Assembly: GCF_001541925.1 (NCBI RefSeq)
Contig: NZ_LQMW01000018.1
Location: 1 to 48,561, forward strand
Direction: 5' to 3'
DNA length: 48,561 bases
Source of the DNA: Nitrosopumilus sp. Nsub
Lineage (GTDB): Archaea; Thermoproteota; Nitrososphaeria; Nitrososphaerales; Nitrosopumilaceae
Part shown: positions 1 through 48,561 of the stretch, one piece after another
Position numbering within the stretch: position 1 is the first letter of the stretch
Layout of the letters: each line of letters starts with the position of its first letter
The notes under the pieces: generated by a model
What the model was told of the DNA's origin: nothing
Seen by the model: only the letters and a program-made list of their open reading frames with translations
Databases searched by the model: none
Position numbers and translations under genes: made by a program

Positions 1-221
1 TATTCTTTCTTTTGAATTAGGAAGTCTGCTAAATCCTCTTCTACTTTTGAAGAGTCTTCTTTCTTTTCAATTAGTTTTTGGATTTTTATAATCTGCGTTA
101 AGCAGTCTATCTTTTCATTTTCATTTAAAACTTCAGAGTTAAACGACTCTTTGAAGTACTCTATAGCAGTTTTAAATTTACTTTCTGAATACAGCTGTTT
201 TGCCGTTTTATATTTTTCCAT
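1..221 (-). CDS. TPR-like hypothetical protein, N-terminal part (runs off left edge)
   Basis: An open frame starts at an ATG (219-221) and runs out of the window without a stop, giving at least 73 residues. The N-terminus (MEKYKTAKQLYSESKFKTAI) has the helix-turn-helix spacing and the Y-x3-KF-x2-AI pattern of a single TPR-type repeat, followed by a lysine/glutamate-rich helical stretch with no motif I recognise. It lies 63 bases downstream of the biotin carboxylase gene on the same strand and shares its higher GC, so the two may belong to one transcript and one source. Function is unknown; TPR-like is an inference from a single repeat. Confidence 0.6.
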   Translation of the reverse strand, partial: MEKYKTAKQLYSESKFKTAIEYFKESFNSEVLNENEKIDCLTQIIKIQKLIEKKEDSSKVEEDLADFLIQKKE

Positions 222-233
222 AGTACATAGCCC

Positions 234-252
234 TAAAGGTAAAAATCCTTTA
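234..252 (-). terminator. Small hairpin after accC
   Basis: A perfect 6-bp inverted repeat (TAAAGG / CCTTTA, 7-nt loop) sits between the accC stop and the next start. It is placed where a transcript end or processing site could lie, but no clear U-run follows on the minus strand, so the role is only a guess. Confidence 0.2.
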
Positions 253-284
253 TTTTTAATGAGTTATATACCTATAATTTTACT

Positions 285-1619
285 TTATTTTTTCGTGAGA
301 AAATTAGTCGAGTAATTATTTCCCCTAAAGCTTGAGTCCCTCAGGATCCTTAAATGGAGATTTTTATTGGTTTTAATTCCTTCAATAATTGTTTCGTCTA
401 GAGCCCTTTCCATTCTAACCAAGCAAGCTTCTCGGTCTTGTCCATGAACAATAACTTTTGCCAACATGGAGTCGTAAAACGGAGGGACAACATAGCCTGA
501 ATAGATGAAATCATCGACTCTAATACCTATTCCGCCCGGTCTATGATAGTGGACTATTTCTCCCGGACATGGAGCTGAAGTTTCTGGATCCTCAGCATTA
601 ATTCTACATTCTATTGAATGGCCGTGGAAAACTATATCTTTTTGCTCAATTGTTAACTCAAGCCCCGAAGCAACCCTAATCTGCTGACTAATAAGATCAA
701 TACCCGTTCTTAGTTCTGATACAGGATGCTCAACTTGAATACGAGTATTCATTTCCATAAAGTAGAATTGTTCACTGTCTTGATCGTAGAGATATTCTAC
801 TGTTCCAACTGAATCATACTTTACATGTTTAGCTAAGTGGACTGCTGATTCACAAACTTCTTTTCTTTTTTCTTCTGTAATCACAGGGCATGGGGATTCT
901 TCAATTACTTTTTGAAATCTTCTTTGAACAGTGCAATCCCTTTCACCGAGGTGAACGACATTACCATGCTTATCCGCCAAGATTTGAACTTCAACATGTC
1001 TTGGATTCGTAATAAATTTTTCAATAAACAAGGTGTCATCACCAAAACCAATCTTTGCTTCAGTTTTTAATCGTGAAATAGAAGGTAGAAGATCATCATG
1101 ACTGTCTATTCGCTTCATTCCTCGTCCACCACCACCAGCAGATGCTTTGATAAGAACAGGGAATTTCATTTTATCTACTTCTTCAATAATTTCTTTATCA
1201 CTTAGATCATTCACTCGAATAGGTTCTAAAACCGGAAGGCCGGCGGCCTTTGCAATTTCCTTAGAGAGAATTTTATCTCCCATACTTTTTATGCATTCTA
1301 TTGAGGGACCTACAAACTCAACATTCCACTTTTTACACATTGCTGCAAAGTCAGCATTTTCAGATAAGAATCCAAAGCCGGGATGAATCGCTTCAGCACC
1401 AGTAATTTCCGCTGCAGACAGGATGGCCGGGATGTTTAAGTAACTTAAACCTGGTTTAGCAGGACCGATACAAACCGATTCATCTGCTAACTTTACGTGC
1501 AAGCTACTTTCATCAGCTGTCGAGTGAACACAAACTGTTTGAATACCCAGTTCTTTACAAGATCTAAGGATTCTAACGGCAATCTCACCACGGTTAGCAA
1601 TTAAGATTTTTTTAAACAT
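285..1619 (-). CDS. accC: Biotin carboxylase subunit of acetyl-CoA carboxylase (bacterial type)
   Basis: ATP-grasp enzyme that carboxylates biotin on the carrier protein using bicarbonate and ATP. At 444 residues it matches bacterial AccC (about 450). The N-terminal domain begins FKKILIANRGEIAVRI; the glycine-rich ATP loop is ASAGGGGRGM (159-168); the catalytic region has ERDCTVQRR (226-234) and MNTRIQVEHP (290-299), with E289, N291 and R293 in the positions of the conserved E. coli residues. These motifs follow the bacterial form; crenarchaeal subunits known to me read AASGGGGVGI and ERECTIQRRNQK instead. No Shine-Dalgarno is visible before the ATG. No carrier-protein gene (accB) precedes it, although bacterial accC usually follows accB. 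Sampled GC is near 45-48% against about 30% to the right, suggesting a foreign origin or a chimeric contig. Confidence 0.93.
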   Translation of the reverse strand: MFKKILIANRGEIAVRILRSCKELGIQTVCVHSTADESSLHVKLADESVCIGPAKPGLSYLNIPAILSAAEITGAEAIHPGFGFLSENADFAAMCKKWNVEFVGPSIECIKSMGDKILSKEIAKAAGLPVLEPIRVNDLSDKEIIEEVDKMKFPVLIKASAGGGGRGMKRIDSHDDLLPSISRLKTEAKIGFGDDTLFIEKFITNPRHVEVQILADKHGNVVHLGERDCTVQRRFQKVIEESPCPVITEEKRKEVCESAVHLAKHVKYDSVGTVEYLYDQDSEQFYFMEMNTRIQVEHPVSELRTGIDLISQQIRVASGLELTIEQKDIVFHGHSIECRINAEDPETSAPCPGEIVHYHRPGGIGIRVDDFIYSGYVVPPFYDSMLAKVIVHGQDREACLVRMERALDETIIEGIKTNKNLHLRILRDSSFRGNNYSTNFLTKK

Positions 1620-1719
1620 AAAAAGAGTAAATATTTAATTTTATATAAATATATTTTTACGTCTGAAAAAATCATCTAAACAATATTATTCAGATACACA
1701 ATTTAGCGATGCATGTAAT

Positions 1720-3774
1720 ATGTCTAAAGATCTTGTAAATAATGGTTTAATTGAATACTTTGATTGGCATGATGTTAAGAGTTGGTATCCTAATGGACGA
1801 GATATTTCAGCAACCTCTCAAGTAATGTTGCATGTAACTGCTGCAGTTACATATCAAATTTTTGGTAGTAGTATGGAATTATATGATTTTACAATTTTAT
1901 TTCCTGGTATAGTTGGTGCATTAACTGCCTTTGTAATTTTTGCACTTGTTAGAATTATAGGTGGAACAACTGCTGGACTAATTGCATCTTTACTTTTTGC
2001 AATATCTGTACCAATTATAATTAGAGGATCTATGGGATGGTTCAAATCTGAACCATTGGGATTATTTTATGGATTATTTGGATTATACTTATTTTTAAGT
2101 GGAATTAAATCTGATAATAAAAAAATTACAATACCTAAATTAATTGGAGGTGGAATACTAATGGCATTTGGTCTTGCATCTTGGGGAGGAATTCAATTTT
2201 TTATTATTCCTATTGGAATATTCATTTTTGCACTTCCTTTTCTTAGAAAAGATATTGGATTTTTAATTTGGAGTGTTCCTGTATTTGTTATTTCATTACT
2301 AATAACTACAGCAATTTTTGAGAGACCTGGAATGGGATTTGTATTGGGAATGGGTGGATTTTCTTTAATTATACCTACAATCTTTTTAATTATTTGTTCA
2401 TTTATTCACAAATTCAATAATTCTAAAAATCAAACTCGAAATTATTTAATTTTGTTGGCAAGTATACTATTGATTAGTTCATCTGTATTGATAATTAATG
2501 TAGAAAATGATTTTTTACCCTCTCCAAGCTTTCGTTATCTAAATGCAATAAATCCATTTTTGACAACTACTAATCCATTAGTTGATTCAGTTTCTGAACA
2601 TGCAACAACAACAATTCATGAGTCATTTTTTATGCATTCCATATTCATGATTTTTGCAGGCTTAGGAGCTTGGATAATTTTTAATAAACTAAAATCAGAA
2701 TCATCTCAAATTTTTCCAAAACATTTGATAGCATTTTGGATAATTTTTAATAAACTAAAATCAGAATCATCTAAAGATTTTCCAAGAGATTTGATGGTAT
2801 TTACACTAATTTTAGGCTTGACAGGAGTCTATGTTGGTTCTGCATTTGTTAGATTAGAATTATTTACATCAATATCTGTGATATTTTTATCTTCAATTGG
2901 TTTATCTATAATTACAAAAGAAATTTTTAACTACAAAAAACAATTACATTCAATTCAAAATAAGATCATTAAAGTTTCTTACGTGGGAGGAATTTTAATT
3001 CTAATGATTCTTCCACTGACATTTCCTGCATCAAACTGGGTTTCAATATTAGATGCACCCGCTACAATTCTAAATGGAGGAACTGGATATAAAGTAGTAA
3101 CAAATGATTGGAAAGAATCTTTAGAGTGGATTAAACTAAACACTCCGTCTGACTCTATAATTTTATCTTGGTGGGATTATGGATATTGGATTACTACAAT
3201 GTCTGAAAGAACTACTGTTGTAGATAATTCTACAATAGATTCAAAACAAATTCAGAAAGTTGCAAATATTCTTCTTAGTTCTCCTGATGATGCATGGAAT
3301 ATGCTTCAAGAAACAGGGAGTGATTATGTATTGATCTTTGTGGCTGGACAAAAATTTATGAGTTATGATGGCAATTTATTATATTTGATTGAAGGTGGAG
3401 GGGATGAGTCAAAAATATTCTGGTTTACAAAAATAGCTGGTGTACCAACTGAAAAATATCTTTATCTTGATGGAATTAGTGGCACTGATTATTTGTGGAA
3501 TGAAACTCTATTAGGTAAAATGATTCCATTTTCTTTAATTGCATATTCAGGTCCAAATAATCAAATTATGCCAATATATGTTCCAGGATTTACAGGAATT
3601 TTTGTGGATAATATTAAATATTCTGAAAATAGTAATGATCCATTAAAATTAGTTTATGCCTCACCATCATTTACTGAACAAAAACCTGGTGTAATGACTG
3701 GTATTTTTATTTATGAAGTAAATAAAAATTATATTTCAATAGAAAATTTATCTAATTCAAAAATTAGTGAATAA
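1720..3774 (+). CDS. Oligosaccharyltransferase STT3/AglB-like, 5'-truncated
   Basis: Transfers a lipid-linked glycan to Asn in N-glycosylation sequons; integral membrane enzyme acting on the outside. Residues about 45-440 carry many hydrophobic segments; the C-terminal soluble part holds the hallmark WWDYG motif at residues 484-488, followed by GYWITTMSERTTVVDN. The usual N-terminus, with transmembrane helix 1 and the first acidic motif (DPFFN-type), is missing. The frame stays open upstream of the ATG back to 1639 and still reads as STT3-like protein (YYSDTQFSDACN), but has no start codon and then hits a stop, only 20 bases from the accC start. So 1720 is just the first available ATG and the gene is probably broken at its 5' end. 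A 66-bp in-frame tandem duplication lies at 2671-2802. It converges with the GT2 gene. Confidence 0.85.
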   Translation: MSKDLVNNGLIEYFDWHDVKSWYPNGRDISATSQVMLHVTAAVTYQIFGSSMELYDFTILFPGIVGALTAFVIFALVRIIGGTTAGLIASLLFAISVPIIIRGSMGWFKSEPLGLFYGLFGLYLFLSGIKSDNKKITIPKLIGGGILMAFGLASWGGIQFFIIPIGIFIFALPFLRKDIGFLIWSVPVFVISLLITTAIFERPGMGFVLGMGGFSLIIPTIFLIICSFIHKFNNSKNQTRNYLILLASILLISSSVLIINVENDFLPSPSFRYLNAINPFLTTTNPLVDSVSEHATTTIHESFFMHSIFMIFAGLGAWIIFNKLKSESSQIFPKHLIAFWIIFNKLKSESSKDFPRDLMVFTLILGLTGVYVGSAFVRLELFTSISVIFLSSIGLSIITKEIFNYKKQLHSIQNKIIKVSYVGGILILMILPLTFPASNWVSILDAPATILNGGTGYKVVTNDWKESLEWIKLNTPSDSIILSWWDYGYWITTMSERTTVVDNSTIDSKQIQKVANILLSSPDDAWNMLQETGSDYVLIFVAGQKFMSYDGNLLYLIEGGGDESKIFWFTKIAGVPTEKYLYLDGISGTDYLWNETLLGKMIPFSLIAYSGPNNQIMPIYVPGFTGIFVDNIKYSENSNDPLKLVYASPSFTEQKPGVMTGIFIYEVNKNYISIENLSNSKISE
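2671..2802 (+). repeat. 66-bp in-frame tandem duplication inside STT3
   Basis: Two adjacent 66-base units (2671-2736 and 2737-2802) each encode 22 residues beginning WIIFNKLKSESS. The first 36 bases of each unit are identical; the remaining 30 have diverged (QIFPKHLIAF versus KDFPRDLMVF). It inserts one extra copy of a cytosolic-loop and helix-start segment without breaking the frame. Confidence 0.9.
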
Positions 3775-3777
3775 TTT

Positions 3778-4605
3778 TTAATTTTTAAATTTATCAAATA
3801 GTTGTTTTGGGTGATTAATCAAATCTATCCATGAATATTTTAAATTATTTTTACACTGTTCACAAATTTTTTTATTATAACGAATCTTGTGATTTGAAAA
3901 GAAACCTAATGAAAACATCAAACCGTTATACATTCCAAATTTTTTTGTTATAGTTAAACTTCGACCAATGCCATAAAATGAAGTATATCCTAAAGCTTTG
4001 TAAGAAAAACCCATATGATAAAATTTTTTACTATTATAATTAGTTCCAGTTGGTCTTTGAGTTTTTGTTAGGATTGGATATACTGAAGTTTTCATACCTT
4101 CTGATTGTATTTTAAATAATGCATAAGTTTCATAACCCCAATTTGGTTGATATTTCCATTCAATACAATCCATGGCCTTTTTTGTAAAAATTCTTCCTGA
4201 ACCTCTAGGAGAAATTGTAATTTCATTTTCTATAATTCCTGATGCTAAATCAACATTGTCTGTTTTCATATTTTTAATTATTTCTTCCACATAATTTTCA
4301 GGTAAAACGTGATCTGCTCCTAAAATTACAAAATGAGAATTACTCCTATTAAAAAAATTCATACCAAATGAAAATACAATTCCTAATTTCCCATTAATTA
4401 CCCAGTTTTTATGCTGATATGGAAAATTTACTACTTTTACACCCGTTGATATCGCAATTTTTTCTGTGTTATCTACTGAATTATCATTTACAACAATTAC
4501 TGAATTAGGTTTGATAGTCTGATTGTTTATAGATTCTAATGTTTTTTTGATATTGTTTTCTTCATTCCTTGCAGGAATTAATACATCATAATTTATTACT
4601 TCCAT
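3778..4605 (-). CDS. Glycosyltransferase family 2
   Basis: A 275-residue GT-A fold glycosyltransferase that uses a nucleotide sugar. The start VLIPARNEENN (8-18) is the family 2 nucleotide-binding opening, NDNSVDNT (40-47) is the usual second motif, and GADHV (96-100) stands where the metal-binding DxD-type motif is expected. No C-terminal membrane helices are evident, so it is probably soluble or peripheral. Its stop is 3 bases from the convergent STT3 stop, and its start overlaps the upstream membrane-protein gene by 20 bases, so those two are translationally coupled. A role in building the N-glycan or another surface sugar is inferred from the neighbour; the donor and acceptor cannot be read from sequence. 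Confidence 0.85.
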   Translation of the reverse strand: MEVINYDVLIPARNEENNIKKTLESINNQTIKPNSVIVVNDNSVDNTEKIAISTGVKVVNFPYQHKNWVINGKLGIVFSFGMNFFNRSNSHFVILGADHVLPENYVEEIIKNMKTDNVDLASGIIENEITISPRGSGRIFTKKAMDCIEWKYQPNWGYETYALFKIQSEGMKTSVYPILTKTQRPTGTNYNSKKFYHMGFSYKALGYTSFYGIGRSLTITKKFGMYNGLMFSLGFFSNHKIRYNKKICEQCKNNLKYSWIDLINHPKQLFDKFKN

Positions 4606-4963
4606 TTTCCATTTTTTCTAATTCTTTAATCCATGCTTCTGTTTCTGGAGTTTTATTTGGTTGTGATTCTAACATTAATCGAATTGATTTGATTAAACTT
4701 GTCTGTTTGCTAAAATTCATGTTAAAATCAGTTGACTGTTGTTTATTACGGAAAATATTTCCAATTATCATTAGTATTGAAATTAAAATTATGGCAAAAA
4801 TTGGAATGTACACATAGATTGGAATTACATCTTTTATTGTAGTTAACGAATATGAGATAATCAGAAAATTTATCATTGATAACACTGGGAAAATAACAGA
4901 CTGACCTAATCTCATTTTATGATATAATTCTTTTATCATTTTTTCTACCAATATTCTATTCAC
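4586..4963 (-). CDS. Small membrane protein with two helices, upstream of GT2
   Basis: A 125-residue protein not recognised as a known family. Two hydrophobic segments (about residues 22-41 and 47-67) form a hairpin, followed by a charged cytosolic tail with a helical ending (AWIKELEKMENG). It overlaps the GT2 start by 20 bases and is likely co-transcribed with it. It could anchor or assist the glycosyltransferase, but this rests on position only. Confidence 0.65.
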   Translation of the reverse strand: MNRILVEKMIKELYHKMRLGQSVIFPVLSMINFLIISYSLTTIKDVIPIYVYIPIFAIILISILMIIGNIFRNKQQSTDFNMNFSKQTSLIKSIRLMLESQPNKTPETEAWIKELEKMENGSNKL

Positions 4964-5106
4964 AATTTATCAATAAAACTATTGTTTGAATAACGTGCCT
5001 ATTTTCATTAATAATCCATTTTTTGAGCGAATTATTACATTTAGAAATTTTTTTGTAAATTATTTTAGGCAATTTTTTAATTGTTTATTTTTATTTTAAT
5101 TAATTA

Positions 5107-5115
5107 TTTTAAATA
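5107..5115 (+). promoter_or_regulatory. TATA-like box of mtnA
   Basis: The sequence TTTTAAATA is centred about 25 bases before the ATG at 5137, the spacing expected for an archaeal TATA box with a leaderless transcript. No Shine-Dalgarno is present, which agrees. Confidence 0.4.
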
Positions 5116-5136
5116 TGGCAGATTTTTTTTTAATTT

Positions 5137-6195
5137 ATGGTTGGAAATATCACTATTGATTCCTCATTAAGAACAGTTGAATGGAAAAATAACAAAGTAA
5201 TAATGATTGAACAAACAAAACTTCCAAATGAATTGATATTTGTAGAATATGATGATTTTAACCAAGTTGCAAATGCTATCAAAACTTTGATAGTTAGAGG
5301 TGCACCTGCAATTGGAGTATCTGGAGCATTTGGATTGGGATTAGCTGCTTTACAAAGTAAAGCAACAACAAAAGAAGAATTATTATCCGATTTGGAAGAA
5401 GCAAGAAAAATTCTTTTTGCAACAAGACCAACTGCAGTGAATTTAGGTTGGGGATTAGAAAAAATTATGAATATTGCAAAAACTGGAGAAACTGCAGACC
5501 AAATTCGTGAGTTAGTTATTTCAACTGCTAAAAAAATGGCAGATGAAGACATTGAAATCAATAAATCCATGGGAAAAAATGGCTCTGCTTTATTTGATGA
5601 TAATGATACTATAATGACTCATTGTAATGCAGGTGCTCTAGCTACTGTAGCATATGGAACTGCATTAGGTGTGATTCGTGCAACAAGAGAAAGCGGAAAA
5701 AATGTTAAAGTAATTGCAACTGAAACAAGACCGATTCAACAAGGTTCACGATTAACTGCATTTGAATTAAAACATGATGGATTTGATGTTAGTTTAGTTC
5801 CTGACACTGCCGTTGGTTATTCTATGGCAAATGGATTAGTTAACAAAGTTGTTGTAGGCGCTGATAGAATTGTTAAAACTGGCCATGTTTTTAATAAAAT
5901 TGGAACATATCAAGTAGCAACAATGGCCAAACAACATGGAATTCCATTTTATGTTGCAGCACCATTATCTACAATTGATATGGAAACAAAAGCTGAAGAT
6001 GTAATTATTGAAATGAGAAAAGGAAGTGAAGTTACAGGAATTGGTGAAAAAAAAACTGCTCCTGACGATATTGGTGTGATCAATCCTGCATTTGATATGA
6101 CTCCACCTGAACTAATTGCAGGAATTATTACTGAAAAAGGTGTGGCTACAGCACCATTTGAAGAATCTCTTACAAAATTATTCCAAGCTAATTAA
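5137..6195 (+). CDS. mtnA: Methylthioribose-1-phosphate isomerase / aIF2B-like family protein
   Basis: A 352-residue member of the MtnA/eIF2B-like fold. Motifs: RGAPAIGVSGAFG (about 51-63), MTHCNAGALATV (about 161-172), ATETRPIQQGSRL (about 190-202) and GADRIVKTGHVFNKIGTYQ (about 241-259). The Cys in THCNAG and the Asp in GADRI correspond to the catalytic residues of MtnA isomerases, favouring the enzyme (5-methylthioribose-1-P to methylthioribulose-1-P) over a translation factor. Archaeal homologues are often labelled aIF2B; ribose-1,5-bisphosphate isomerase is a related alternative. The start ATG follows a TATA-like box with no spacing for a leader. Confidence 0.88.
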   Translation: MVGNITIDSSLRTVEWKNNKVIMIEQTKLPNELIFVEYDDFNQVANAIKTLIVRGAPAIGVSGAFGLGLAALQSKATTKEELLSDLEEARKILFATRPTAVNLGWGLEKIMNIAKTGETADQIRELVISTAKKMADEDIEINKSMGKNGSALFDDNDTIMTHCNAGALATVAYGTALGVIRATRESGKNVKVIATETRPIQQGSRLTAFELKHDGFDVSLVPDTAVGYSMANGLVNKVVVGADRIVKTGHVFNKIGTYQVATMAKQHGIPFYVAAPLSTIDMETKAEDVIIEMRKGSEVTGIGEKKTAPDDIGVINPAFDMTPPELIAGIITEKGVATAPFEESLTKLFQAN

Positions 6196-6234
6196 TACAA
6201 AGTTTTTATTGTTTTTCTAATTTTAGTATAAAAT

Positions 6235-6876
6235 ATGAGTACTGTTTCCCCACAAGCAATTGAAGAATCTTTGAAACAATGTATGGATCCTGAAGTTCCT
6301 CTGAATATTGTAGAAATGGGATTAATTTATGGAATTGATGTTAAACAAAATAATGATGTTGATATTAAAATGACAATGACTACTCAAGGATGTCCATTAC
6401 ATGAGACTTTAGTTGCAGATGCAACTAGATTTGCTAAAAAAGTTCCAGGTGTAAATAATGTCAATATTGAAATTGTTTGGGAACCGGCCTGGACAATGGA
6501 TAAAATGACTGAAGAAGGTAAACTGAAAATTAAAGAAATGGGTGCAAATGGACTAAACACTCCTGCTCCAATAAATTATGAAACTGCATTACCTCAAGGT
6601 GTTGGAAAATTAGTACAACAAGAAGATGGGTCTATGGTTTTAGCTAATGAACACGAACAAGGATTTATGGTAAATCAAGCAATTGTTGATTTTTGGAAAT
6701 CATGTAATGGTCAACGTAAGGTAACTGATTTGGTAGAAGTATTTGCAAATCAAACAGGATTACAAAGAAATCAAGTTGAAAAAGAAGTGATGCAGTTGTT
6801 ACAACAATTACGTGATGGTGGACTAATTGCAATTGCAGGTCAACCAGATCAACCAAATGTTGAATTTAAAAAATAA
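6235..6876 (+). CDS. DUF59 (MIP18/SufT-like) protein fused to a PqqD-like domain
   Basis: 213 residues in two parts. Residues about 6-95 are a DUF59/MIP18 domain: DPEVPLNIVEMGLIYGIDV, then TTQGCPLH, and VEIVWEP-type strand (NIEIVWEPAWTMDKMTEEGK). The Cys in the QGCPLH segment is the conserved metal/Fe-S-associated residue. Family members act in iron-sulfur cluster maturation. Residues about 125-210 resemble PqqD: a winged-helix-like peptide-binding domain with MVNQAIVDFWKSCNGQRKV, then a helical end ELL-type QLRDGGLIAI. PqqD-like domains deliver peptides or proteins to radical SAM enzymes. The combination suggests a client-binding Fe-S assembly factor; that role is inferred. It follows mtnA in the same direction with a 39-base gap. 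Confidence 0.8.
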   Translation: MSTVSPQAIEESLKQCMDPEVPLNIVEMGLIYGIDVKQNNDVDIKMTMTTQGCPLHETLVADATRFAKKVPGVNNVNIEIVWEPAWTMDKMTEEGKLKIKEMGANGLNTPAPINYETALPQGVGKLVQQEDGSMVLANEHEQGFMVNQAIVDFWKSCNGQRKVTDLVEVFANQTGLQRNQVEKEVMQLLQQLRDGGLIAIAGQPDQPNVEFKK

Positions 6877-6879
6877 TCT

Positions 6880-7527
6880 TTAGAAAATAGAATTAGAATT
6901 TGCGCCATCAAAGTTTATTGTAACTCCTGATAGATATTTGACATTGTTTTCAACTATTCCCTTTACAAAATTTCCAATCTCTTCTGGTTTTCCAAGTCTT
7001 TTCATAGGTAATGTTTTCTCAAACTCTTCTATATTTACAATCAATTCTTGCGTTCTATCTGTGTTAATTGGACCAGGTGCAATATTGATACAGCTAATAT
7101 TTTTCTGAGCATATTCTTTGCTCAAAACTTTGAAAACTTCTGAAAATGCTGCTCTGTATGCTGATGATATAATCAGTTTTGAATTTGGTTCTTTAATTAC
7201 ACTTGAACTAATCAAAAATATGTATCCTTCATCATTTATTCTGATATTTTGTAATATGATACAAAATCCTAAAAATAATTGATTGTGATATTTATTCCAA
7301 TCCTCTTCAGTAATGGTTGAAAATGGTTTTGGTTCTGGACCTCCTGTATTGAGAATTAAAATATCTGTTTCATTATTATTTTTTAAAAATTCTTTTACAC
7401 TATCAAGATTTGATGTATCAATGTCTTTTTGAGAAGTTGCTAAAACATCTATATCAATTGCTTTTAAAGAATCTGAAATTGCTTTTCCAATTCCACGAGA
7501 ACCACCTAAAACAATTGCTTTAGTCAT
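6880..7527 (-). CDS. Short-chain dehydrogenase/reductase with degenerate active site
   Basis: A 215-residue SDR-fold protein. The Rossmann cofactor loop is GGSRGIG (8-14), the structural NTGG motif is at about 74-77 (LNTGGPEP), the substrate Ser lies in LISSS, and the proline-glycine APGPINT motif follows. At the catalytic YxxxK position it reads Y-R-A-A-F (in SSAYRAAFSEVFK), so Lys is replaced. This matches an SDR subgroup where the segment is S-x-A-V-R-A-A. Activity as a classical dehydrogenase is therefore uncertain. It converges with the DUF59-PqqD gene, three bases apart. Confidence 0.8.
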   Translation of the reverse strand: MTKAIVLGGSRGIGKAISDSLKAIDIDVLATSQKDIDTSNLDSVKEFLKNNNETDILILNTGGPEPKPFSTITEEDWNKYHNQLFLGFCIILQNIRINDEGYIFLISSSVIKEPNSKLIISSAYRAAFSEVFKVLSKEYAQKNISCINIAPGPINTDRTQELIVNIEEFEKTLPMKRLGKPEEIGNFVKGIVENNVKYLSGVTINFDGANSNSIF

Positions 7528-7574
7528 ACATTTACAAAAACTCAGTCATAATTAAATTTCATTATCCACTTAAA

Positions 7575-7730
7575 TTAGAATTTTGAGGCTTTAGAAAAAG
7601 TTGGAGCATATTTTTCATCTTTATTTACAAATATTTTCAAATGTTTTTTACATAAATTTCTATTTTCTTTAAAACTAATTTTGACAGTTTGTATGGCTTT
7701 TTCTTTACATTCTGAAATACTACATTGCAA
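7575..7730 (-). CDS. Small Cys/His protein, possible zinc-binding, TTG start
   Basis: A 51-codon frame that is open between a stop at 7740-7742 and TAA at 7575-7577. The only plausible start is TTG at 7728-7730. It encodes QCSISECKEKAIQTVKISF, then NRNLCKKHLKIF: a CxxxxC pair followed by CxxH, the spacing of a small treble-clef or zinc-finger-like site. The gene fills most of an otherwise empty 293-base gap. No ATG is available, and codon use matches the neighbours. Function unknown. Confidence 0.45.
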   Translation of the reverse strand: MQCSISECKEKAIQTVKISFKENRNLCKKHLKIFVNKDEKYAPTFSKASKF

Positions 7731-7820
7731 TATTGAAAATTAATAGTATTTGTTAATAAAACTTTGAAATAATGTAATTACCTCACTAACTTTTTTATCG
7801 CTGTAATTTATTGCAAAATT

Positions 7821-8030
7821 ATGAATGATGATGAAAAAGGAAAAGAATTTTTAAAATTAATAGATGAACAAAATACTTTACAATGGAATATTGTTGCTAA
7901 ATTATCTTCATTAATTAAATCTGAATGGAATTCTCCAGAATTAAAAACTGAAGTTGAAAATCTGGTAAAAGATCATTATAAAATTACAAAGGATCTTAAT
8001 AGTTTGGATGATAATAATAGTATCTTATAA
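7821..8030 (+). CDS. Small acidic hypothetical protein
   Basis: A 69-residue, strongly helical and charged protein (starting NDDEKGKEFLKLIDEQNTLQ). I do not recognise a family. It has no membrane segment, signal or cysteine. It ends inside the tail of the convergent ctaB gene (6-base overlap). The ATG follows an AT-rich stretch, and codon use fits the genome. Confidence 0.6.
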   Translation: MNDDEKGKEFLKLIDEQNTLQWNIVAKLSSLIKSEWNSPELKTEVENLVKDHYKITKDLNSLDDNNSIL

Positions 8031-8966
8031 TGCAGAATCTACCATTAATGCAATAAATAATACTGCCAGGTAAGGACTGGAAAATTTAAACAATGTCCAT
8101 GCAGCTTTTTCCATTGGTTTTACTGTAACCCAAATTGATAATCCCACCATTAGTGCTCCTGATGCAACTGCAGTCCACAAGTAAACATCACCTACCATAT
8201 CTTCTCCATTTTCAGTTGTAATGAAAAATGGTGCAATAGAAAATAACACCATTACAACAGTTGATAATGCAATAGCTCTTGCAGATGTCTTTTCAGACTG
8301 TACTGCTGTTAGCATTGGAACATCTACTTTGTTGTAATCTTCTTTGAAATGTAGTGTTAAAGCCCAAATATGCATTGGAATCCAAATAAACACTAATCCT
8401 GCCATTGCAAGACCCATTGTCCATAAATCTGACATAGTTACTGCTACCCAACCAATCATTGGAGGTGAACCACCACATAATCCACCTAAAATAATATTTG
8501 TTCTAGAGTTTCGTTTTAGTACATATGAATAAACAACAACGTTGTTTACTAATCCAAATGCAATGAATACTGTTGCCCAAATTCCTTGTTCTATTGTTGT
8601 TGTAAATGAAATTGCAAATGCCAGAACTAGTGAAATTCCAGCTAATGCTAGTCCAAAATTTCTTGCTTTAACTGCTGGATAAATTCTCTTTGATGGAAGA
8701 GGTCTGTCTTTTGTTCTTTCCATTATTGCATCAATGTCTTTATCGTGATAATTTGTCAAAGTATTTGCTGCTGCAGAACCTGCTGCAACTGAAAACAACA
8801 TTAATGCCCACGTTTCTATCGAAATTGGAATATTGTAAATATTTGATGCTGTTAATGCTGCACCAAATGCAGTAAATACAAGTAAATACCAAATTTTTGG
8901 TTTTGTTAATTCATAATAAACTGCGACTCTTGAACTAGTTGTCTGTTTTTGCAATATGCTACTCAC
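8025..8966 (-). CDS. ctaB: Protoheme IX farnesyltransferase (heme O synthase)
   Basis: Integral-membrane UbiA-family prenyltransferase that adds a farnesyl group to heme B to form heme O, the precursor of heme A for terminal oxidases. The 313-residue length is normal. The prenyl-diphosphate site NYHDKDIDAIMERTKDRPLP (72-91) has the NxxDxxxD core and the ERTKDRPLP signature of heme O synthases. About nine hydrophobic segments are visible. The start ATG overlaps the Lrp regulator gene by 8 bases, so both are in one operon and translation is probably coupled. Confidence 0.95.
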   Translation of the reverse strand: MSSILQKQTTSSRVAVYYELTKPKIWYLLVFTAFGAALTASNIYNIPISIETWALMLFSVAAGSAAANTLTNYHDKDIDAIMERTKDRPLPSKRIYPAVKARNFGLALAGISLVLAFAISFTTTIEQGIWATVFIAFGLVNNVVVYSYVLKRNSRTNIILGGLCGGSPPMIGWVAVTMSDLWTMGLAMAGLVFIWIPMHIWALTLHFKEDYNKVDVPMLTAVQSEKTSARAIALSTVVMVLFSIAPFFITTENGEDMVGDVYLWTAVASGALMVGLSIWVTVKPMEKAAWTLFKFSSPYLAVLFIALMVDSAL

Positions 8967-9408
8967 CAGTATTTGATGGCATATATGGCATTGCTTTCGT
9001 TCGTGACTTCATCTCAATAAATGACTCTGATGATTGAATTCCTTCAACTTTACCAATTTTTTCTGAAACCATTTTGTGCATTTGATCCAATGATCTTGAA
9101 TACATTGTTACTAAAATATCGAATCTGCCTGTAACTTCTGCAACTTCTCTTACTCCATCAATTTTGAATAATTGTTCAATTACATTATCTCTTTGTTTAG
9201 TATCAATGTTAATTCCAGTTAATGCTTTTACTTCATAACCTAACTCTGAATCGTTTACTTCTATAGTAAATCGCTCAATTAATTTTCTTTTAACTAATCT
9301 TTTGATTCTTGAATATACTACTGATGAATTCACATCTATTTTTTTTGATAATCGTGGAACTGAAATTGATGCATCATTAGATAATTCTGACAATATCTGT
9401 AAGTCCAA
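8959..9408 (-). CDS. Lrp/AsnC-family transcription regulator
   Basis: 149 residues with an N-terminal winged helix-turn-helix (about 5-50: LQILSELSNDASISVPRLSK, then VVYSRIKRLVKRKLI) and a C-terminal RAM/ACT-like domain (about 60-140, including GVREVAEVTGRFDILVTMYS). These proteins form octamers and sense small molecules, often amino acids. The start is not ATG: the frame opens after a TAG at 9427-9429, and TTG at 9406-9408 is the best start; the residues just upstream (VDD) also fit the family. It lies directly upstream of ctaB with overlap, so it may control heme O formation or be a general regulator carried there. Confidence 0.88.
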   Translation of the reverse strand: MDLQILSELSNDASISVPRLSKKIDVNSSVVYSRIKRLVKRKLIERFTIEVNDSELGYEVKALTGINIDTKQRDNVIEQLFKIDGVREVAEVTGRFDILVTMYSRSLDQMHKMVSEKIGKVEGIQSSESFIEMKSRTKAMPYMPSNTGE

Positions 9409-9496
9409 ATCATCAACTTTTGTCGTCTAAAACACCTAAACCGATGTAGATTTCAGGTTCTTATAAAGTTATTATTGTAAAAATTACAATTAATTT

Positions 9497-10573
9497 CTAA
9501 ATTTTACCTTTTTTGTATAACATTTCTGCTAAAAGAACAGCTCCTTTTGCTGAACCCATTTTCTTATTATGAGAAAATAGCATGTATTTCAAACCATTAT
9601 CAAACAATTCTTCTTTTTCAACTCTTCCAATTGTTGTAGTCATTCCATCACCAACTGTTCTTTCCATTCTAGGTTGTGGTCTTGTTGGATCTTCATGAAA
9701 TGCATAGTAATCTTTTGGAGCAGAAGGTAATCCTGCAACTGAGATGTCTTTGTTACTTTGATTGTAAGTTTCCTTTGCTTTAGAAGGATCAATTTCTTCT
9801 GTTGTCTCTACAAAAACTGATTCAGTATGACCATCAATTACGGGAACTCTAGTACAGGTACAACTAATTTTAATATCTGCATCTTGGATTTTACCATCAA
9901 TTAGTTTTCCTAAAATTTTTCTTGTTTCTAATCTAACTTTCCCTTCTTCTTTTGGGATGTATGGTAATATGTTATCTGTAATTCCCATTGCAGAAACACC
10001 TGATTTTCCTCCACCTGAAATTGCTTGCATTGAAGTCATCATGACTTTTTTTGCACCATATTTCTCAAGTAATGGTTTTAGTGTAATTGCCAAACCTGTA
10101 GTTGTACAGTTTGGTAGTGGTGCCACAAATCCTTTCCAGTTACGGTTTTTCTTTTGAGTTTCAATCAATTCAGTTTGTTCATCATTTATTCCTGGAATGA
10201 GAATTGGAACATCATCTTCATATCTATAAGCAGAACTAGTTGAGACTACTGGTAATTCTGCTGCCATCTTAGTTTCAATATCTATTGCAGCCTGTGATTC
10301 TACTGCTGAAAATACTAAGTCTAATTGTGATGTATCAAGATCGTCAACTTTCTTTACAGTCATTGATTTGATATATTCTGGGATTTCGCCACCTACATCC
10401 CACATGATAATTCCTCCTTCATTTCTAATAGCATCAAGATATTTTTTACCTGCAGAGCGCTCAGAAGCTGCAATTTGAGTTACCTCAAACCATGGGTGAT
10501 CATTCAATGATTGGACAAATTCTTGACCTACTGAACCTGTAACCCCAATAATTGCAACTTTTTTCTTCTCCAT
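9497..10573 (-). CDS. asd: Aspartate-semialdehyde dehydrogenase
   Basis: NADPH-dependent reduction of aspartyl phosphate to aspartate semialdehyde, leading to Thr, Met, Lys and homoserine. The 358-residue protein has the Rossmann start VAIIGVTGSVGQEF (6-19), the catalytic Cys156 in PLPNCTTTGL, and the downstream SGGGKSGVSAMG and GHTESVFVE segments with the catalytic His region. It is the archaeal/fungal-type Asd. Crenarchaeal malonyl-CoA reductase is a paralogue of this family, so a second role in carbon fixation cannot be excluded, but nothing here favours it. It stands alone between the Lrp gene and the divergent cobalamin operon. Confidence 0.9.
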   Translation of the reverse strand: MEKKKVAIIGVTGSVGQEFVQSLNDHPWFEVTQIAASERSAGKKYLDAIRNEGGIIMWDVGGEIPEYIKSMTVKKVDDLDTSQLDLVFSAVESQAAIDIETKMAAELPVVSTSSAYRYEDDVPILIPGINDEQTELIETQKKNRNWKGFVAPLPNCTTTGLAITLKPLLEKYGAKKVMMTSMQAISGGGKSGVSAMGITDNILPYIPKEEGKVRLETRKILGKLIDGKIQDADIKISCTCTRVPVIDGHTESVFVETTEEIDPSKAKETYNQSNKDISVAGLPSAPKDYYAFHEDPTRPQPRMERTVGDGMTTTIGRVEKEELFDNGLKYMLFSHNKKMGSAKGAVLLAEMLYKKGKI

Positions 10574-10656
10574 AATGAGAAATTAGATCTGTTTCAATTA
10601 ATAATCGTTTTCAGAATTACCAAAACATACTAAATTAGCCAACTCCATTTTGAACT

Positions 10657-11739
10657 GTGATAATTAACACAAAATCATCTATTCGTAGACATTCTCCGGT
10701 AATTCATGGGGGAAAAATTCCTTTCAAAAACAGCGATCAGAATATTATTGATTTTAGCTCAAATATCACTCCTTTAGGAGTTCCTAGTTCTGTAAAATCA
10801 ATAATCAAAAAAAATTTTGATAAAGTCCAATTTTATCCTGATCCAAGTTCTGAGAATGTAACTCTAAATTTAGAGAAATATACTCATTTACCAAAATCAA
10901 ATATTATTGTTGGAAATGGTGCAATTGAAATTTTATACAATTTTTGCTATGCCTTTTTATCTAAAACCACTAAAGTGTTAATTCATATTCCGACATTTCA
11001 AGAATATGAGACTGCAGTAAAATTAAATGATTGTAAAATATCTTATTTTAAATCATTAAATCTCTCAACAGAAATGGATTCATTTCTGTCACAAATCCCA
11101 AAAAATGGATGTGTTTTTCTTTGTAATCCTAATAATCCAACTGGAGAATTATTGTCAAAAAAAGAATTGTTGTCAATAATTATCAAGGCAAAAAAATTAA
11201 AAACTTTAGTTTTCATTGATGAATGTTTTATTGAATTAGTACCTGATGGTGATGAATCTGTTATATCCTTTGTAAAAAAATATGACAATCTTTTCATTTT
11301 AAGATCTTTAACAAAATCCTTTGGTTTACCTGGAATACGAATTGGATATGCATGTGGTTCTAAAAAAATAATAAAAATTTTACAAAAAATCAAAATTCCA
11401 TGGAGTGTAAACTCTATTGCACAAGACGCAGCAAATGAAGTAATTAAAAACAAATCTCATATCAAAAAATCTAATTTAATAATTAAGAAGGAATTAAAAT
11501 TTTTGAACAAGAATGTTTCTTCAATTGATGGATTTGAATGTATTTCTTCTTCAACTAATTTTATTTTAATTAAAACAAAATATAATTCAACAAAACTACA
11601 AAAAAAATTATTAAAAAACAAAATTTTAATTCGTGATTGTAAAAATTTTAGAGGATTAAACAACCATTATTTTCGAATTGCTGTTAAATCTCATAAAGAT
11701 AATGTCAAATTGGTATCTGCATTGGAGACAATAAAATGA
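10657..11739 (+). CDS. cobD: L-threonine-O-3-phosphate decarboxylase (CobD), aminotransferase-like
   Basis: PLP enzyme of aminotransferase class I/II fold, 360 residues. The PLP lysine is K220 in LTKSFGLPGIRIGY; CNPNNPTG (156-163) and FIDECF (186-191) are the cofactor-binding motifs. Sequence alone fits either histidinol-phosphate aminotransferase or CobD. A separate hisC lies in the histidine operon at 42.6 kb, while this gene heads a cobalamin operon, and its N-terminus (HSPVIHGGKIPF, then IDFSSNITPLG) matches the CobD opening. It would make the aminopropanol-phosphate arm. The start is GTG at 10657. Its end overlaps cbiP by 4 bases. Confidence 0.85.
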   Translation: MIINTKSSIRRHSPVIHGGKIPFKNSDQNIIDFSSNITPLGVPSSVKSIIKKNFDKVQFYPDPSSENVTLNLEKYTHLPKSNIIVGNGAIEILYNFCYAFLSKTTKVLIHIPTFQEYETAVKLNDCKISYFKSLNLSTEMDSFLSQIPKNGCVFLCNPNNPTGELLSKKELLSIIIKAKKLKTLVFIDECFIELVPDGDESVISFVKKYDNLFILRSLTKSFGLPGIRIGYACGSKKIIKILQKIKIPWSVNSIAQDAANEVIKNKSHIKKSNLIIKKELKFLNKNVSSIDGFECISSSTNFILIKTKYNSTKLQKKLLKNKILIRDCKNFRGLNNHYFRIAVKSHKDNVKLVSALETIK

Positions 11740-12575
11740 AATCTTTGATGATTCAAGGAACCTCTTCAGGTTCTGGAAAAACAACATTAGTTGCTGCCTT
11801 ATGTAGAATTTTTTCAGACAAAGGTTACAGTGTGGCTCCATTCAAGTCTCAAAATATGTCCAATTTTGGATATATTACACCTGATTTTGAAATTTCTCGT
11901 GCTCAAGCAATTCAGGCTTTTGGTGCAAGGTGTGAAATTATGCCAGATTTGAATCCTATTTTATTAAAACCAGTTGGGAACTATTCTAGTGTTGTTTATT
12001 TGAATGGTAAGCGATTTAAAAAAATGCATGCAAAAGAATACTATGAAAAATTTGTAAACACTGAAGGTATGAAATTGGCCTCAAAATCTTTGAAAACTTT
12101 ACAAAAGAATTTTGATTTAGTAATTATGGAAGGTGCAGGTTCTCCTGCAGAAATTAATTTACAGAAATATGATATTGCAAATATGAAAATTGCAAAAAAA
12201 GCAAACGCAAATGTATTATTAGTTACGGATATTGATAAGGGGGGTTCATTTGCTAGTTTAGCTGGAACTATGGCTTTAATAGAAAAACATTATCAAAAAT
12301 TAGTTAAAGGATTTATTTTTAATAAATTTCGTGGAGATATTGATGTTTTAAAGCCAGGATTCAAAAAATTAAAAAATCTTACAAATGTACCTGTGATTGG
12401 AACAATTCCATTAATTTCATTAAATTTACCTGAAGAGGATTCTCTTAATTCTAATCCTAAAGATATTGTTTGGAATAAAAAAAATATTAAAAAAATTGAT
12501 AATGAATTAAACAAATTATCAAAAATTGTTAAATCAAATATGGATATTACATCAATTGAGAAAATGTTGCAATGA
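11736..12575 (+). CDS. cbiP: Cobyric acid synthase ATPase domain only (short CbiP)
   Basis: CbiP amidates side chains of adenosylcobyrinic acid diamide using ATP and glutamine. This 279-residue protein has the P-loop GTSSGSGKTT (9-18), KSQNMSN (38-44), the MEGAGSPAEINL motif (131-142), DIDKGGSFAS (about 166-175) and the LPEEDS motif near 232. It then ends with a helical tail (IDNELNKLSKI). Standard CbiP is about 480 residues, with a C-terminal glutamine amidotransferase domain holding a Cys-His-Glu triad; that half is absent here. The stop overlaps the cbiB start by 4 bases and there is no coding remnant, so this is not a recent frameshift. Ammonia, or a glutaminase in trans, must supply nitrogen if it works as CbiP. 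Confidence 0.85.
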   Translation: MKSLMIQGTSSGSGKTTLVAALCRIFSDKGYSVAPFKSQNMSNFGYITPDFEISRAQAIQAFGARCEIMPDLNPILLKPVGNYSSVVYLNGKRFKKMHAKEYYEKFVNTEGMKLASKSLKTLQKNFDLVIMEGAGSPAEINLQKYDIANMKIAKKANANVLLVTDIDKGGSFASLAGTMALIEKHYQKLVKGFIFNKFRGDIDVLKPGFKKLKNLTNVPVIGTIPLISLNLPEEDSLNSNPKDIVWNKKNIKKIDNELNKLSKIVKSNMDITSIEKMLQ

Positions 12576-13543
12576 TTATTGAGTCTATTACTGTAATTGG
12601 TTTTGCAATTTTAATTGATTTAATTTTTGGAGATCCAAAAAATCGTTATCATCCAACAGCTTGGATAGGAATATTCATTGCAAAATTTACAACTCTTACA
12701 AAAAATCAAAATCCAATACTTGAAAAAATTGGTGGTACAATAATGATAATCACTATCTCTAGTGTAGTTATTTTGTTATTATTTGGTCTAAATTTTGGAA
12801 TCTCTTTGATTTCTATTGATTATATTTCATTAATTTTATCTGTAGTTGTGGGTGCATTATTACTTAAAACAACTATTGCAATTCGTGGAATGGAAAAACA
12901 TGCAATTAGCGTACTTGATTCTTTAGAGAGTAATGATCTTGATTTGGCAAGAAATTATTTATCAATGATTGTCAAGCGAAATACTACAAAATTAGACAAA
13001 AATCACGTACTTTCAGGCGTGCTTGAAAGTATTAGTGAAAATACTGTTGATGGTATTACTGGACCAATGTTTTATTATGCATTTTTTGGTTTATTTGGTG
13101 CATTTGTATATCGAATCATCAATACAGCTGATTCAATGGTTGGATACAAAAATGAACTTTTTAAAAATTTAGGATGGTTTACAGCTAAATGTGATACAAT
13201 CTTAAATTATATCCCATCTAGACTGACAGGATTAATGATGGTTCTTTCAGCAGCTATTTTACAAAATGATTGGAAAAATTCTTACAAAGTAATGATTCGT
13301 GATGGTAAAAAAACTGAAAGTCCTAATGCTGGATATCCAATGGCGGCATTAGCCGGAGCATTAGAAACAAAATTTGAAAAAATTAATCATTACAAATTAG
13401 GTGATGGAGAAATAATTCTTACAAAACAACATGTTACATCTGCAATTAAAATCATGAAATTAACATCAATTCTTTTCTTTGGAATTATTACTATCCCAAT
13501 AATTATTATTTTATCTATGGTTGGATGGTGGCTTTATGTTTAA
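12572..13543 (+). CDS. cbiB: Adenosylcobinamide-phosphate synthase
   Basis: Membrane enzyme that joins cobyric acid to aminopropanol (or its phosphate). The 323-residue protein opens with a membrane segment then LIFGDPKNRYHPTAWIG, the signature of the CbiB/CobD(bacterial) family. The conserved centre SISENTVDGITGPMFYY, then NTADSMVGYKN and SPNAGYPMAALAGAL are all present. It overlaps cbiP by 4 bases and cobS by 8. Confidence 0.95.
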   Translation: MIIESITVIGFAILIDLIFGDPKNRYHPTAWIGIFIAKFTTLTKNQNPILEKIGGTIMIITISSVVILLLFGLNFGISLISIDYISLILSVVVGALLLKTTIAIRGMEKHAISVLDSLESNDLDLARNYLSMIVKRNTTKLDKNHVLSGVLESISENTVDGITGPMFYYAFFGLFGAFVYRIINTADSMVGYKNELFKNLGWFTAKCDTILNYIPSRLTGLMMVLSAAILQNDWKNSYKVMIRDGKKTESPNAGYPMAALAGALETKFEKINHYKLGDGEIILTKQHVTSAIKIMKLTSILFFGIITIPIIIILSMVGWWLYV

Positions 13544-14261
13544 AGAAATTGGTTCTGTTTTTTCTTTTTTAACCATTTTACCATCATCAAATTCAACCTT
13601 AAATGAAACTGCAAAATACATGTATCTCTTTCCTGTTGTGGGAATAATACTTGGCATTTTAGTTGGTGGTTTTGGTTTTGGTTTATCATTTCTTTTGGAT
13701 CCCCTATTGGTTAGTTTTCTTGTTGTTACATCAATTGCAATTTTGACAGGAATTCATCATGCTGATGGTTTAGCTGATTTTGCTGATGGTTTAATGGTAA
13801 AAGGAAATAAAGAAAAAAAACTTAATGCAATGAAAGATCTCTCTACTGGTTCTGCAGGAGTTGTAGCACTTGTGTTGTATCTTATTGGATTAGTTGTTAC
13901 AATTTCACTAACTACTGGTTTTGATTTGTTTAAGGCAATTTTGATTAGTGAAATTTTAGCAAAATTTTCCATGGTTTTAATGGCAAGCCTGGGAAACTCT
14001 GCATCATTAGGCTCAAACTCATCATTTGTTCAGACTATGAAAGATAAAAGAAAATTAATGCTAGCATTTGTAATTATGATAATTCCTGTTGCTTTACTTG
14101 GTGAAACAACTGGTCTTGTAATGCTTGCAGTCACTTTTGTTGTTACAATGATCATTTTAGGAATATCTACGCGTAGTTTTGGTGGTATTACTGGAGACGT
14201 ACTCGGTTCTACTAATGAAATAACTCGTTTAGCATCTTTGATGGTGTTTGTATCGTTATGA
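13536..14261 (+). CDS. cobS: Adenosylcobinamide-GDP ribazoletransferase (cobalamin synthase)
   Basis: Polytopic membrane enzyme that couples activated cobinamide to alpha-ribazole to finish the nucleotide loop. The acidic motif HHADGLADFADGLM marks the CDP-alcohol-like active site; several hydrophobic segments follow, and GDVLGSTNEITR near the end is also conserved. I chose ATG at 13536 (sequence MFKEIGSVFSFLTILP); a TTG at 13521 is possible but would only lengthen the overlap with cbiB. Overlaps cobY by 4 bases. Confidence 0.93.
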   Translation: MFKEIGSVFSFLTILPSSNSTLNETAKYMYLFPVVGIILGILVGGFGFGLSFLLDPLLVSFLVVTSIAILTGIHHADGLADFADGLMVKGNKEKKLNAMKDLSTGSAGVVALVLYLIGLVVTISLTTGFDLFKAILISEILAKFSMVLMASLGNSASLGSNSSFVQTMKDKRKLMLAFVIMIIPVALLGETTGLVMLAVTFVVTMIILGISTRSFGGITGDVLGSTNEITRLASLMVFVSL

Positions 14262-14842
14262 TTGGTTTGATCATGGCTGGTGGTAAGGGTACAAGAATGA
14301 ATTTAGATAATGAAAAATTATTACTTGAATATAAAAAACCTGTAATTTTTCATGTAGTTGATTCTTTAAAAGAGTCAAATTGTTTTTCAAAAATTTTAGC
14401 TTTGACTAGTTCGAATTCTCCAAAAACAAAAAAACTATTACAAGAAAATAATATTGATATTGTCAATACAAATGGAATTGGATATGCTGAAGACTTAACA
14501 TCAGTGCTTCAATCTATTAATGATTCTGTATTAGTAACTTCAGGTGACTTGCCTCTTTTAGATAAAGAAATAATAAAAAAAATTGTTAACTGTTACAATC
14601 CTGAAAAAACTTGGACTAGCATTTTAGTAACTAACAAATTTTTAACTTCTCTTGGATTACAATCTGATTATTTTGTTACTTGTGATAACCAAAAATGTAA
14701 TTACACTGGAATTTCCTTAATTAATGCAAATAAAATTAATTCATCTGAAAATTTGAATGAACACTATATCATTATAGATGATAAAAGAATTGCATTGAAT
14801 CTAAACACAAAAGAAGATTATGAATTACTCGGCACTGCCTGA
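14258..14842 (+). CDS. cobY: Adenosylcobinamide-phosphate guanylyltransferase (archaeal type)
   Basis: Nucleotidyltransferase that adds GMP to adenosylcobinamide phosphate, the archaeal replacement for bacterial CobU. The 194-residue protein begins IGLIMAGGKGTRM (2-14), the GTP-binding loop of the MobA-like fold, and has SGDLPLLDKEII where the metal-binding Asp is expected. The family assignment is supported by its place as the last gene of the cob operon, joined to cobS by a 4-base ATGA overlap. The 3' end overlaps the convergent S27e gene by 18 bases. Confidence 0.9.
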   Translation: MIGLIMAGGKGTRMNLDNEKLLLEYKKPVIFHVVDSLKESNCFSKILALTSSNSPKTKKLLQENNIDIVNTNGIGYAEDLTSVLQSINDSVLVTSGDLPLLDKEIIKKIVNCYNPEKTWTSILVTNKFLTSLGLQSDYFVTCDNQKCNYTGISLINANKINSSENLNEHYIIIDDKRIALNLNTKEDYELLGTA

Positions 14843-15022
14843 AACTTTACCGTTTATTTTTGCTTTTGAACCTGTTGGTTCTGAAATTGTATTACCGCAT
14901 GAGTTACATGCAATATTTGTAGATGCATGAGAATATACTATTTGTAATTCACCACATTCATCACAATTAACTTTCTGAAACTTACTTGATGGTTTTGGAA
15001 CTCCGATGTGATCTTTCTTCAT
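14825..15022 (-). CDS. rps27e: Small ribosomal subunit protein S27e
   Basis: A 65-residue zinc-ribbon ribosomal protein of the archaeal/eukaryotic type. Two CxxC pairs (CDEC and CNSC) hold zinc; the segment FQKVNCDECGELQIVYSHAS is typical. It overlaps L44e by 4 bases, the usual archaeal L44e-S27e gene pair. Confidence 0.95.
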   Translation of the reverse strand: MKKDHIGVPKPSSKFQKVNCDECGELQIVYSHASTNIACNSCGNTISEPTGSKAKINGKVSGSAE

Positions 15023-15300
15023 GCTGCTACCAACTCAAATTTCTTAATTCTTACCCCTGTTTTATTGTATTTCTTTTTACAAACAGTACATGTCATAATA
15101 GGAGTAACTTTCTTAGTAACTTTGGCTGGTTTTGCGAGTTTTGGGAACTTTTGTCCACCATATCCTTGTTTACGTTCAGCGTGTCGACGTTCGCCTCTAG
15201 CAGAACCTCTTCTTTTTCCAGCCTTGTAAATGGAGATCTTTTGATCAGTATGTGTTTTACATTTTGCACAATACTTTCTGACCACCTTTGGAATGTTCAT
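15019..15300 (-). CDS. rpl44e: Large ribosomal subunit protein L44e
   Basis: 93 residues, basic, with two CxxC zinc pairs (CAKC near the N-terminus and CTVC near 74-77) flanking the RNA-binding middle (RRGSARGERRHAERKQGYGG). It is the first gene of the pair with S27e. A TTAAAT box on the minus strand (15324-15332) lies about 28 bases before the start. Confidence 0.96.
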   Translation of the reverse strand: MNIPKVVRKYCAKCKTHTDQKISIYKAGKRRGSARGERRHAERKQGYGGQKFPKLAKPAKVTKKVTPIMTCTVCKKKYNKTGVRIKKFELVAA

Positions 15301-15369
15301 ATCAACAAAACCTCTTCACCCGTAATTTAAGCATTGAACCTATAATAGTCATAAATTTTATCCAATATT

Positions 15370-17133
15370 ATGAATTCAAGCCTATCTGTCTCAATCAACT
15401 CTCTAAATTCTGTAGCTATGGGTGAAAAGAAAGCAAATCTAGTTTTAAAAAATTGTAACTTATTGTCAGTATACACTCGAGAAATTATTCCAAATACTCA
15501 GATCGCAATAATTAATGATCGCATTGCATATGTTGGTCCAGATGCAACTCATGCTATAGGACCAAAAACCAAGATCATTGACATCAAAAATAAATTTGTC
15601 AGTCCTGGATTTGCAGATCCTCATTTACATATTGATCAATTTGTATTGCCTTCTGAATTTGCAAAACAAGCTCTTCTTTGTGGCGTAACTTCTCTTTTTT
15701 CAGATCCTATTGATATTGTAAGTGTAGCTGGCAACAAAGGTTTTCAAGAATTTCTTAAACTAGGAGAAAATTTACCTATTCGAATATTTCAAACAGTTCC
15801 AGGTGGACTACCTGTTGATGCAAAATTTAGTAATAGTAAATCATTAACTCCATCACAAGAAAAAACTGCAATTAAACACCCTCATGTACTTGGAATGGGA
15901 GAAGTTTTTTCATGGACTAAAGTAACTTCACGTGAACCAAAAACAATGAAATCACTTTCAACAATGTTGGAACATGATTGTATCATTAATGGACATACTG
16001 CAGGTGCAAGTGACAAAAAACTTAATGCGTATATTTCATCAGGAATTCTTTCTTGTCATGAACCAATTAATTTTGAACAAGTGTTAGAAAGACTACGATT
16101 AGGAATGTGGGTAATGATTAGAGAAGGTTCTATCCGTCGTGATCTAAAAGAAATTATTCCACATATTTTATCTCATGGAACATATCGTGATCGATTAATG
16201 TTTTGTTCTGATGGTCTTGATCCATTAGATATTTCTAAATTTGGTCACATTGATTATTGTATTAGAGAATCTATCAAACTTGGTTTAGATCCTATTGATG
16301 CAGTTACAATGGCATCAAAAAATAATTTTGATTATTATAATATGGGAAAAGACCTTGGGGGAATAGCTCCTGGAAAATTAGCTGATATTTTGGTTTTTGA
16401 TAATCTAAAATCATTCAAACCAAAACATGTTTTTGTTGGAGGAAAATTAATTGTTTCCAACGGTTCTTTTGTATCTCGTATTAGAAAAAATATAATTTCT
16501 CCATGGATTAAAAATACTGTTAAACTAAAAAAATTCTCAAAAAATGACTTTCTAATTAAATCTAAAAAAGATAATGTTAAAGCAAATACTATTTTCATGT
16601 TAAATGAAATCATTACTAAATTAGGCGAAACAGAACTTAGTACTAAAGATGGTTATGTTTCTGCATCAATAGACAAAGATATTTGGAAAATTGCGGCATT
16701 TGACAGAATTCATGGTACAAATAAACACTCTGTAGGATTTCTTGAAAATTTTGGTGCTGAAATAGGTGCATTTGCTTCAACTTGGAGTTTTCATGAAAAT
16801 GATTTGATTGTACTTGGTTCAAATGATTCTGATATGGCAATTGCATCAAATCATTTAATTAAAAATCAAGGTGGAATAGTTGTCGTTAAATCTGGAAAAA
16901 TTCTTGCTTCACTGCCATTACAATTTGGAGGAATTGTTTCAACCGATTCTTTTGAGACTGTTTCATCTAATTTTGAACAGATCAATAATTCAATAGTGGA
17001 TTTGGGTTGTAAATTTAAAAGACCACATTTAATGCCCTTGTTTTTGCCATTTTTAGCACTGCCTTCTGTAAGAATTCTTGCAGGTGGAATTGTAGATGTT
17101 AAAAAGCGATCTTACATATCGCCTATTAATTAG
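15370..17133 (+). CDS. ade: Adenine deaminase
   Basis: Amidohydrolase that converts adenine to hypoxanthine and ammonia in purine salvage. The 587-residue protein has the metal-binding DPHLHID motif (about 83-89), the conserved NGHTAG and CHEP segments in the middle, and SDGLDP (about 280-285) with the catalytic Asp. The C-terminal domain includes AAFDRIHGTNKHSVGF and NDSDMAIA. This is the Ade (not adenosine deaminase) architecture. The ATG at 15370 has a TATAATAG sequence about 25 bases before it; the second Met at 15418 is an alternative. It lies divergently from L44e. Confidence 0.92.
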   Translation: MNSSLSVSINSLNSVAMGEKKANLVLKNCNLLSVYTREIIPNTQIAIINDRIAYVGPDATHAIGPKTKIIDIKNKFVSPGFADPHLHIDQFVLPSEFAKQALLCGVTSLFSDPIDIVSVAGNKGFQEFLKLGENLPIRIFQTVPGGLPVDAKFSNSKSLTPSQEKTAIKHPHVLGMGEVFSWTKVTSREPKTMKSLSTMLEHDCIINGHTAGASDKKLNAYISSGILSCHEPINFEQVLERLRLGMWVMIREGSIRRDLKEIIPHILSHGTYRDRLMFCSDGLDPLDISKFGHIDYCIRESIKLGLDPIDAVTMASKNNFDYYNMGKDLGGIAPGKLADILVFDNLKSFKPKHVFVGGKLIVSNGSFVSRIRKNIISPWIKNTVKLKKFSKNDFLIKSKKDNVKANTIFMLNEIITKLGETELSTKDGYVSASIDKDIWKIAAFDRIHGTNKHSVGFLENFGAEIGAFASTWSFHENDLIVLGSNDSDMAIASNHLIKNQGGIVVVKSGKILASLPLQFGGIVSTDSFETVSSNFEQINNSIVDLGCKFKRPHLMPLFLPFLALPSVRILAGGIVDVKKRSYISPIN

Positions 17134-17177
17134 GCAATGTTAAAAAGGGGGATTTTGAGAATCGAAAATGAAACTAA

Positions 17178-18806
17178 ATGGCATCAATTCAACAAGGACC
17201 AAATGGACCTGTATTAGTTCTTAAAGAAAGTGCATTACAACAAAAAGGCAAAGATGCACAACAAAACAACATTGCTGCAGCCAAACTCGTTGCAGAATTA
17301 GTGAAAAGTAGTCTTGGACCTCGTGGTCTTGATAAAATGTTAGTTGATTCCTTAGGTGACGTTACAATTACAAATGATGGTGCAACCATTCTAAAAGAAA
17401 TCGATGTTCAACACCCAGCAGCCAAAATGATTGTTGAAATTTCAAAAACAGTTGATAATGAAGTAGGTGATGGAACAACTTCTTCTGTAGTTTTTGGTGG
17501 TGCATTATTAGCAAGAGCAGAAGATCTCTTGAAAAAAGATGTTCATTCTTCAACTATTATTGAAGGTTTTCAAGCAGCATCTGAAAAAGTTCTTGAAATT
17601 TATTCACAATTATCTCAAAAAGTAGAACCAGATGACAAAACATCACTTCTAAAAATTGCTTCAACAAGCATGCAATCAAAATTAATTTCTGAAGATAGTA
17701 GTAGCTTATCAAAAATTGTAGTTGATGCAATTCTTAGTATCGCAACCAAAAAAGGTGATGAATATTTTGTTGATCTTGAAAATATTAAAGTTGAAAAGAA
17801 ACCAGGTGGTTCAATTGATGATACCCAAATAGTAAAGGGAATTGTTTTAGATAAAGAAATTGTTCATAGTGGAATGCCTACTAGAATTGATAATGCAAGT
17901 ATTGCATTGATTAACTCTGCATTAGAAATTGAGAAAACTGAAATGAGTGCAGAAATTAGAATTACTGACCCAACTCAAATGCAAATGTTCTTAGAAGAAG
18001 AAAATAGAATGCTCAAAACTATGGTTGATAAATTACATGATGTTGGAGCAAATGTTCTGATTTGTCAAAAAGGAATTGATGATATCGCACAACATTATCT
18101 AGCAAAACATGGTATTATGGCAGTCAGACGAGTTAAAGAAAGTGATATGATTAAACTTTCAAAAGCTACTGATGGACGTGTAATTAGTAATTTAGATGAT
18201 TTAACTGAAAAAGATCTTGGTTCAGCAGATTTGGCTCACCAAAAGAAAGTAGAATCTGATAAATGGGTCTTCATTGAGGGTTGCAAACATCCACAATCTG
18301 TAACTTTGCTAATTCGTGGGGGCACTCAAAGAGTAATAGATGAAGTTGACCGCTCTATTCATGATTCTCTAATGGTAGTAAAAGATGTAATTGAAAAACC
18401 CGAAATTGTTGCAGGTGGAGGAGCTCCTGAATCATTTGCAGCATCACAACTAAAAGATTGGGCTGATAATTTTGATGGAAGAGAACAACTTGCAATTAAA
18501 AAGTACGCTGAAGCTTTAGAAGTTATCCCATTAACAATTTCTGAGAATGCCGGAATGGATCCAATTGATACTATGGCCACTTTAAGATCAAAACAAAATC
18601 AAGGTCAAAAATGGACTGGTATTGACGCAAAAAATACTAAGATTGCTGATATGATGGCAATTAATGTTGTAGAACCAATTGCAGTTAAAGAACAAATTAT
18701 CAAATCTGCAACTGAGGCAGCATGTATGATACTAAGAATTGATGATGTTATCGCTATATCTGGTGGTCCAGGCGGCGGAGGCGGCGGCATGCCTCCAATG
18801 GGATAA
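17178..18806 (+). CDS. thsA: Thermosome subunit (group II chaperonin)
   Basis: ATP-driven protein-folding ring subunit, 542 residues. Equatorial domain motifs are LGPRGLDKMLVD, NDGATILKEI and GDGTTSSVV (about 93-101); the apical region includes ADLAHQKKVESDKWVFIEGC, and the C-terminal equatorial part has AGGGAPE. The tail is a GPGGGGGGMPPMG stretch, typical of chaperonin tails projecting into the cavity. Nitrososphaerota often carry more than one subunit gene, so the exact subunit letter is not certain. Confidence 0.95.
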   Translation: MASIQQGPNGPVLVLKESALQQKGKDAQQNNIAAAKLVAELVKSSLGPRGLDKMLVDSLGDVTITNDGATILKEIDVQHPAAKMIVEISKTVDNEVGDGTTSSVVFGGALLARAEDLLKKDVHSSTIIEGFQAASEKVLEIYSQLSQKVEPDDKTSLLKIASTSMQSKLISEDSSSLSKIVVDAILSIATKKGDEYFVDLENIKVEKKPGGSIDDTQIVKGIVLDKEIVHSGMPTRIDNASIALINSALEIEKTEMSAEIRITDPTQMQMFLEEENRMLKTMVDKLHDVGANVLICQKGIDDIAQHYLAKHGIMAVRRVKESDMIKLSKATDGRVISNLDDLTEKDLGSADLAHQKKVESDKWVFIEGCKHPQSVTLLIRGGTQRVIDEVDRSIHDSLMVVKDVIEKPEIVAGGGAPESFAASQLKDWADNFDGREQLAIKKYAEALEVIPLTISENAGMDPIDTMATLRSKQNQGQKWTGIDAKNTKIADMMAINVVEPIAVKEQIIKSATEAACMILRIDDVIAISGGPGGGGGGMPPMG

Positions 18807-18845
18807 ATTCAGTTAAAACTTAATCATACTACTAATCATAAATTA

Positions 18846-19715
18846 TTGTTGAATAAAATTGGAATAGATTTAGGTGGTACTAAAACTGAAATTATTGTTT
18901 TAGATGAATCTCTAAATATTCTCCAAAGAAAAAGAGTTCCTACACCTCAAGATGATTATGAAAAAATTCTACAAAATATTGTTGATTTGGTAAATGATGC
19001 ATCACAAGACATCTCTGATTTTTCTGTAGGTGTTTGTTGTCCTGGCGCAATTTCTAAAAACACTGGTCTGATCAAAAATAGTAACACTCAATGTTTGATT
19101 GGTAAATCTTTTAAAAAAGATCTTGAAAACAAATTGAAAAAAAATATTTCTCTTGAAAATGATGCAAATTGTTTTGCTTTATCTGAATCCAAAATGGGTG
19201 CTGGAATTGGATTTGATTTTGTTTTTGGTGTAATTTTAGGTACTGGTGTAGGTGGTGGAATTGTATTTCGTGATTCTCTTCATTGTGGAAGAACCAATAT
19301 TGCAGGTGAATGGGGTCATCATACTTTACACCAAAATGGTAATTCTTGTTATTGTGGTAAATCTGGTTGTGTGGAGACATATTTGAGTGGCCCATCTTTG
19401 GAAAAACGTTGGAATCAATTGACTGGATTAACTCAATCTATGCCTGAAATAGTTAATAATTTGAATTCTGAAATTGGCAAATCTTGGAAAGATGAATTTT
19501 TAGAAAATTTTGGTTATGGTCTTGCAAATGTTATTGATATCTTAGATCCTGATGCAATTATTCTTGGTGGCGGTTTATCAAATATTGAGTTTTTGTATAA
19601 TGAAGGAAAAAATTCTGTATATGCAAAAGTATTTTCGGATATTGTTGATACGCCTATTTTGAAAAATAAACTTGGTGATTCTTCAGGAGTATTTGGAGCT
19701 GCACTTTTAGATTAA
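18846..19715 (+). CDS. ROK-family sugar kinase (glucokinase-like)
   Basis: 289 residues. The phosphate-binding start is IGIDLGGTKTEIIV (5-18), ENDANCFAL (104-112) carries the catalytic Asp106, GTGVGGGIV (132-140) is the second phosphate loop, and the ROK zinc site is H159 with C168, C170 and C175 in CYCGKSGCVE. Substrate is probably glucose or another hexose; ROK proteins also include N-acetyl-sugar kinases, so I give no symbol. No HTH domain, hence not a ROK repressor. The start is one of two adjacent TTG codons (18846 or 18849); there is no ATG. Confidence 0.87.
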   Translation: MLNKIGIDLGGTKTEIIVLDESLNILQRKRVPTPQDDYEKILQNIVDLVNDASQDISDFSVGVCCPGAISKNTGLIKNSNTQCLIGKSFKKDLENKLKKNISLENDANCFALSESKMGAGIGFDFVFGVILGTGVGGGIVFRDSLHCGRTNIAGEWGHHTLHQNGNSCYCGKSGCVETYLSGPSLEKRWNQLTGLTQSMPEIVNNLNSEIGKSWKDEFLENFGYGLANVIDILDPDAIILGGGLSNIEFLYNEGKNSVYAKVFSDIVDTPILKNKLGDSSGVFGAALLD

Positions 19716-19976
19716 TTATTTTGGACATCCTTCCATTTTTGCAATAAAATAACCATTTGTCATAATTTCAATCTCTACATCTTCTGGAACTGATTCTGAA
19801 TGACAAAATTTACATTCTTCGCTAGTTACTATGGCATCATTTTCATTAATTGATCTTAACCATTCCTTTGCAAAAGAAATTGCTTCTTCATTATTTTTTT
19901 TATCAGTTATTACATCAAAATGCATTGTATGACCATCATTTGCTTTTACATATGTGTCAAAAACATGAAAATCCAT
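19716..19976 (-). CDS. DUF2024 family protein
   Basis: 86 residues. The pattern HVFDTYVKANDGHTMHFDV, then AISFAKEWLRSI and EECKFCHSE with a final GYFIAKMEGC matches the DUF2024 family as I know it, a small alpha/beta protein of unknown function. A CxxC (CKFC) and a second Cys near the end could bind metal. A GTG at 19985 would add three residues; the ATG fits the family start. It is the last gene of a run with guaA. Confidence 0.75.
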   Translation of the reverse strand: MDFHVFDTYVKANDGHTMHFDVITDKKNNEEAISFAKEWLRSINENDAIVTSEECKFCHSESVPEDVEIEIMTNGYFIAKMEGCPK

Positions 19977-19984
19977 TTTTATCA

Positions 19985-20341
19985 CTAATTGCTATGTAAA
20001 TCTCTAATTTCAAGAATTTTATCTACAATTTGATTTACATCTACATCTAATTCTGTAGTGATCAAAATTAGTCCTGCTCCTCCAATTGGTATTGTAATTC
20101 TGTAAATTTTTTCATATTTTGCTAATGCAAAAATTGGTGTACCGATTTTATCGGCTGTTTTCTTCCTTGTTGACCAACGGTAAATTGCTTGTGATAATGA
20201 TGTTTCAGTTTCTTCTCTTGATAAATGAGATTTTACACCTGGTCTGATTTTGTCATGTAATTCTCCATAATCATAAACTGCTGCATATCTGATATTCTGG
20301 CTCAACTCTAAAATTTCATCACAGATTTTATCGTAATTCAT
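19985..20341 (-). CDS. Conserved archaeal protein, DUF6659-like
   Basis: 118 residues from ATG (MNYDKICDEILELSQNI); a GTG at 20350 directly after the guaA stop could add three. An N-terminal helix, then AAVYDYGELHDKI and a mixed alpha/beta end (GAGLILITTELDVDV) suggest a sensor-like profilin or roadblock-type fold. I recall similar Nitrososphaerota proteins annotated DUF6659, but cannot verify. It sits between guaA and the DUF2024 gene in one transcript direction. Function unknown. Confidence 0.65.
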   Translation of the reverse strand: MNYDKICDEILELSQNIRYAAVYDYGELHDKIRPGVKSHLSREETETSLSQAIYRWSTRKKTADKIGTPIFALAKYEKIYRITIPIGGAGLILITTELDVDVNQIVDKILEIRDLHSN

Positions 20342-20350
20342 TCTTATCAC

Positions 20351-21874
20351 TTATTGTGGCTCAATTGTTGCTGGTGGTTTACTTGAAATAGTATATGTTA
20401 CCCAAGTAACATCTTCAATTTCATTAGTTATTCTATTACTCATTTTTTCTAAAACTCCATGTGGCAGTCTAGTCCAGTCAGCAGTCATTGCGTCAATAGA
20501 ATCTACGACTCTAATCATAACAATGTTTCCATATTTTCTCTCGTCTCCAACTACTCCCACTGCTTTATCGTCTCCTACTGCTGCATATGCCTGCCAAACT
20601 TTTGTATAAAATCCAGCTTCCATTAATTCTTCTTCAACTATTTTACTTGCAATCTTTGAGATCTGTAATTTTGTCTGAGTAATTTCTCCCATTATTCTAA
20701 CTGACAATCCCGGACCTGGAAATGGATGTCTCATGAAAAGTTTTTCAGGAACCCCTAAAATTTTTGCAATTTGTCTTACTTCGTCTTTATACAATTCTCT
20801 TAATGGTTCTAAAATTTCTAAATTTAACCAATCTGGTAATCCTCCCACATTGTGATGTGATTTTATTACATCTGCTGGACCTTTAGAAACTCCACTTTCT
20901 ATTACATCTGGATATAGAGTTCCTTGTGCTAACCATTTGAATGGACCTTCTTTTTCAGCAAAATTTGTAAAAACATGAATAAATTCTTCGCCAACGATTT
21001 TTCTTTTTAATTCTGGATCCTCTACTCCTTTTAATTTTTCAAGGAATTGGTTTCCTGCATCAACTGATGTAAAATTCACTTTAAAATTATCTTTGAACAT
21101 TTCTTCTACTTCTTTTTCTTCATTTAATCTCAACAAACCATTATCGACAAAAACACACTTGAGTCTATTTCCAATGGCTTTATCAATCAGTAGTGCTACA
21201 ACTGTAGAATCTATTCCTCCACTAACACCACACAATACATTTCCTTCAATTTTGGAAATTTTTTCTACTGCTGAATCAATAAAACCTTCCATTGTCCATT
21301 CTTGTTTTGCCTTACAAACTTTTAGAACAAAATTCTTAAGAATTTCTGTACCTTGTTCTGTATGAACTACTTCTGGATGAAATTGAATTCCATACACTGA
21401 TTTTTCATCTGATGCAATTGCTGCAGCTTTAGCTCCTTCTGTATGGCCAATTATTTTAAATCCTGATGGGATCTCTTCAGCTTCATCCCCATGACTCATC
21501 CATGCACGAACCGATTCACCAATTCCATTTAGTAAATCACTATCGTTATCTATTGTTAAAAGTGACGAACCGTATTCTTTATTGGCTCTTTTTACTTTAC
21601 CTCCAAATTTATCTACAATTAATTGATGACCGTAACAAATTCCTAAAAGTGGTAAATCCATTTCAAAAATTTTATTTTCTGGTACTGGAGCTTCAGAACT
21701 ATAAACACTTGATGGTCCTCCTGAAAAAATTATTCCTGTTGGATTATGTTTTTGAATTTCTTCATAACTAATATCAAATGGTACTAATTCTGCATAAACT
21801 GAAAATTCTCTAATCCTTCTACAAATTAAATGACTATACTGTGAACCAAAATCTAAAACTAAAATTTTATCCAT
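20351..21874 (-). CDS. guaA: GMP synthase (glutamine-hydrolysing), fused form
   Basis: Amidates XMP to GMP. The 507-residue protein has an N-terminal class I glutamine amidotransferase with catalytic Cys80 in LLGICYGHQL and the FHPEV motif near 165-170, followed by the ATP-pyrophosphatase domain with the P-loop GVSGGIDST and a C-terminal dimerisation part (RHPFPGPGLSVRI, TARLPHGVLE-like TRLPHGVLEKM). Both halves are in one chain, unlike the split GuaAa/GuaAb of many euryarchaea. guaB lies 2.3 kb away. Confidence 0.96.
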   Translation of the reverse strand: MDKILVLDFGSQYSHLICRRIREFSVYAELVPFDISYEEIQKHNPTGIIFSGGPSSVYSSEAPVPENKIFEMDLPLLGICYGHQLIVDKFGGKVKRANKEYGSSLLTIDNDSDLLNGIGESVRAWMSHGDEAEEIPSGFKIIGHTEGAKAAAIASDEKSVYGIQFHPEVVHTEQGTEILKNFVLKVCKAKQEWTMEGFIDSAVEKISKIEGNVLCGVSGGIDSTVVALLIDKAIGNRLKCVFVDNGLLRLNEEKEVEEMFKDNFKVNFTSVDAGNQFLEKLKGVEDPELKRKIVGEEFIHVFTNFAEKEGPFKWLAQGTLYPDVIESGVSKGPADVIKSHHNVGGLPDWLNLEILEPLRELYKDEVRQIAKILGVPEKLFMRHPFPGPGLSVRIMGEITQTKLQISKIASKIVEEELMEAGFYTKVWQAYAAVGDDKAVGVVGDERKYGNIVMIRVVDSIDAMTADWTRLPHGVLEKMSNRITNEIEDVTWVTYTISSKPPATIEPQ

Positions 21875-21878
21875 GATA

Positions 21879-22445
21879 TCACTTGCTAATATTTTCCAAC
21901 ATTCTAGTTAATGACCATCCTGCTGTATTGATTAATTCTGTCACTCTTTGTTTTTCTCTATAATTTTTAATAATAATTTCTCTAATGTCGCTTCCATTCT
22001 TATTAATTATGTAATCAATGACTGATTCTTTTTGGATTTTTCCATTTTCTGCTTCAACAAAATCTTTTTTCTTCATTTCTCCAATAATTCTATCTAAAAA
22101 GAATGATTTGAAAGGTGGTGTATCTGCATTAATCAAAATTTGTTCATCTAAAATTATTGAGACTTGTTCTGGTGTTACATATGCATTAGCAATGATTTTT
22201 CCATCATTTCCTCTTTTAATTGGAATTGAGTTCTCAACTGGTTTTGAAATTTCTCTTTCTTCTTTAGGCTCAATTTTTGTATCTAATTTAGATGCTTTAA
22301 CAAAACTGGAATCTTTTAGAAATCCATCCAGTACCGTGATATTTTTTTCTAACATTTCTATTCCTTCCTGGTGTTTATCAACTTGTTTCATCAGATCCTC
22401 TCTTAGGGCAACTATTTCTTTTACTTGCTCTTCAGAAAATTTCAT
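21879..22445 (-). CDS. Conserved hypothetical protein with N-terminal coiled coil
   Basis: 188 residues, not assigned to a family. Residues about 4-45 form a predicted coiled coil (QVKEIVALREDLMKQVDK), followed by a lysine/glutamate linker and a globular C-terminal part (residues about 80-185) with VTPEQVSIILDEQILINADT and a closing TAGWSLTRMLE. The linker contains charge repeats (EPKEEREISKPVE). It is 4 bases upstream of guaA and likely co-transcribed. Strong charge bias but no enzyme motif. Confidence 0.65.
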   Translation of the reverse strand: MKFSEEQVKEIVALREDLMKQVDKHQEGIEMLEKNITVLDGFLKDSSFVKASKLDTKIEPKEEREISKPVENSIPIKRGNDGKIIANAYVTPEQVSIILDEQILINADTPPFKSFFLDRIIGEMKKKDFVEAENGKIQKESVIDYIINKNGSDIREIIIKNYREKQRVTELINTAGWSLTRMLENISK

Positions 22446-22479
22446 AATTTAATTAATCAGCAATGGGTATAAATGCATT

Positions 22480-23217
22480 CTAGGTAATTATGATATCCAG
22501 TTCTTTATATGATATTTTTTTAAACCCTTCAATTGATTTTGATGTGGTAAATAATTCTGATTTTGTGATCGTCGATAACCAAATTAAAAGATCTTTGCCT
22601 ATTTTTAATTTTTTTAATTTTGTATCTCTGTCAGATTTTTTTGTATTGGAAAATTTTCCAATTCGTCTTCCAAAATCCATACCAAAAAGAATAATTCTTT
22701 TTGCTTCAAAATGACTTGCTAAAAATACTCCTCTATCCCCATCTGTAAATCCTCCAAAATTTTGAATTTTATTAAATGGTTCTGTTTGAGTTGTTCCAAT
22801 ACTATTTTTAATTTTTTTTACCATGTGTAATTTTTCAATATTATCTCCATGTGCATGTATGACAAAAATTGATTTCCTTTTGGATAATTTTTTAATTGCA
22901 TCTTCATCTCCGTCTAAATCTGTTACAACTATGTCTGGAATAACTCCATTTTCTAAAAGTGGTTTTAATGAACTATCCGCTGCAATTTTAATAGATTTTT
23001 TCAATTTTTTCAATTTGGGTATTGCAAATGACAAAGATGGTCCAGAGCCTACTACAAAAACTGTTTTTCCTTGAATTAATTTTTTAATTTTTTGAGTATT
23101 ATCGGTTTCTTTTAAAATAGTGTCTAGAATTATGGCTGATTCTTTATCTTTTTTTTCAGAATAATTCAATTCTTTTAAAATTGATTGATATCTTTTTTTC
23201 CAACCTGGAATCATCAT
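22480..23217 (-). CDS. mptE: 6-hydroxymethylpterin diphosphokinase, MptE/DUF115 type
   Basis: Archaeal enzyme that pyrophosphorylates 6-hydroxymethyl-pterin for folate or methanopterin-type cofactors. The DUF115 pattern is clear: VFVVGSGPSL, AADSSLKPLLENG, PDIVVTDLDGD (catalytic Asp cluster), IHAHGDNIEK, GFTDGDRGV and LFGMDFG. Starts at 23217 or 23214 are ATG; a TTG at 23226 is less likely. It is divergent from folP, with 34 bases between starts, so one shared promoter region serves both steps. Confidence 0.88.
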   Translation of the reverse strand: MMIPGWKKRYQSILKELNYSEKKDKESAIILDTILKETDNTQKIKKLIQGKTVFVVGSGPSLSFAIPKLKKLKKSIKIAADSSLKPLLENGVIPDIVVTDLDGDEDAIKKLSKRKSIFVIHAHGDNIEKLHMVKKIKNSIGTTQTEPFNKIQNFGGFTDGDRGVFLASHFEAKRIILFGMDFGRRIGKFSNTKKSDRDTKLKKLKIGKDLLIWLSTITKSELFTTSKSIEGFKKISYKELDIIIT

Positions 23218-23251
23218 ATAACTCAAATTGTATGAGGTTTTGATAAACTAT

Positions 23252-24103
23252 ATGACAAAAATTGCAAATATTTCTGTTGGAGGGCGAAATCCTGTTCGGA
23301 TAATGGGAATTTTGAATACTAGTCCTGAATCATTTTACAAAAAATCAATCAATACAACTCATATGAAAATTAAAAACACTGTAATTCAAATGGAAAATGA
23401 TGGTGCAGATTTTATTGATGTAGGAGGAATGTCAACAGCACCTTATCTATCAACTACTGTTTCTGAAAAAGTTGAATCTAAGAGACTTCTTGATGCAATT
23501 AAAATTATTCAAAGTCATACTAATCTTCCAATATCTGTTGACACCTGTAGATCCAGTGTAGCTAAAACTGCATTAGAAAATGATGTTGAAATCATTAATG
23601 ATATTTCTGGATTGAAATATGATGAAAACATGAAAGATGTAATTTCTAAATTTCATCCTTCATTAATTTTATGTGCATATGATTCAAAACCAATTTTGGG
23701 AAATCCAGTTAATTCAACAAAAAAACTTCTTAAAAATAGTTTAAAAATTGCAAAAGATTGTCATGTGTCAGATAAACAAATTGTATTGGATCCTGCAATA
23801 GGATTTTTTAGAAAAACTGGAAAAGGTAAATTTTTTACAAAAATCAAAACCAATTGGGTTGAAAGAGATCTATCTATCATTAAAAATCTTAATTCCTTAA
23901 AAATGAAATATCCTATTTTGATCTCAGTTTCCAATAAATCTCTAATCGGAAGTCTTTTACAAAAAGAAAATCCTTCTGATCGATTGTTTGGATCTATTAC
24001 TGCTGAAGCAATTTCCGTTTTAAATGGAGCTAATATCATACGTACTCATAATGTTGGGGCTACTCGAGACGCAATTACAATTGCTACAAAATTATCAAAA
24101 TAA
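23252..24103 (+). CDS. folP: Dihydropteroate synthase-like protein
   Basis: Joins the pterin pyrophosphate to p-aminobenzoate. The TIM-barrel motifs are RIMGILNTSPESFY (13-26; family consensus MGILNVTPDSF), DGADFIDVGGMST, SVDTCRSSVAKTAL, and INDISGL. The pterin and sulfa-binding segments near SVSNKSLIGSL and RTHNVGATRDAI are also present. The GGMST and THNVG variants differ slightly from bacterial GGEST and VHDV. ATG at 23252 was preferred to a TTG at 23228, which would nearly abut mptE. With mptE it gives two successive folate-type steps. Confidence 0.82.
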   Translation: MTKIANISVGGRNPVRIMGILNTSPESFYKKSINTTHMKIKNTVIQMENDGADFIDVGGMSTAPYLSTTVSEKVESKRLLDAIKIIQSHTNLPISVDTCRSSVAKTALENDVEIINDISGLKYDENMKDVISKFHPSLILCAYDSKPILGNPVNSTKKLLKNSLKIAKDCHVSDKQIVLDPAIGFFRKTGKGKFFTKIKTNWVERDLSIIKNLNSLKMKYPILISVSNKSLIGSLLQKENPSDRLFGSITAEAISVLNGANIIRTHNVGATRDAITIATKLSK

Positions 24104-24148
24104 CGCAAAGGCTTATAATCAATTTTTAACTTTTGAAACAAGGTTTCA

Positions 24149-25579
24149 TTGGAATTTAAAGAAGGATTAACATTTGACGACGTTCTTCTCGTACCCAAAT
24201 ATTCAGATATTACCAGTAGAACTCAAACTGATCTAACAACTCAATTATCTCGAAATATTTCTCTAAACATTCCGTTTGTGAGTGCAAATATGGATACAGT
24301 TACTGAATCATCTATGGCTGTAACTATTGCTCGTGCAGGTGGAATTGGAATTATTCACAGATTTTTAACAATTGAAGAGCAAGCAGATGAAGTTCTTAAA
24401 GTCAAACGATCTGGAAGCGTAATAATTGAAAACCCTTATTCCATTACTGAAGATAAAACAATTGAAGATGCATTAGATTATGCTGAAAATAAAGATATTT
24501 CTGGACTATTAGTTGTTGATGACAATTCAAAATTACTCGGAATTGTAACTGAAAGAGATTTACTTTTTGCAAATTCTAAAAACCTCATTCGAGACGTAAT
24601 GACTAAAGATGTTGTTACTGCAAAATCTGGTGTATCTATTGATGATGCAAAAGAACTTTTACACAAACATAGAATTGAAAAATTACCTCTTGTAGATGAG
24701 TCTGGATTGGTAAAAGGTTTGATTACAAGTAAAGATATTACAAATAATGCTGATTATCCAAATGCATCAAAAGATGGTAAAGGTAGACCTCTTGTTGGAG
24801 CTGCAGTTGGAGTAAAAGGTGACTTTTTAGAACGAAGTGAATCTCTTTTAGAAGCAGGAGCTGATACGTTAGTTGTTGATATTGCCCATGGGCATAGTGA
24901 AAATGCAATTAGCACTGTAAAACATATCAAAAAAGCATTTCCTGATTGTGAATTAATTGCAGGAAATATTGCAACAGCTCAAGGGGCTGAAGATTTAATG
25001 AAAGCTGGAGTTGATGCCGTAAAGGTTGGTGTTGGTTCAGGCTCAATTTGTATTACTAGAGTAATTACTGGTTCAGGAGTTCCTCAATTAACTGCAGTTG
25101 TGGATTGTGCAAAAATAGGTCGTGATTATGGTATTCCTATTATTTCTGATGGTGGAACTAGAACTTCTGGTGATGCTACAAAAGCATTAGCAGCTGGTGC
25201 TTCAACTGTTATGGTAGGAAGCATGTTGGGTGGAACTGATGAATCACCTGGAACCGTCTTGACAAAGAATGGCAAGCGTTTCAAAGTGTATCGTGGAATG
25301 GCATCTCTTGCTGCATCAATAGGAAGAAAATCTAAAGAAACAGGATCAACATCATTTGATGATGATCTAAATGATTATGTTGCAGAAGGAGTTGAAGCTA
25401 TGGTTCCGTACAAAGGTACTGTTGTAGATATTCTAAAACAGTTAACTGGTGGAGTTCGTTCTGGTTTGAGTTATTGTGGTGCACATACAATTCCTCAAAT
25501 GCAAACAAATGCTGAATTTATTAAAATGTCTAGAGCTGGATTTGCAGAAAGTCAGCCTCATGATGTATCTTTGATGTAG
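24149..25579 (+). CDS. guaB: Inosine-5'-monophosphate dehydrogenase
   Basis: Oxidises IMP to XMP, feeding GuaA. 476 residues with a TIM barrel interrupted by a CBS pair (about 92-200: [38 protein letters not shown]). The catalytic Cys301 lies in [12 protein letters not shown], and the IMP-binding SDGGTR and GSMLGGTDE motifs follow. The start is TTG at 24149, since the protein begins [15 protein letters not shown], the normal IMPDH opening, and no ATG is nearby. Confidence 0.96.
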
Positions 25580-25614
25580 TTAATTTTTTAAGCAGTACAT
25601 AAGGTGATTTAATC

Positions 25615-26085
25615 ATGCTTGCAAAAAGAACCATAATTGGTATGATTGTAGGCAGTTTAGTTATTGGATTAGGCGCTTATTCTTTAGTTAATACTTTGGG
25701 TCCTACAATTTCTATGAACGAAAATTTTGTAATTGCTTCAGGAGACAATGCTTCTTTTTCAATTCCTGCACCAAAAGATGCACCACAATATATGAAAATA
25801 GTTGGTGATGCTTTTGATCTTAAACTTACTAGTCCTGGTGATGGATTAACTATTCCAAACACTTCTTACAAAAAAGAATTAGTTTTAGATTGGACTCATG
25901 TTGAAGATGGTCAAACAATCATCTTTCTTCAAAATACCGGCGCTAGTGAATTAGAAATTGTTGCAAATACGAATCAAACTCCTGATCCATTTGGAATTAC
26001 ATTTGATTTTATGGTTATAACCTCTGGAGTAATCATTCTTGGATTTAGTTTAGGTTTTACCTTAAGAAAACCAAAAGGTTTCTAA
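25615..26085 (+). CDS. Small membrane protein with an extracytoplasmic domain
   Basis: 156 residues, no family recognised. One hydrophobic segment at about 8-27 and another at about 131-150 (FMVITSGVIILGFSLGFTLR) bracket a polar, beta-rich central part (about 30-125, for example VLDWTHVEDGQTIIFLQNTG) that would face outside. The end is RKPKGF, a positive-inside tail. Such two-helix proteins are common in Nitrososphaerota envelopes. It converges with pheA, overlapping by 4 bases. Confidence 0.7.
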   Translation: MLAKRTIIGMIVGSLVIGLGAYSLVNTLGPTISMNENFVIASGDNASFSIPAPKDAPQYMKIVGDAFDLKLTSPGDGLTIPNTSYKKELVLDWTHVEDGQTIIFLQNTGASELEIVANTNQTPDPFGITFDFMVITSGVIILGFSLGFTLRKPKGF

Positions 26086-26897
26086 TCTATTTTTGCAGAC
26101 GAATATGAGCCTAAAACTTTAATGAAAATTGTTTCCTTTTTTATTTGATCTAACATTTCTGAAATTTTGATATTTTTCTGATGACCTTCAAAATCTACAT
26201 AGAAATTGTATTCCCACGAATTAGTTTTTGTTGGTCTTGATTCTATTTTTGTGAGATTCACTTTATTTTTATTAAAATTTTCAATTATTCTAAAAAGTGA
26301 ACCAGGCTCATGTTTAATGGAAAAAATTATTGAAGTCTTATCATTTTCTGTTTCATGGGTCTCTTTTTTGGATAAAATTAAAAATCTAGTATAGTTATTT
26401 GGATTATTTGCAATATTTTCATTAATTATTGGCATGTTGGAAATTTTTGCTGCTTCTTTACTTGCTATACACGCACAATTTTTTTCTTTTAACTCTTTGA
26501 TGATTTTTACACTGCCTGCTGTATCATAAGCAGGAATTGTTTTCATTTTGTATTTTTCAATAAATTTTCTACATTGACCTAAAGCTTGTGGATGTGAATA
26601 CACTGTATCAATTTCTTCTAATTTACCAAAACCAATTAAACAATGTTCTATTTTGTGATATGTTTCTCCAGTAACATTTAGATCTGTTGAATATAATGAA
26701 TCATAACTTTCTCCTACACTACCTTCTAATGAATTTTCTACAGGTAAAATTGAAAATTCTGAAATATCTTTAGATGTATTTTGTAAAATTTCAGAAAATG
26801 TTGGTAATGGAATTGTTTGAATATTATCATCGAAAAAAGATTTTGCAGCAGCTTCACTATATGCACCTCGTTCACCTTGGAACGATACAATAGTCAT
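26082..26897 (-). CDS. pheA: Prephenate dehydratase
   Basis: Converts prephenate to phenylpyruvate for phenylalanine. The 271-residue protein has the opening VSFQGERGAYSEAAA (4-18), the LPVENSLEGSVGESYD motif, SHPQALGQC, and NYTRFLIL with the catalytic Thr-Arg-Phe. The C-terminal ACT domain (SIIFSIKHEPGSLFRIIENF, then LTKIESRPTK) suggests phenylalanine feedback control. No chorismate mutase domain is fused. Convergent with the membrane protein gene. Confidence 0.94.
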   Translation of the reverse strand: MTIVSFQGERGAYSEAAAKSFFDDNIQTIPLPTFSEILQNTSKDISEFSILPVENSLEGSVGESYDSLYSTDLNVTGETYHKIEHCLIGFGKLEEIDTVYSHPQALGQCRKFIEKYKMKTIPAYDTAGSVKIIKELKEKNCACIASKEAAKISNMPIINENIANNPNNYTRFLILSKKETHETENDKTSIIFSIKHEPGSLFRIIENFNKNKVNLTKIESRPTKTNSWEYNFYVDFEGHQKNIKISEMLDQIKKETIFIKVLGSYSSAKID

Positions 26898-26901
26898 TTT
26901 T

Positions 26902-27456
26902 TTACTCTCTCAATTTTACGAAATTGCCTTTTCCAAAATTTGAAGAAAGTTTTCTTTCATCAATCCATCCACAATCTGTACATTTAATGGCATCTGAAGA
27001 TTTTGTAACAACTTTACCTCCACATTTTCTACATTTTGTAAATATAATTCCTAATTCTGGTTCATTCATTACTGCATGAATTGTTCCATTTAGATGAGCA
27101 ACAATCTTCAAAGCTGCAATATCATTAACTAGTGCTACATTTCTTATTCTCATATTTCGTGTACCACAAATACATTCTACTTTTGAAGTAGTTGGATTTC
27201 CATTAATGTAATCAATTGTTACTGCAATCATTGATGACATTACAGCTGCAACTGTTCCGATAATTACATCGCCAACATTTGGAACTGATAGAAGTTTTGG
27301 ATGTTTAATGTCAACTATGCGTGTTTCTTTATCCATATTTCTTTCTCCTACTGTAGCTGCTCTTACCATATCTCCATCATCAAAAGTGTTATTTCCCGCC
27401 TCATATTCCTCAATTGATGCTATTTTATCACCAGGAAAAACTGCATTATCTGACAT
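26902..27456 (-). CDS. csl4: Exosome RNA-binding subunit Csl4
   Basis: Cap protein of the archaeal exosome, which degrades and tails RNA from the 3' end. 184 residues: an N-terminal domain (VFPGDKIASIEEYEAGNNTF), a central S1 fold (VGDVIIGTVAAVMSSMIAV), and a C-terminal zinc ribbon with CxxC pairs (CRKCGGKVV and CTDCG). It is 4 bases upstream of pheA and may be co-transcribed. Confidence 0.94.
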   Translation of the reverse strand: MSDNAVFPGDKIASIEEYEAGNNTFDDGDMVRAATVGERNMDKETRIVDIKHPKLLSVPNVGDVIIGTVAAVMSSMIAVTIDYINGNPTTSKVECICGTRNMRIRNVALVNDIAALKIVAHLNGTIHAVMNEPELGIIFTKCRKCGGKVVTKSSDAIKCTDCGWIDERKLSSNFGKGNFVKLRE

Positions 27457-27542
27457 AATCTAATTTTTCTTTTTATGATTATAATTGTTTATGGTACAAA
27501 TATTTTGAAAAATCATATATCAGTAAATATCACAAAATAATC

Positions 27543-28622
27543 ATGCGTGCCCTAGTCTATGATGAATATACTGAGAATGATGATTTTTCTAAAATCTTAA
27601 AAATAAAAAATTTACCTGAACCTAAACCCCGATCTGATGAAGTAGTTTTCAAAGTAATGGCAGCAGGCTTGAACTATGATGATATTTGGGGGATGAGAGG
27701 AAAACCATTAGCAATACCATTGCCTCATATTTCAGGAACCGATGCATCTGGAATTGTAACAGCAATTGGTGATGATGTAAAAAATATCAAAGTTGGTGAT
27801 AGAGTAGTTTCTCATGGAAATATGTCATGCAGAGTTTGTAAAAGATGTACTGATGGACGAGAATATGATTGTAAAAAAAGAGCAATTTGGGGATTTGAAA
27901 CTGGACCACTTTGGGGTGGGTATTGTGAATACACTCATTTACCTGAAGTCAATGTACTAAAAATTCCAGAAGGTGTATCATATGATGAAGCAGCAGCTGC
28001 ATCAATGACATTACTAACTTCATGGCATATGTTAGTTGGTAGAGCAAAAATTCACCCAGGACAACTAGTATTGATAATGGGTGGAAGTTCTGGTATTGGA
28101 ACTTTTGGAATTCAAATTGCAAAATTATTTGGTTGTACTGTAATTGCAACTGCAAGTCCCGAGAAATTAGATAAATGTCTAGAACTTGGAGCAGATTATG
28201 CAGTTGATCATCGAAAAGACGATTGGCATAAGGAAGTTAGATCAATAGCAAAAAAAATACCAAAACCTTTTGGTGATGTTCCAGGTGTTGATGTAATTTT
28301 TGAACACATTGGTGGTAATCATTGGAATAAAGAATTAACTTTGTTAAATTATGGTGGCACAATAATTACAACAGGTGCAACGACTGGGTATATGGCAAAA
28401 ACCGATTTGCGTCATATTTTCTTTAAAGGACTTAATATTTTAGGCTCAACTCAAGGGACTAGATCTGAATTAGAAGAGTGTTTTTATTGGATTTCAAAAG
28501 GTAAGATCAAATCAATAATTGATTCTGTTTATACTTTGGAAAATGCTGTTGAAGCTCATAATAAAATGTTAAATGGAAAAGGACTTTTTGGAAAAATTTT
28601 GATAAAACCAAATTCAGATTAA
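27543..28622 (+). CDS. Medium-chain zinc-type dehydrogenase/reductase
   Basis: 359 residues, MDR superfamily. GroES-like N-terminal domain with ISGTDASGIV and GDRVV; a structural zinc loop with four cysteines (CRVCKRCTDGREYDC); Rossmann domain with GGSSGIGTFGIQIAKLFG (about 181-198). The catalytic zinc ligands of classical alcohol dehydrogenases are not obvious (Asn-Tyr-Asp-Asp replaces the first Cys region). Related proteins include alcohol dehydrogenases, quinone reductases and the archaeal acryloyl-CoA reductase of the 3-hydroxypropionate cycle; the last is possible in an ammonia oxidiser but not shown. Confidence 0.8.
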   Translation: MRALVYDEYTENDDFSKILKIKNLPEPKPRSDEVVFKVMAAGLNYDDIWGMRGKPLAIPLPHISGTDASGIVTAIGDDVKNIKVGDRVVSHGNMSCRVCKRCTDGREYDCKKRAIWGFETGPLWGGYCEYTHLPEVNVLKIPEGVSYDEAAAASMTLLTSWHMLVGRAKIHPGQLVLIMGGSSGIGTFGIQIAKLFGCTVIATASPEKLDKCLELGADYAVDHRKDDWHKEVRSIAKKIPKPFGDVPGVDVIFEHIGGNHWNKELTLLNYGGTIITTGATTGYMAKTDLRHIFFKGLNILGSTQGTRSELEECFYWISKGKIKSIIDSVYTLENAVEAHNKMLNGKGLFGKILIKPNSD

Positions 28623-28624
28623 TT

Positions 28625-29230
28625 ATGACTAATCCAAAAATAAATTCATTTTTAGATGAGGGCAATAGATTATTTTTACAAAAAAAATTTCAACAAGCAA
28701 TTACGTTTTATGATAAAATATTAGATGAAGATCCTAAAAATATAAGCTCATTAAATAATAAAGGATACGCACTAAGTAAACTCAAAGATTTTACTAGTGC
28801 AATGAAATGTTATAAAATTGCATTAGAAATATCTCCTGATGATTTATCAGTACTTGTAAACGTCATCTCTTCGCATAGAAAACAAGGTGATTTAACTGAA
28901 GCATTATCTTTATGTGATAAAATTTTAAAAAATAACCCAAATTATAATGTCGTTTTATATCATAAGGAACGTATTTTATTTTCTTTAAAAAAATTCAATG
29001 AATCAATAATATGCTGTGATAAAATCTTAAAAGATTATCCAAATAATGGGGACGTGCTTTTTGATAAAGCATCCAGTCTCTCAATGTTATCAAATTTTGA
29101 TGATGCATTAGAAGTGCTTGAACACACCATTTGTCAAAATATAAAATATAAAATAAAAGCAAAAAAATCAAAATCTTTTGAAAATTTATCTAAAAATACT
29201 AGATTTCAAAACTTAATTTCTCAATTATAA
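28625..29230 (+). CDS. Tetratricopeptide repeat protein
   Basis: 201 residues made of about five TPR units, starting FLDEGNRLFLQKKFQQAIT then FYDKILDEDPKNISSLNNKG. Repeats follow about every 34 residues (ALEISPDDLSVLVN, ILKNNPNYNVVLYHK, ILKDYPNNGDVLFDK). Such proteins bind partner proteins. No enzymatic domain or signal. It starts 2 bases after the dehydrogenase stop, so is probably in the same transcript, and its end overlaps dph2 by 6 bases from the other strand. Confidence 0.85.
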   Translation: MTNPKINSFLDEGNRLFLQKKFQQAITFYDKILDEDPKNISSLNNKGYALSKLKDFTSAMKCYKIALEISPDDLSVLVNVISSHRKQGDLTEALSLCDKILKNNPNYNVVLYHKERILFSLKKFNESIICCDKILKDYPNNGDVLFDKASSLSMLSNFDDALEVLEHTICQNIKYKIKAKKSKSFENLSKNTRFQNLISQL

Positions 29231-30220
29231 CCAATGTGGAATTTCTAGATATTCATCAATGCTTTCTTTTCGAAGAACTTTCAAAAGTGCGTTTGCTTGA
29301 GGTGTTGATAAAACTGGTTTATCAAATTGATTATCTGTTGAAATTCTGGGACATGCAACTTGGATAAATGCATCAATTCCTCTAAGATTGTTTAATCTTT
29401 CATTTGTAATATCCGTTAATGCAAATAATTGAACTTTTTTACCTTCTTTTTCCAATTCTTTTTTAAATTTTAATCCAAATACTTTTGATAATTGTCCTTC
29501 TTTTAGTCCGATAATTATTCCAAATGAATTTGCTTCTGCTGCTTTGAAAATGGCAAGTGTTGCTTTCTTTTTTAGAGAGCGTGCAAATTCTGTCACTTCT
29601 CTTACTTCATTAAAATACGGATCTAGGACAAAAGTTGGTAGATTAGTTGATAATGCAATACCTGCTGCATGAAAATTACTTTGACCTAAAAATACATAGG
29701 CATCTACTTCTTTTTTTAATTCTGTTGCTGGATAAAATTCACAGCCAAATACCTGACCGTCGTTTAACTGTCCTTTGCCTTTTCCAATTTTAACATTAAT
29801 TCCATTATTCATTAAAATTTTTTCAACTTTATCCATTTGATGTAGGTGTTGACTATCTGTAACAAGTGAAATCAATTTACCTTTTAACAATTTTGTACAT
29901 TTTTCTGCAACACTGTCAAATTCAACATCATCAAACGCATCAATTAAAACCAAATTTTTTTCTAATGATTCTGTATTGATTGTATGGCCTATATTGAATT
30001 GAATATCTGCTCCTAATATTTTAGAACCTGTATTATTTAGATCACAAGTTCCCCATGTTGTATCTGCTAGAACATATGCTGGAATGTCAAATTTTTCTGT
30101 AATTTTCATAGCCATATCTTGGACTTGTGGCAACATTCCATCTGGACCGTTTAATGAAACTGAAGCTGGTTTTTTTTCTTCTATTTCTTTGAATATTCTT
30201 TTTTCATCAATTATTATCAA
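29225..30220 (-). CDS. dph2: Diphthamide biosynthesis enzyme Dph2
   Basis: Non-canonical radical-SAM enzyme that moves the 3-amino-3-carboxypropyl group of SAM onto a histidine of elongation factor 2. 331 residues with the three cluster cysteines in the family positions: C59 (WGTCDL), C160 (VFGCEF) and C290 (VACPRIS). Archaeal Dph2 works as a homodimer. The frame has no ATG; TTG at 30218-30220 is the likely start (MIIIDEKRIFKEI). Confidence 0.93.
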   Translation of the reverse strand: MIIIDEKRIFKEIEEKKPASVSLNGPDGMLPQVQDMAMKITEKFDIPAYVLADTTWGTCDLNNTGSKILGADIQFNIGHTINTESLEKNLVLIDAFDDVEFDSVAEKCTKLLKGKLISLVTDSQHLHQMDKVEKILMNNGINVKIGKGKGQLNDGQVFGCEFYPATELKKEVDAYVFLGQSNFHAAGIALSTNLPTFVLDPYFNEVREVTEFARSLKKKATLAIFKAAEANSFGIIIGLKEGQLSKVFGLKFKKELEKEGKKVQLFALTDITNERLNNLRGIDAFIQVACPRISTDNQFDKPVLSTPQANALLKVLRKESIDEYLEIPHWL

Positions 30221-30302
30221 TTTAGCTTCGAATACTGTGCTATTAATTTAAATCAATTGTAATTTTCAACAACTAAAAATGTATGAATTGCTTAGATAAA
30301 TT

Positions 30303-31631
30303 GTGAATAAAAAATCTGTTTTAAATATTGGATTTGACGATACTGACTCTCCCACTGGAATGTGCACCACTTTTCTAGCCTACAAAATTGTTGATTTACT
30401 ACAAAAACAAGAAACAGAATTTCTTGATTTTCCAAAACTAATCCGATTTAATCCTAACATTCCTTGGAAAACTCGAGGAAATGGAGCTGTTTCCTTAAAA
30501 ATTAAGACTAATCAGCCTTCAAAAATAAAAAATCAAATCAAAAATTTGGTTTCAAAATATTCTGATACTGAAAATGGTGCTAATCCTGGTTTGGTATTTT
30601 TTGAAAGTGATTTAATTCCTTCTGAATTTACAAAGTTTAGTAATTTAGCTTTGTGGCAATTGATTAACAGAAATAATGCTAAAAAATTTGTTAAAAAAAA
30701 CAATCTTGACTTTTATTATGAAGGAAACGGTCAGGGTTTAATCGGTGCAATCAGTGCAATTGGATATGATTTTAATGATCATACTTTGGAATTATTGAGT
30801 TATAGAAAAAAAAGAAGATTTGGGAAAAAAAGAATAATCTCTACAGACAGTGTAAAAAAAATGCAAGAAGAGACTTTTCCATATACATTCAACAGTTTTG
30901 ATACAAAAAGAGGGCGAGTTTTAATTACGCCTCATGGACCTGATCCAGTTTTTTATGGAGTACGAGGAGAAAATGTAGATTCGTTAGTTACTGCTACACA
31001 AATTCTACAAAGTGATGAAAAGTTAGATGGATACATGATTTTTAAATCAAATCAAGGCACTGGTGATCATCTAAAAAATGAATTAAATTCTGAAACTATG
31101 AAACCATATGCTTCTGGAACTTTAATTGGAACTGTTTCTAATATTCCAAAAATAACAAAAGGAGGACATGTCTTTTTTACAATTAATTCTAAAAATAACG
31201 AATTTTGGTGCGCTGTGTATAAAGAAACAGGAATGTCTACAATTGCTTCAAATCTCATAATTGGTGATAAAATTTCAGTGGGAGGAGGAGTAAGAAAAGC
31301 ATCAAAGAATTTTCCAAGAATAATTAATCTTGAATTTATCAAAATTATCTCTCTTAAAAAAAATCTATCAAAAACTAATCCTATTTGTAAAAAATGTAAG
31401 AAAAAAATGAAGTCAAAAGGTCGTAATCAGGGATTTCAATGTATCAAATGTGGTGCAAAAAATCTGAAAAAAACATCTTTAGAAATTCCAAGACAAATCA
31501 AAAAACAACTGTATATTCCTAAAATTTCTGCTCATAGACACCTAACTAGACCTTTACAGAGAACTGGAAAAACCAACAAAACTACAATATTTGATGCCTC
31601 ACAATCTTGGTTTTGTGTTTATGAAAAGTAG
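30303..31631 (+). CDS. tiaS: tRNA(Ile2) 2-agmatinylcytidine synthetase TiaS
   Basis: Modifies C34 of tRNA-Ile2 with agmatine so the anticodon reads AUA. 442 residues: N-terminal kinase-like domain with IGFDDTDSPTGMCTTF (9-24), the GNGAVSLKI segment, GLIGAISAIGY, an OB-fold portion, and a C-terminal zinc ribbon (CKKCKKKMKSKG, CIKCG). Start is GTG at 30303. Transcribed divergently from dph2. Confidence 0.92.
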   Translation: MNKKSVLNIGFDDTDSPTGMCTTFLAYKIVDLLQKQETEFLDFPKLIRFNPNIPWKTRGNGAVSLKIKTNQPSKIKNQIKNLVSKYSDTENGANPGLVFFESDLIPSEFTKFSNLALWQLINRNNAKKFVKKNNLDFYYEGNGQGLIGAISAIGYDFNDHTLELLSYRKKRRFGKKRIISTDSVKKMQEETFPYTFNSFDTKRGRVLITPHGPDPVFYGVRGENVDSLVTATQILQSDEKLDGYMIFKSNQGTGDHLKNELNSETMKPYASGTLIGTVSNIPKITKGGHVFFTINSKNNEFWCAVYKETGMSTIASNLIIGDKISVGGGVRKASKNFPRIINLEFIKIISLKKNLSKTNPICKKCKKKMKSKGRNQGFQCIKCGAKNLKKTSLEIPRQIKKQLYIPKISAHRHLTRPLQRTGKTNKTTIFDASQSWFCVYEK

Positions 31632-31671
31632 TTTATTGTTTGACTTTAAATCCGGCTCAATGATTAACCAT

Positions 31672-31693
31672 TTTTGATCCTTTTAGATCAAAA
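31672..31693 (+). other. 8-bp perfect hairpin after tiaS
   Basis: TTTTGATC and GATCAAAA pair perfectly around a 6-base loop, 40 bases beyond the tiaS stop, with a T-rich run soon after. It may be a 3'-end structure for tiaS or part of the origin region. Confidence 0.4.
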
Positions 31694-31892
31694 TATTTTC
31701 TTTTTTGAAAACTTTGTTATTTTGCACATATTTCATTTAAAATGACTGTTTTTCTTATTTTGTAAATATTTCATTAAATTACTTACTTATTTATTTTATT
31801 TCATTATTTTTGATATTTAATACAAATTATTGATTATTTTTTAGTTTTTTTTAAATTATATTTTTCTGACAAAATATTCTGATTAAAAATAT

Positions 31893-31905
31893 ATTTATAT
31901 ATTAT
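31893..31905 (+). promoter_or_regulatory. TATA-like box of orc1/cdc6
   Basis: A run reading ATTTATATATTAT lies about 25-30 bases before a purine-containing stretch at 31921-31926, which could be the transcription start, leaving a short leader of about 25 bases before the ATG at 31948. Confidence 0.4.
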
Positions 31906-31926
31906 AACAGATATATTTACGTGTGT

Positions 31927-31938
31927 TTCTAGTGGAGA
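31927..31938 (+). promoter_or_regulatory. Mini-ORB-like element upstream of orc1/cdc6
   Basis: TTCTAGTGGAGA matches the archaeal mini-ORB core TTCCAGTGGAAA at 10 of 12 positions, and lies 9 bases before the initiator ATG. The consensus is quoted from memory of Sulfolobus and euryarchaeal origins. It could be an initiator binding site for origin function or autoregulation. One copy only. Confidence 0.35.
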
Positions 31939-31947
31939 ATTATTAAA

Positions 31948-33261
31948 ATGAACTTGGATGACATTAAAAAATTTGGAGATCAATTAGATAAAGAAAATGA
32001 CATATTTGCAGATAAATCAGCTCTTGACACTCTATCTACTGAACCACCAAAAAGTCTCAAAGGTCGAGAATCTGAATCAAGAGAATTTATGACTCATCTG
32101 TATGGTTTTAAAAAAGGCAAAGTGCCACCTTTGATTTCTGTATATGGGCGAAGTGGTGCAGGAAAATCTGCCATTATAAAATATGTGTGTGCAAATCTTG
32201 ATTTTGTAAAACCGCTTTATGTCAATTTACGTGAAACAAAAACTGTTTTTGGAGCTGCCCAACTAATGTTACTTAACATTTCAAATGAACATGTAAAAAA
32301 TTCTCAAGGTATTACAGTTGTAATGCGCCAACTACGAGAAGCATTAAAAAAATATTTTAAATCAAATGATTTGTTTGTATTAATTTTAGATGAGTTTGAT
32401 TCTATATTCCATGATACTCGTGGTAGTCCATCTGATTTGATTTACAAACTAGTTGAGATACAAAGTGAACTATTACGATTTAAAAAACAAATCTGTATTG
32501 TAACAATTTCTAATAATGTATTATCTGATTATGATTTAGATGATAGGGTACGTTCTCGAATTGGTAATTCTGAGGTATTTTTCAAACCCTATGGGGAAGG
32601 TGAAATTTTAGAAATAATTAAGACAAGGGCCCAAATTGCATTGAATCGTCGTGTGTCTAATGATGTTTTAGAGTACATTGCACGTCTTTGTACCTTGGAG
32701 CATGGTGATGCAAGAAGAGCAGTTGATTTGTTAAGAATATGTGCTGAACTTGCAGGAAAAGATGATTCTGTAATTAAGAAAAAACATGTTGATGAAGCTA
32801 CCAAATCACTGCAAGTAGACCGTATTGCACTATTTCTACAAACAACATCCCTACATGTTAAACTAATTTTACTTGCTTTGGCAAAACGTACGTATGGAAC
32901 TGATGAGGAATGGCATGCTACTGCCGTTCTTTTTGATCGTTATCGTGAACTTGTACCTTCTGGTATTCACCCTGTAGAGTATAGGCGTTTTTCACAAATT
33001 CTAGTAGAAATTGAAAACTATGGCTTTATTTTCTCTCGTACTGGTTCAGGTGGTCGTCGTGGATACCATACAAAATTCCGACTTGATGTATCCCCTACTA
33101 TAGTTGGTGAAACTATTAACAAAGAATGGTGGGACAAAAATGCTGTTCAACAAAAGGCTGGAGTTTCTAATGTAAATAAAATAATTAATGACGCAAAACA
33201 TTCTACTACAATGCCTGGTTTGTTACGTAAACTAAAAGAACATCAAGAAGGAAAATGGTAA
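31948..33261 (+). CDS. orc1: Orc1/Cdc6 replication initiator
   Basis: AAA+ ATPase that marks origins and recruits the MCM helicase. 437 residues: Walker A GRSGAGKS (67-74), Walker B LILDEFDS (145-152), sensor 1 region (VTISNNVLSDYDLDDRVRS) and a sensor 2/arginine region, then a C-terminal winged helix (about 310-400, including GFIFSRTGSGGRRGYH) that binds origin DNA. Length is normal. The ATG follows the mini-ORB-like site. It begins the accessory stretch that ends at the initiator tRNA gene. Confidence 0.95.
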   Translation: MNLDDIKKFGDQLDKENDIFADKSALDTLSTEPPKSLKGRESESREFMTHLYGFKKGKVPPLISVYGRSGAGKSAIIKYVCANLDFVKPLYVNLRETKTVFGAAQLMLLNISNEHVKNSQGITVVMRQLREALKKYFKSNDLFVLILDEFDSIFHDTRGSPSDLIYKLVEIQSELLRFKKQICIVTISNNVLSDYDLDDRVRSRIGNSEVFFKPYGEGEILEIIKTRAQIALNRRVSNDVLEYIARLCTLEHGDARRAVDLLRICAELAGKDDSVIKKKHVDEATKSLQVDRIALFLQTTSLHVKLILLALAKRTYGTDEEWHATAVLFDRYRELVPSGIHPVEYRRFSQILVEIENYGFIFSRTGSGGRRGYHTKFRLDVSPTIVGETINKEWWDKNAVQQKAGVSNVNKIINDAKHSTTMPGLLRKLKEHQEGKW

Positions 33262-33327
33262 ACTATTTTTAAAATATTTATTATTACGTTGTTTTTTTAT
33301 TTTGATTCTTGTTTTATGATTAGTTTT

Positions 33328-33678
33328 TCATGAAATCAATTTTGTTATAGAATAGATTACTTGGTTTATTTTTTTTGAATCAATTTTACCAACTTGTTTT
33401 ACTGCTAAATCTTTTTGTAGTGTAAATATATTGCCAATTTTTATTCTACTTTTTTTTGGAATTCTACCTTCTTTCATATCTTTATTTTCTAATAAAATAG
33501 AATTATTTTTGTTATTCAAATTTGATGTAATTCCACAACAAATAAAATCATTTGAGCCTTTGTTGTATGAAATATTTGAAATAACCAATACTGGTCGTAG
33601 TTTTGGTTTGCTCAAATCTGTAAATGGAAACGGTATTAGTACTATTGTACCTCTATCAAACTTTATTCCAGATTTCAT
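33328..33678 (-). CDS. MazF/PemK-family toxin
   Basis: 116 residues of the MazF/PemK endoribonuclease family. The start FDRGTIVLIPFPFTDLSKPK, then LRPVLVIS (32-39), the family hallmark, and CCGITSNL follow the expected beta-barrel order; the C-terminus has the helical end KINQVIYSITKLIS. Toxins of this family cut mRNA at short motifs. Its start lies inside the end of the antitoxin gene (23-base overlap), a normal TA layout in which the antitoxin is translated first. The target sequence cannot be predicted. Confidence 0.85.
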   Translation of the reverse strand: MKSGIKFDRGTIVLIPFPFTDLSKPKLRPVLVISNISYNKGSNDFICCGITSNLNNKNNSILLENKDMKEGRIPKKSRIKIGNIFTLQKDLAVKQVGKIDSKKINQVIYSITKLIS

Positions 33679-33907
33679 CTTCTTTATTATCCCAAAGTTT
33701 TTTTGCAGTTTTTTCAGAAAATTTTATCAAATCTGATTCCATCTCTTTTTCAAGATTTGTTGCTTTTTGAATCAAAAGTTTTTTGTTCTTTGTAGCAAGT
33801 ATGAGATTGTCTCCTTTTTTGATTCCCAATGACTTGCGAATTTCACGTGGAATTGAAATTTGACCCTTTTCTGAAACTTTGATTGTTTTTAGTATTGCTT
33901 CACTCAT
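33656..33907 (-). CDS. AbrB/SpoVT-type antitoxin
   Basis: 83 residues. The N-terminal swapped-hairpin DNA-binding domain is plain: ILKTIKVSEKGQISIPREIR, then SLGIKKGDNLILA. The C-terminal half (EKEMESDLIKFSEKTAKKLW) is the charged tail that wraps the toxin. It likely binds the 16-bp palindrome 8 bases before its ATG, giving autoregulation of the pair. Confidence 0.87.
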   Translation of the reverse strand: MSEAILKTIKVSEKGQISIPREIRKSLGIKKGDNLILATKNKKLLIQKATNLEKEMESDLIKFSEKTAKKLWDNKEDEIWNKV

Positions 33908-33914
33908 ATATTAT

Positions 33915-33930
33915 GTAAGAAATTTCTTAC
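33915..33930 (-). promoter_or_regulatory. Perfect 16-bp palindrome operator of the TA module
   Basis: GTAAGAAATTTCTTAC is a perfect self-complementary sequence located between a TATA-like stretch (about 33932-33946, read on the minus strand) and the antitoxin ATG at 33907. That position covers the expected transcription start, so binding of the AbrB-type antitoxin there would repress the operon. Confidence 0.7.
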
Positions 33931-34055
33931 TTTTAAAATTTAATCATTAATGTCTCATTTTGTGCCTAAATTCACTTTACATAGTTTCCAAATTATCCCA
34001 TTTTGTGTAAAATGGAATCATTATTTCCTATACTGTCTCATCTTCCAAGAAATAG

Positions 34056-34301
34056 AATCAAACCATAAACCATGTTCAATTTATCAGACTAGGCAAAGAT
34101 TATTGGTATGCAGATTCTCCCATTAATGATCAGCACAGTTGGGAAGGATACCTATGGGCAGGATATGGAAATGCTAGAGAAATTGCAAATTTAGAGATCC
34201 GAAAAATGTTAAAAGAGATCAAACTTCATGGAAAAGAATTGCACTTAGAAACTGTTGATAAGATGTCTTTTTATATTTCAGAGAGAATAAGATTACTATG
34301 A
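34056..34301 (+). pseudogene. Start-less coding-like frame, probable gene remnant
   Basis: Open from a TAG at 34053-34055 to TGA at 34299-34301. It reads like real protein: IRLGKDYWYADSPINDQHSW, then EGYLWAGYGNAREIANLEIR, with tryptophans and balanced charge. No ATG, GTG or TTG sits near the beginning of the coding-like part; the only nearby ATG (34072) is out of frame, so one indel may have removed the start. Family unknown. Confidence 0.35.
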
Positions 34302-34381
34302 GCCCAGAAGATGAGAAAATCACAGATGAGTTAATTGAGAAATATTCTGATCTACTAGATGAATTAGCACATGACGATTAA
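34298..34381 (+). CDS. Tiny acidic ORF overlapping the upstream remnant
   Basis: 27 codons starting SPEDEKITDELIEKYSDLLD and ending at 34381. Its ATG overlaps the previous frame's TGA in an ATGA arrangement, which is typical of true archaeal gene pairs. The peptide is helical and strongly acidic, as in small antitoxin-like or adaptor peptides, but it is too short to classify. Confidence 0.3.
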   Translation: MSPEDEKITDELIEKYSDLLDELAHDD

Positions 34382-34544
34382 TCAAAACCTCTACCACACT
34401 CCTAGTTTAGCTCGCAAAACCCTATAGCCATTACTTTGATTATTACATCATACATTCCAAATAATCCTTGAATGCTTTGTTATTTGATTTTGTGAAATGG
34501 TATCCTCATTTCTATATGTATTATTTGAGAAATCCATAAAAATA

Positions 34545-34610
34545 TCACATACTATACTACATACTATATTTTCATAAATAAAAAGATATTTATAATTTTA
34601 TAGTATGTGA
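34545..34610 (+). promoter_or_regulatory. Inverted-repeat operator around the fic promoter
   Basis: Left arm TCACATACTATA (34545-34556) and right arm TATAGTATGTGA (34599-34610) are perfect 12-bp inverted repeats, 42 bases apart. A further direct copy ACATACTATA lies at 34559-34568. The TATA-like AT-rich run at 34586-34598 is between them, and the GTG start of fic is 6 bases after the right arm, so a dimeric repressor bound here could loop and block the promoter. Confidence 0.65.
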
Positions 34611-34616
34611 CCATTT

Positions 34617-35486
34617 GTGGTCATAATAGTAAATGAAAGAGGATTTTATTATTTGAGGCACAACATACAAGGTAAAGAAAAAAGAAAATATCTGGGAAAA
34701 ACAATTCCAAAAAATATAGATAAACTAAAAAGAGAATTTTTACAGAAATTTTATTCTGATGAATGGAGTCCAAAAATTAAAAGTATTTTTAAGAATTATC
34801 AAAAAGAACTAAAAACATTACCTGCATCAATTCAACTACAAAATTTTGAGAGTTTTGGAATAACTTTTACTTATAACACACAACGAATGGAAGGATCCAC
34901 TTTGACACAAGATGATACTAGAGGACTTTTAATTCATGGCATCACACCAAACAAAAAATCTCAAATTGACACAATAGAGACTCAAAGGCATTATGATTTA
35001 TTTATGAAATTGATTAATGCTAAAAAATTAAAAACGATAACACAAGATGTTGTATTGTCCTGGCATGGTGAAATTTTTGAACAAACAAAAATCGGTGAGG
35101 CAGGAAGTATAAGAGCATATAGAGTAGGAATTAAAGGAAATGATGAGATAGAATTTGCAACAGTTCCACAAATTAAACCAAAATTAAAAAAATTATTTAA
35201 TTGGTTAAACAAGTATGATGGGAAAATATCTCCTGTGGAATTGGCATGTATGGTACATTATGAGTTTGTATCAATTCATCCATTTGGTGATGGAAATGGT
35301 AGAGTATCAAGATTGTTGATGAATTATATCTTATTCAAATATAATTATCCGTTAATGCTTATCAAAAATCTCGATAAAAAAGGTTATTTCAAATCCCTTG
35401 AAAAGTCTAGTATGAAAAATGATTCCATGTATTTTCTAAAATGGTTCATGAAATATTATATAAAGTCAAATAAAAAATACATGTAA
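34617..35486 (+). CDS. Fic-domain AMP-transferase, class II (self-inhibited)
   Basis: 289 residues. The Fic catalytic motif HPFGDGNGR (221-229) is complete, so AMPylation activity is expected. An inhibitory motif T-Q-R-M-E-G (88-93) fits [S/T]xxxE[G/N], placing it N-terminal to the Fic core, which makes it class II, with built-in repression by the Glu. The first 60 residues are basic and helical (EKRKYLGKTI) and could touch DNA or RNA. No partner antitoxin gene (FicA/Phd) is adjacent. The start is GTG at 34617, about 25 bases after the TATA-like run, so the mRNA may be leaderless. Confidence 0.88.
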   Translation: MVIIVNERGFYYLRHNIQGKEKRKYLGKTIPKNIDKLKREFLQKFYSDEWSPKIKSIFKNYQKELKTLPASIQLQNFESFGITFTYNTQRMEGSTLTQDDTRGLLIHGITPNKKSQIDTIETQRHYDLFMKLINAKKLKTITQDVVLSWHGEIFEQTKIGEAGSIRAYRVGIKGNDEIEFATVPQIKPKLKKLFNWLNKYDGKISPVELACMVHYEFVSIHPFGDGNGRVSRLLMNYILFKYNYPLMLIKNLDKKGYFKSLEKSSMKNDSMYFLKWFMKYYIKSNKKYM

Positions 35487-35497
35487 ATTCTCACTCA

Positions 35498-35620
35498 TTA
35501 GAAATTTACATTATGTAATTTTTTATCATAACCATACCCAATAGGATAACTGTCAAAGGAATTGACAAATGCTTCTGACATACTCTTTTGGTGAGAATTT
35601 CTTGGAATCAATTTAGTCAT
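35498..35620 (-). CDS. 40-residue ORF with strong Shine-Dalgarno
   Basis: Starts TKLIPRNSHQKSMSEAF and ends in a YPIGYGYDKKLHNVNF tail. A GAGGAG Shine-Dalgarno sits 5 bases before the ATG, and the ATG overlaps the TGAC-TAA end of a short upstream open frame (ATGA-type). Few genes in the window have such a clear ribosome site, which argues that it is translated as a downstream operon member. Function unknown. Confidence 0.4.
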   Translation of the reverse strand: MTKLIPRNSHQKSMSEAFVNSFDSYPIGYGYDKKLHNVNF

Positions 35621-35687
35621 TTTTCTCCTCTTTTTCTTGTAAATACTCTAAAATGGTGTTCTGAGTAGTGCACTTTTTGATGAAAAT

Positions 35688-35834
35688 TCATTTTGCTTTG
35701 ACTTCTCTTGGATGTCTCTGTGTATGTTCTACTAGTCCTTTCATCTCCAGTGCGTCAAGCAGATAGTATATCTTGCTCTGAGGAACTCCTGCATCTTTCC
35801 ACAATCTTCTAGTTTTGGTCATGGCAAAGTACAT
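35688..35834 (-). pseudogene. TrmB-like winged-helix fragment
   Basis: 48 codons. The part WKDAGVPQSKIYYLLDALEM, then KGLVEHTQRHPREVKAK has the recognition helix and wing pattern of TrmB/MarR-type regulators, but it begins in mid-domain and lacks the dimer and ligand parts. The same frame continues past the TGA for 26 more codons up to the TAA just before the 40-residue ORF, suggesting a broken gene or short regulator. It has CTG and GAC codons and about 45% GC in a sampled line, unlike the AT-rich surroundings. Confidence 0.5.
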
Positions 35835-35965
35835 CTAAGTGCTTGATACATACCAATTATGATATTTTTATAATATTGCGATCAAATGTTTTGTGTTAAT
35901 AATACACTGCATGTCAACTAATAATACAACTCAAATGCTTTATGATGTGTATGTTTTAGTACGAT

Positions 35966-37096
35966 GTGATTTTTCAAATCATACATTTACAAATTTTATT
36001 TGATGAATTTTTTATAATTGGTTTGATTGTTTTATTTACTATTTTGGCAATACTAATACCTGTAATTTTTTATCTTATCCAAAAACGTACAATTATTCAA
36101 CTAGAATCTACCCTAAACCCTGATGATACATTTAACCAAAAGATAAAACCCGAATTAACTAGAATCTCTCAAAGAATTGATACAGTTCGTGAAAGTTTTC
36201 CACACTTGGCAATGATTACTGATTTAAAATATGATTTTGAGATTTTAAAATCAAATTTGGAAGAAAATCAATCAAATCTCAAACTAGAGACTGCAAGTCA
36301 AATAAAGGCAATAACTCACACCACTCAAACTCAAATAAAATCTGACGTTGCACAATTTGCAAAAAATCAAATCACTCAAAATACTATTCACAGAGAAGAA
36401 TTTGAAGAATTACGCACAAAAATTGACAATTACTTGAGTGATGATAATAATTTGTCACACATCAACATTCTAAATGAAATATTTGATTCAAAAAAACCTA
36501 GAACTCTAATGTGGCAATGTGATCTACTGGATTTGTTAAAACATGGAATTGCCCCTGAAATTTCACAAGAATTATTACACTCAAAGGCAATCCCATCTAG
36601 TGCATACGTGCCATTTTTAAAAAAATTACACTCAAAAGATATCATTGTACCATCTAATGTAATATCATATCAATTAGATGAGAATTATTGGTGGATATAC
36701 AATTACACAAAAAATCCAGGAGAGCTAAAATCCATTTTAGATTCATCAATAATTAAAGAAAAACAATATCAAGACTATGTGTGCAAAAATCTATCTCAAA
36801 TTGAATCTGATCTATCTTTGTTGCAATCTGAATATTCCTTAAACAGTGGCTCAATTGATTTTCTATGCCTTGATGGAACAGGAAATAATGTGGGATTGGA
36901 ATTAAAATATCCTAAAGCCTCTAAAAGAGATTGTAGACAATTAGATGGCTACAAAAAAGAGTACCTTAGAACTAGTGCATCACTGAATTTTCGTGGAATT
37001 TTAGTGTCTCCTGAAATTTCTGATGATGTAAAAAATGAACTAATACAATACGGATTGGAGTATTGTGAATTATCTATAGATTCTATCAATAAATGA
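35966..37096 (+). CDS. Membrane-anchored coiled-coil protein with NucS-like PD-(D/E)XK nuclease domain
   Basis: 376 residues in three parts. One transmembrane helix near the N-terminus (16-38, IIGLIVLFTILAILIPVIFY), a long coiled-coil stalk (about 45-155), and a C-terminal domain (about 262-370) resembling the nuclease half of NucS/DUF91: Y268-Q-D-Y, then S-G-S-I-D298-F-L-C, G-L-E312-L-K314-Y, and Q325-L-D-G-Y329. D298, E312 and K314 form the D-ExK core and the QxxxY is typical of restriction-type nucleases of this clade. Between stalk and nuclease (about 165-245) is a region reminiscent of a helical domain. NucS itself is soluble and has no such anchor. The start is GTG at 35966. Likely cytosolic nuclease tethered to the membrane, possibly defensive. 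Confidence 0.72.
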   Translation: MIFQIIHLQILFDEFFIIGLIVLFTILAILIPVIFYLIQKRTIIQLESTLNPDDTFNQKIKPELTRISQRIDTVRESFPHLAMITDLKYDFEILKSNLEENQSNLKLETASQIKAITHTTQTQIKSDVAQFAKNQITQNTIHREEFEELRTKIDNYLSDDNNLSHINILNEIFDSKKPRTLMWQCDLLDLLKHGIAPEISQELLHSKAIPSSAYVPFLKKLHSKDIIVPSNVISYQLDENYWWIYNYTKNPGELKSILDSSIIKEKQYQDYVCKNLSQIESDLSLLQSEYSLNSGSIDFLCLDGTGNNVGLELKYPKASKRDCRQLDGYKKEYLRTSASLNFRGILVSPEISDDVKNELIQYGLEYCELSIDSINK

Positions 37097-37132
37097 TTTC
37101 AAGTTTTTTTAAAAGTTAATTTTCTTGCAGAA

Positions 37133-37739
37133 CTATTGAATTTTTATTATTTTATTTAACAAATTTTTCTTTTTTGGATGTTCAAACCCAATCTCGTTTT
37201 TGAATTTATCAAGATCTTTTCTTGAAATTACACGATACCAACTATTATCACAGTTAGGATTTGTAATTCTTGAAGGTACATTAATTGTATGCATTAGTTG
37301 TCTAGTTTGAACTAATCCTCCATTGTTCATACTTTTAACTCTCACAACAAAATTTGTTTTGTCTACTGTTCCTTTATCATCAAAAAATATTCAATCGAAA
37401 TTTTTTAACTTTTTTTTGTAGATTTGATGATTTTTTTAATACACCAACTTGTGTATTCTTTCCGCCTAATTCTATGATTCTTAAATAAACTCTTTTTGAT
37501 TTGAACACCATAACTGTGGTTTTTTCGTACTTTGATATGATAAATTTCTAAAATATCTGTTGAAAAATCTCTTAATAATTTCTCATTTGTATTACAATAA
37601 CCTATTTGGCATCTTTTTCTGTCTTGATGATATTTTCTACCTTGAACAATTTGCAAGCAATTCTTTTCAATATGACTAATCCATACGAACATACATGTGC
37701 GGCTATTTTAGCTTCTTTTGGACTTATTACATTCATCAT
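37133..37739 (-). pseudogene. Decayed LAGLIDADG homing endonuclease
   Basis: Three pieces in shifted frames make one gene. The start (ATG at 37739 or 37736) gives ISPKEAKIAAHVCSYG, a LAGLIDADG motif 1. After a frameshift comes GYCNTNEKLLRDF (37405-37692 frame), a typical segment following the first motif. After another shift comes FFDDKGTVDKTNFVVRV, the second LAGLIDADG-like motif, and the ending KFKNEIGFEHPKKKNLL (37133-37345). At least two frameshifts separate the parts, so no active protein is made. It lies downstream of the initiator tRNA gene on the same strand. Confidence 0.75.
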
Positions 37740-37747
37740 TCTTATTT

Positions 37748-37753
37748 AAAAAA
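37748..37753 (-). terminator. T6 terminator of tRNA-iMet
   Basis: On the minus strand a TTTTTT run occurs 9 bases past the tRNA 3' end and before the endonuclease remnant, matching oligo-T termination by archaeal RNA polymerase. Confidence 0.45.
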
Positions 37754-37761
37754 GATAAAGA

Positions 37762-37836
37762 TAGCGGGGAATAGATTTGAACTATTGAACTGCGGGTTAT
37801 GAGCCCGCCGGGATGACCTGGCTTCCCCACCCCGCT
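37762..37836 (-). tRNA. tRNA-Met (CAT), initiator
   Basis: 75 bases on the minus strand, no intron. The acceptor stem AGCGGGG/CCCCGCT is perfect, with discriminator A. The D arm pairs GGGA/TCCC, the anticodon arm is GCGGG-CTCATAA-CCCGC with anticodon CAT, and the T arm is AATAG-TTCAAAT-CTATT. The A1-U72 pair and the three consecutive G-C pairs in the anticodon stem mark an archaeal initiator. CCA is not encoded. Confidence 0.95.
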
Positions 37837-37858
37837 GATCGATAAAAGATGATTTGCT

Positions 37859-37866
37859 GTATATAC
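37859..37866 (-). promoter_or_regulatory. TATA box of the tRNA-iMet gene
   Basis: The palindromic GTATATAC is centred about 26 bases before the tRNA 5' end (37836), the usual TATA-to-start distance. Confidence 0.6.
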
Positions 37867-37917
37867 GCTTTGTCAAATTTTTAAAGTAATTAATAGGATT
37901 TTAGAAGATGATTTCCT

Positions 37918-39015
37918 GTGAACAAAAAAATCCAAATCGCTGCAATTAGTGGTGCTATTTTATTTTCAATATTTGTTTTAACTTCTCCAGATAATGAAAC
38001 ATCAATTCCATTACCAAAACCCAATTTGTATTCCGAAAATGACTCTGTAATGATTCTAGCTGAAAATCTTGATAAGCCACGCGCAATAGCTGTTTATGAT
38101 AATAGAATTTTTGTAACTGAAAAAGATGGTGCAATTAGAGTAATTGAAAATGATCAATTATTAGAATCACCTTTAGCAACATTTCGTACACCTAATGTAT
38201 TTGATGGAGGACTATTAGGTATTGCAGTACATCCAAATTTTTCTGATAATAATTTTCTCTATGTTTTTCTGACATATGAAGAAAATGGAAATTTGTGGAA
38301 TAAAGTATTGAGAATTACTGAAGAAAATAACAAATTAAAAGATGTTGAAACAATTATCGATAAAATTCCTGGTTCTTCTTTCTATAATGGTGGCTTTCTA
38401 AAATTTGGACCTGATGGAAAATTATATGTTGGAACAGGTACCGTATCTGATGACTCCCATTTACCCCAAGATGTTAATTCTTTAGCAGGAAAAATTTTAA
38501 GATTAAATGATGATGGTACAATTCCAAGCGATAACCCATTTCCAAATTCACCCGTTTATTCACTAGGACATAGACATACACAAGGAATGACTTGGGATGA
38601 TCAAAATAATTTGTATGTGGCAGAATTTGGACCTGAGAAAAATGATGAAATAAATTTAATTAAATCTGGAAAAAATTATGGATGGCCAGAACAACAATGT
38701 TCTGGAAGTGATGATTTTGAAAATGCAATATTGTGTTATGATCCCAGTATAGAGCCTGGAGGAATTTTATTTTATTCTGGAGACAAGATAAATTTTGAAT
38801 CAAAATTCATTATGGCTTCTATGCGAGCCTCAAATCTTTATCAAGTTGATTTTGAAGAAGGATTAAGCTCCCAAAAATCAATTCTTAGTGGAAATGGAAG
38901 AATTCGTGATGTAGTTGCAGGCTCTGATGGTAGTATCTATGTTATTACTTCAAATACTGACGGGAAAGGTTTTCCAGATAGATTGGATGATAAATTATTG
39001 AGGATATTGAAATAA
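37918..39015 (+). CDS. PQQ-dependent sugar dehydrogenase-like protein, membrane-anchored or secreted
   Basis: 365 residues, beta-propeller of the soluble glucose dehydrogenase (GSDH/YliI) family. N-terminal hydrophobic segment about 7-22 (IAAISGAILFSIFVL) exports or anchors it. Motifs: LDKPRAIAV, GGLLGIAVHPNF, YNGGFLKFGPDGKLYVGTG, LGHRHTQGMTWD, and EFGPEKNDEINLI with GKNYGWP. These are hallmark residues of the PQQ-binding propeller. Substrate and electron acceptor unknown. Start GTG at 37918; it ends one base before hmgA. Confidence 0.85.
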   Translation: MNKKIQIAAISGAILFSIFVLTSPDNETSIPLPKPNLYSENDSVMILAENLDKPRAIAVYDNRIFVTEKDGAIRVIENDQLLESPLATFRTPNVFDGGLLGIAVHPNFSDNNFLYVFLTYEENGNLWNKVLRITEENNKLKDVETIIDKIPGSSFYNGGFLKFGPDGKLYVGTGTVSDDSHLPQDVNSLAGKILRLNDDGTIPSDNPFPNSPVYSLGHRHTQGMTWDDQNNLYVAEFGPEKNDEINLIKSGKNYGWPEQQCSGSDDFENAILCYDPSIEPGGILFYSGDKINFESKFIMASMRASNLYQVDFEEGLSSQKSILSGNGRIRDVVAGSDGSIYVITSNTDGKGFPDRLDDKLLRILK

Positions 39016-39016
39016 A

Positions 39017-40273
39017 ATGGCTGATTCATCTATTTCCAAATTTTTTGAAAAATCTAGAAAAGACAGATTGGACATAATTGGAAATTTTGCAAATCTTTCT
39101 GAAGAGGAATTAAACACATTAGAAAACGTGAATGGTGGAATCTCTTTTGATAAAGCTGACAAAATGATTGAAAATGCAATTGGAACTTTTTCCTTACCTT
39201 TGGGTATTGCAACAAATTTTAAAATTAATAACAAAGACTATGTGGTTCCTATGGTAATTGAAGAGCCTTCTGTAATTGCAGCTGCATCAAAAGGTGCTAA
39301 AGTTGCACGAATCAAAGGAGGATTTGAAGTAACTGCAGATGAATCTTACAGTATTGGCCAAATCCAAATTTTAAACACAGATACAAATGTTGCAATTAAA
39401 AAAATCCATGAACAAACTAATGAAATTTTAGAATTAGCAAATTCAAAGAGTAATACCTTATCAAAAATGAATAAAGGAGCAAAAGAAATTACCTGTAAAG
39501 AAATTGATACGCCAGCTGGATCTATGTTGATTGTAGAATTATTAATTGACGTTGGAGATGCAATGGGTGCAAATGTAACAAATACAATGTGCGAAGCTGT
39601 ATCGCCTCTTTTAGAAAAAATTACAGGAGGAAAAGCATTATTGAGAATTTTATCAAATTACTCCACTAGACGTATGGTAAAAGCAAAAGCCATTTTTGAA
39701 AAAGAATCTGTTGGAGGTGAGGCTGTTGTAGATAATATTATTTTGGCATTTGAATTTGCAGACAATGATGTCTATCGTGCAGTTACTCATAATAAAGGAA
39801 TAATGAATGGAATTATTTCTGTTGCAAATGCTGTGGGTCAAGATAGTAGGGCAATTGAAGCTGCTGCAAACGCATATGCTGCAATTTCAGGAAAATATCG
39901 TTCATTAAGTAAATGGAGTAAAGATGATGATGGCAATTTAGTAGGAATTCTAGAAATTCCTTTATCTGTTGGAATTGTTGGAGGAATTGCAAATGTACAT
40001 CCAGTAGCAAAAATATGTGCAAAAATACTCAATGTAGAATCTGCTCAAGAACTTGCATGTGTAATGACTGCAACAGGATTGGCACAAAATTACAGTGCAA
40101 TTAGAGCACTTTCTACTGAAGGAATCCAAAAGGGACACATGAGATTACATGCACGAAATCTAGCAGCAGCAGCAGGTGCTACTCCTGATCAAATTGATCA
40201 AATTGTTGAAAAAATGGTTCAAGCTAATTCAATTTCACTTGATAAAGCTAAAGAATTGCTTCATCAAATTTAA
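39017..40273 (+). CDS. hmgA: HMG-CoA reductase (class I)
   Basis: Reduces HMG-CoA to mevalonate with NADPH for isoprenoid lipids. The 418-residue protein shows ENVNGGISFD, IGTFSLPLGIATNF, DVGDAMGANVTNTMC (about 177-191), the EKESVGGEAVVDN region and GIVGGIANVHPVAKI. The catalytic Glu, Asp and Lys positions all lie in these motifs. No membrane domain, as usual in archaea. It is a single base from the preceding gene. Confidence 0.95.
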   Translation: MADSSISKFFEKSRKDRLDIIGNFANLSEEELNTLENVNGGISFDKADKMIENAIGTFSLPLGIATNFKINNKDYVVPMVIEEPSVIAAASKGAKVARIKGGFEVTADESYSIGQIQILNTDTNVAIKKIHEQTNEILELANSKSNTLSKMNKGAKEITCKEIDTPAGSMLIVELLIDVGDAMGANVTNTMCEAVSPLLEKITGGKALLRILSNYSTRRMVKAKAIFEKESVGGEAVVDNIILAFEFADNDVYRAVTHNKGIMNGIISVANAVGQDSRAIEAAANAYAAISGKYRSLSKWSKDDDGNLVGILEIPLSVGIVGGIANVHPVAKICAKILNVESAQELACVMTATGLAQNYSAIRALSTEGIQKGHMRLHARNLAAAAGATPDQIDQIVEKMVQANSISLDKAKELLHQI

Positions 40274-40281
40274 ACATCCTA

Positions 40282-40288
40282 TTATATA
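40282..40288 (+). promoter_or_regulatory. TATA box of the histidine operon
   Basis: TTATATA is centred 22 bases before the first ATG of hisG (40307) and 28 before the second (40313), consistent with a leaderless mRNA and favouring the second Met slightly. Confidence 0.45.
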
Positions 40289-40306
40289 GCTAAAAAGTGA
40301 AAACTA

Positions 40307-41290
40307 ATGAAAATGTCTGATGTGAAATTTGCAATTCCTAAAGGAAGTTTGGAAGATGCTACATTCAAGCTTCTTGAAAAGTCTTGGACAAAAGTAAATA
40401 GAAAAAGTAGAACTTATCGTGTCTATCTAGATGATCCCACAATTATTATGAAAATGCTGCGTCCACAAGAAATCCCAACTTTGGTTTCTGAAGGGTTGTA
40501 TGATGTTGGAATAACTGGAAAAGATTGGGTTGGTGAAACAAATTCTGATGTTGAACCTATTCTTGATTTAGAATATGGAAAAATAAGACTTGTAATTGCA
40601 TTTCCCGATAAATACAGTTACAAAAACCTCGATTCTATGATTGCTGATTACGGCAAAAAGAAAAAAACACTAAGAATATCTTCTGAATATTTGACAACAG
40701 CTTCAAAATTTATCAAAAGTTTAAAATCATATCAAAAATATTATGGAAAAAAAGATCCACTAATTGTTACACCTTGGATGAGATTGGGAAATAACAAAGA
40801 CGTTCAAATTCATTTATCATTTGGAGCAACTGAAGCAAAACCTCCAGAGGATGTAGATGCAATTATGGATGTAACTGAAACTGGAACAACTCTAAAACAA
40901 AATAAATTAAAAATTGTTGATGAGGTATTGACTTCTACTGCACATTTGATAATTAACAAAAAATCATTAAAAGATCCAAAAAAACGCGAAAAGATTTTTG
41001 ATATTATTACATTAATGAGAGGTGCAGTAAATGGAAGAAAATATTTGCACATCTATCTTAATGTTGAAGAAAAAAATCTGAAAAAGCTTTTATCCCAAAT
41101 GCCTTCTCTAAAGAGACCTACTATTAGTCCTCTTAGTGAAGACGGTTGGTTTGGAGTAAATACTGTAATTAAAAAAGAAGAATTTCACAAACTTGTTCCT
41201 AAACTAAGAAAAATTGCTCAGGGACTAGTTGTACATGAACCTCGTCAAATATTAGAACTCGAAGAAATAAAACGCGACGAAGAAAATTGA
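40307..41290 (+). CDS. hisG: ATP phosphoribosyltransferase
   Basis: First step of histidine synthesis, condensing ATP with PRPP. The 327-residue long form includes VKFAIPKGSLEDATFKLL, GITGKDW and LDLEYGKIRLVIAFP, then DVTETGTTLKQNKLKIV with the PRPP-binding ETGTT loop (about 190-196), and a C-terminal regulatory ACT-like domain (SPLSEDGWFGVNTVI, about 270-325) that permits histidine feedback. ATG at 40313 (SDVKFAIPKG) is an alternative start. The stop and hisD start share one base. Confidence 0.95.
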   Translation: MKMSDVKFAIPKGSLEDATFKLLEKSWTKVNRKSRTYRVYLDDPTIIMKMLRPQEIPTLVSEGLYDVGITGKDWVGETNSDVEPILDLEYGKIRLVIAFPDKYSYKNLDSMIADYGKKKKTLRISSEYLTTASKFIKSLKSYQKYYGKKDPLIVTPWMRLGNNKDVQIHLSFGATEAKPPEDVDAIMDVTETGTTLKQNKLKIVDEVLTSTAHLIINKKSLKDPKKREKIFDIITLMRGAVNGRKYLHIYLNVEEKNLKKLLSQMPSLKRPTISPLSEDGWFGVNTVIKKEEFHKLVPKLRKIAQGLVVHEPRQILELEEIKRDEEN

Positions 41291-42558
41291 TGAAAATCCA
41301 TAAAGTGACAAATGTTGAACAATTTGTTGCAAAAATCGTTCCTAAACAGGCTCAAAAAAATAAAGCAATAGTTGAAACTATAATAAAAAATGTTCAGAAA
41401 AACGGTGACTCCTCAGTAAAAAAATATGAAAAAAAATTCACCGGAGCTACTATTTCTAATCTAAAAGTTTCAAAGGCTGAAATTAAAAACGCATATTCAA
41501 AAGTAACAAAAAATGAAATCACTGCAATAAAACTATCAAAAACTAGAGTTCAGAAAACTGAATCTATTGTAAAAAATATTTTCAAAGACAAAAAAATTAA
41601 TCAAGATGGAATTCAAATATTAAAAAAATTTATTCCAATTCAAAGTACTGGTTGCTATATTCCCGGTGGACTTGCAAGATATCCAAGCTCTGTAATTATG
41701 TCTGTTATTCCTGCAAAAGTTGCTGGAGTTAAAAGAATTGTAGTTGTATCTCCTCCAAATTCTAATGGAAAAATTGATCCACTAACAATTGTTGCTGCAG
41801 ATATTTGTGGTGCTACTGAAATCTATAAGACAGGTGGAGTACAGGCAATTGCTGCATTATCTTTTGGTACTAAATCAATTTCTAAAGTCGATAAGATTGT
41901 TGGACCTGGAGGTGCATTTGTTACATTAGCAAAATCATCTGTTAGTGAAAACACTGGAATTGATATGCTTGCAGGTCCTACTGAACTAGGAATTATTGCA
42001 GATAATTCAGCTAATCCTGAATACATAGCACTTGACTTGATCTCGCAAGCAGAACATAGTAGTGACACTTTTTGTTATTTAATTACAAATTCTGATAAAA
42101 CTGCAAAACTTGTTAATCATAAAATTTCAAAATTATTGCCAACTATTCAACGACAAGATTTAGTAAAATCTAGTTTATCTAAAAATGGATTTATTGCAGT
42201 CTGTAAAAATAATTCTGACATGATAAATTTAATAAATAATCTGGCTCCTGAACACCTACAAATCATGACTAAAAATGCAAAATCCCTTTCTTCAAAAATC
42301 ACTTCTTCTGGATTAGTTTTACTAGGTGATTATTCGCCTTCTTCTGCTAGTGATTATTTACTAGGTTCAAATCACATACTTCCTACAAATGGATTTGGAA
42401 AAATTCGTGGTTCACTATCTGTAATTGATTTTATTAAAATTAATACCGAAGTAATTGCATCAAAGACCTCATTATCAAAAATTTCAAAACATCTTGACAC
42501 ATTAACTTCTGCTGAAGGATTACCTAATCATTATCAGGCTGTAAGAGGTAGATTGTGA
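41290..42558 (+). CDS. hisD: Histidinol dehydrogenase
   Basis: Zinc enzyme that oxidises histidinol to histidine in two NAD-dependent steps. 422 residues from ATG 41290 (overlap TGATG with hisG; a TTG at 41287 is less likely). Motifs: GCYIPGGLARYPSSVIM (about 117-133), GPGGAFVTLAKSSV, AGPTELGIIAD, and AEHSSDTF, with NLAPEHLQI holding the catalytic His pair and SASDYLLGSNHILPT. Present in full. Confidence 0.95.
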   Translation: MKIHKVTNVEQFVAKIVPKQAQKNKAIVETIIKNVQKNGDSSVKKYEKKFTGATISNLKVSKAEIKNAYSKVTKNEITAIKLSKTRVQKTESIVKNIFKDKKINQDGIQILKKFIPIQSTGCYIPGGLARYPSSVIMSVIPAKVAGVKRIVVVSPPNSNGKIDPLTIVAADICGATEIYKTGGVQAIAALSFGTKSISKVDKIVGPGGAFVTLAKSSVSENTGIDMLAGPTELGIIADNSANPEYIALDLISQAEHSSDTFCYLITNSDKTAKLVNHKISKLLPTIQRQDLVKSSLSKNGFIAVCKNNSDMINLINNLAPEHLQIMTKNAKSLSSKITSSGLVLLGDYSPSSASDYLLGSNHILPTNGFGKIRGSLSVIDFIKINTEVIASKTSLSKISKHLDTLTSAEGLPNHYQAVRGRL

Positions 42559-43628
42559 TGAAGAAAAACTGGTTTGATTCTAAAGTAAAAGAATTTTCTT
42601 CTATTGGTGGATATCAAAAACCAGAATTAAATGAAAACTCTCTAAAACTTGATTCAAATGAAAATTATGTGTTATCAAAACAATTTCAAAATGATATTGT
42701 ATCAGGCGCTAGAAAAAATTCTGATGTAAGAGAATACCCTCTTGGTGGAGTGGAGAAATTAATTCAAATGATTTCCAAGTTTGTAAAAGTACCTTCATCT
42801 ATGATTGGGATTGGAAATGGTTCTGACCAAATTTTAGATTTAATTTTATCAAATTTTGCATCAAAACAAACTAAGGTTCTTACATCAAATCCAACTTTTG
42901 GTTTTTTTGAACAACGATGTAAATTATATTCAATTCCACTAATCAGAATTCCGTTTTCTGATGATATGAAATTAGATATTGATCAATTTCTTAAAGAATC
43001 AAAAAATGCTGATATCTTATATCTGGATTCTCCAAATAATCCCACAGGTTTTCAATTTTCTAAGACAGAGATAAAAAAATTAATCAGATCCTTTGAAGGT
43101 TTGATAATTATTGATGAAGCATATGGTGAATTTTCTGATTATTCCCTTTCTAGTTTAGTCAAAACCCAAAATAATTTAATCGTGGTTAGAACACTGTCAA
43201 AATCTTTTGGAATGGCAGGACTTCGTTTAGGTTATTTTGTTGCAAACAAAAAATTTACTGATGCGTTTTTGAATGTTTTACAATATCCGTATCCGCTCAG
43301 TACAATAACAATTGAATCTGGAATTTTAGCCTTAGAAAAAGTAAATTTGATGGAAAATGCAGTAAAAATCATCAAAACTGAGAGGCAAAGAATAATTGAA
43401 ACATTGCAAAAATTTGATGCTTTTGAAGTCTTTGATTCCAAGGCTAATTTTGTACTATTTGATGCACATAGTTCCTATAAGCGAGTATATTCGGCATTAT
43501 CTGAACAAGGAATTTCTATTAGAAAACTGGGTAAAATAGGAAATCATGATGGATGTCTTAGAGTTACAATTGGAACAAAAGAAATGAATTCAAAATTCTT
43601 GTTGGCTATTCGTGATTATTTGGGATGA
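42558..43628 (+). CDS. hisC: Histidinol-phosphate aminotransferase
   Basis: PLP aminotransferase, 356 residues from ATG 42558, which overlaps the hisD TGA by one base. It opens LNENSLKLDSNEN-like (ELNENSLKLDSNENYV), then GNGSDQILDLIL, LDSPNNPTG, IIDEAYGEF and the PLP lysine in LSKSFGMAGLRLGY. It differs from the CobD-like paralogue by its place in the his operon and the SNEN motif. Confidence 0.92.
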   Translation: MKKNWFDSKVKEFSSIGGYQKPELNENSLKLDSNENYVLSKQFQNDIVSGARKNSDVREYPLGGVEKLIQMISKFVKVPSSMIGIGNGSDQILDLILSNFASKQTKVLTSNPTFGFFEQRCKLYSIPLIRIPFSDDMKLDIDQFLKESKNADILYLDSPNNPTGFQFSKTEIKKLIRSFEGLIIIDEAYGEFSDYSLSSLVKTQNNLIVVRTLSKSFGMAGLRLGYFVANKKFTDAFLNVLQYPYPLSTITIESGILALEKVNLMENAVKIIKTERQRIIETLQKFDAFEVFDSKANFVLFDAHSSYKRVYSALSEQGISIRKLGKIGNHDGCLRVTIGTKEMNSKFLLAIRDYLG

Positions 43629-44593
43629 CTTTAACACAAAAATCAAAAGGCATCTATGTTGATGATTCATTTGATTCTACTACGTTTGATAGTATAGTTT
43701 TTGATTGTGATGGAGTATTAGTTGATATTACAAATTCTTATGATCAAACAATAGTTAAAACAACAAAATATGTTTTAGAAACTTTAGCAAAAATCAATGA
43801 CTCAATTAAAATAGATTTTAAAATTATTGATGGTTTTAAATCAACTGGAGGTTTTAATGATGAAGTTGATTTGACTTATGCTGCAATTCTTTCAATTGTT
43901 GCTGCAAAAAAATTAAACAAAGATCAAACTGAATTCATTAACCTGGTAATAAAAAATTCTGATTCAACAGGTATCAAATCTGTTGAAAATTTCTTAAAAA
44001 ATCAAACTGACATATCTGAAATAATTAAACAATTGTCTTATCCTGGTTCACATAAGGACAATATTTTATATCAAATATTTGATCAATTATTTTATGGACC
44101 AGAACTATATTCAAAATTATTTAATACTAAATCAAAATTTTCTGAACCAGGTTTAATTGAAAATGATATTGTAATTTTTAATAATCATTTATCTGATAAA
44201 TTGGAAAATAAATTTCACAAAAAAATTTCTATGGTCACTGGACGAGGTAAAGAATCCGTTAAATATTCGTTAAAAAATTTGCTTGATAAATTTGATCTAA
44301 AAAATTCAATGTTTTTAGAAGATGAACCAAGAGATCTTGCCAAACCTAATCCTCAATCCCTTGTGACCTCTATTACTGGGATGAACAGTACATCTTGTTT
44401 GTATGTGGGTGACTCTATGGAGGATTTTATTATGGCTAAAAAAGCGACAATTCTGGGCAATAAGACAACTTTTTGTGGAATAATTGGAACTAGTAAAAAT
44501 CCTGAGGAAAAATTACAATTATTTGAGCAAAATGAGGCTATTCTTGTCATTGACTCCATTGATTTACTACCAAAGGTATTAAATTTAGAATAA
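43625..44593 (+). CDS. HAD-superfamily phosphatase, candidate histidinol-phosphate phosphatase
   Basis: 322 residues. HAD motif I is VFDCDGVLVD (about 25-34, nucleophile and acid Asp), with a large helical cap (about 40-165), motif II in the SMVTGRGKES segment (Thr), motif III Lys in LAKPNP, and motif IV YVGDSMEDFIMA. It overlaps hisC by 4 bases and precedes hisB, so it is an integral operon member. The step from histidinol phosphate to histidinol has no other enzyme in the window, so that is its probable job. The assignment is inferred from context and is not proven by sequence. Confidence 0.78.
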   Translation: MTLTQKSKGIYVDDSFDSTTFDSIVFDCDGVLVDITNSYDQTIVKTTKYVLETLAKINDSIKIDFKIIDGFKSTGGFNDEVDLTYAAILSIVAAKKLNKDQTEFINLVIKNSDSTGIKSVENFLKNQTDISEIIKQLSYPGSHKDNILYQIFDQLFYGPELYSKLFNTKSKFSEPGLIENDIVIFNNHLSDKLENKFHKKISMVTGRGKESVKYSLKNLLDKFDLKNSMFLEDEPRDLAKPNPQSLVTSITGMNSTSCLYVGDSMEDFIMAKKATILGNKTTFCGIIGTSKNPEEKLQLFEQNEAILVIDSIDLLPKVLNLE

Positions 44594-44618
44594 ATCTATC
44601 AGATAATCTGTGAAAAAT

Positions 44619-45206
44619 ATGGCTCAAAGAAAAGCATCAGTTAATCGAAGTACAAAAGAAACTACTATTTCTGTATCTGTAAATCTTGATGGACAAGGAA
44701 AAACTAGTATCAAAACTGGAATTAATTTTGTTGATCACTTGATAACATCATTTGGAAAACACGGTATGATGGATCTTAAAGTAAATGCAAAATCTAATGA
44801 TGGTATTGAACACCACTTAATTGAAGATACTGCAATTACAATTGGTCAGGCAATTGATAAGGCATTAGGTTCTAGAAAAGGAATTACTAGGTTTAGCTAT
44901 GCTTCTGTTCCTATGGATGAATCTTTAGCTGAAGCATCTATTGATCTTGTAAAACGACCTTTTTCAAAATTGACTCTATCAATTAAACGAAGTAAAATTG
45001 AAAATGTATCTAAAGAAGACTTGGAACACTTTTTCCAATCACTGCTTCAAAATTTGAATAGCTGTATTCACCTTACTGTAAAGTATGGAGATAATGATCA
45101 CCACAAAGTTGAATCTGCAATCAAATCTTTGGCTGTAGCATTTAGATCTGCATCATCCTTTGATAAAAAACAAAAAGGAATTCCAAGTACAAAAGGTTCA
45201 ATGTGA
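44619..45206 (+). CDS. hisB: Imidazoleglycerol-phosphate dehydratase
   Basis: 195 residues from ATG 44619 (a GTG at 44610 is possible). Metal-binding motifs: [24 protein letters not shown] (HHxxED), and [16 protein letters not shown]. The repeat structure of the fold is complete. Monofunctional, without the bacterial HisB phosphatase half, consistent with a separate HAD gene before it. Confidence 0.95.
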
Positions 45207-45814
45207 TGGTAAATTTAGCAATCTTTGATTATGGCGCTGGAAATATTTTCAGCCTAAAAAATAGTCTAGAACAAGCTGGTGCATCAGTTGATGTGATCAC
45301 TTCTTTTGATAAACCAAATGTTTATTCAGGATTGTTGTTACCTGGTGTTGGAAATTTTGATCCTGCAATAAAGAGCATTAATGAAAATTCAAAAACTAAA
45401 TTTCATGATTATGTAAAAGAGGATACTCCTGTTTTAGGCATATGTTTAGGTATGGAAATGTTTTTTGAAAAAAGTGAAGAAGGGATTGAAAAAGGATTTA
45501 ATGTAATTGATGGTGAAATAGTCGTTTTACCCTCTACAATGAAAGTTCCTCACATGGGATGGAATAATTTAGAGATTAAAAAATCTGGAACTATTTTAGA
45601 AGGTGTTGATGATGGTTCATGGGTTTATTTTGTTCACTCTTATCGTGCAAAGCCTAAATTTGATGATGTAATAACTGCTGAATCTGATTATGGTGTTAAA
45701 GTTCCAGCAGTTGTTGAAAAAAATAATTTCTTTGGAACTCAATTTCATCCTGAAAAATCAGGAGATGTTGGAAAAATAATGATACAAAATTTTCTAAATG
45801 TGTGTAAAAAATGA
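45206..45814 (+). CDS. hisH: Imidazole glycerol phosphate synthase, glutaminase subunit
   Basis: Class I amidotransferase that supplies ammonia to HisF. 202 residues with IFDYGAGNIFSLKN, the oxyanion/nucleophile motif LGICLGMEMFFEKSEEG (catalytic Cys about residue 81), and FHPEKSGDVG with His-Glu of the triad. Start ATG 45206 in a TGATG overlap with hisB. Confidence 0.95.
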   Translation: MVNLAIFDYGAGNIFSLKNSLEQAGASVDVITSFDKPNVYSGLLLPGVGNFDPAIKSINENSKTKFHDYVKEDTPVLGICLGMEMFFEKSEEGIEKGFNVIDGEIVVLPSTMKVPHMGWNNLEIKKSGTILEGVDDGSWVYFVHSYRAKPKFDDVITAESDYGVKVPAVVEKNNFFGTQFHPEKSGDVGKIMIQNFLNVCKK

Positions 45815-46518
45815 AAGTTATTCCAGCTATTGATTTAATGAATGGGCAAGTTGTTAGACTCTACAAAGGTGATCCAAATCAAAAAACCGTTTACAGTGAT
45901 GATCCTATATCTATTGCTAAACAATGGGAAGATGCTGGTGCAGACTTGATTCATTTAGTTGATTTAGATGCTACTTTGGGACTGGGAACAAATTTTGAAT
46001 TGATTAAAAAAATTGTTTCTTCAGTATCAATTCCAGTAGAAATAGCAGGTGGCTTGCGTTCTGAATCATTAATTCTTGAAGCTTTAGAGATTGTTAATAG
46101 AGTTGTAATTGGAACTTTAGCGTTTAAGGAGCCTGAATTATTACAAAATTTACTTACCAAACTAGGACCTGAAAAAATTGTAATCTCAGTTGATCACAAA
46201 GATGGTATTATTGTTACACATGGATGGCAAAGTAATACTGATATTTCATTAATTGATTCTATGAAGGAATTTTTACACGTTGGCTTTACAGAATTTCTTT
46301 TAACTAATGTTAATCGTGATGGTACTTTGGAGGGTCCTGATCTGGAATTTCTAGAAGAGGCATGCAGTTTAGAAAAGGCAAATGTGATTGCAAGTGGTGG
46401 AATTTCAAACATTGATGATATTCCTAAAGTAAAACAAAAAAATGCCTGGGGTGTAATTTTGGGAAAAGCACTATACGAAAATAAAATTAGTATCAAGGAG
46501 ACAAAGAAATTATCATGA
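45811..46518 (+). CDS. hisA: ProFAR isomerase
   Basis: TIM-barrel isomerase, 235 residues. It opens [19 protein letters not shown] with catalytic Asp9; the second Asp is in [24 protein letters not shown] and [11 protein letters not shown] are phosphate-binding loops. Overlaps hisH and hisF by 4 bases each. Confidence 0.95.
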
Positions 46519-47318
46519 CATTAACTAAGAGAATTATTCCATGTTTGGATGTAAAAAATGGTAGAGTCGTTAAAGGCCTAAATTTTGAATCCATAAAAGA
46601 TGCTGGAGATCCTGTGGAATTAGCTGCTAAATATAGTAATGAGGGTGCAGATGAATTAGTATTTCTTGATATTACAGCTTCTAATGAACAACGAGAAACA
46701 ATAAAGGAATTGGTACGAAAGGTTGCTTCTGTGATTAATATTCCATTTACTGTGGGTGGTGGTGTAAAATCAGTTGATGATGCACGAAATATTTTACTTA
46801 ATGGTGCAGACAAAGTTGGAATTAACACTGGTGCAATAAATAATCCTACAGTAATTACAGAATTGGCAGATCTCTTTGGCAGACAATGTGTAGTTGTCGC
46901 AATTGATGCTAAACGAAACTATTTGACAAAACCTGGTGTTACTCTGTTTGATGAAGGTAATGGAAAATTTTGGTTTGAGGTGTTTATTTTTGGTGGCAAA
47001 AAGGGAACTGGACTTGATGCCATTTCATGGGCAAAAAAAGCAGATTCTTTGGGAGCAGGTGAAATTTTACTTACTAGCATTGATGCTGATGGAACTAAAA
47101 ATGGATATGACATCACCTTGACAAAAGCAGTAGTTGATTCAGTTTCTATTCCAGTAATTGCTTCAGGTGGTTGTGGTGAGTCATCTCACATGGTAGATAT
47201 CTTTGAAAAGTCAGATGTAGATGCAGCTCTTGCAGCTACTATTTTTCATTACAATACACATGGCGTAAACGGTGTGAAAAAAGATTTAAGGGAAAAATTC
47301 ATTTCTGTAAGATTGTAA
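46515..47318 (+). CDS. hisF: Imidazole glycerol phosphate synthase, cyclase subunit
   Basis: TIM barrel that closes the imidazole ring and releases AICAR, in complex with HisH. 267 residues with [16 protein letters not shown] (catalytic Asp12 region), [27 protein letters not shown] (second Asp) and VIASGGCGE. This ends the overlapping run; hisI follows after the toxin-antitoxin genes. Confidence 0.96.
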
Positions 47319-47342
47319 TTTTAAAAATCTAATACTGTAAAA

Positions 47343-47350
47343 TATTATAT
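47343..47350 (+). promoter_or_regulatory. TATA-like box of the RelBE pair
   Basis: TATTATAT centred about 30 bases before the antitoxin ATG at 47377. Two TAGTA-containing direct repeats follow, spaced 10 bases (47352-47357 ATAGTA and 47362-47367 TTAGTA), which could be a ribbon-helix-helix operator. It gives the TA pair its own promoter inside the his operon. Confidence 0.4.
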
Positions 47351-47376
47351 CATAGTACACCTTAGTATATTGTATT

Positions 47377-47601
47377 ATGAGCACAATGAAAATTTCACAT
47401 GAAACAAAACAACAGATTAGTAATTTTAGAAATTATCCAAAAGAGCCATTGGAACAAGTGGTAAAACGAATGATAGAAACATACGAGGATGATCTGATTT
47501 TGACTGATGATGATGTTAAAGGAATTCAAAAAAGCTTAGATGATCTTAAAGAGGGTAGAGTATATCATCATGAACAAATTAAAAAAGAACTTGGATTGTA
47601 A
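47377..47601 (+). CDS. RelB-like antitoxin, ribbon-helix-helix type
   Basis: 74 residues. The start STMKISHETKQQISNFRNY resembles the strand and first helix of a ribbon-helix-helix fold (KISHETK), followed by a helix PLEQVVKRMIETYED; the C-terminal part KSLDDLKEGRVYHHEQIKK is the toxin-wrapping tail seen in RelB-like antitoxins. It directly precedes the toxin gene with no gap. Confidence 0.72.
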   Translation: MSTMKISHETKQQISNFRNYPKEPLEQVVKRMIETYEDDLILTDDDVKGIQKSLDDLKEGRVYHHEQIKKELGL

Positions 47602-47853
47602 ATGTGGGAAATAATTTGGACTGCTGAGGCAAGAAAAAATATCAAAAAAATTGACAAAAAAAATCAAAAAAGAATTTTATTGTTACTTGATGAATGTATG
47701 GAAGATCCAATGACTAGAACGTCTCAATTGACAAACAGTTCCTATAGACGATTAAAGGTAGGTGATTATAGAGTAATAATGAATTTAATAAAAAATAAAA
47801 TGATCATTAACATAATTCGTGTGAGACATAGAAAAAATTCTTATAAATTTTAA
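47602..47853 (+). CDS. RelE/ParE-type toxin
   Basis: 83 residues of the RelE/ParE superfamily: WEIIWTAEARKNIKKIDKK, then SSYRRLKVGDYRVIMNLIKN and INIIRVRHRKNSYK. The VGDYRVI strand and terminal RVRHRK are hallmarks of RelE-like mRNA interferases. ATG directly follows the antitoxin stop. The target (ribosomal A site or gyrase) cannot be told from sequence. Confidence 0.85.
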   Translation: MWEIIWTAEARKNIKKIDKKNQKRILLLLDECMEDPMTRTSQLTNSSYRRLKVGDYRVIMNLIKNKMIINIIRVRHRKNSYKF

Positions 47854-47953
47854 ATCTTGTAAAAATAGAGTATACTTTTAATCTTAATGTATTTTTAATC
47901 AAACAAAATACTTCATCGCAGCTGTTATAATACATATCCTCAAAATACATTTT

Positions 47954-48280
47954 ATGAACAAATCTATTGATGAAATTGATTTTGAAAAAAGTGGTGGAAT
48001 TGTACCTGTAATTGTTCAAGATGCAAATACAAAAGATGTTTTAACCCTTGCTTATTCAAATAAGGAATCCTTAGAACTTGCAAAAAAAACTGGCAAATCA
48101 TGGTTTTGGAGTCGTTCAAGAAATAAGCTCTGGATGAAAGGTGAAGAATCTGGTAACACTCAAGAAATTAAAGAAATTTTAGTTGATTGTGATTTTGATG
48201 CAATAATCTATCTAGTTGAACCGTCAGGTCCAGCTTGTCACACTGGTGAAAAGATTTGTTTTCATCATGAATTAAAATAA
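47954..48280 (+). CDS. hisI: Phosphoribosyl-AMP cyclohydrolase
   Basis: Opens the purine ring of PR-AMP. 108 residues with GGIVPVIVQDANTKDVLTLAY, the metal-binding LVDCDFDAI, and PACHTGEKICFH; the three cysteine/His sites are intact. No HisE pyrophosphatase domain is fused and hisE is not nearby. It is separated from hisF by the RelBE pair, so it may have a promoter in the 100-base gap before it. Confidence 0.94.
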   Translation: MNKSIDEIDFEKSGGIVPVIVQDANTKDVLTLAYSNKESLELAKKTGKSWFWSRSRNKLWMKGEESGNTQEIKEILVDCDFDAIIYLVEPSGPACHTGEKICFHHELK

Positions 48281-48281
48281 T

Positions 48282-48561
48282 TTAGCAGACTGGTTCAAAT
48301 GTTCTTTCATCCCATGAAGCAGTTTGATTAACTATTTCAAAACTCATATCTGAATACTCTGTCCCAACAAATTGTACATTCCATGTACCTGTAAGTTCAT
48401 TTACTGTACATATTTTTTTCAATTCTGAAAGTTTTGGTTCAAAATACAAATTAAATTTTTCTTTTGATTGTCCATCAAATTTCATTGAAATATACTTTGT
48501 CCAACCATCACCATTTTCCATAGGTCGGAAAAATATCATTTCTCCTTTTTCATCTTGAGGC
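48282..48561 (-). CDS. Hypothetical protein, C-terminal part (runs off right edge)
   Basis: The frame is open from the right edge (no stop after 48282) and ends with CTVNELTGTWNVQFVGTEYS and a SWDERTFEPVC tail. Most of the visible part is beta-rich (SMKFDGQSKEKFNLYF) with aromatic residues. I recognise no family. An internal ATG at 48539 is in frame but the sequence before it (QDEKGE) is also coding-like, so the gene probably starts outside the window. It converges with hisI. Confidence 0.5.
   Translation of the reverse strand, partial: PQDEKGEMIFFRPMENGDGWTKYISMKFDGQSKEKFNLYFEPKLSELKKICTVNELTGTWNVQFVGTEYSDMSFEIVNQTASWDERTFEPVC

Follow-up and report, generated by a model that had tools for sequence, protein, structure and literature searches.

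Results

The cbiP locus

The window – the whole stretch of 48,561 nucleotides of Nitrosopumilus sp. Nsub DNA analysed here – carries a run of cobalamin genes in which cbiP, the predicted gene for cobyric acid synthase, lies between a cobD-like gene and cbiB (Table 1). The genes are tightly packed: cbiP shares four bases with the cobD-like reading frame at its 5′ end (11736-11739) and, as the first-pass annotation had pointed out, four with cbiB at its 3′ end (12572-12575). The order cobD-cbiP-cbiB-cobS-cobY is common to the ammonia-oxidising archaea (AOA) examined and to three relatives with a full-length CbiP (G401, G402 and G407), and the cobD-like gene adjoins cbiP in relatives too. In SAT137 the five genes occur in like order with intervening genes; in relatives G115 and G406 we found cobD, cbiP and cbiB, in G449 and G123 cbiP only, and cobY was not found at the cbiP locus of the AOA genomes G209 and G350. 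In none of the AOA loci examined was there a glutamine amidotransferase (GATase) gene between cbiP and cbiB, or elsewhere in the operon.

Table 1. Features of the cbiP operon in the window, with the orphan glutaminase g180 found elsewhere in the genome
Feature	Position	Strand	Basis
cobD-like L-threonine-phosphate decarboxylase (aminotransferase fold), 360 aa	10657..11739	+	TIGR01140 E 2.1e-85, slightly below cut-off
cbiP, GATase-less cobyric acid synthase, 279 aa, ATG start	11736..12575	+	NF001989 E 3.6e-98, profile 1-245/480
CbiP ATPase/synthetase domain, residues 1-238	11736..12449	+	Alignments
CbiP variable linker, residues 239-247, site of GATase removal	12450..12476	+	Alignment
CbiP C-terminal tail, helices 248-268 and 271-278	12477..12572	+	Tail profile test, helix pairs in models
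cbiB, adenosylcobinamide-phosphate synthase, 323 aa	12572..13543	+	PF03186 E 8.2e-88, TIGR00380
cobS, adenosylcobinamide-GDP ribazoletransferase, 246 aa	13521..14261	+	TIGR00317 E 3.5e-50
cobY-like nucleotidyltransferase, 194 aa	14258..14842	+	NF045495 E 5e-24, below cut-off
g180, orphan class-I GATase, 180 aa	G000:C1:100957-101496 (L094:4958-5500)		GuaA-like, below all cut-offs

Elsewhere in the window, genes for a PemK/MazF-like toxin (33328-33678, minus strand), a Fic/DOC protein (34617-35486, plus strand) and a protein with a NucS C-terminal domain (35966-37096, plus strand) form a close group ahead of a tRNA-Met gene (37762-37836, minus strand). The cluster at 33328-37096 may be a small variable island.

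A domain removed from within

Evidence that the window CbiP lacks its GATase half came firstly from family profiles. The match to NF001989 is strong (329.3 bits against a cut-off of 273), with the family's ATPase motif columns conserved, and stops near the middle of the profile; the score against TIGR00313, at 298.9 bits, is below the cut-off of 309.9. Pfam places CbiA/AAA_26 over cut-off and finds no GATase_3 (PF07685) in the protein, which bears out the first-pass view that this half is missing. The motifs of the ATPase – the P-loop GTSSGSGKT, FKSQNM, EGAGSPAEINL, DIDKGG and NKFRGD – are recognizable in alignments.

The same annotation had the protein end after the ATPase domain, and here it needs correction: a C-terminal helix pair of about 30 residues is kept after a variable linker. 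In an alignment of 34 CbiPs the AOA tail pairs with the extreme C-terminus of the full-length protein, downstream of the GATase. A profile of the final 45 residues, built from 76 full-length CbiPs outside the AOA and compared with 676 control C-termini, placed 46 of 49 AOA tails above the best control and three below it (AOA median 22.3 bits, lowest 6.0); the best control, at 10.9 bits, is a reading frame in locus L005 that was itself retrieved through a weak CbiP match. Judged by sequence, the last 30 or so residues of AOA CbiP are thus homologous to the full-length C-terminus and, since this tail is retained, the GATase – about 200 residues in relatives – was cut out internally.

Our sequence search for a solved CbiP ATPase structure returned none. 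The AlphaFold2 model of the window CbiP is confident as a stand-alone protein (mean pLDDT 92.1, pTM 0.91) and weak at residues 237-239; the model of a full-length euryarchaeal CbiP (L217) scored pLDDT 91.8 and pTM 0.91, and both finish in a similar helix pair. Of 71 named loci that were usable, 46 entered structure alignment A2 and 42 entered A3; locus L266 was dropped for want of a usable reading frame.

Distribution among ammonia-oxidising archaea

Two samples were drawn, one of 398 genomes from the phylum and one of 121 from the order. In all 73 phylum-sample genomes of families f1, f2 and f3, which we take to be Nitrosopumilaceae, Nitrosocaldaceae and Nitrososphaeraceae, the CbiP frame measures 273-329 aa, the gene of one genome (G382) being split over two frames; more distant members of the phylum with a clear CbiP match have mostly 460-634 aa. 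The length comparison that the first-pass annotation had proposed finds the short state in all sampled members of f1-f3, and open frames of like size across them agree with its judgement that no simple frameshift is involved.

In the order sample CbiP exceeded the cut-off in 70 of the 121 genomes: 53 short forms (24 in f1, six in f2 and 23 in f3), 14 full-length and three others. A working CbiP GATase is absent from all 56 AOA of this sample, having been excised in 53 and being dead in three, and the 14 full-length CbiPs, from genomes without amoA, all keep the catalytic Cys and His. The amoA gene was found in 55 of the 121 genomes, all of them f1, f2, f3 or f67 – that is, in 55 of 56 AOA versus none of the 65 others – and G475 is the only genome of these four families to lack it. 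No amoA-bearing genome of the order sample has an intact CbiP GATase, and G475 is the only amoA-less genome of that sample with an over-cut-off CbiP whose GATase is dead or excised. The link to amoA involves archaea only and, because it concerns one clade, counts as a single event without replication.

Several individual genomes deserve separate mention. In G463 (family f3) amoA matches lie at four places, on C12, C15, C27 and C29; two span 171 of 183 positions, and the other two, on separate contigs, are short stretches of the C-terminus that may stem from copies divided by contig ends. G219 (family f49) has a full-length CbiP with a cysteine-rich small domain (PF04071) fused at its N-terminus (L116:6233-8125). 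Outside the AOA, G359 (family f62) encodes a distant CbiP-like ATPase of 304 aa that has neither a GATase nor the QNMS/DIDRGG motifs (L125:4978-5892) and is probably a different enzyme. CbiP-like frames of about 310-320 aa occur in G133 and G246.

Intermediate forms

The first-pass annotation had named orthologues of full two-domain length as evidence that would count against it. Among AOA we found such a length only in two Nitrosomirales genomes (G398 and G411, family f67), and a shortened GATase domain in a third genome, G431, of the other genus in f2. All three have lost catalytic residues, which strengthens the case for loss of the GATase. In G398 and G411 the GATase is of normal length, GICGGYQ has become GICEGF(A/I), GYEIHMG is lost, and the His of the YxHG motif is Tyr; in G431 the catalytic Cys is replaced by Asp. 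G411, SAT137 and L200 have an identical CbiP region and the same amoA place and are one and the same, and the Nitrosomirales evidence comes from two genomes. SAT137 is reported to belong to Ca. Nitrosomirales, sister to Ca. Nitrosocaldales (PMC10811736).

Full-length controls numbered 93 (78 named bacterial and archaeal loci and 15 from the phylum, with L200 left out; eight are also among the 14 full-length CbiPs of the order sample). All 93 have both the Cys and the YxHG-motif His; in three the other motif His, that of GYEIH, is replaced by Arg. From its motif and its full conservation the YxHG His would be catalytic. In GatD, replacement of either Cys or His by Ala is reported to have suppressed residual glutaminase activity (PMC6085368); by analogy, the GATase domains of G398, G411 and G431 are very probably dead.

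History of the loss

An IQ-TREE phylogeny of 51 ATPase-domain rows groups all AOA CbiPs in one clade, with support 99/92, beside non-AOA relatives. The AU test did not reject a single clade of all excised AOA (p 0.43), nor did it reject the grouping of f2 with f67 (p 0.21). Excision may thus have happened once or twice, with two events needed if f2 is a true clade.

The ATPase domain has itself changed. Among 67 columns in which 90% or more of 99 full-length sequences agree, ten are changed in more than 20% of 49 AOA sequences, and in two of the ten the common residue is kept by no AOA sequence. Residue 43 of the window CbiP, which is Leu in 96 of the 99, is changed in 47 AOA sequences and gapped in two; residue 86, Gln in 92 of the 99, is changed in all 49. 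Both positions are also changed in the dead-GATase rows (four rows, representing three distinct genomes), which indicates that the changes accompany inactivation and not deletion alone.

On balance, and with no great assurance, we favour a history in which the GATase domain became inactive when archaeal ammonia oxidation arose, or close to that point, and was later excised, possibly more than once. The trait would then be ancestral to, and diagnostic of, the AOA, their B12 pathway obligately ammonia-dependent, and Nitrosomirales together with one f2 genus (Nitrosocaldaceae-like) living intermediates.

Glutaminases that might serve CbiP in trans

The next question is where the short enzyme obtains its nitrogen. 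By PF00117 and PF07685 the Nsub genome encodes ten class-I GATase proteins, eight assigned (TrpG, GuaA, CarA, PyrG, HisH, PdxT, PurQ and CbiA) and two orphans (g180 and g227); the first seven were assigned from sequence, length and neighbours, and family-library scans were made for g180, g227 and CbiA. A general loss of glutaminases was considered and rejected, given that eight other class-I GATase proteins remain. The loss in CbiP is specific, because CbiA and the seven other GATase-bearing enzymes are kept. For the same reason plentiful ammonia, to which the first-pass annotation had appealed, is not a sufficient cause: all eight assigned enzymes keep their GATase in the same genome.

The own-genome matches to PF07685 number three, CbiA and the proteins read as PdxT and PurQ. 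Across the order sample a strong non-CbiP GATase_3 match of CbiA length occurs in 53 of 56 AOA, G477 having only part of the domain; weaker matches there were taken for PdxT, PurQ and similar proteins. Among the matches listed there is no short stand-alone GATase_3 protein in the AOA of the 121-genome sample and, CbiP remnants aside, CbiA is their only protein with a full GATase_3 domain.

The first-pass annotation had offered a two-part synthase as one option. A separate GATase_3 protein, as just described, is not among the matches listed, and there is none in the operon, but an orphan class-I GATase does exist in g180, the most plausible candidate for a glutaminase acting in trans, with CbiP and g180 working in the manner of MurT and GatD. 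This protein is present (E <=1e-27) in 54 of 56 AOA versus three of the 65 other genomes of the order, carries Cys and His-Pro-Glu motifs, and has no assigned synthetase. However, it resembles PF00117 and GuaA proteins, not those of the GATase_3 family. Its immediate upstream neighbour in each of the five AOA genomes inspected (from f1, f2 and f3) is a UPF0182-type gene, which Pfam identifies in Nsub and which is 44-85% identical to that one in the other four, and cob genes are found only farther away or on other stretches. It also occurs in G405 and G416, where no CbiP exceeds the cut-off, and in G413, where CbiP is intact. Its neighbour and its presence in two genomes without a CbiP over cut-off make g180 a weak candidate, and we regard a two-part enzyme as unlikely.

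The second orphan, g227 (G000:C10:107467; L095:803-1486), is a GATase of 227 aa, PRK07053-like but below cut-off; the gene just upstream, in the same orientation, has a sequence resembling glutamate dehydrogenase. G401 and G407, which have a full-length CbiP, hold proteins of similar size with a PF00117 match, though orthology to g227 is not implied.

A loan from CbiA, which might share its glutaminase with CbiP in a complex or hand over ammonia locally, strikes us as quite improbable. CbiA is, among the matches listed, the one protein besides CbiP with the full domain, and, in the only cross-genome comparison of catalytic residues made among the retained GATase enzymes, its Cys and His were kept in 20 of 20 AOA proteins covering the region. 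Against such a loan, cbiA of Nsub belongs to a separate cob cluster on another contig, and the strong non-CbiP GATase_3 match is missing from three of 56 CbiP-bearing AOA (G398, G465 and G469, none of them a closed genome). Moreover, GATases normally feed one synthetase via a closed tunnel, which counts against sharing.

Signs that the short enzyme works

A third alternative is that the short protein has lost its activity or taken on another role, with side-chain amidation completed by another enzyme or bypassed by salvage of cobyric acid or cobinamide. The activity of AOA CbiP is a prediction, and two otherwise conserved residues, 43 and 86, are changed in all aligned AOA (with the gap at 43 in two of 49 noted above). 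Yet the gene remains in an aminopropanol-arm operon, the synthetase motifs are intact, with their residues falling among invariant columns, and substitution patterns indicate purifying selection on cbiP. Median dN/dS, in values that are rough because dS is near saturation, is 0.12 overall, 0.096 in the ATPase domain, 0.58 in the linker (residues 239-252) and 0.31 in the tail, as estimated from 29 sequences (27 of the window's genus, including its own, and two of genus g4), with 254-286 of 406 pairs usable per region. In addition, cobalamin and alpha-ribazole features are reported from N. maritimus medium, in a comparison of culture with control media, both without added B12, and with growth on 1 mM NH4Cl (PMC8281238). 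From the purifying selection, the intact motifs and these cobalamin features, AOA presumably complete the four corrin amidations; the selection, the confident model and the features in the medium suggest that the short CbiP works, and we think an inactive or repurposed protein very improbable indeed.

That cbiP of Nsub was broken by an assembly or sequencing error, which the first-pass annotation had considered at position 12570, is so improbable as to be negligible, since the length of 279 aa recurs at 28 further loci within the family (26 from the window's genus and two from genus g4), some from single-contig genomes such as G096 (1,645,259 bp), and the frames are open across f1-f3.

Discussion

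The window CbiP is, in our judgement, probably a functional cobyric acid synthase whose dependence on ammonia is secondary. With the glutaminase lost and the partner candidates weak, free ammonia is the simplest nitrogen donor, and its direct use – the other option raised by the first-pass annotation – is the best explanation. Synthetase domains of glutamine amidotransferases are often able to use ammonia, and CobQ itself reportedly has such an activity. In this scheme (adenosyl)cobyrinic a,c-diamide would be phosphorylated by the ATPase domain at its b, d, e and g carboxylates; free NH3 in solution would then attack each acyl phosphate, yielding cobyric acid without glutamine. As to how this state arose, the GATase catalytic residues would have been lost before the domain itself, with inactivation dating to, or close to, the last shared ancestor of the AOA sampled. 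In the excised forms a short linker now connects the ATPase domain with the C-terminal helices of the original protein.

Comparison with known systems places the enzyme more precisely. To CobQ/CbiP (NF001989, TIGR00313) it is orthologous by sequence, tree and synteny, having the same ATPase domain, C-terminal tail and operon position; it differs in that GATase_3 is absent from most AOA and catalytically dead in Nitrosomirales and G431. Dethiobiotin synthetase, BioD, shares the fold of AOA CbiP and is likewise a stand-alone ATPase with no GATase; it takes CO2 and a diamine as substrates in place of ammonia and corrin carboxylates. BioD structures (1dts, 1dbs) provide the nearest solved fold to the AOA CbiP model (E 4.8e-10, 18% identity).

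Ammonia-dependent amidation has parallels elsewhere. Single-domain NAD synthetases are reported to take free ammonia in vivo (PMC3376133), and NadE type N may be likened to AOA CbiP as an ATP-dependent amide ligase without a glutaminase and with free ammonia as donor; it is of an unrelated family, however, and its single-domain form is taken to be ancestral (PMC3376133), whereas that of AOA CbiP would be a secondary loss with intermediates. Dph6, the diphthine-ammonia ligase (DUF71), is described as performing an archaeal ATP-dependent amidation with ammonia (PMC3541065), but is a PP-loop ATPase of other fold and substrate than CbiP. In MurT/GatD, according to the available accounts, synthetase and glutaminase are likewise separate polypeptides, the latter being a relative of the cobyric acid synthase glutaminase (PMC5871853, PMC6085368); GatD is a separate partner, whereas among the matches listed AOA have no such GATase_3 protein. 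There, ammonia as donor is reported still to have needed the GatD protein (PMC6085368), so that synthetase halves are not always able to work alone.

AOA are counted among the main producers of marine cobalamin (PMC4303638), a view from work that used TIGR00313 (cbiP/cobQ) as a marker; the available text of that paper makes no mention of the half-length state of the AOA protein. A literature search confined to titles and the openings of abstracts, with subscription journals thinly covered, brought up no evident report of a GATase-less AOA CbiP. Such a protein affects annotation that relies on length or on the GATase, and metagenomic markers likewise. Should ammonia dependence be borne out, AOA would possess a naturally simplified B12 enzyme and, together with their relatives, offer living forms at each stage from an intact through a dead to a deleted GATase. 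Their B12 output would be tied to ammonia, depending directly on intracellular NH3 and pH.

Follow-up and report, generated by a model that had tools for sequence, protein, structure and literature searches.

The ORF at 35966-37096 of the window, by which we mean the whole analysed contig of 48,561 nucleotides from the marine ammonia-oxidising archaeon Nitrosopumilus sp. Nsub (contig C11 of genome G000; 1.38 Mb, completeness 99.6%), encodes a protein with a NucS-type nuclease domain held on a predicted membrane-anchored stalk. Its gene is a mobile accessory gene that sits beside toxin genes on an inserted island. We give an even chance to the proposal that it is a mobile, single-gene, membrane-anchored DNA nuclease defending the cell against incoming or mobile DNA, and favour this reading over a suicide effector, a nuclease that serves its element and a repair enzyme. 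The gene and its parts are as follows:

35966-37096, plus strand: gene of the membrane-tethered NucS_C nuclease, 376 aa, GTG start (ORF list, PF01939, family alignment)
36011-36079, plus strand: predicted single transmembrane helix, residues ~16-38 (hydropathy in six members; helix also in the AlphaFold models)
36128-36439, plus strand: helical stalk, residues 55-158, possibly a coiled coil (AlphaFold models; periodicity test)
36443-36703, plus strand: winged-helix domain, residues 160-246, presumed to bind DNA (predicted H-H-H-H-E-E topology; conserved block; weak HTH_45 match)
36716-37072, plus strand: NucS-type PD-(D/E)XK core, residues 251-369 (PF01939, alignment, AlphaFold, Foldseek)
36857-36859, 36899-36901 and 36905-36907, plus strand: active-site codons D298, E312 and K314
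36938-36940 and 36950-36952, plus strand: further core codons Q325 and Y329

Residues 265-369 belong to the Pfam family NucS_C (PF01939) with E 6e-13 and 49 bits, the cutoff being 24, and this ORF is its sole match in the genome; the NCBIfam NucS equivalog covers the C-terminal part only (76 bits, cutoff 216). Our family alignment comprises six members with a mean column identity of 56%, the window copy being 30-36% identical to the others; a seventh, frame-shifted member (G669) was left apart. E265, D298, E312, K314, Q325 and Y329 are invariant in all six sequences, in full agreement with the D-ExK core and QxxxY motif that the first-pass annotation, made from the letters of the window, had placed at the last five of these positions. 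AlphaFold predicted an alpha-beta-beta-beta-alpha-beta core for residues 251-368 (pLDDT ~95-98 with NucS_C rows in the alignment), and a rerun on the six family sequences alone, made to avoid circularity, returned the same core with block-mean pLDDT mostly of 88-95. With either model, Foldseek identified NucS/EndoMS as the best match in the PDB (P. abyssi NucS, 2vld: E 8e-9 and 1.2e-8; rmsd 1.6 A over 106 columns). The PD-(D/E)XK fold claimed for the core is thus well supported by the models, and given this fold and the conserved active site DNA cleavage is very likely. The transmembrane and winged-helix layout would also suit an inactive tether that anchors DNA to the membrane, yet the catalytic residues D298, E312, K314, Q325 and Y329 remain invariant at ~34% identity, which indicates selection on catalysis and makes such a role most improbable. 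The C-termini of the family (ELSIDSINK in the window copy; EIDF, EIEF, EVVF and EIQF in the relatives) differ from the actinobacterial PCNA-binding motif [E/K][L/Y][T/R]LF (PMC8228993); archaeal motifs vary.

Upstream of the core, a strongly hydrophobic segment starts at residue ~16, with a Kyte-Doolittle mean of 3.15 over 19 residues, and is the only one in the protein; the single membrane helix of the first-pass annotation therefore stands, and it recurs in the five aligned relatives, so that all six members have one N-terminal hydrophobic helix, then basic residues and nothing hydrophobic later. By the positive-inside rule, these basic residues would give an N-out/C-in orientation with a cytoplasmic C-terminus, and a membrane location in vivo is predicted. 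The same annotation proposed a long coiled-coil stalk. A long helical stalk is indeed modelled, but its heptad periodicity, marginal to significant in some relatives (p 0.00, 0.01, 0.03 and 0.05), is not significant in the window copy (p 0.40); the stalk is probably oligomeric. The winged-helix domain between stalk and core is a feature that the earlier reading had missed. It is strongly conserved across the family and its topology is clear in the models, albeit at lower confidence than that of the core, and the sequence matches HTH_45 weakly and in one member only (4.5e-4). In 200 genomes of the class this middle domain had no match beyond the family, and none among PDB sequences was credible. 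We presume that it binds DNA.

The gene lies on a 6.1-kb island inserted next to a tRNA gene, composed as follows:

31631-37744, no strand: inserted island carrying the nuclease gene (absent from close relatives; empty site in 23)
31948-33261, plus strand: accessory Orc1/Cdc6-like gene (98% identical in G097; Cdc6 domains in the G097 copy)
33328-33678, minus strand: MazF/PemK-like toxin (PF02452, 1.9e-14)
33656-33907, minus strand: MazE/AbrB-like antitoxin (PF04014, 6.9e-11)
34617-35486, plus strand: Fic protein with the motif HPFGDGNGR (PF02661, 1.7e-19; PADLOC PDC-S04, 2e-28)
35688-35834, minus strand: truncated TrmB-like regulator (longer version in G097, locus L114, 9784-10125)
37133-37735, minus strand: degraded LAGLIDADG-like gene at the right end of the island (PF14528, E 0.0054 on 37133-37345; stops and frame shifts, three-frame reading)
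37762-37836, minus strand: tRNA-Met (CAT) at the right edge of the island (ARAGORN)

G065 and G125 (~90% DNA identity) lack the whole 6.1 kb, 31630 being followed there directly by 37745, and the site is empty in 23 relatives in all (these two, G391 and 20 further genomes), in which the tRNA-Met gene comes right after the gene that ends at 31631. We found no integrase within the island. Another species, G097, carries an island at the same gene: DNA identity between the two contigs rises from ~76% to 95-100% just past the stop codon, the stretch 33551-35533 is 99.7% identical, and the Orc1/Cdc6-like protein is 98% identical, against 39-51% or no detectable counterpart in other congeners. The G097 island shares Cdc6, MazEF and Fic, and in place of the nuclease it has an AbiEii homologue and a SoFic-type Fic protein (1.3e-118). 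Since the two islands occupy the same site with differing cargo, interchangeable islands can evidently settle there, with the nuclease among their cargo genes; the tRNA-Met site is thus a variable hot spot for toxin and defence cargo, and the location among toxins described in the first-pass annotation (MazF/MazE at 33328-33907, Fic at 34617-35486) is borne out. An Orc1/Cdc6-like initiator is also found in thaumarchaeal integrated elements (PMC6563490), which would suit a nuclease that serves its own element, either by keeping rivals out or by nicking and processing the element's DNA at the membrane. We nevertheless regard this as rather unlikely, as the sister island in G097 keeps Cdc6, MazEF and Fic without the nuclease, and the other copies of the nuclease do not adjoin a Cdc6 gene.

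Some further details of the site deserve mention. In the G097 island (contig C59, locus L114, 4841-14044) an HTH-containing ORF precedes the AbiEii homologue, and a SoFic-like protein and a MazF-like fragment are also present. Compared with close relatives, the tRNA-Met has two compensatory T-stem changes, from G-C to A-U (~37771 and ~37785), and the 3' part of this gene may have been supplied by the element; the GGG/CCC anticodon stem suggests an initiator tRNA. The left neighbour of the island (30303-31631), which abuts the CAT-anticodon tRNA in the 23 relatives, reads from sequence as a TiaS-like protein (tRNA-Ile2 agmatidine synthetase).

Outside the window the family is rare. A single-sequence scan of genome contigs detected nothing, and with the family alignment as query five loci were found; in total, the family is present in 7 of 250 Nitrosopumilaceae genomes (~3%), from four genera; the family name is taken from the records of the relatives, which are Thaumarchaeota, Nitrosopumilus and Cenarchaeum MAGs. 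The protein family forms a clade (100/96) apart from other archaeal NucS_C sequences in a maximum-likelihood tree of this domain. In the rest of the phylum the matches listed are confined to the C-terminal domain, and most of the ORFs concerned have the length of canonical NucS; plasmid matches are NucS proteins or the NucS_C domain, none spanning 80% of the query. Phage records contained no relatives, nor did IMG/VR contain any of the whole protein or of the middle domain. A different NucS_C protein of 257 aa in G678 (contig C35, locus L061, 1378-2945) adjoins a tyrosine-recombinase-like ORF, which suggests that nucleases of the NucS_C type have travelled on integrated elements on more than one occasion.

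Horizontal mobility of the tethered nuclease gene is well supported. Copies from one genus may share 34-36% identity, against 82-84% for HMG-CoA reductase; the window copy is 31-36% identical to all others, and those of G227 and G239, from two genera, share 69% identity; this discordance with host relatedness, together with the empty sites in close relatives, identifies it as a mobile accessory gene. The codon usage of the nuclease gene scores -0.862, where three core genes score -0.75 to -0.80; this is only mildly atypical and not decisive. The seven genomes present seven unrelated neighbourhoods and no constant housekeeping locus: beyond the window copy, G227 has a KAP NTPase beside the gene, G205 a ParE-like toxin and a PDC-M19A candidate, G177 a calcineurin-like phosphoesterase and, from ORF reading, G166 AsnC-like and TPR proteins. 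In G669 the neighbouring ORFs read as transposase-like genes, and the nuclease is split by its frame shift (locus L068, 9223-10367) in a region rich in transposase-like fragments. In G239 (contig C84, locus L065, 3858-10205) a cluster read as Rad50-Mre11-HerA-NurA converges on the nuclease gene. This Rad50 may itself be accessory: three congeners gave no match to it, and neither did 65 of 81 family genomes, although long coiled-coil proteins may escape the first stage of the search. The G239 cluster, the NucS_C catalytic domain and our failure to find canonical NucS in the other Nitrosopumilaceae searched could point to a nuclease for DNA repair or for limiting recombination, standing in for NucS/EndoMS or acting as a functional RmuC of these archaea. 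We consider this improbable: a gene present in 3% of the family genomes and acquired on an island does not meet a needed function, the protein gives no RmuC match, and it lacks the NucS_N domain with its mismatch-binding residues (PMC6829318), which the control NucS does match.

No linked partner gene is conserved across the seven loci, and none has a conserved antitoxin, sensor, trigger or immunity gene beside the nuclease. A multi-gene defence system was accordingly rejected, and the undescribed system for which the first-pass annotation saw a candidate here survives as a single-gene architecture only; the nuclease probably acts alone. The earlier comparison with abortive-infection and restriction effectors fits the domain layout and the mobile, toxin-rich context; an abortive-infection or restriction function is putative. 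A triggered suicide effector or addiction toxin that cuts the host's own DNA, with the membrane segment perhaps sensing envelope damage or virus assembly, would be in keeping with the adjoining MazEF and Fic, with AbiEii at the same site in G097 and with the reported toxicity of the nuclease ShdA without its anchor (PMC10270631). We find it unlikely, as no antitoxin or sensor gene is conserved beside the nuclease in the seven loci, and as the nuclease is a lone gene with its own predicted DNA-binding domain.

The reading that we prefer, defence against incoming DNA, follows from the combination of a NucS-like domain on a membrane stalk with an acquired island beside toxin genes; this points to a probable weapon against foreign DNA and away from a role in repair. 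The N-terminal helix would sit in the membrane, and the stalk, probably oligomeric, would hold the winged helix and the NucS-type domain in the cytoplasm; the winged helix would grip DNA close to the membrane, and the PD-(D/E)XK domain would then cut it. The tether might limit harm to the host chromosome, as was reported for ShdA. In favour of this reading we count the invariant active site, the core matched to NucS without NucS rows and the conserved membrane and winged-helix parts; the presence in 7 of 250 genomes, the discordant identities, the empty site in 23 relatives and the island partly common with G097; the neighbours MazEF and Fic in the window, the KAP NTPase in G227 and the ParE-like toxin and PDC-M19A candidate in G205; and the AbiEii and SoFic homologues in the sister island, along with a layout and single-gene sufficiency like those of ShdA. 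Against it stand the lack of a conserved partner, trigger or immunity gene, defence-family profiles that match the nuclease only weakly and partially (PADLOC PDC-S11), the copies in G177, G239 and G166 that adjoin ordinary genes, and the fact that non-defence cargo also rides toxin-rich islands. Whereas domain order, conserved active site, mobility and toxin-rich context come from sequence, structure prediction and genome comparison, the antiviral or anti-plasmid role is what we infer from them. More tentative, and somewhat short of an even chance, is the fuller proposal of a hitherto undescribed archaeal single-gene immune nuclease that cuts viral or plasmid DNA at the membrane, is independent of RmuC/ShdA and has spread on toxin-rich islands among ammonia-oxidising archaea. 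These archaea are among the most abundant microbes of the ocean and, to our knowledge, little is known of their resistance to viruses; the nuclease offers a concrete candidate whose active site is named and which can be tested. If the proposal is true, evolution has reached the membrane-stalk design of RmuC/ShdA twice, on the second occasion with a different nuclease that is the catalytic portion of an archaeal repair enzyme.

Among known systems, NucS/EndoMS shares with the tethered nuclease the PF01939 catalytic domain with the same D-x13-E-x-K-x10-Q-x3-Y spacing. NucS/EndoMS, however, is conserved and has the PF21003 NucS_N domain, whereas the tethered family is sporadic and mobile and has a transmembrane helix, stalk and winged helix instead; PF21003 was absent from the protein at E-values up to 1 (2.1e-25 in the control NucS) and from the 25 families listed for the six members. 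NucS_N is the dimerising, mismatch-binding half, which captures flipped mismatched bases (PMC6829318, PMC8228993), and without it mismatch repair is unlikely. From sequence, then, and in agreement with the first-pass annotation, the protein is not the repair enzyme NucS/EndoMS: NucS_N is missing, the distribution is sporadic and a membrane helix is predicted. Such proteins should not be labelled "endonuclease NucS". That NucS_C occurs in other architectures has been noted before in a general way (PMC5290159), and the Alkaliphilus plasmid protein WP_212383292.1 (315 residues) likewise carries a C-terminal NucS_C in a non-NucS protein, but with an unrelated N-terminal part and no membrane helix. 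We found no paper tying NucS to a defence system. The thaumarchaeal integrated elements resemble the island as small elements with Orc1/Cdc6 and toxin genes, here adjoining a tRNA gene; the text describing them mentions neither NucS nor Fic (PMC6563490).

Shedu SduA, a defence encoded by one gene, joins a PD-(D/E)XK nuclease to N-terminal parts that vary. Its SduA_C domain (PF14082, DUF4263) matches just one of the six members, at E 0.047, and SduA was not among the listed Foldseek matches of either model. The parallel that we draw is with ShdA of Shield, an RmuC-type, membrane-bound nuclease that degrades DNA, lowers transformation and protects against phages alone, with no further gene needed; without its membrane anchor it could not be cloned (PMC10270631). 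ShdA and RmuC have an N-terminal membrane anchor and a cytoplasmic PD-(D/E)XK nuclease, as predicted here, and E. coli RmuC also has, by its sequence, a long stalk. Homology was rejected: hhalign against E. coli RmuC pairs the membrane helix only, and the RmuC domain (PF02646), whose model does work in control genomes, matches no family member. ShdA is so far known from Pseudomonas, whereas the tethered nuclease is archaeal and has a winged helix; on present evidence it would work like ShdA without being one.
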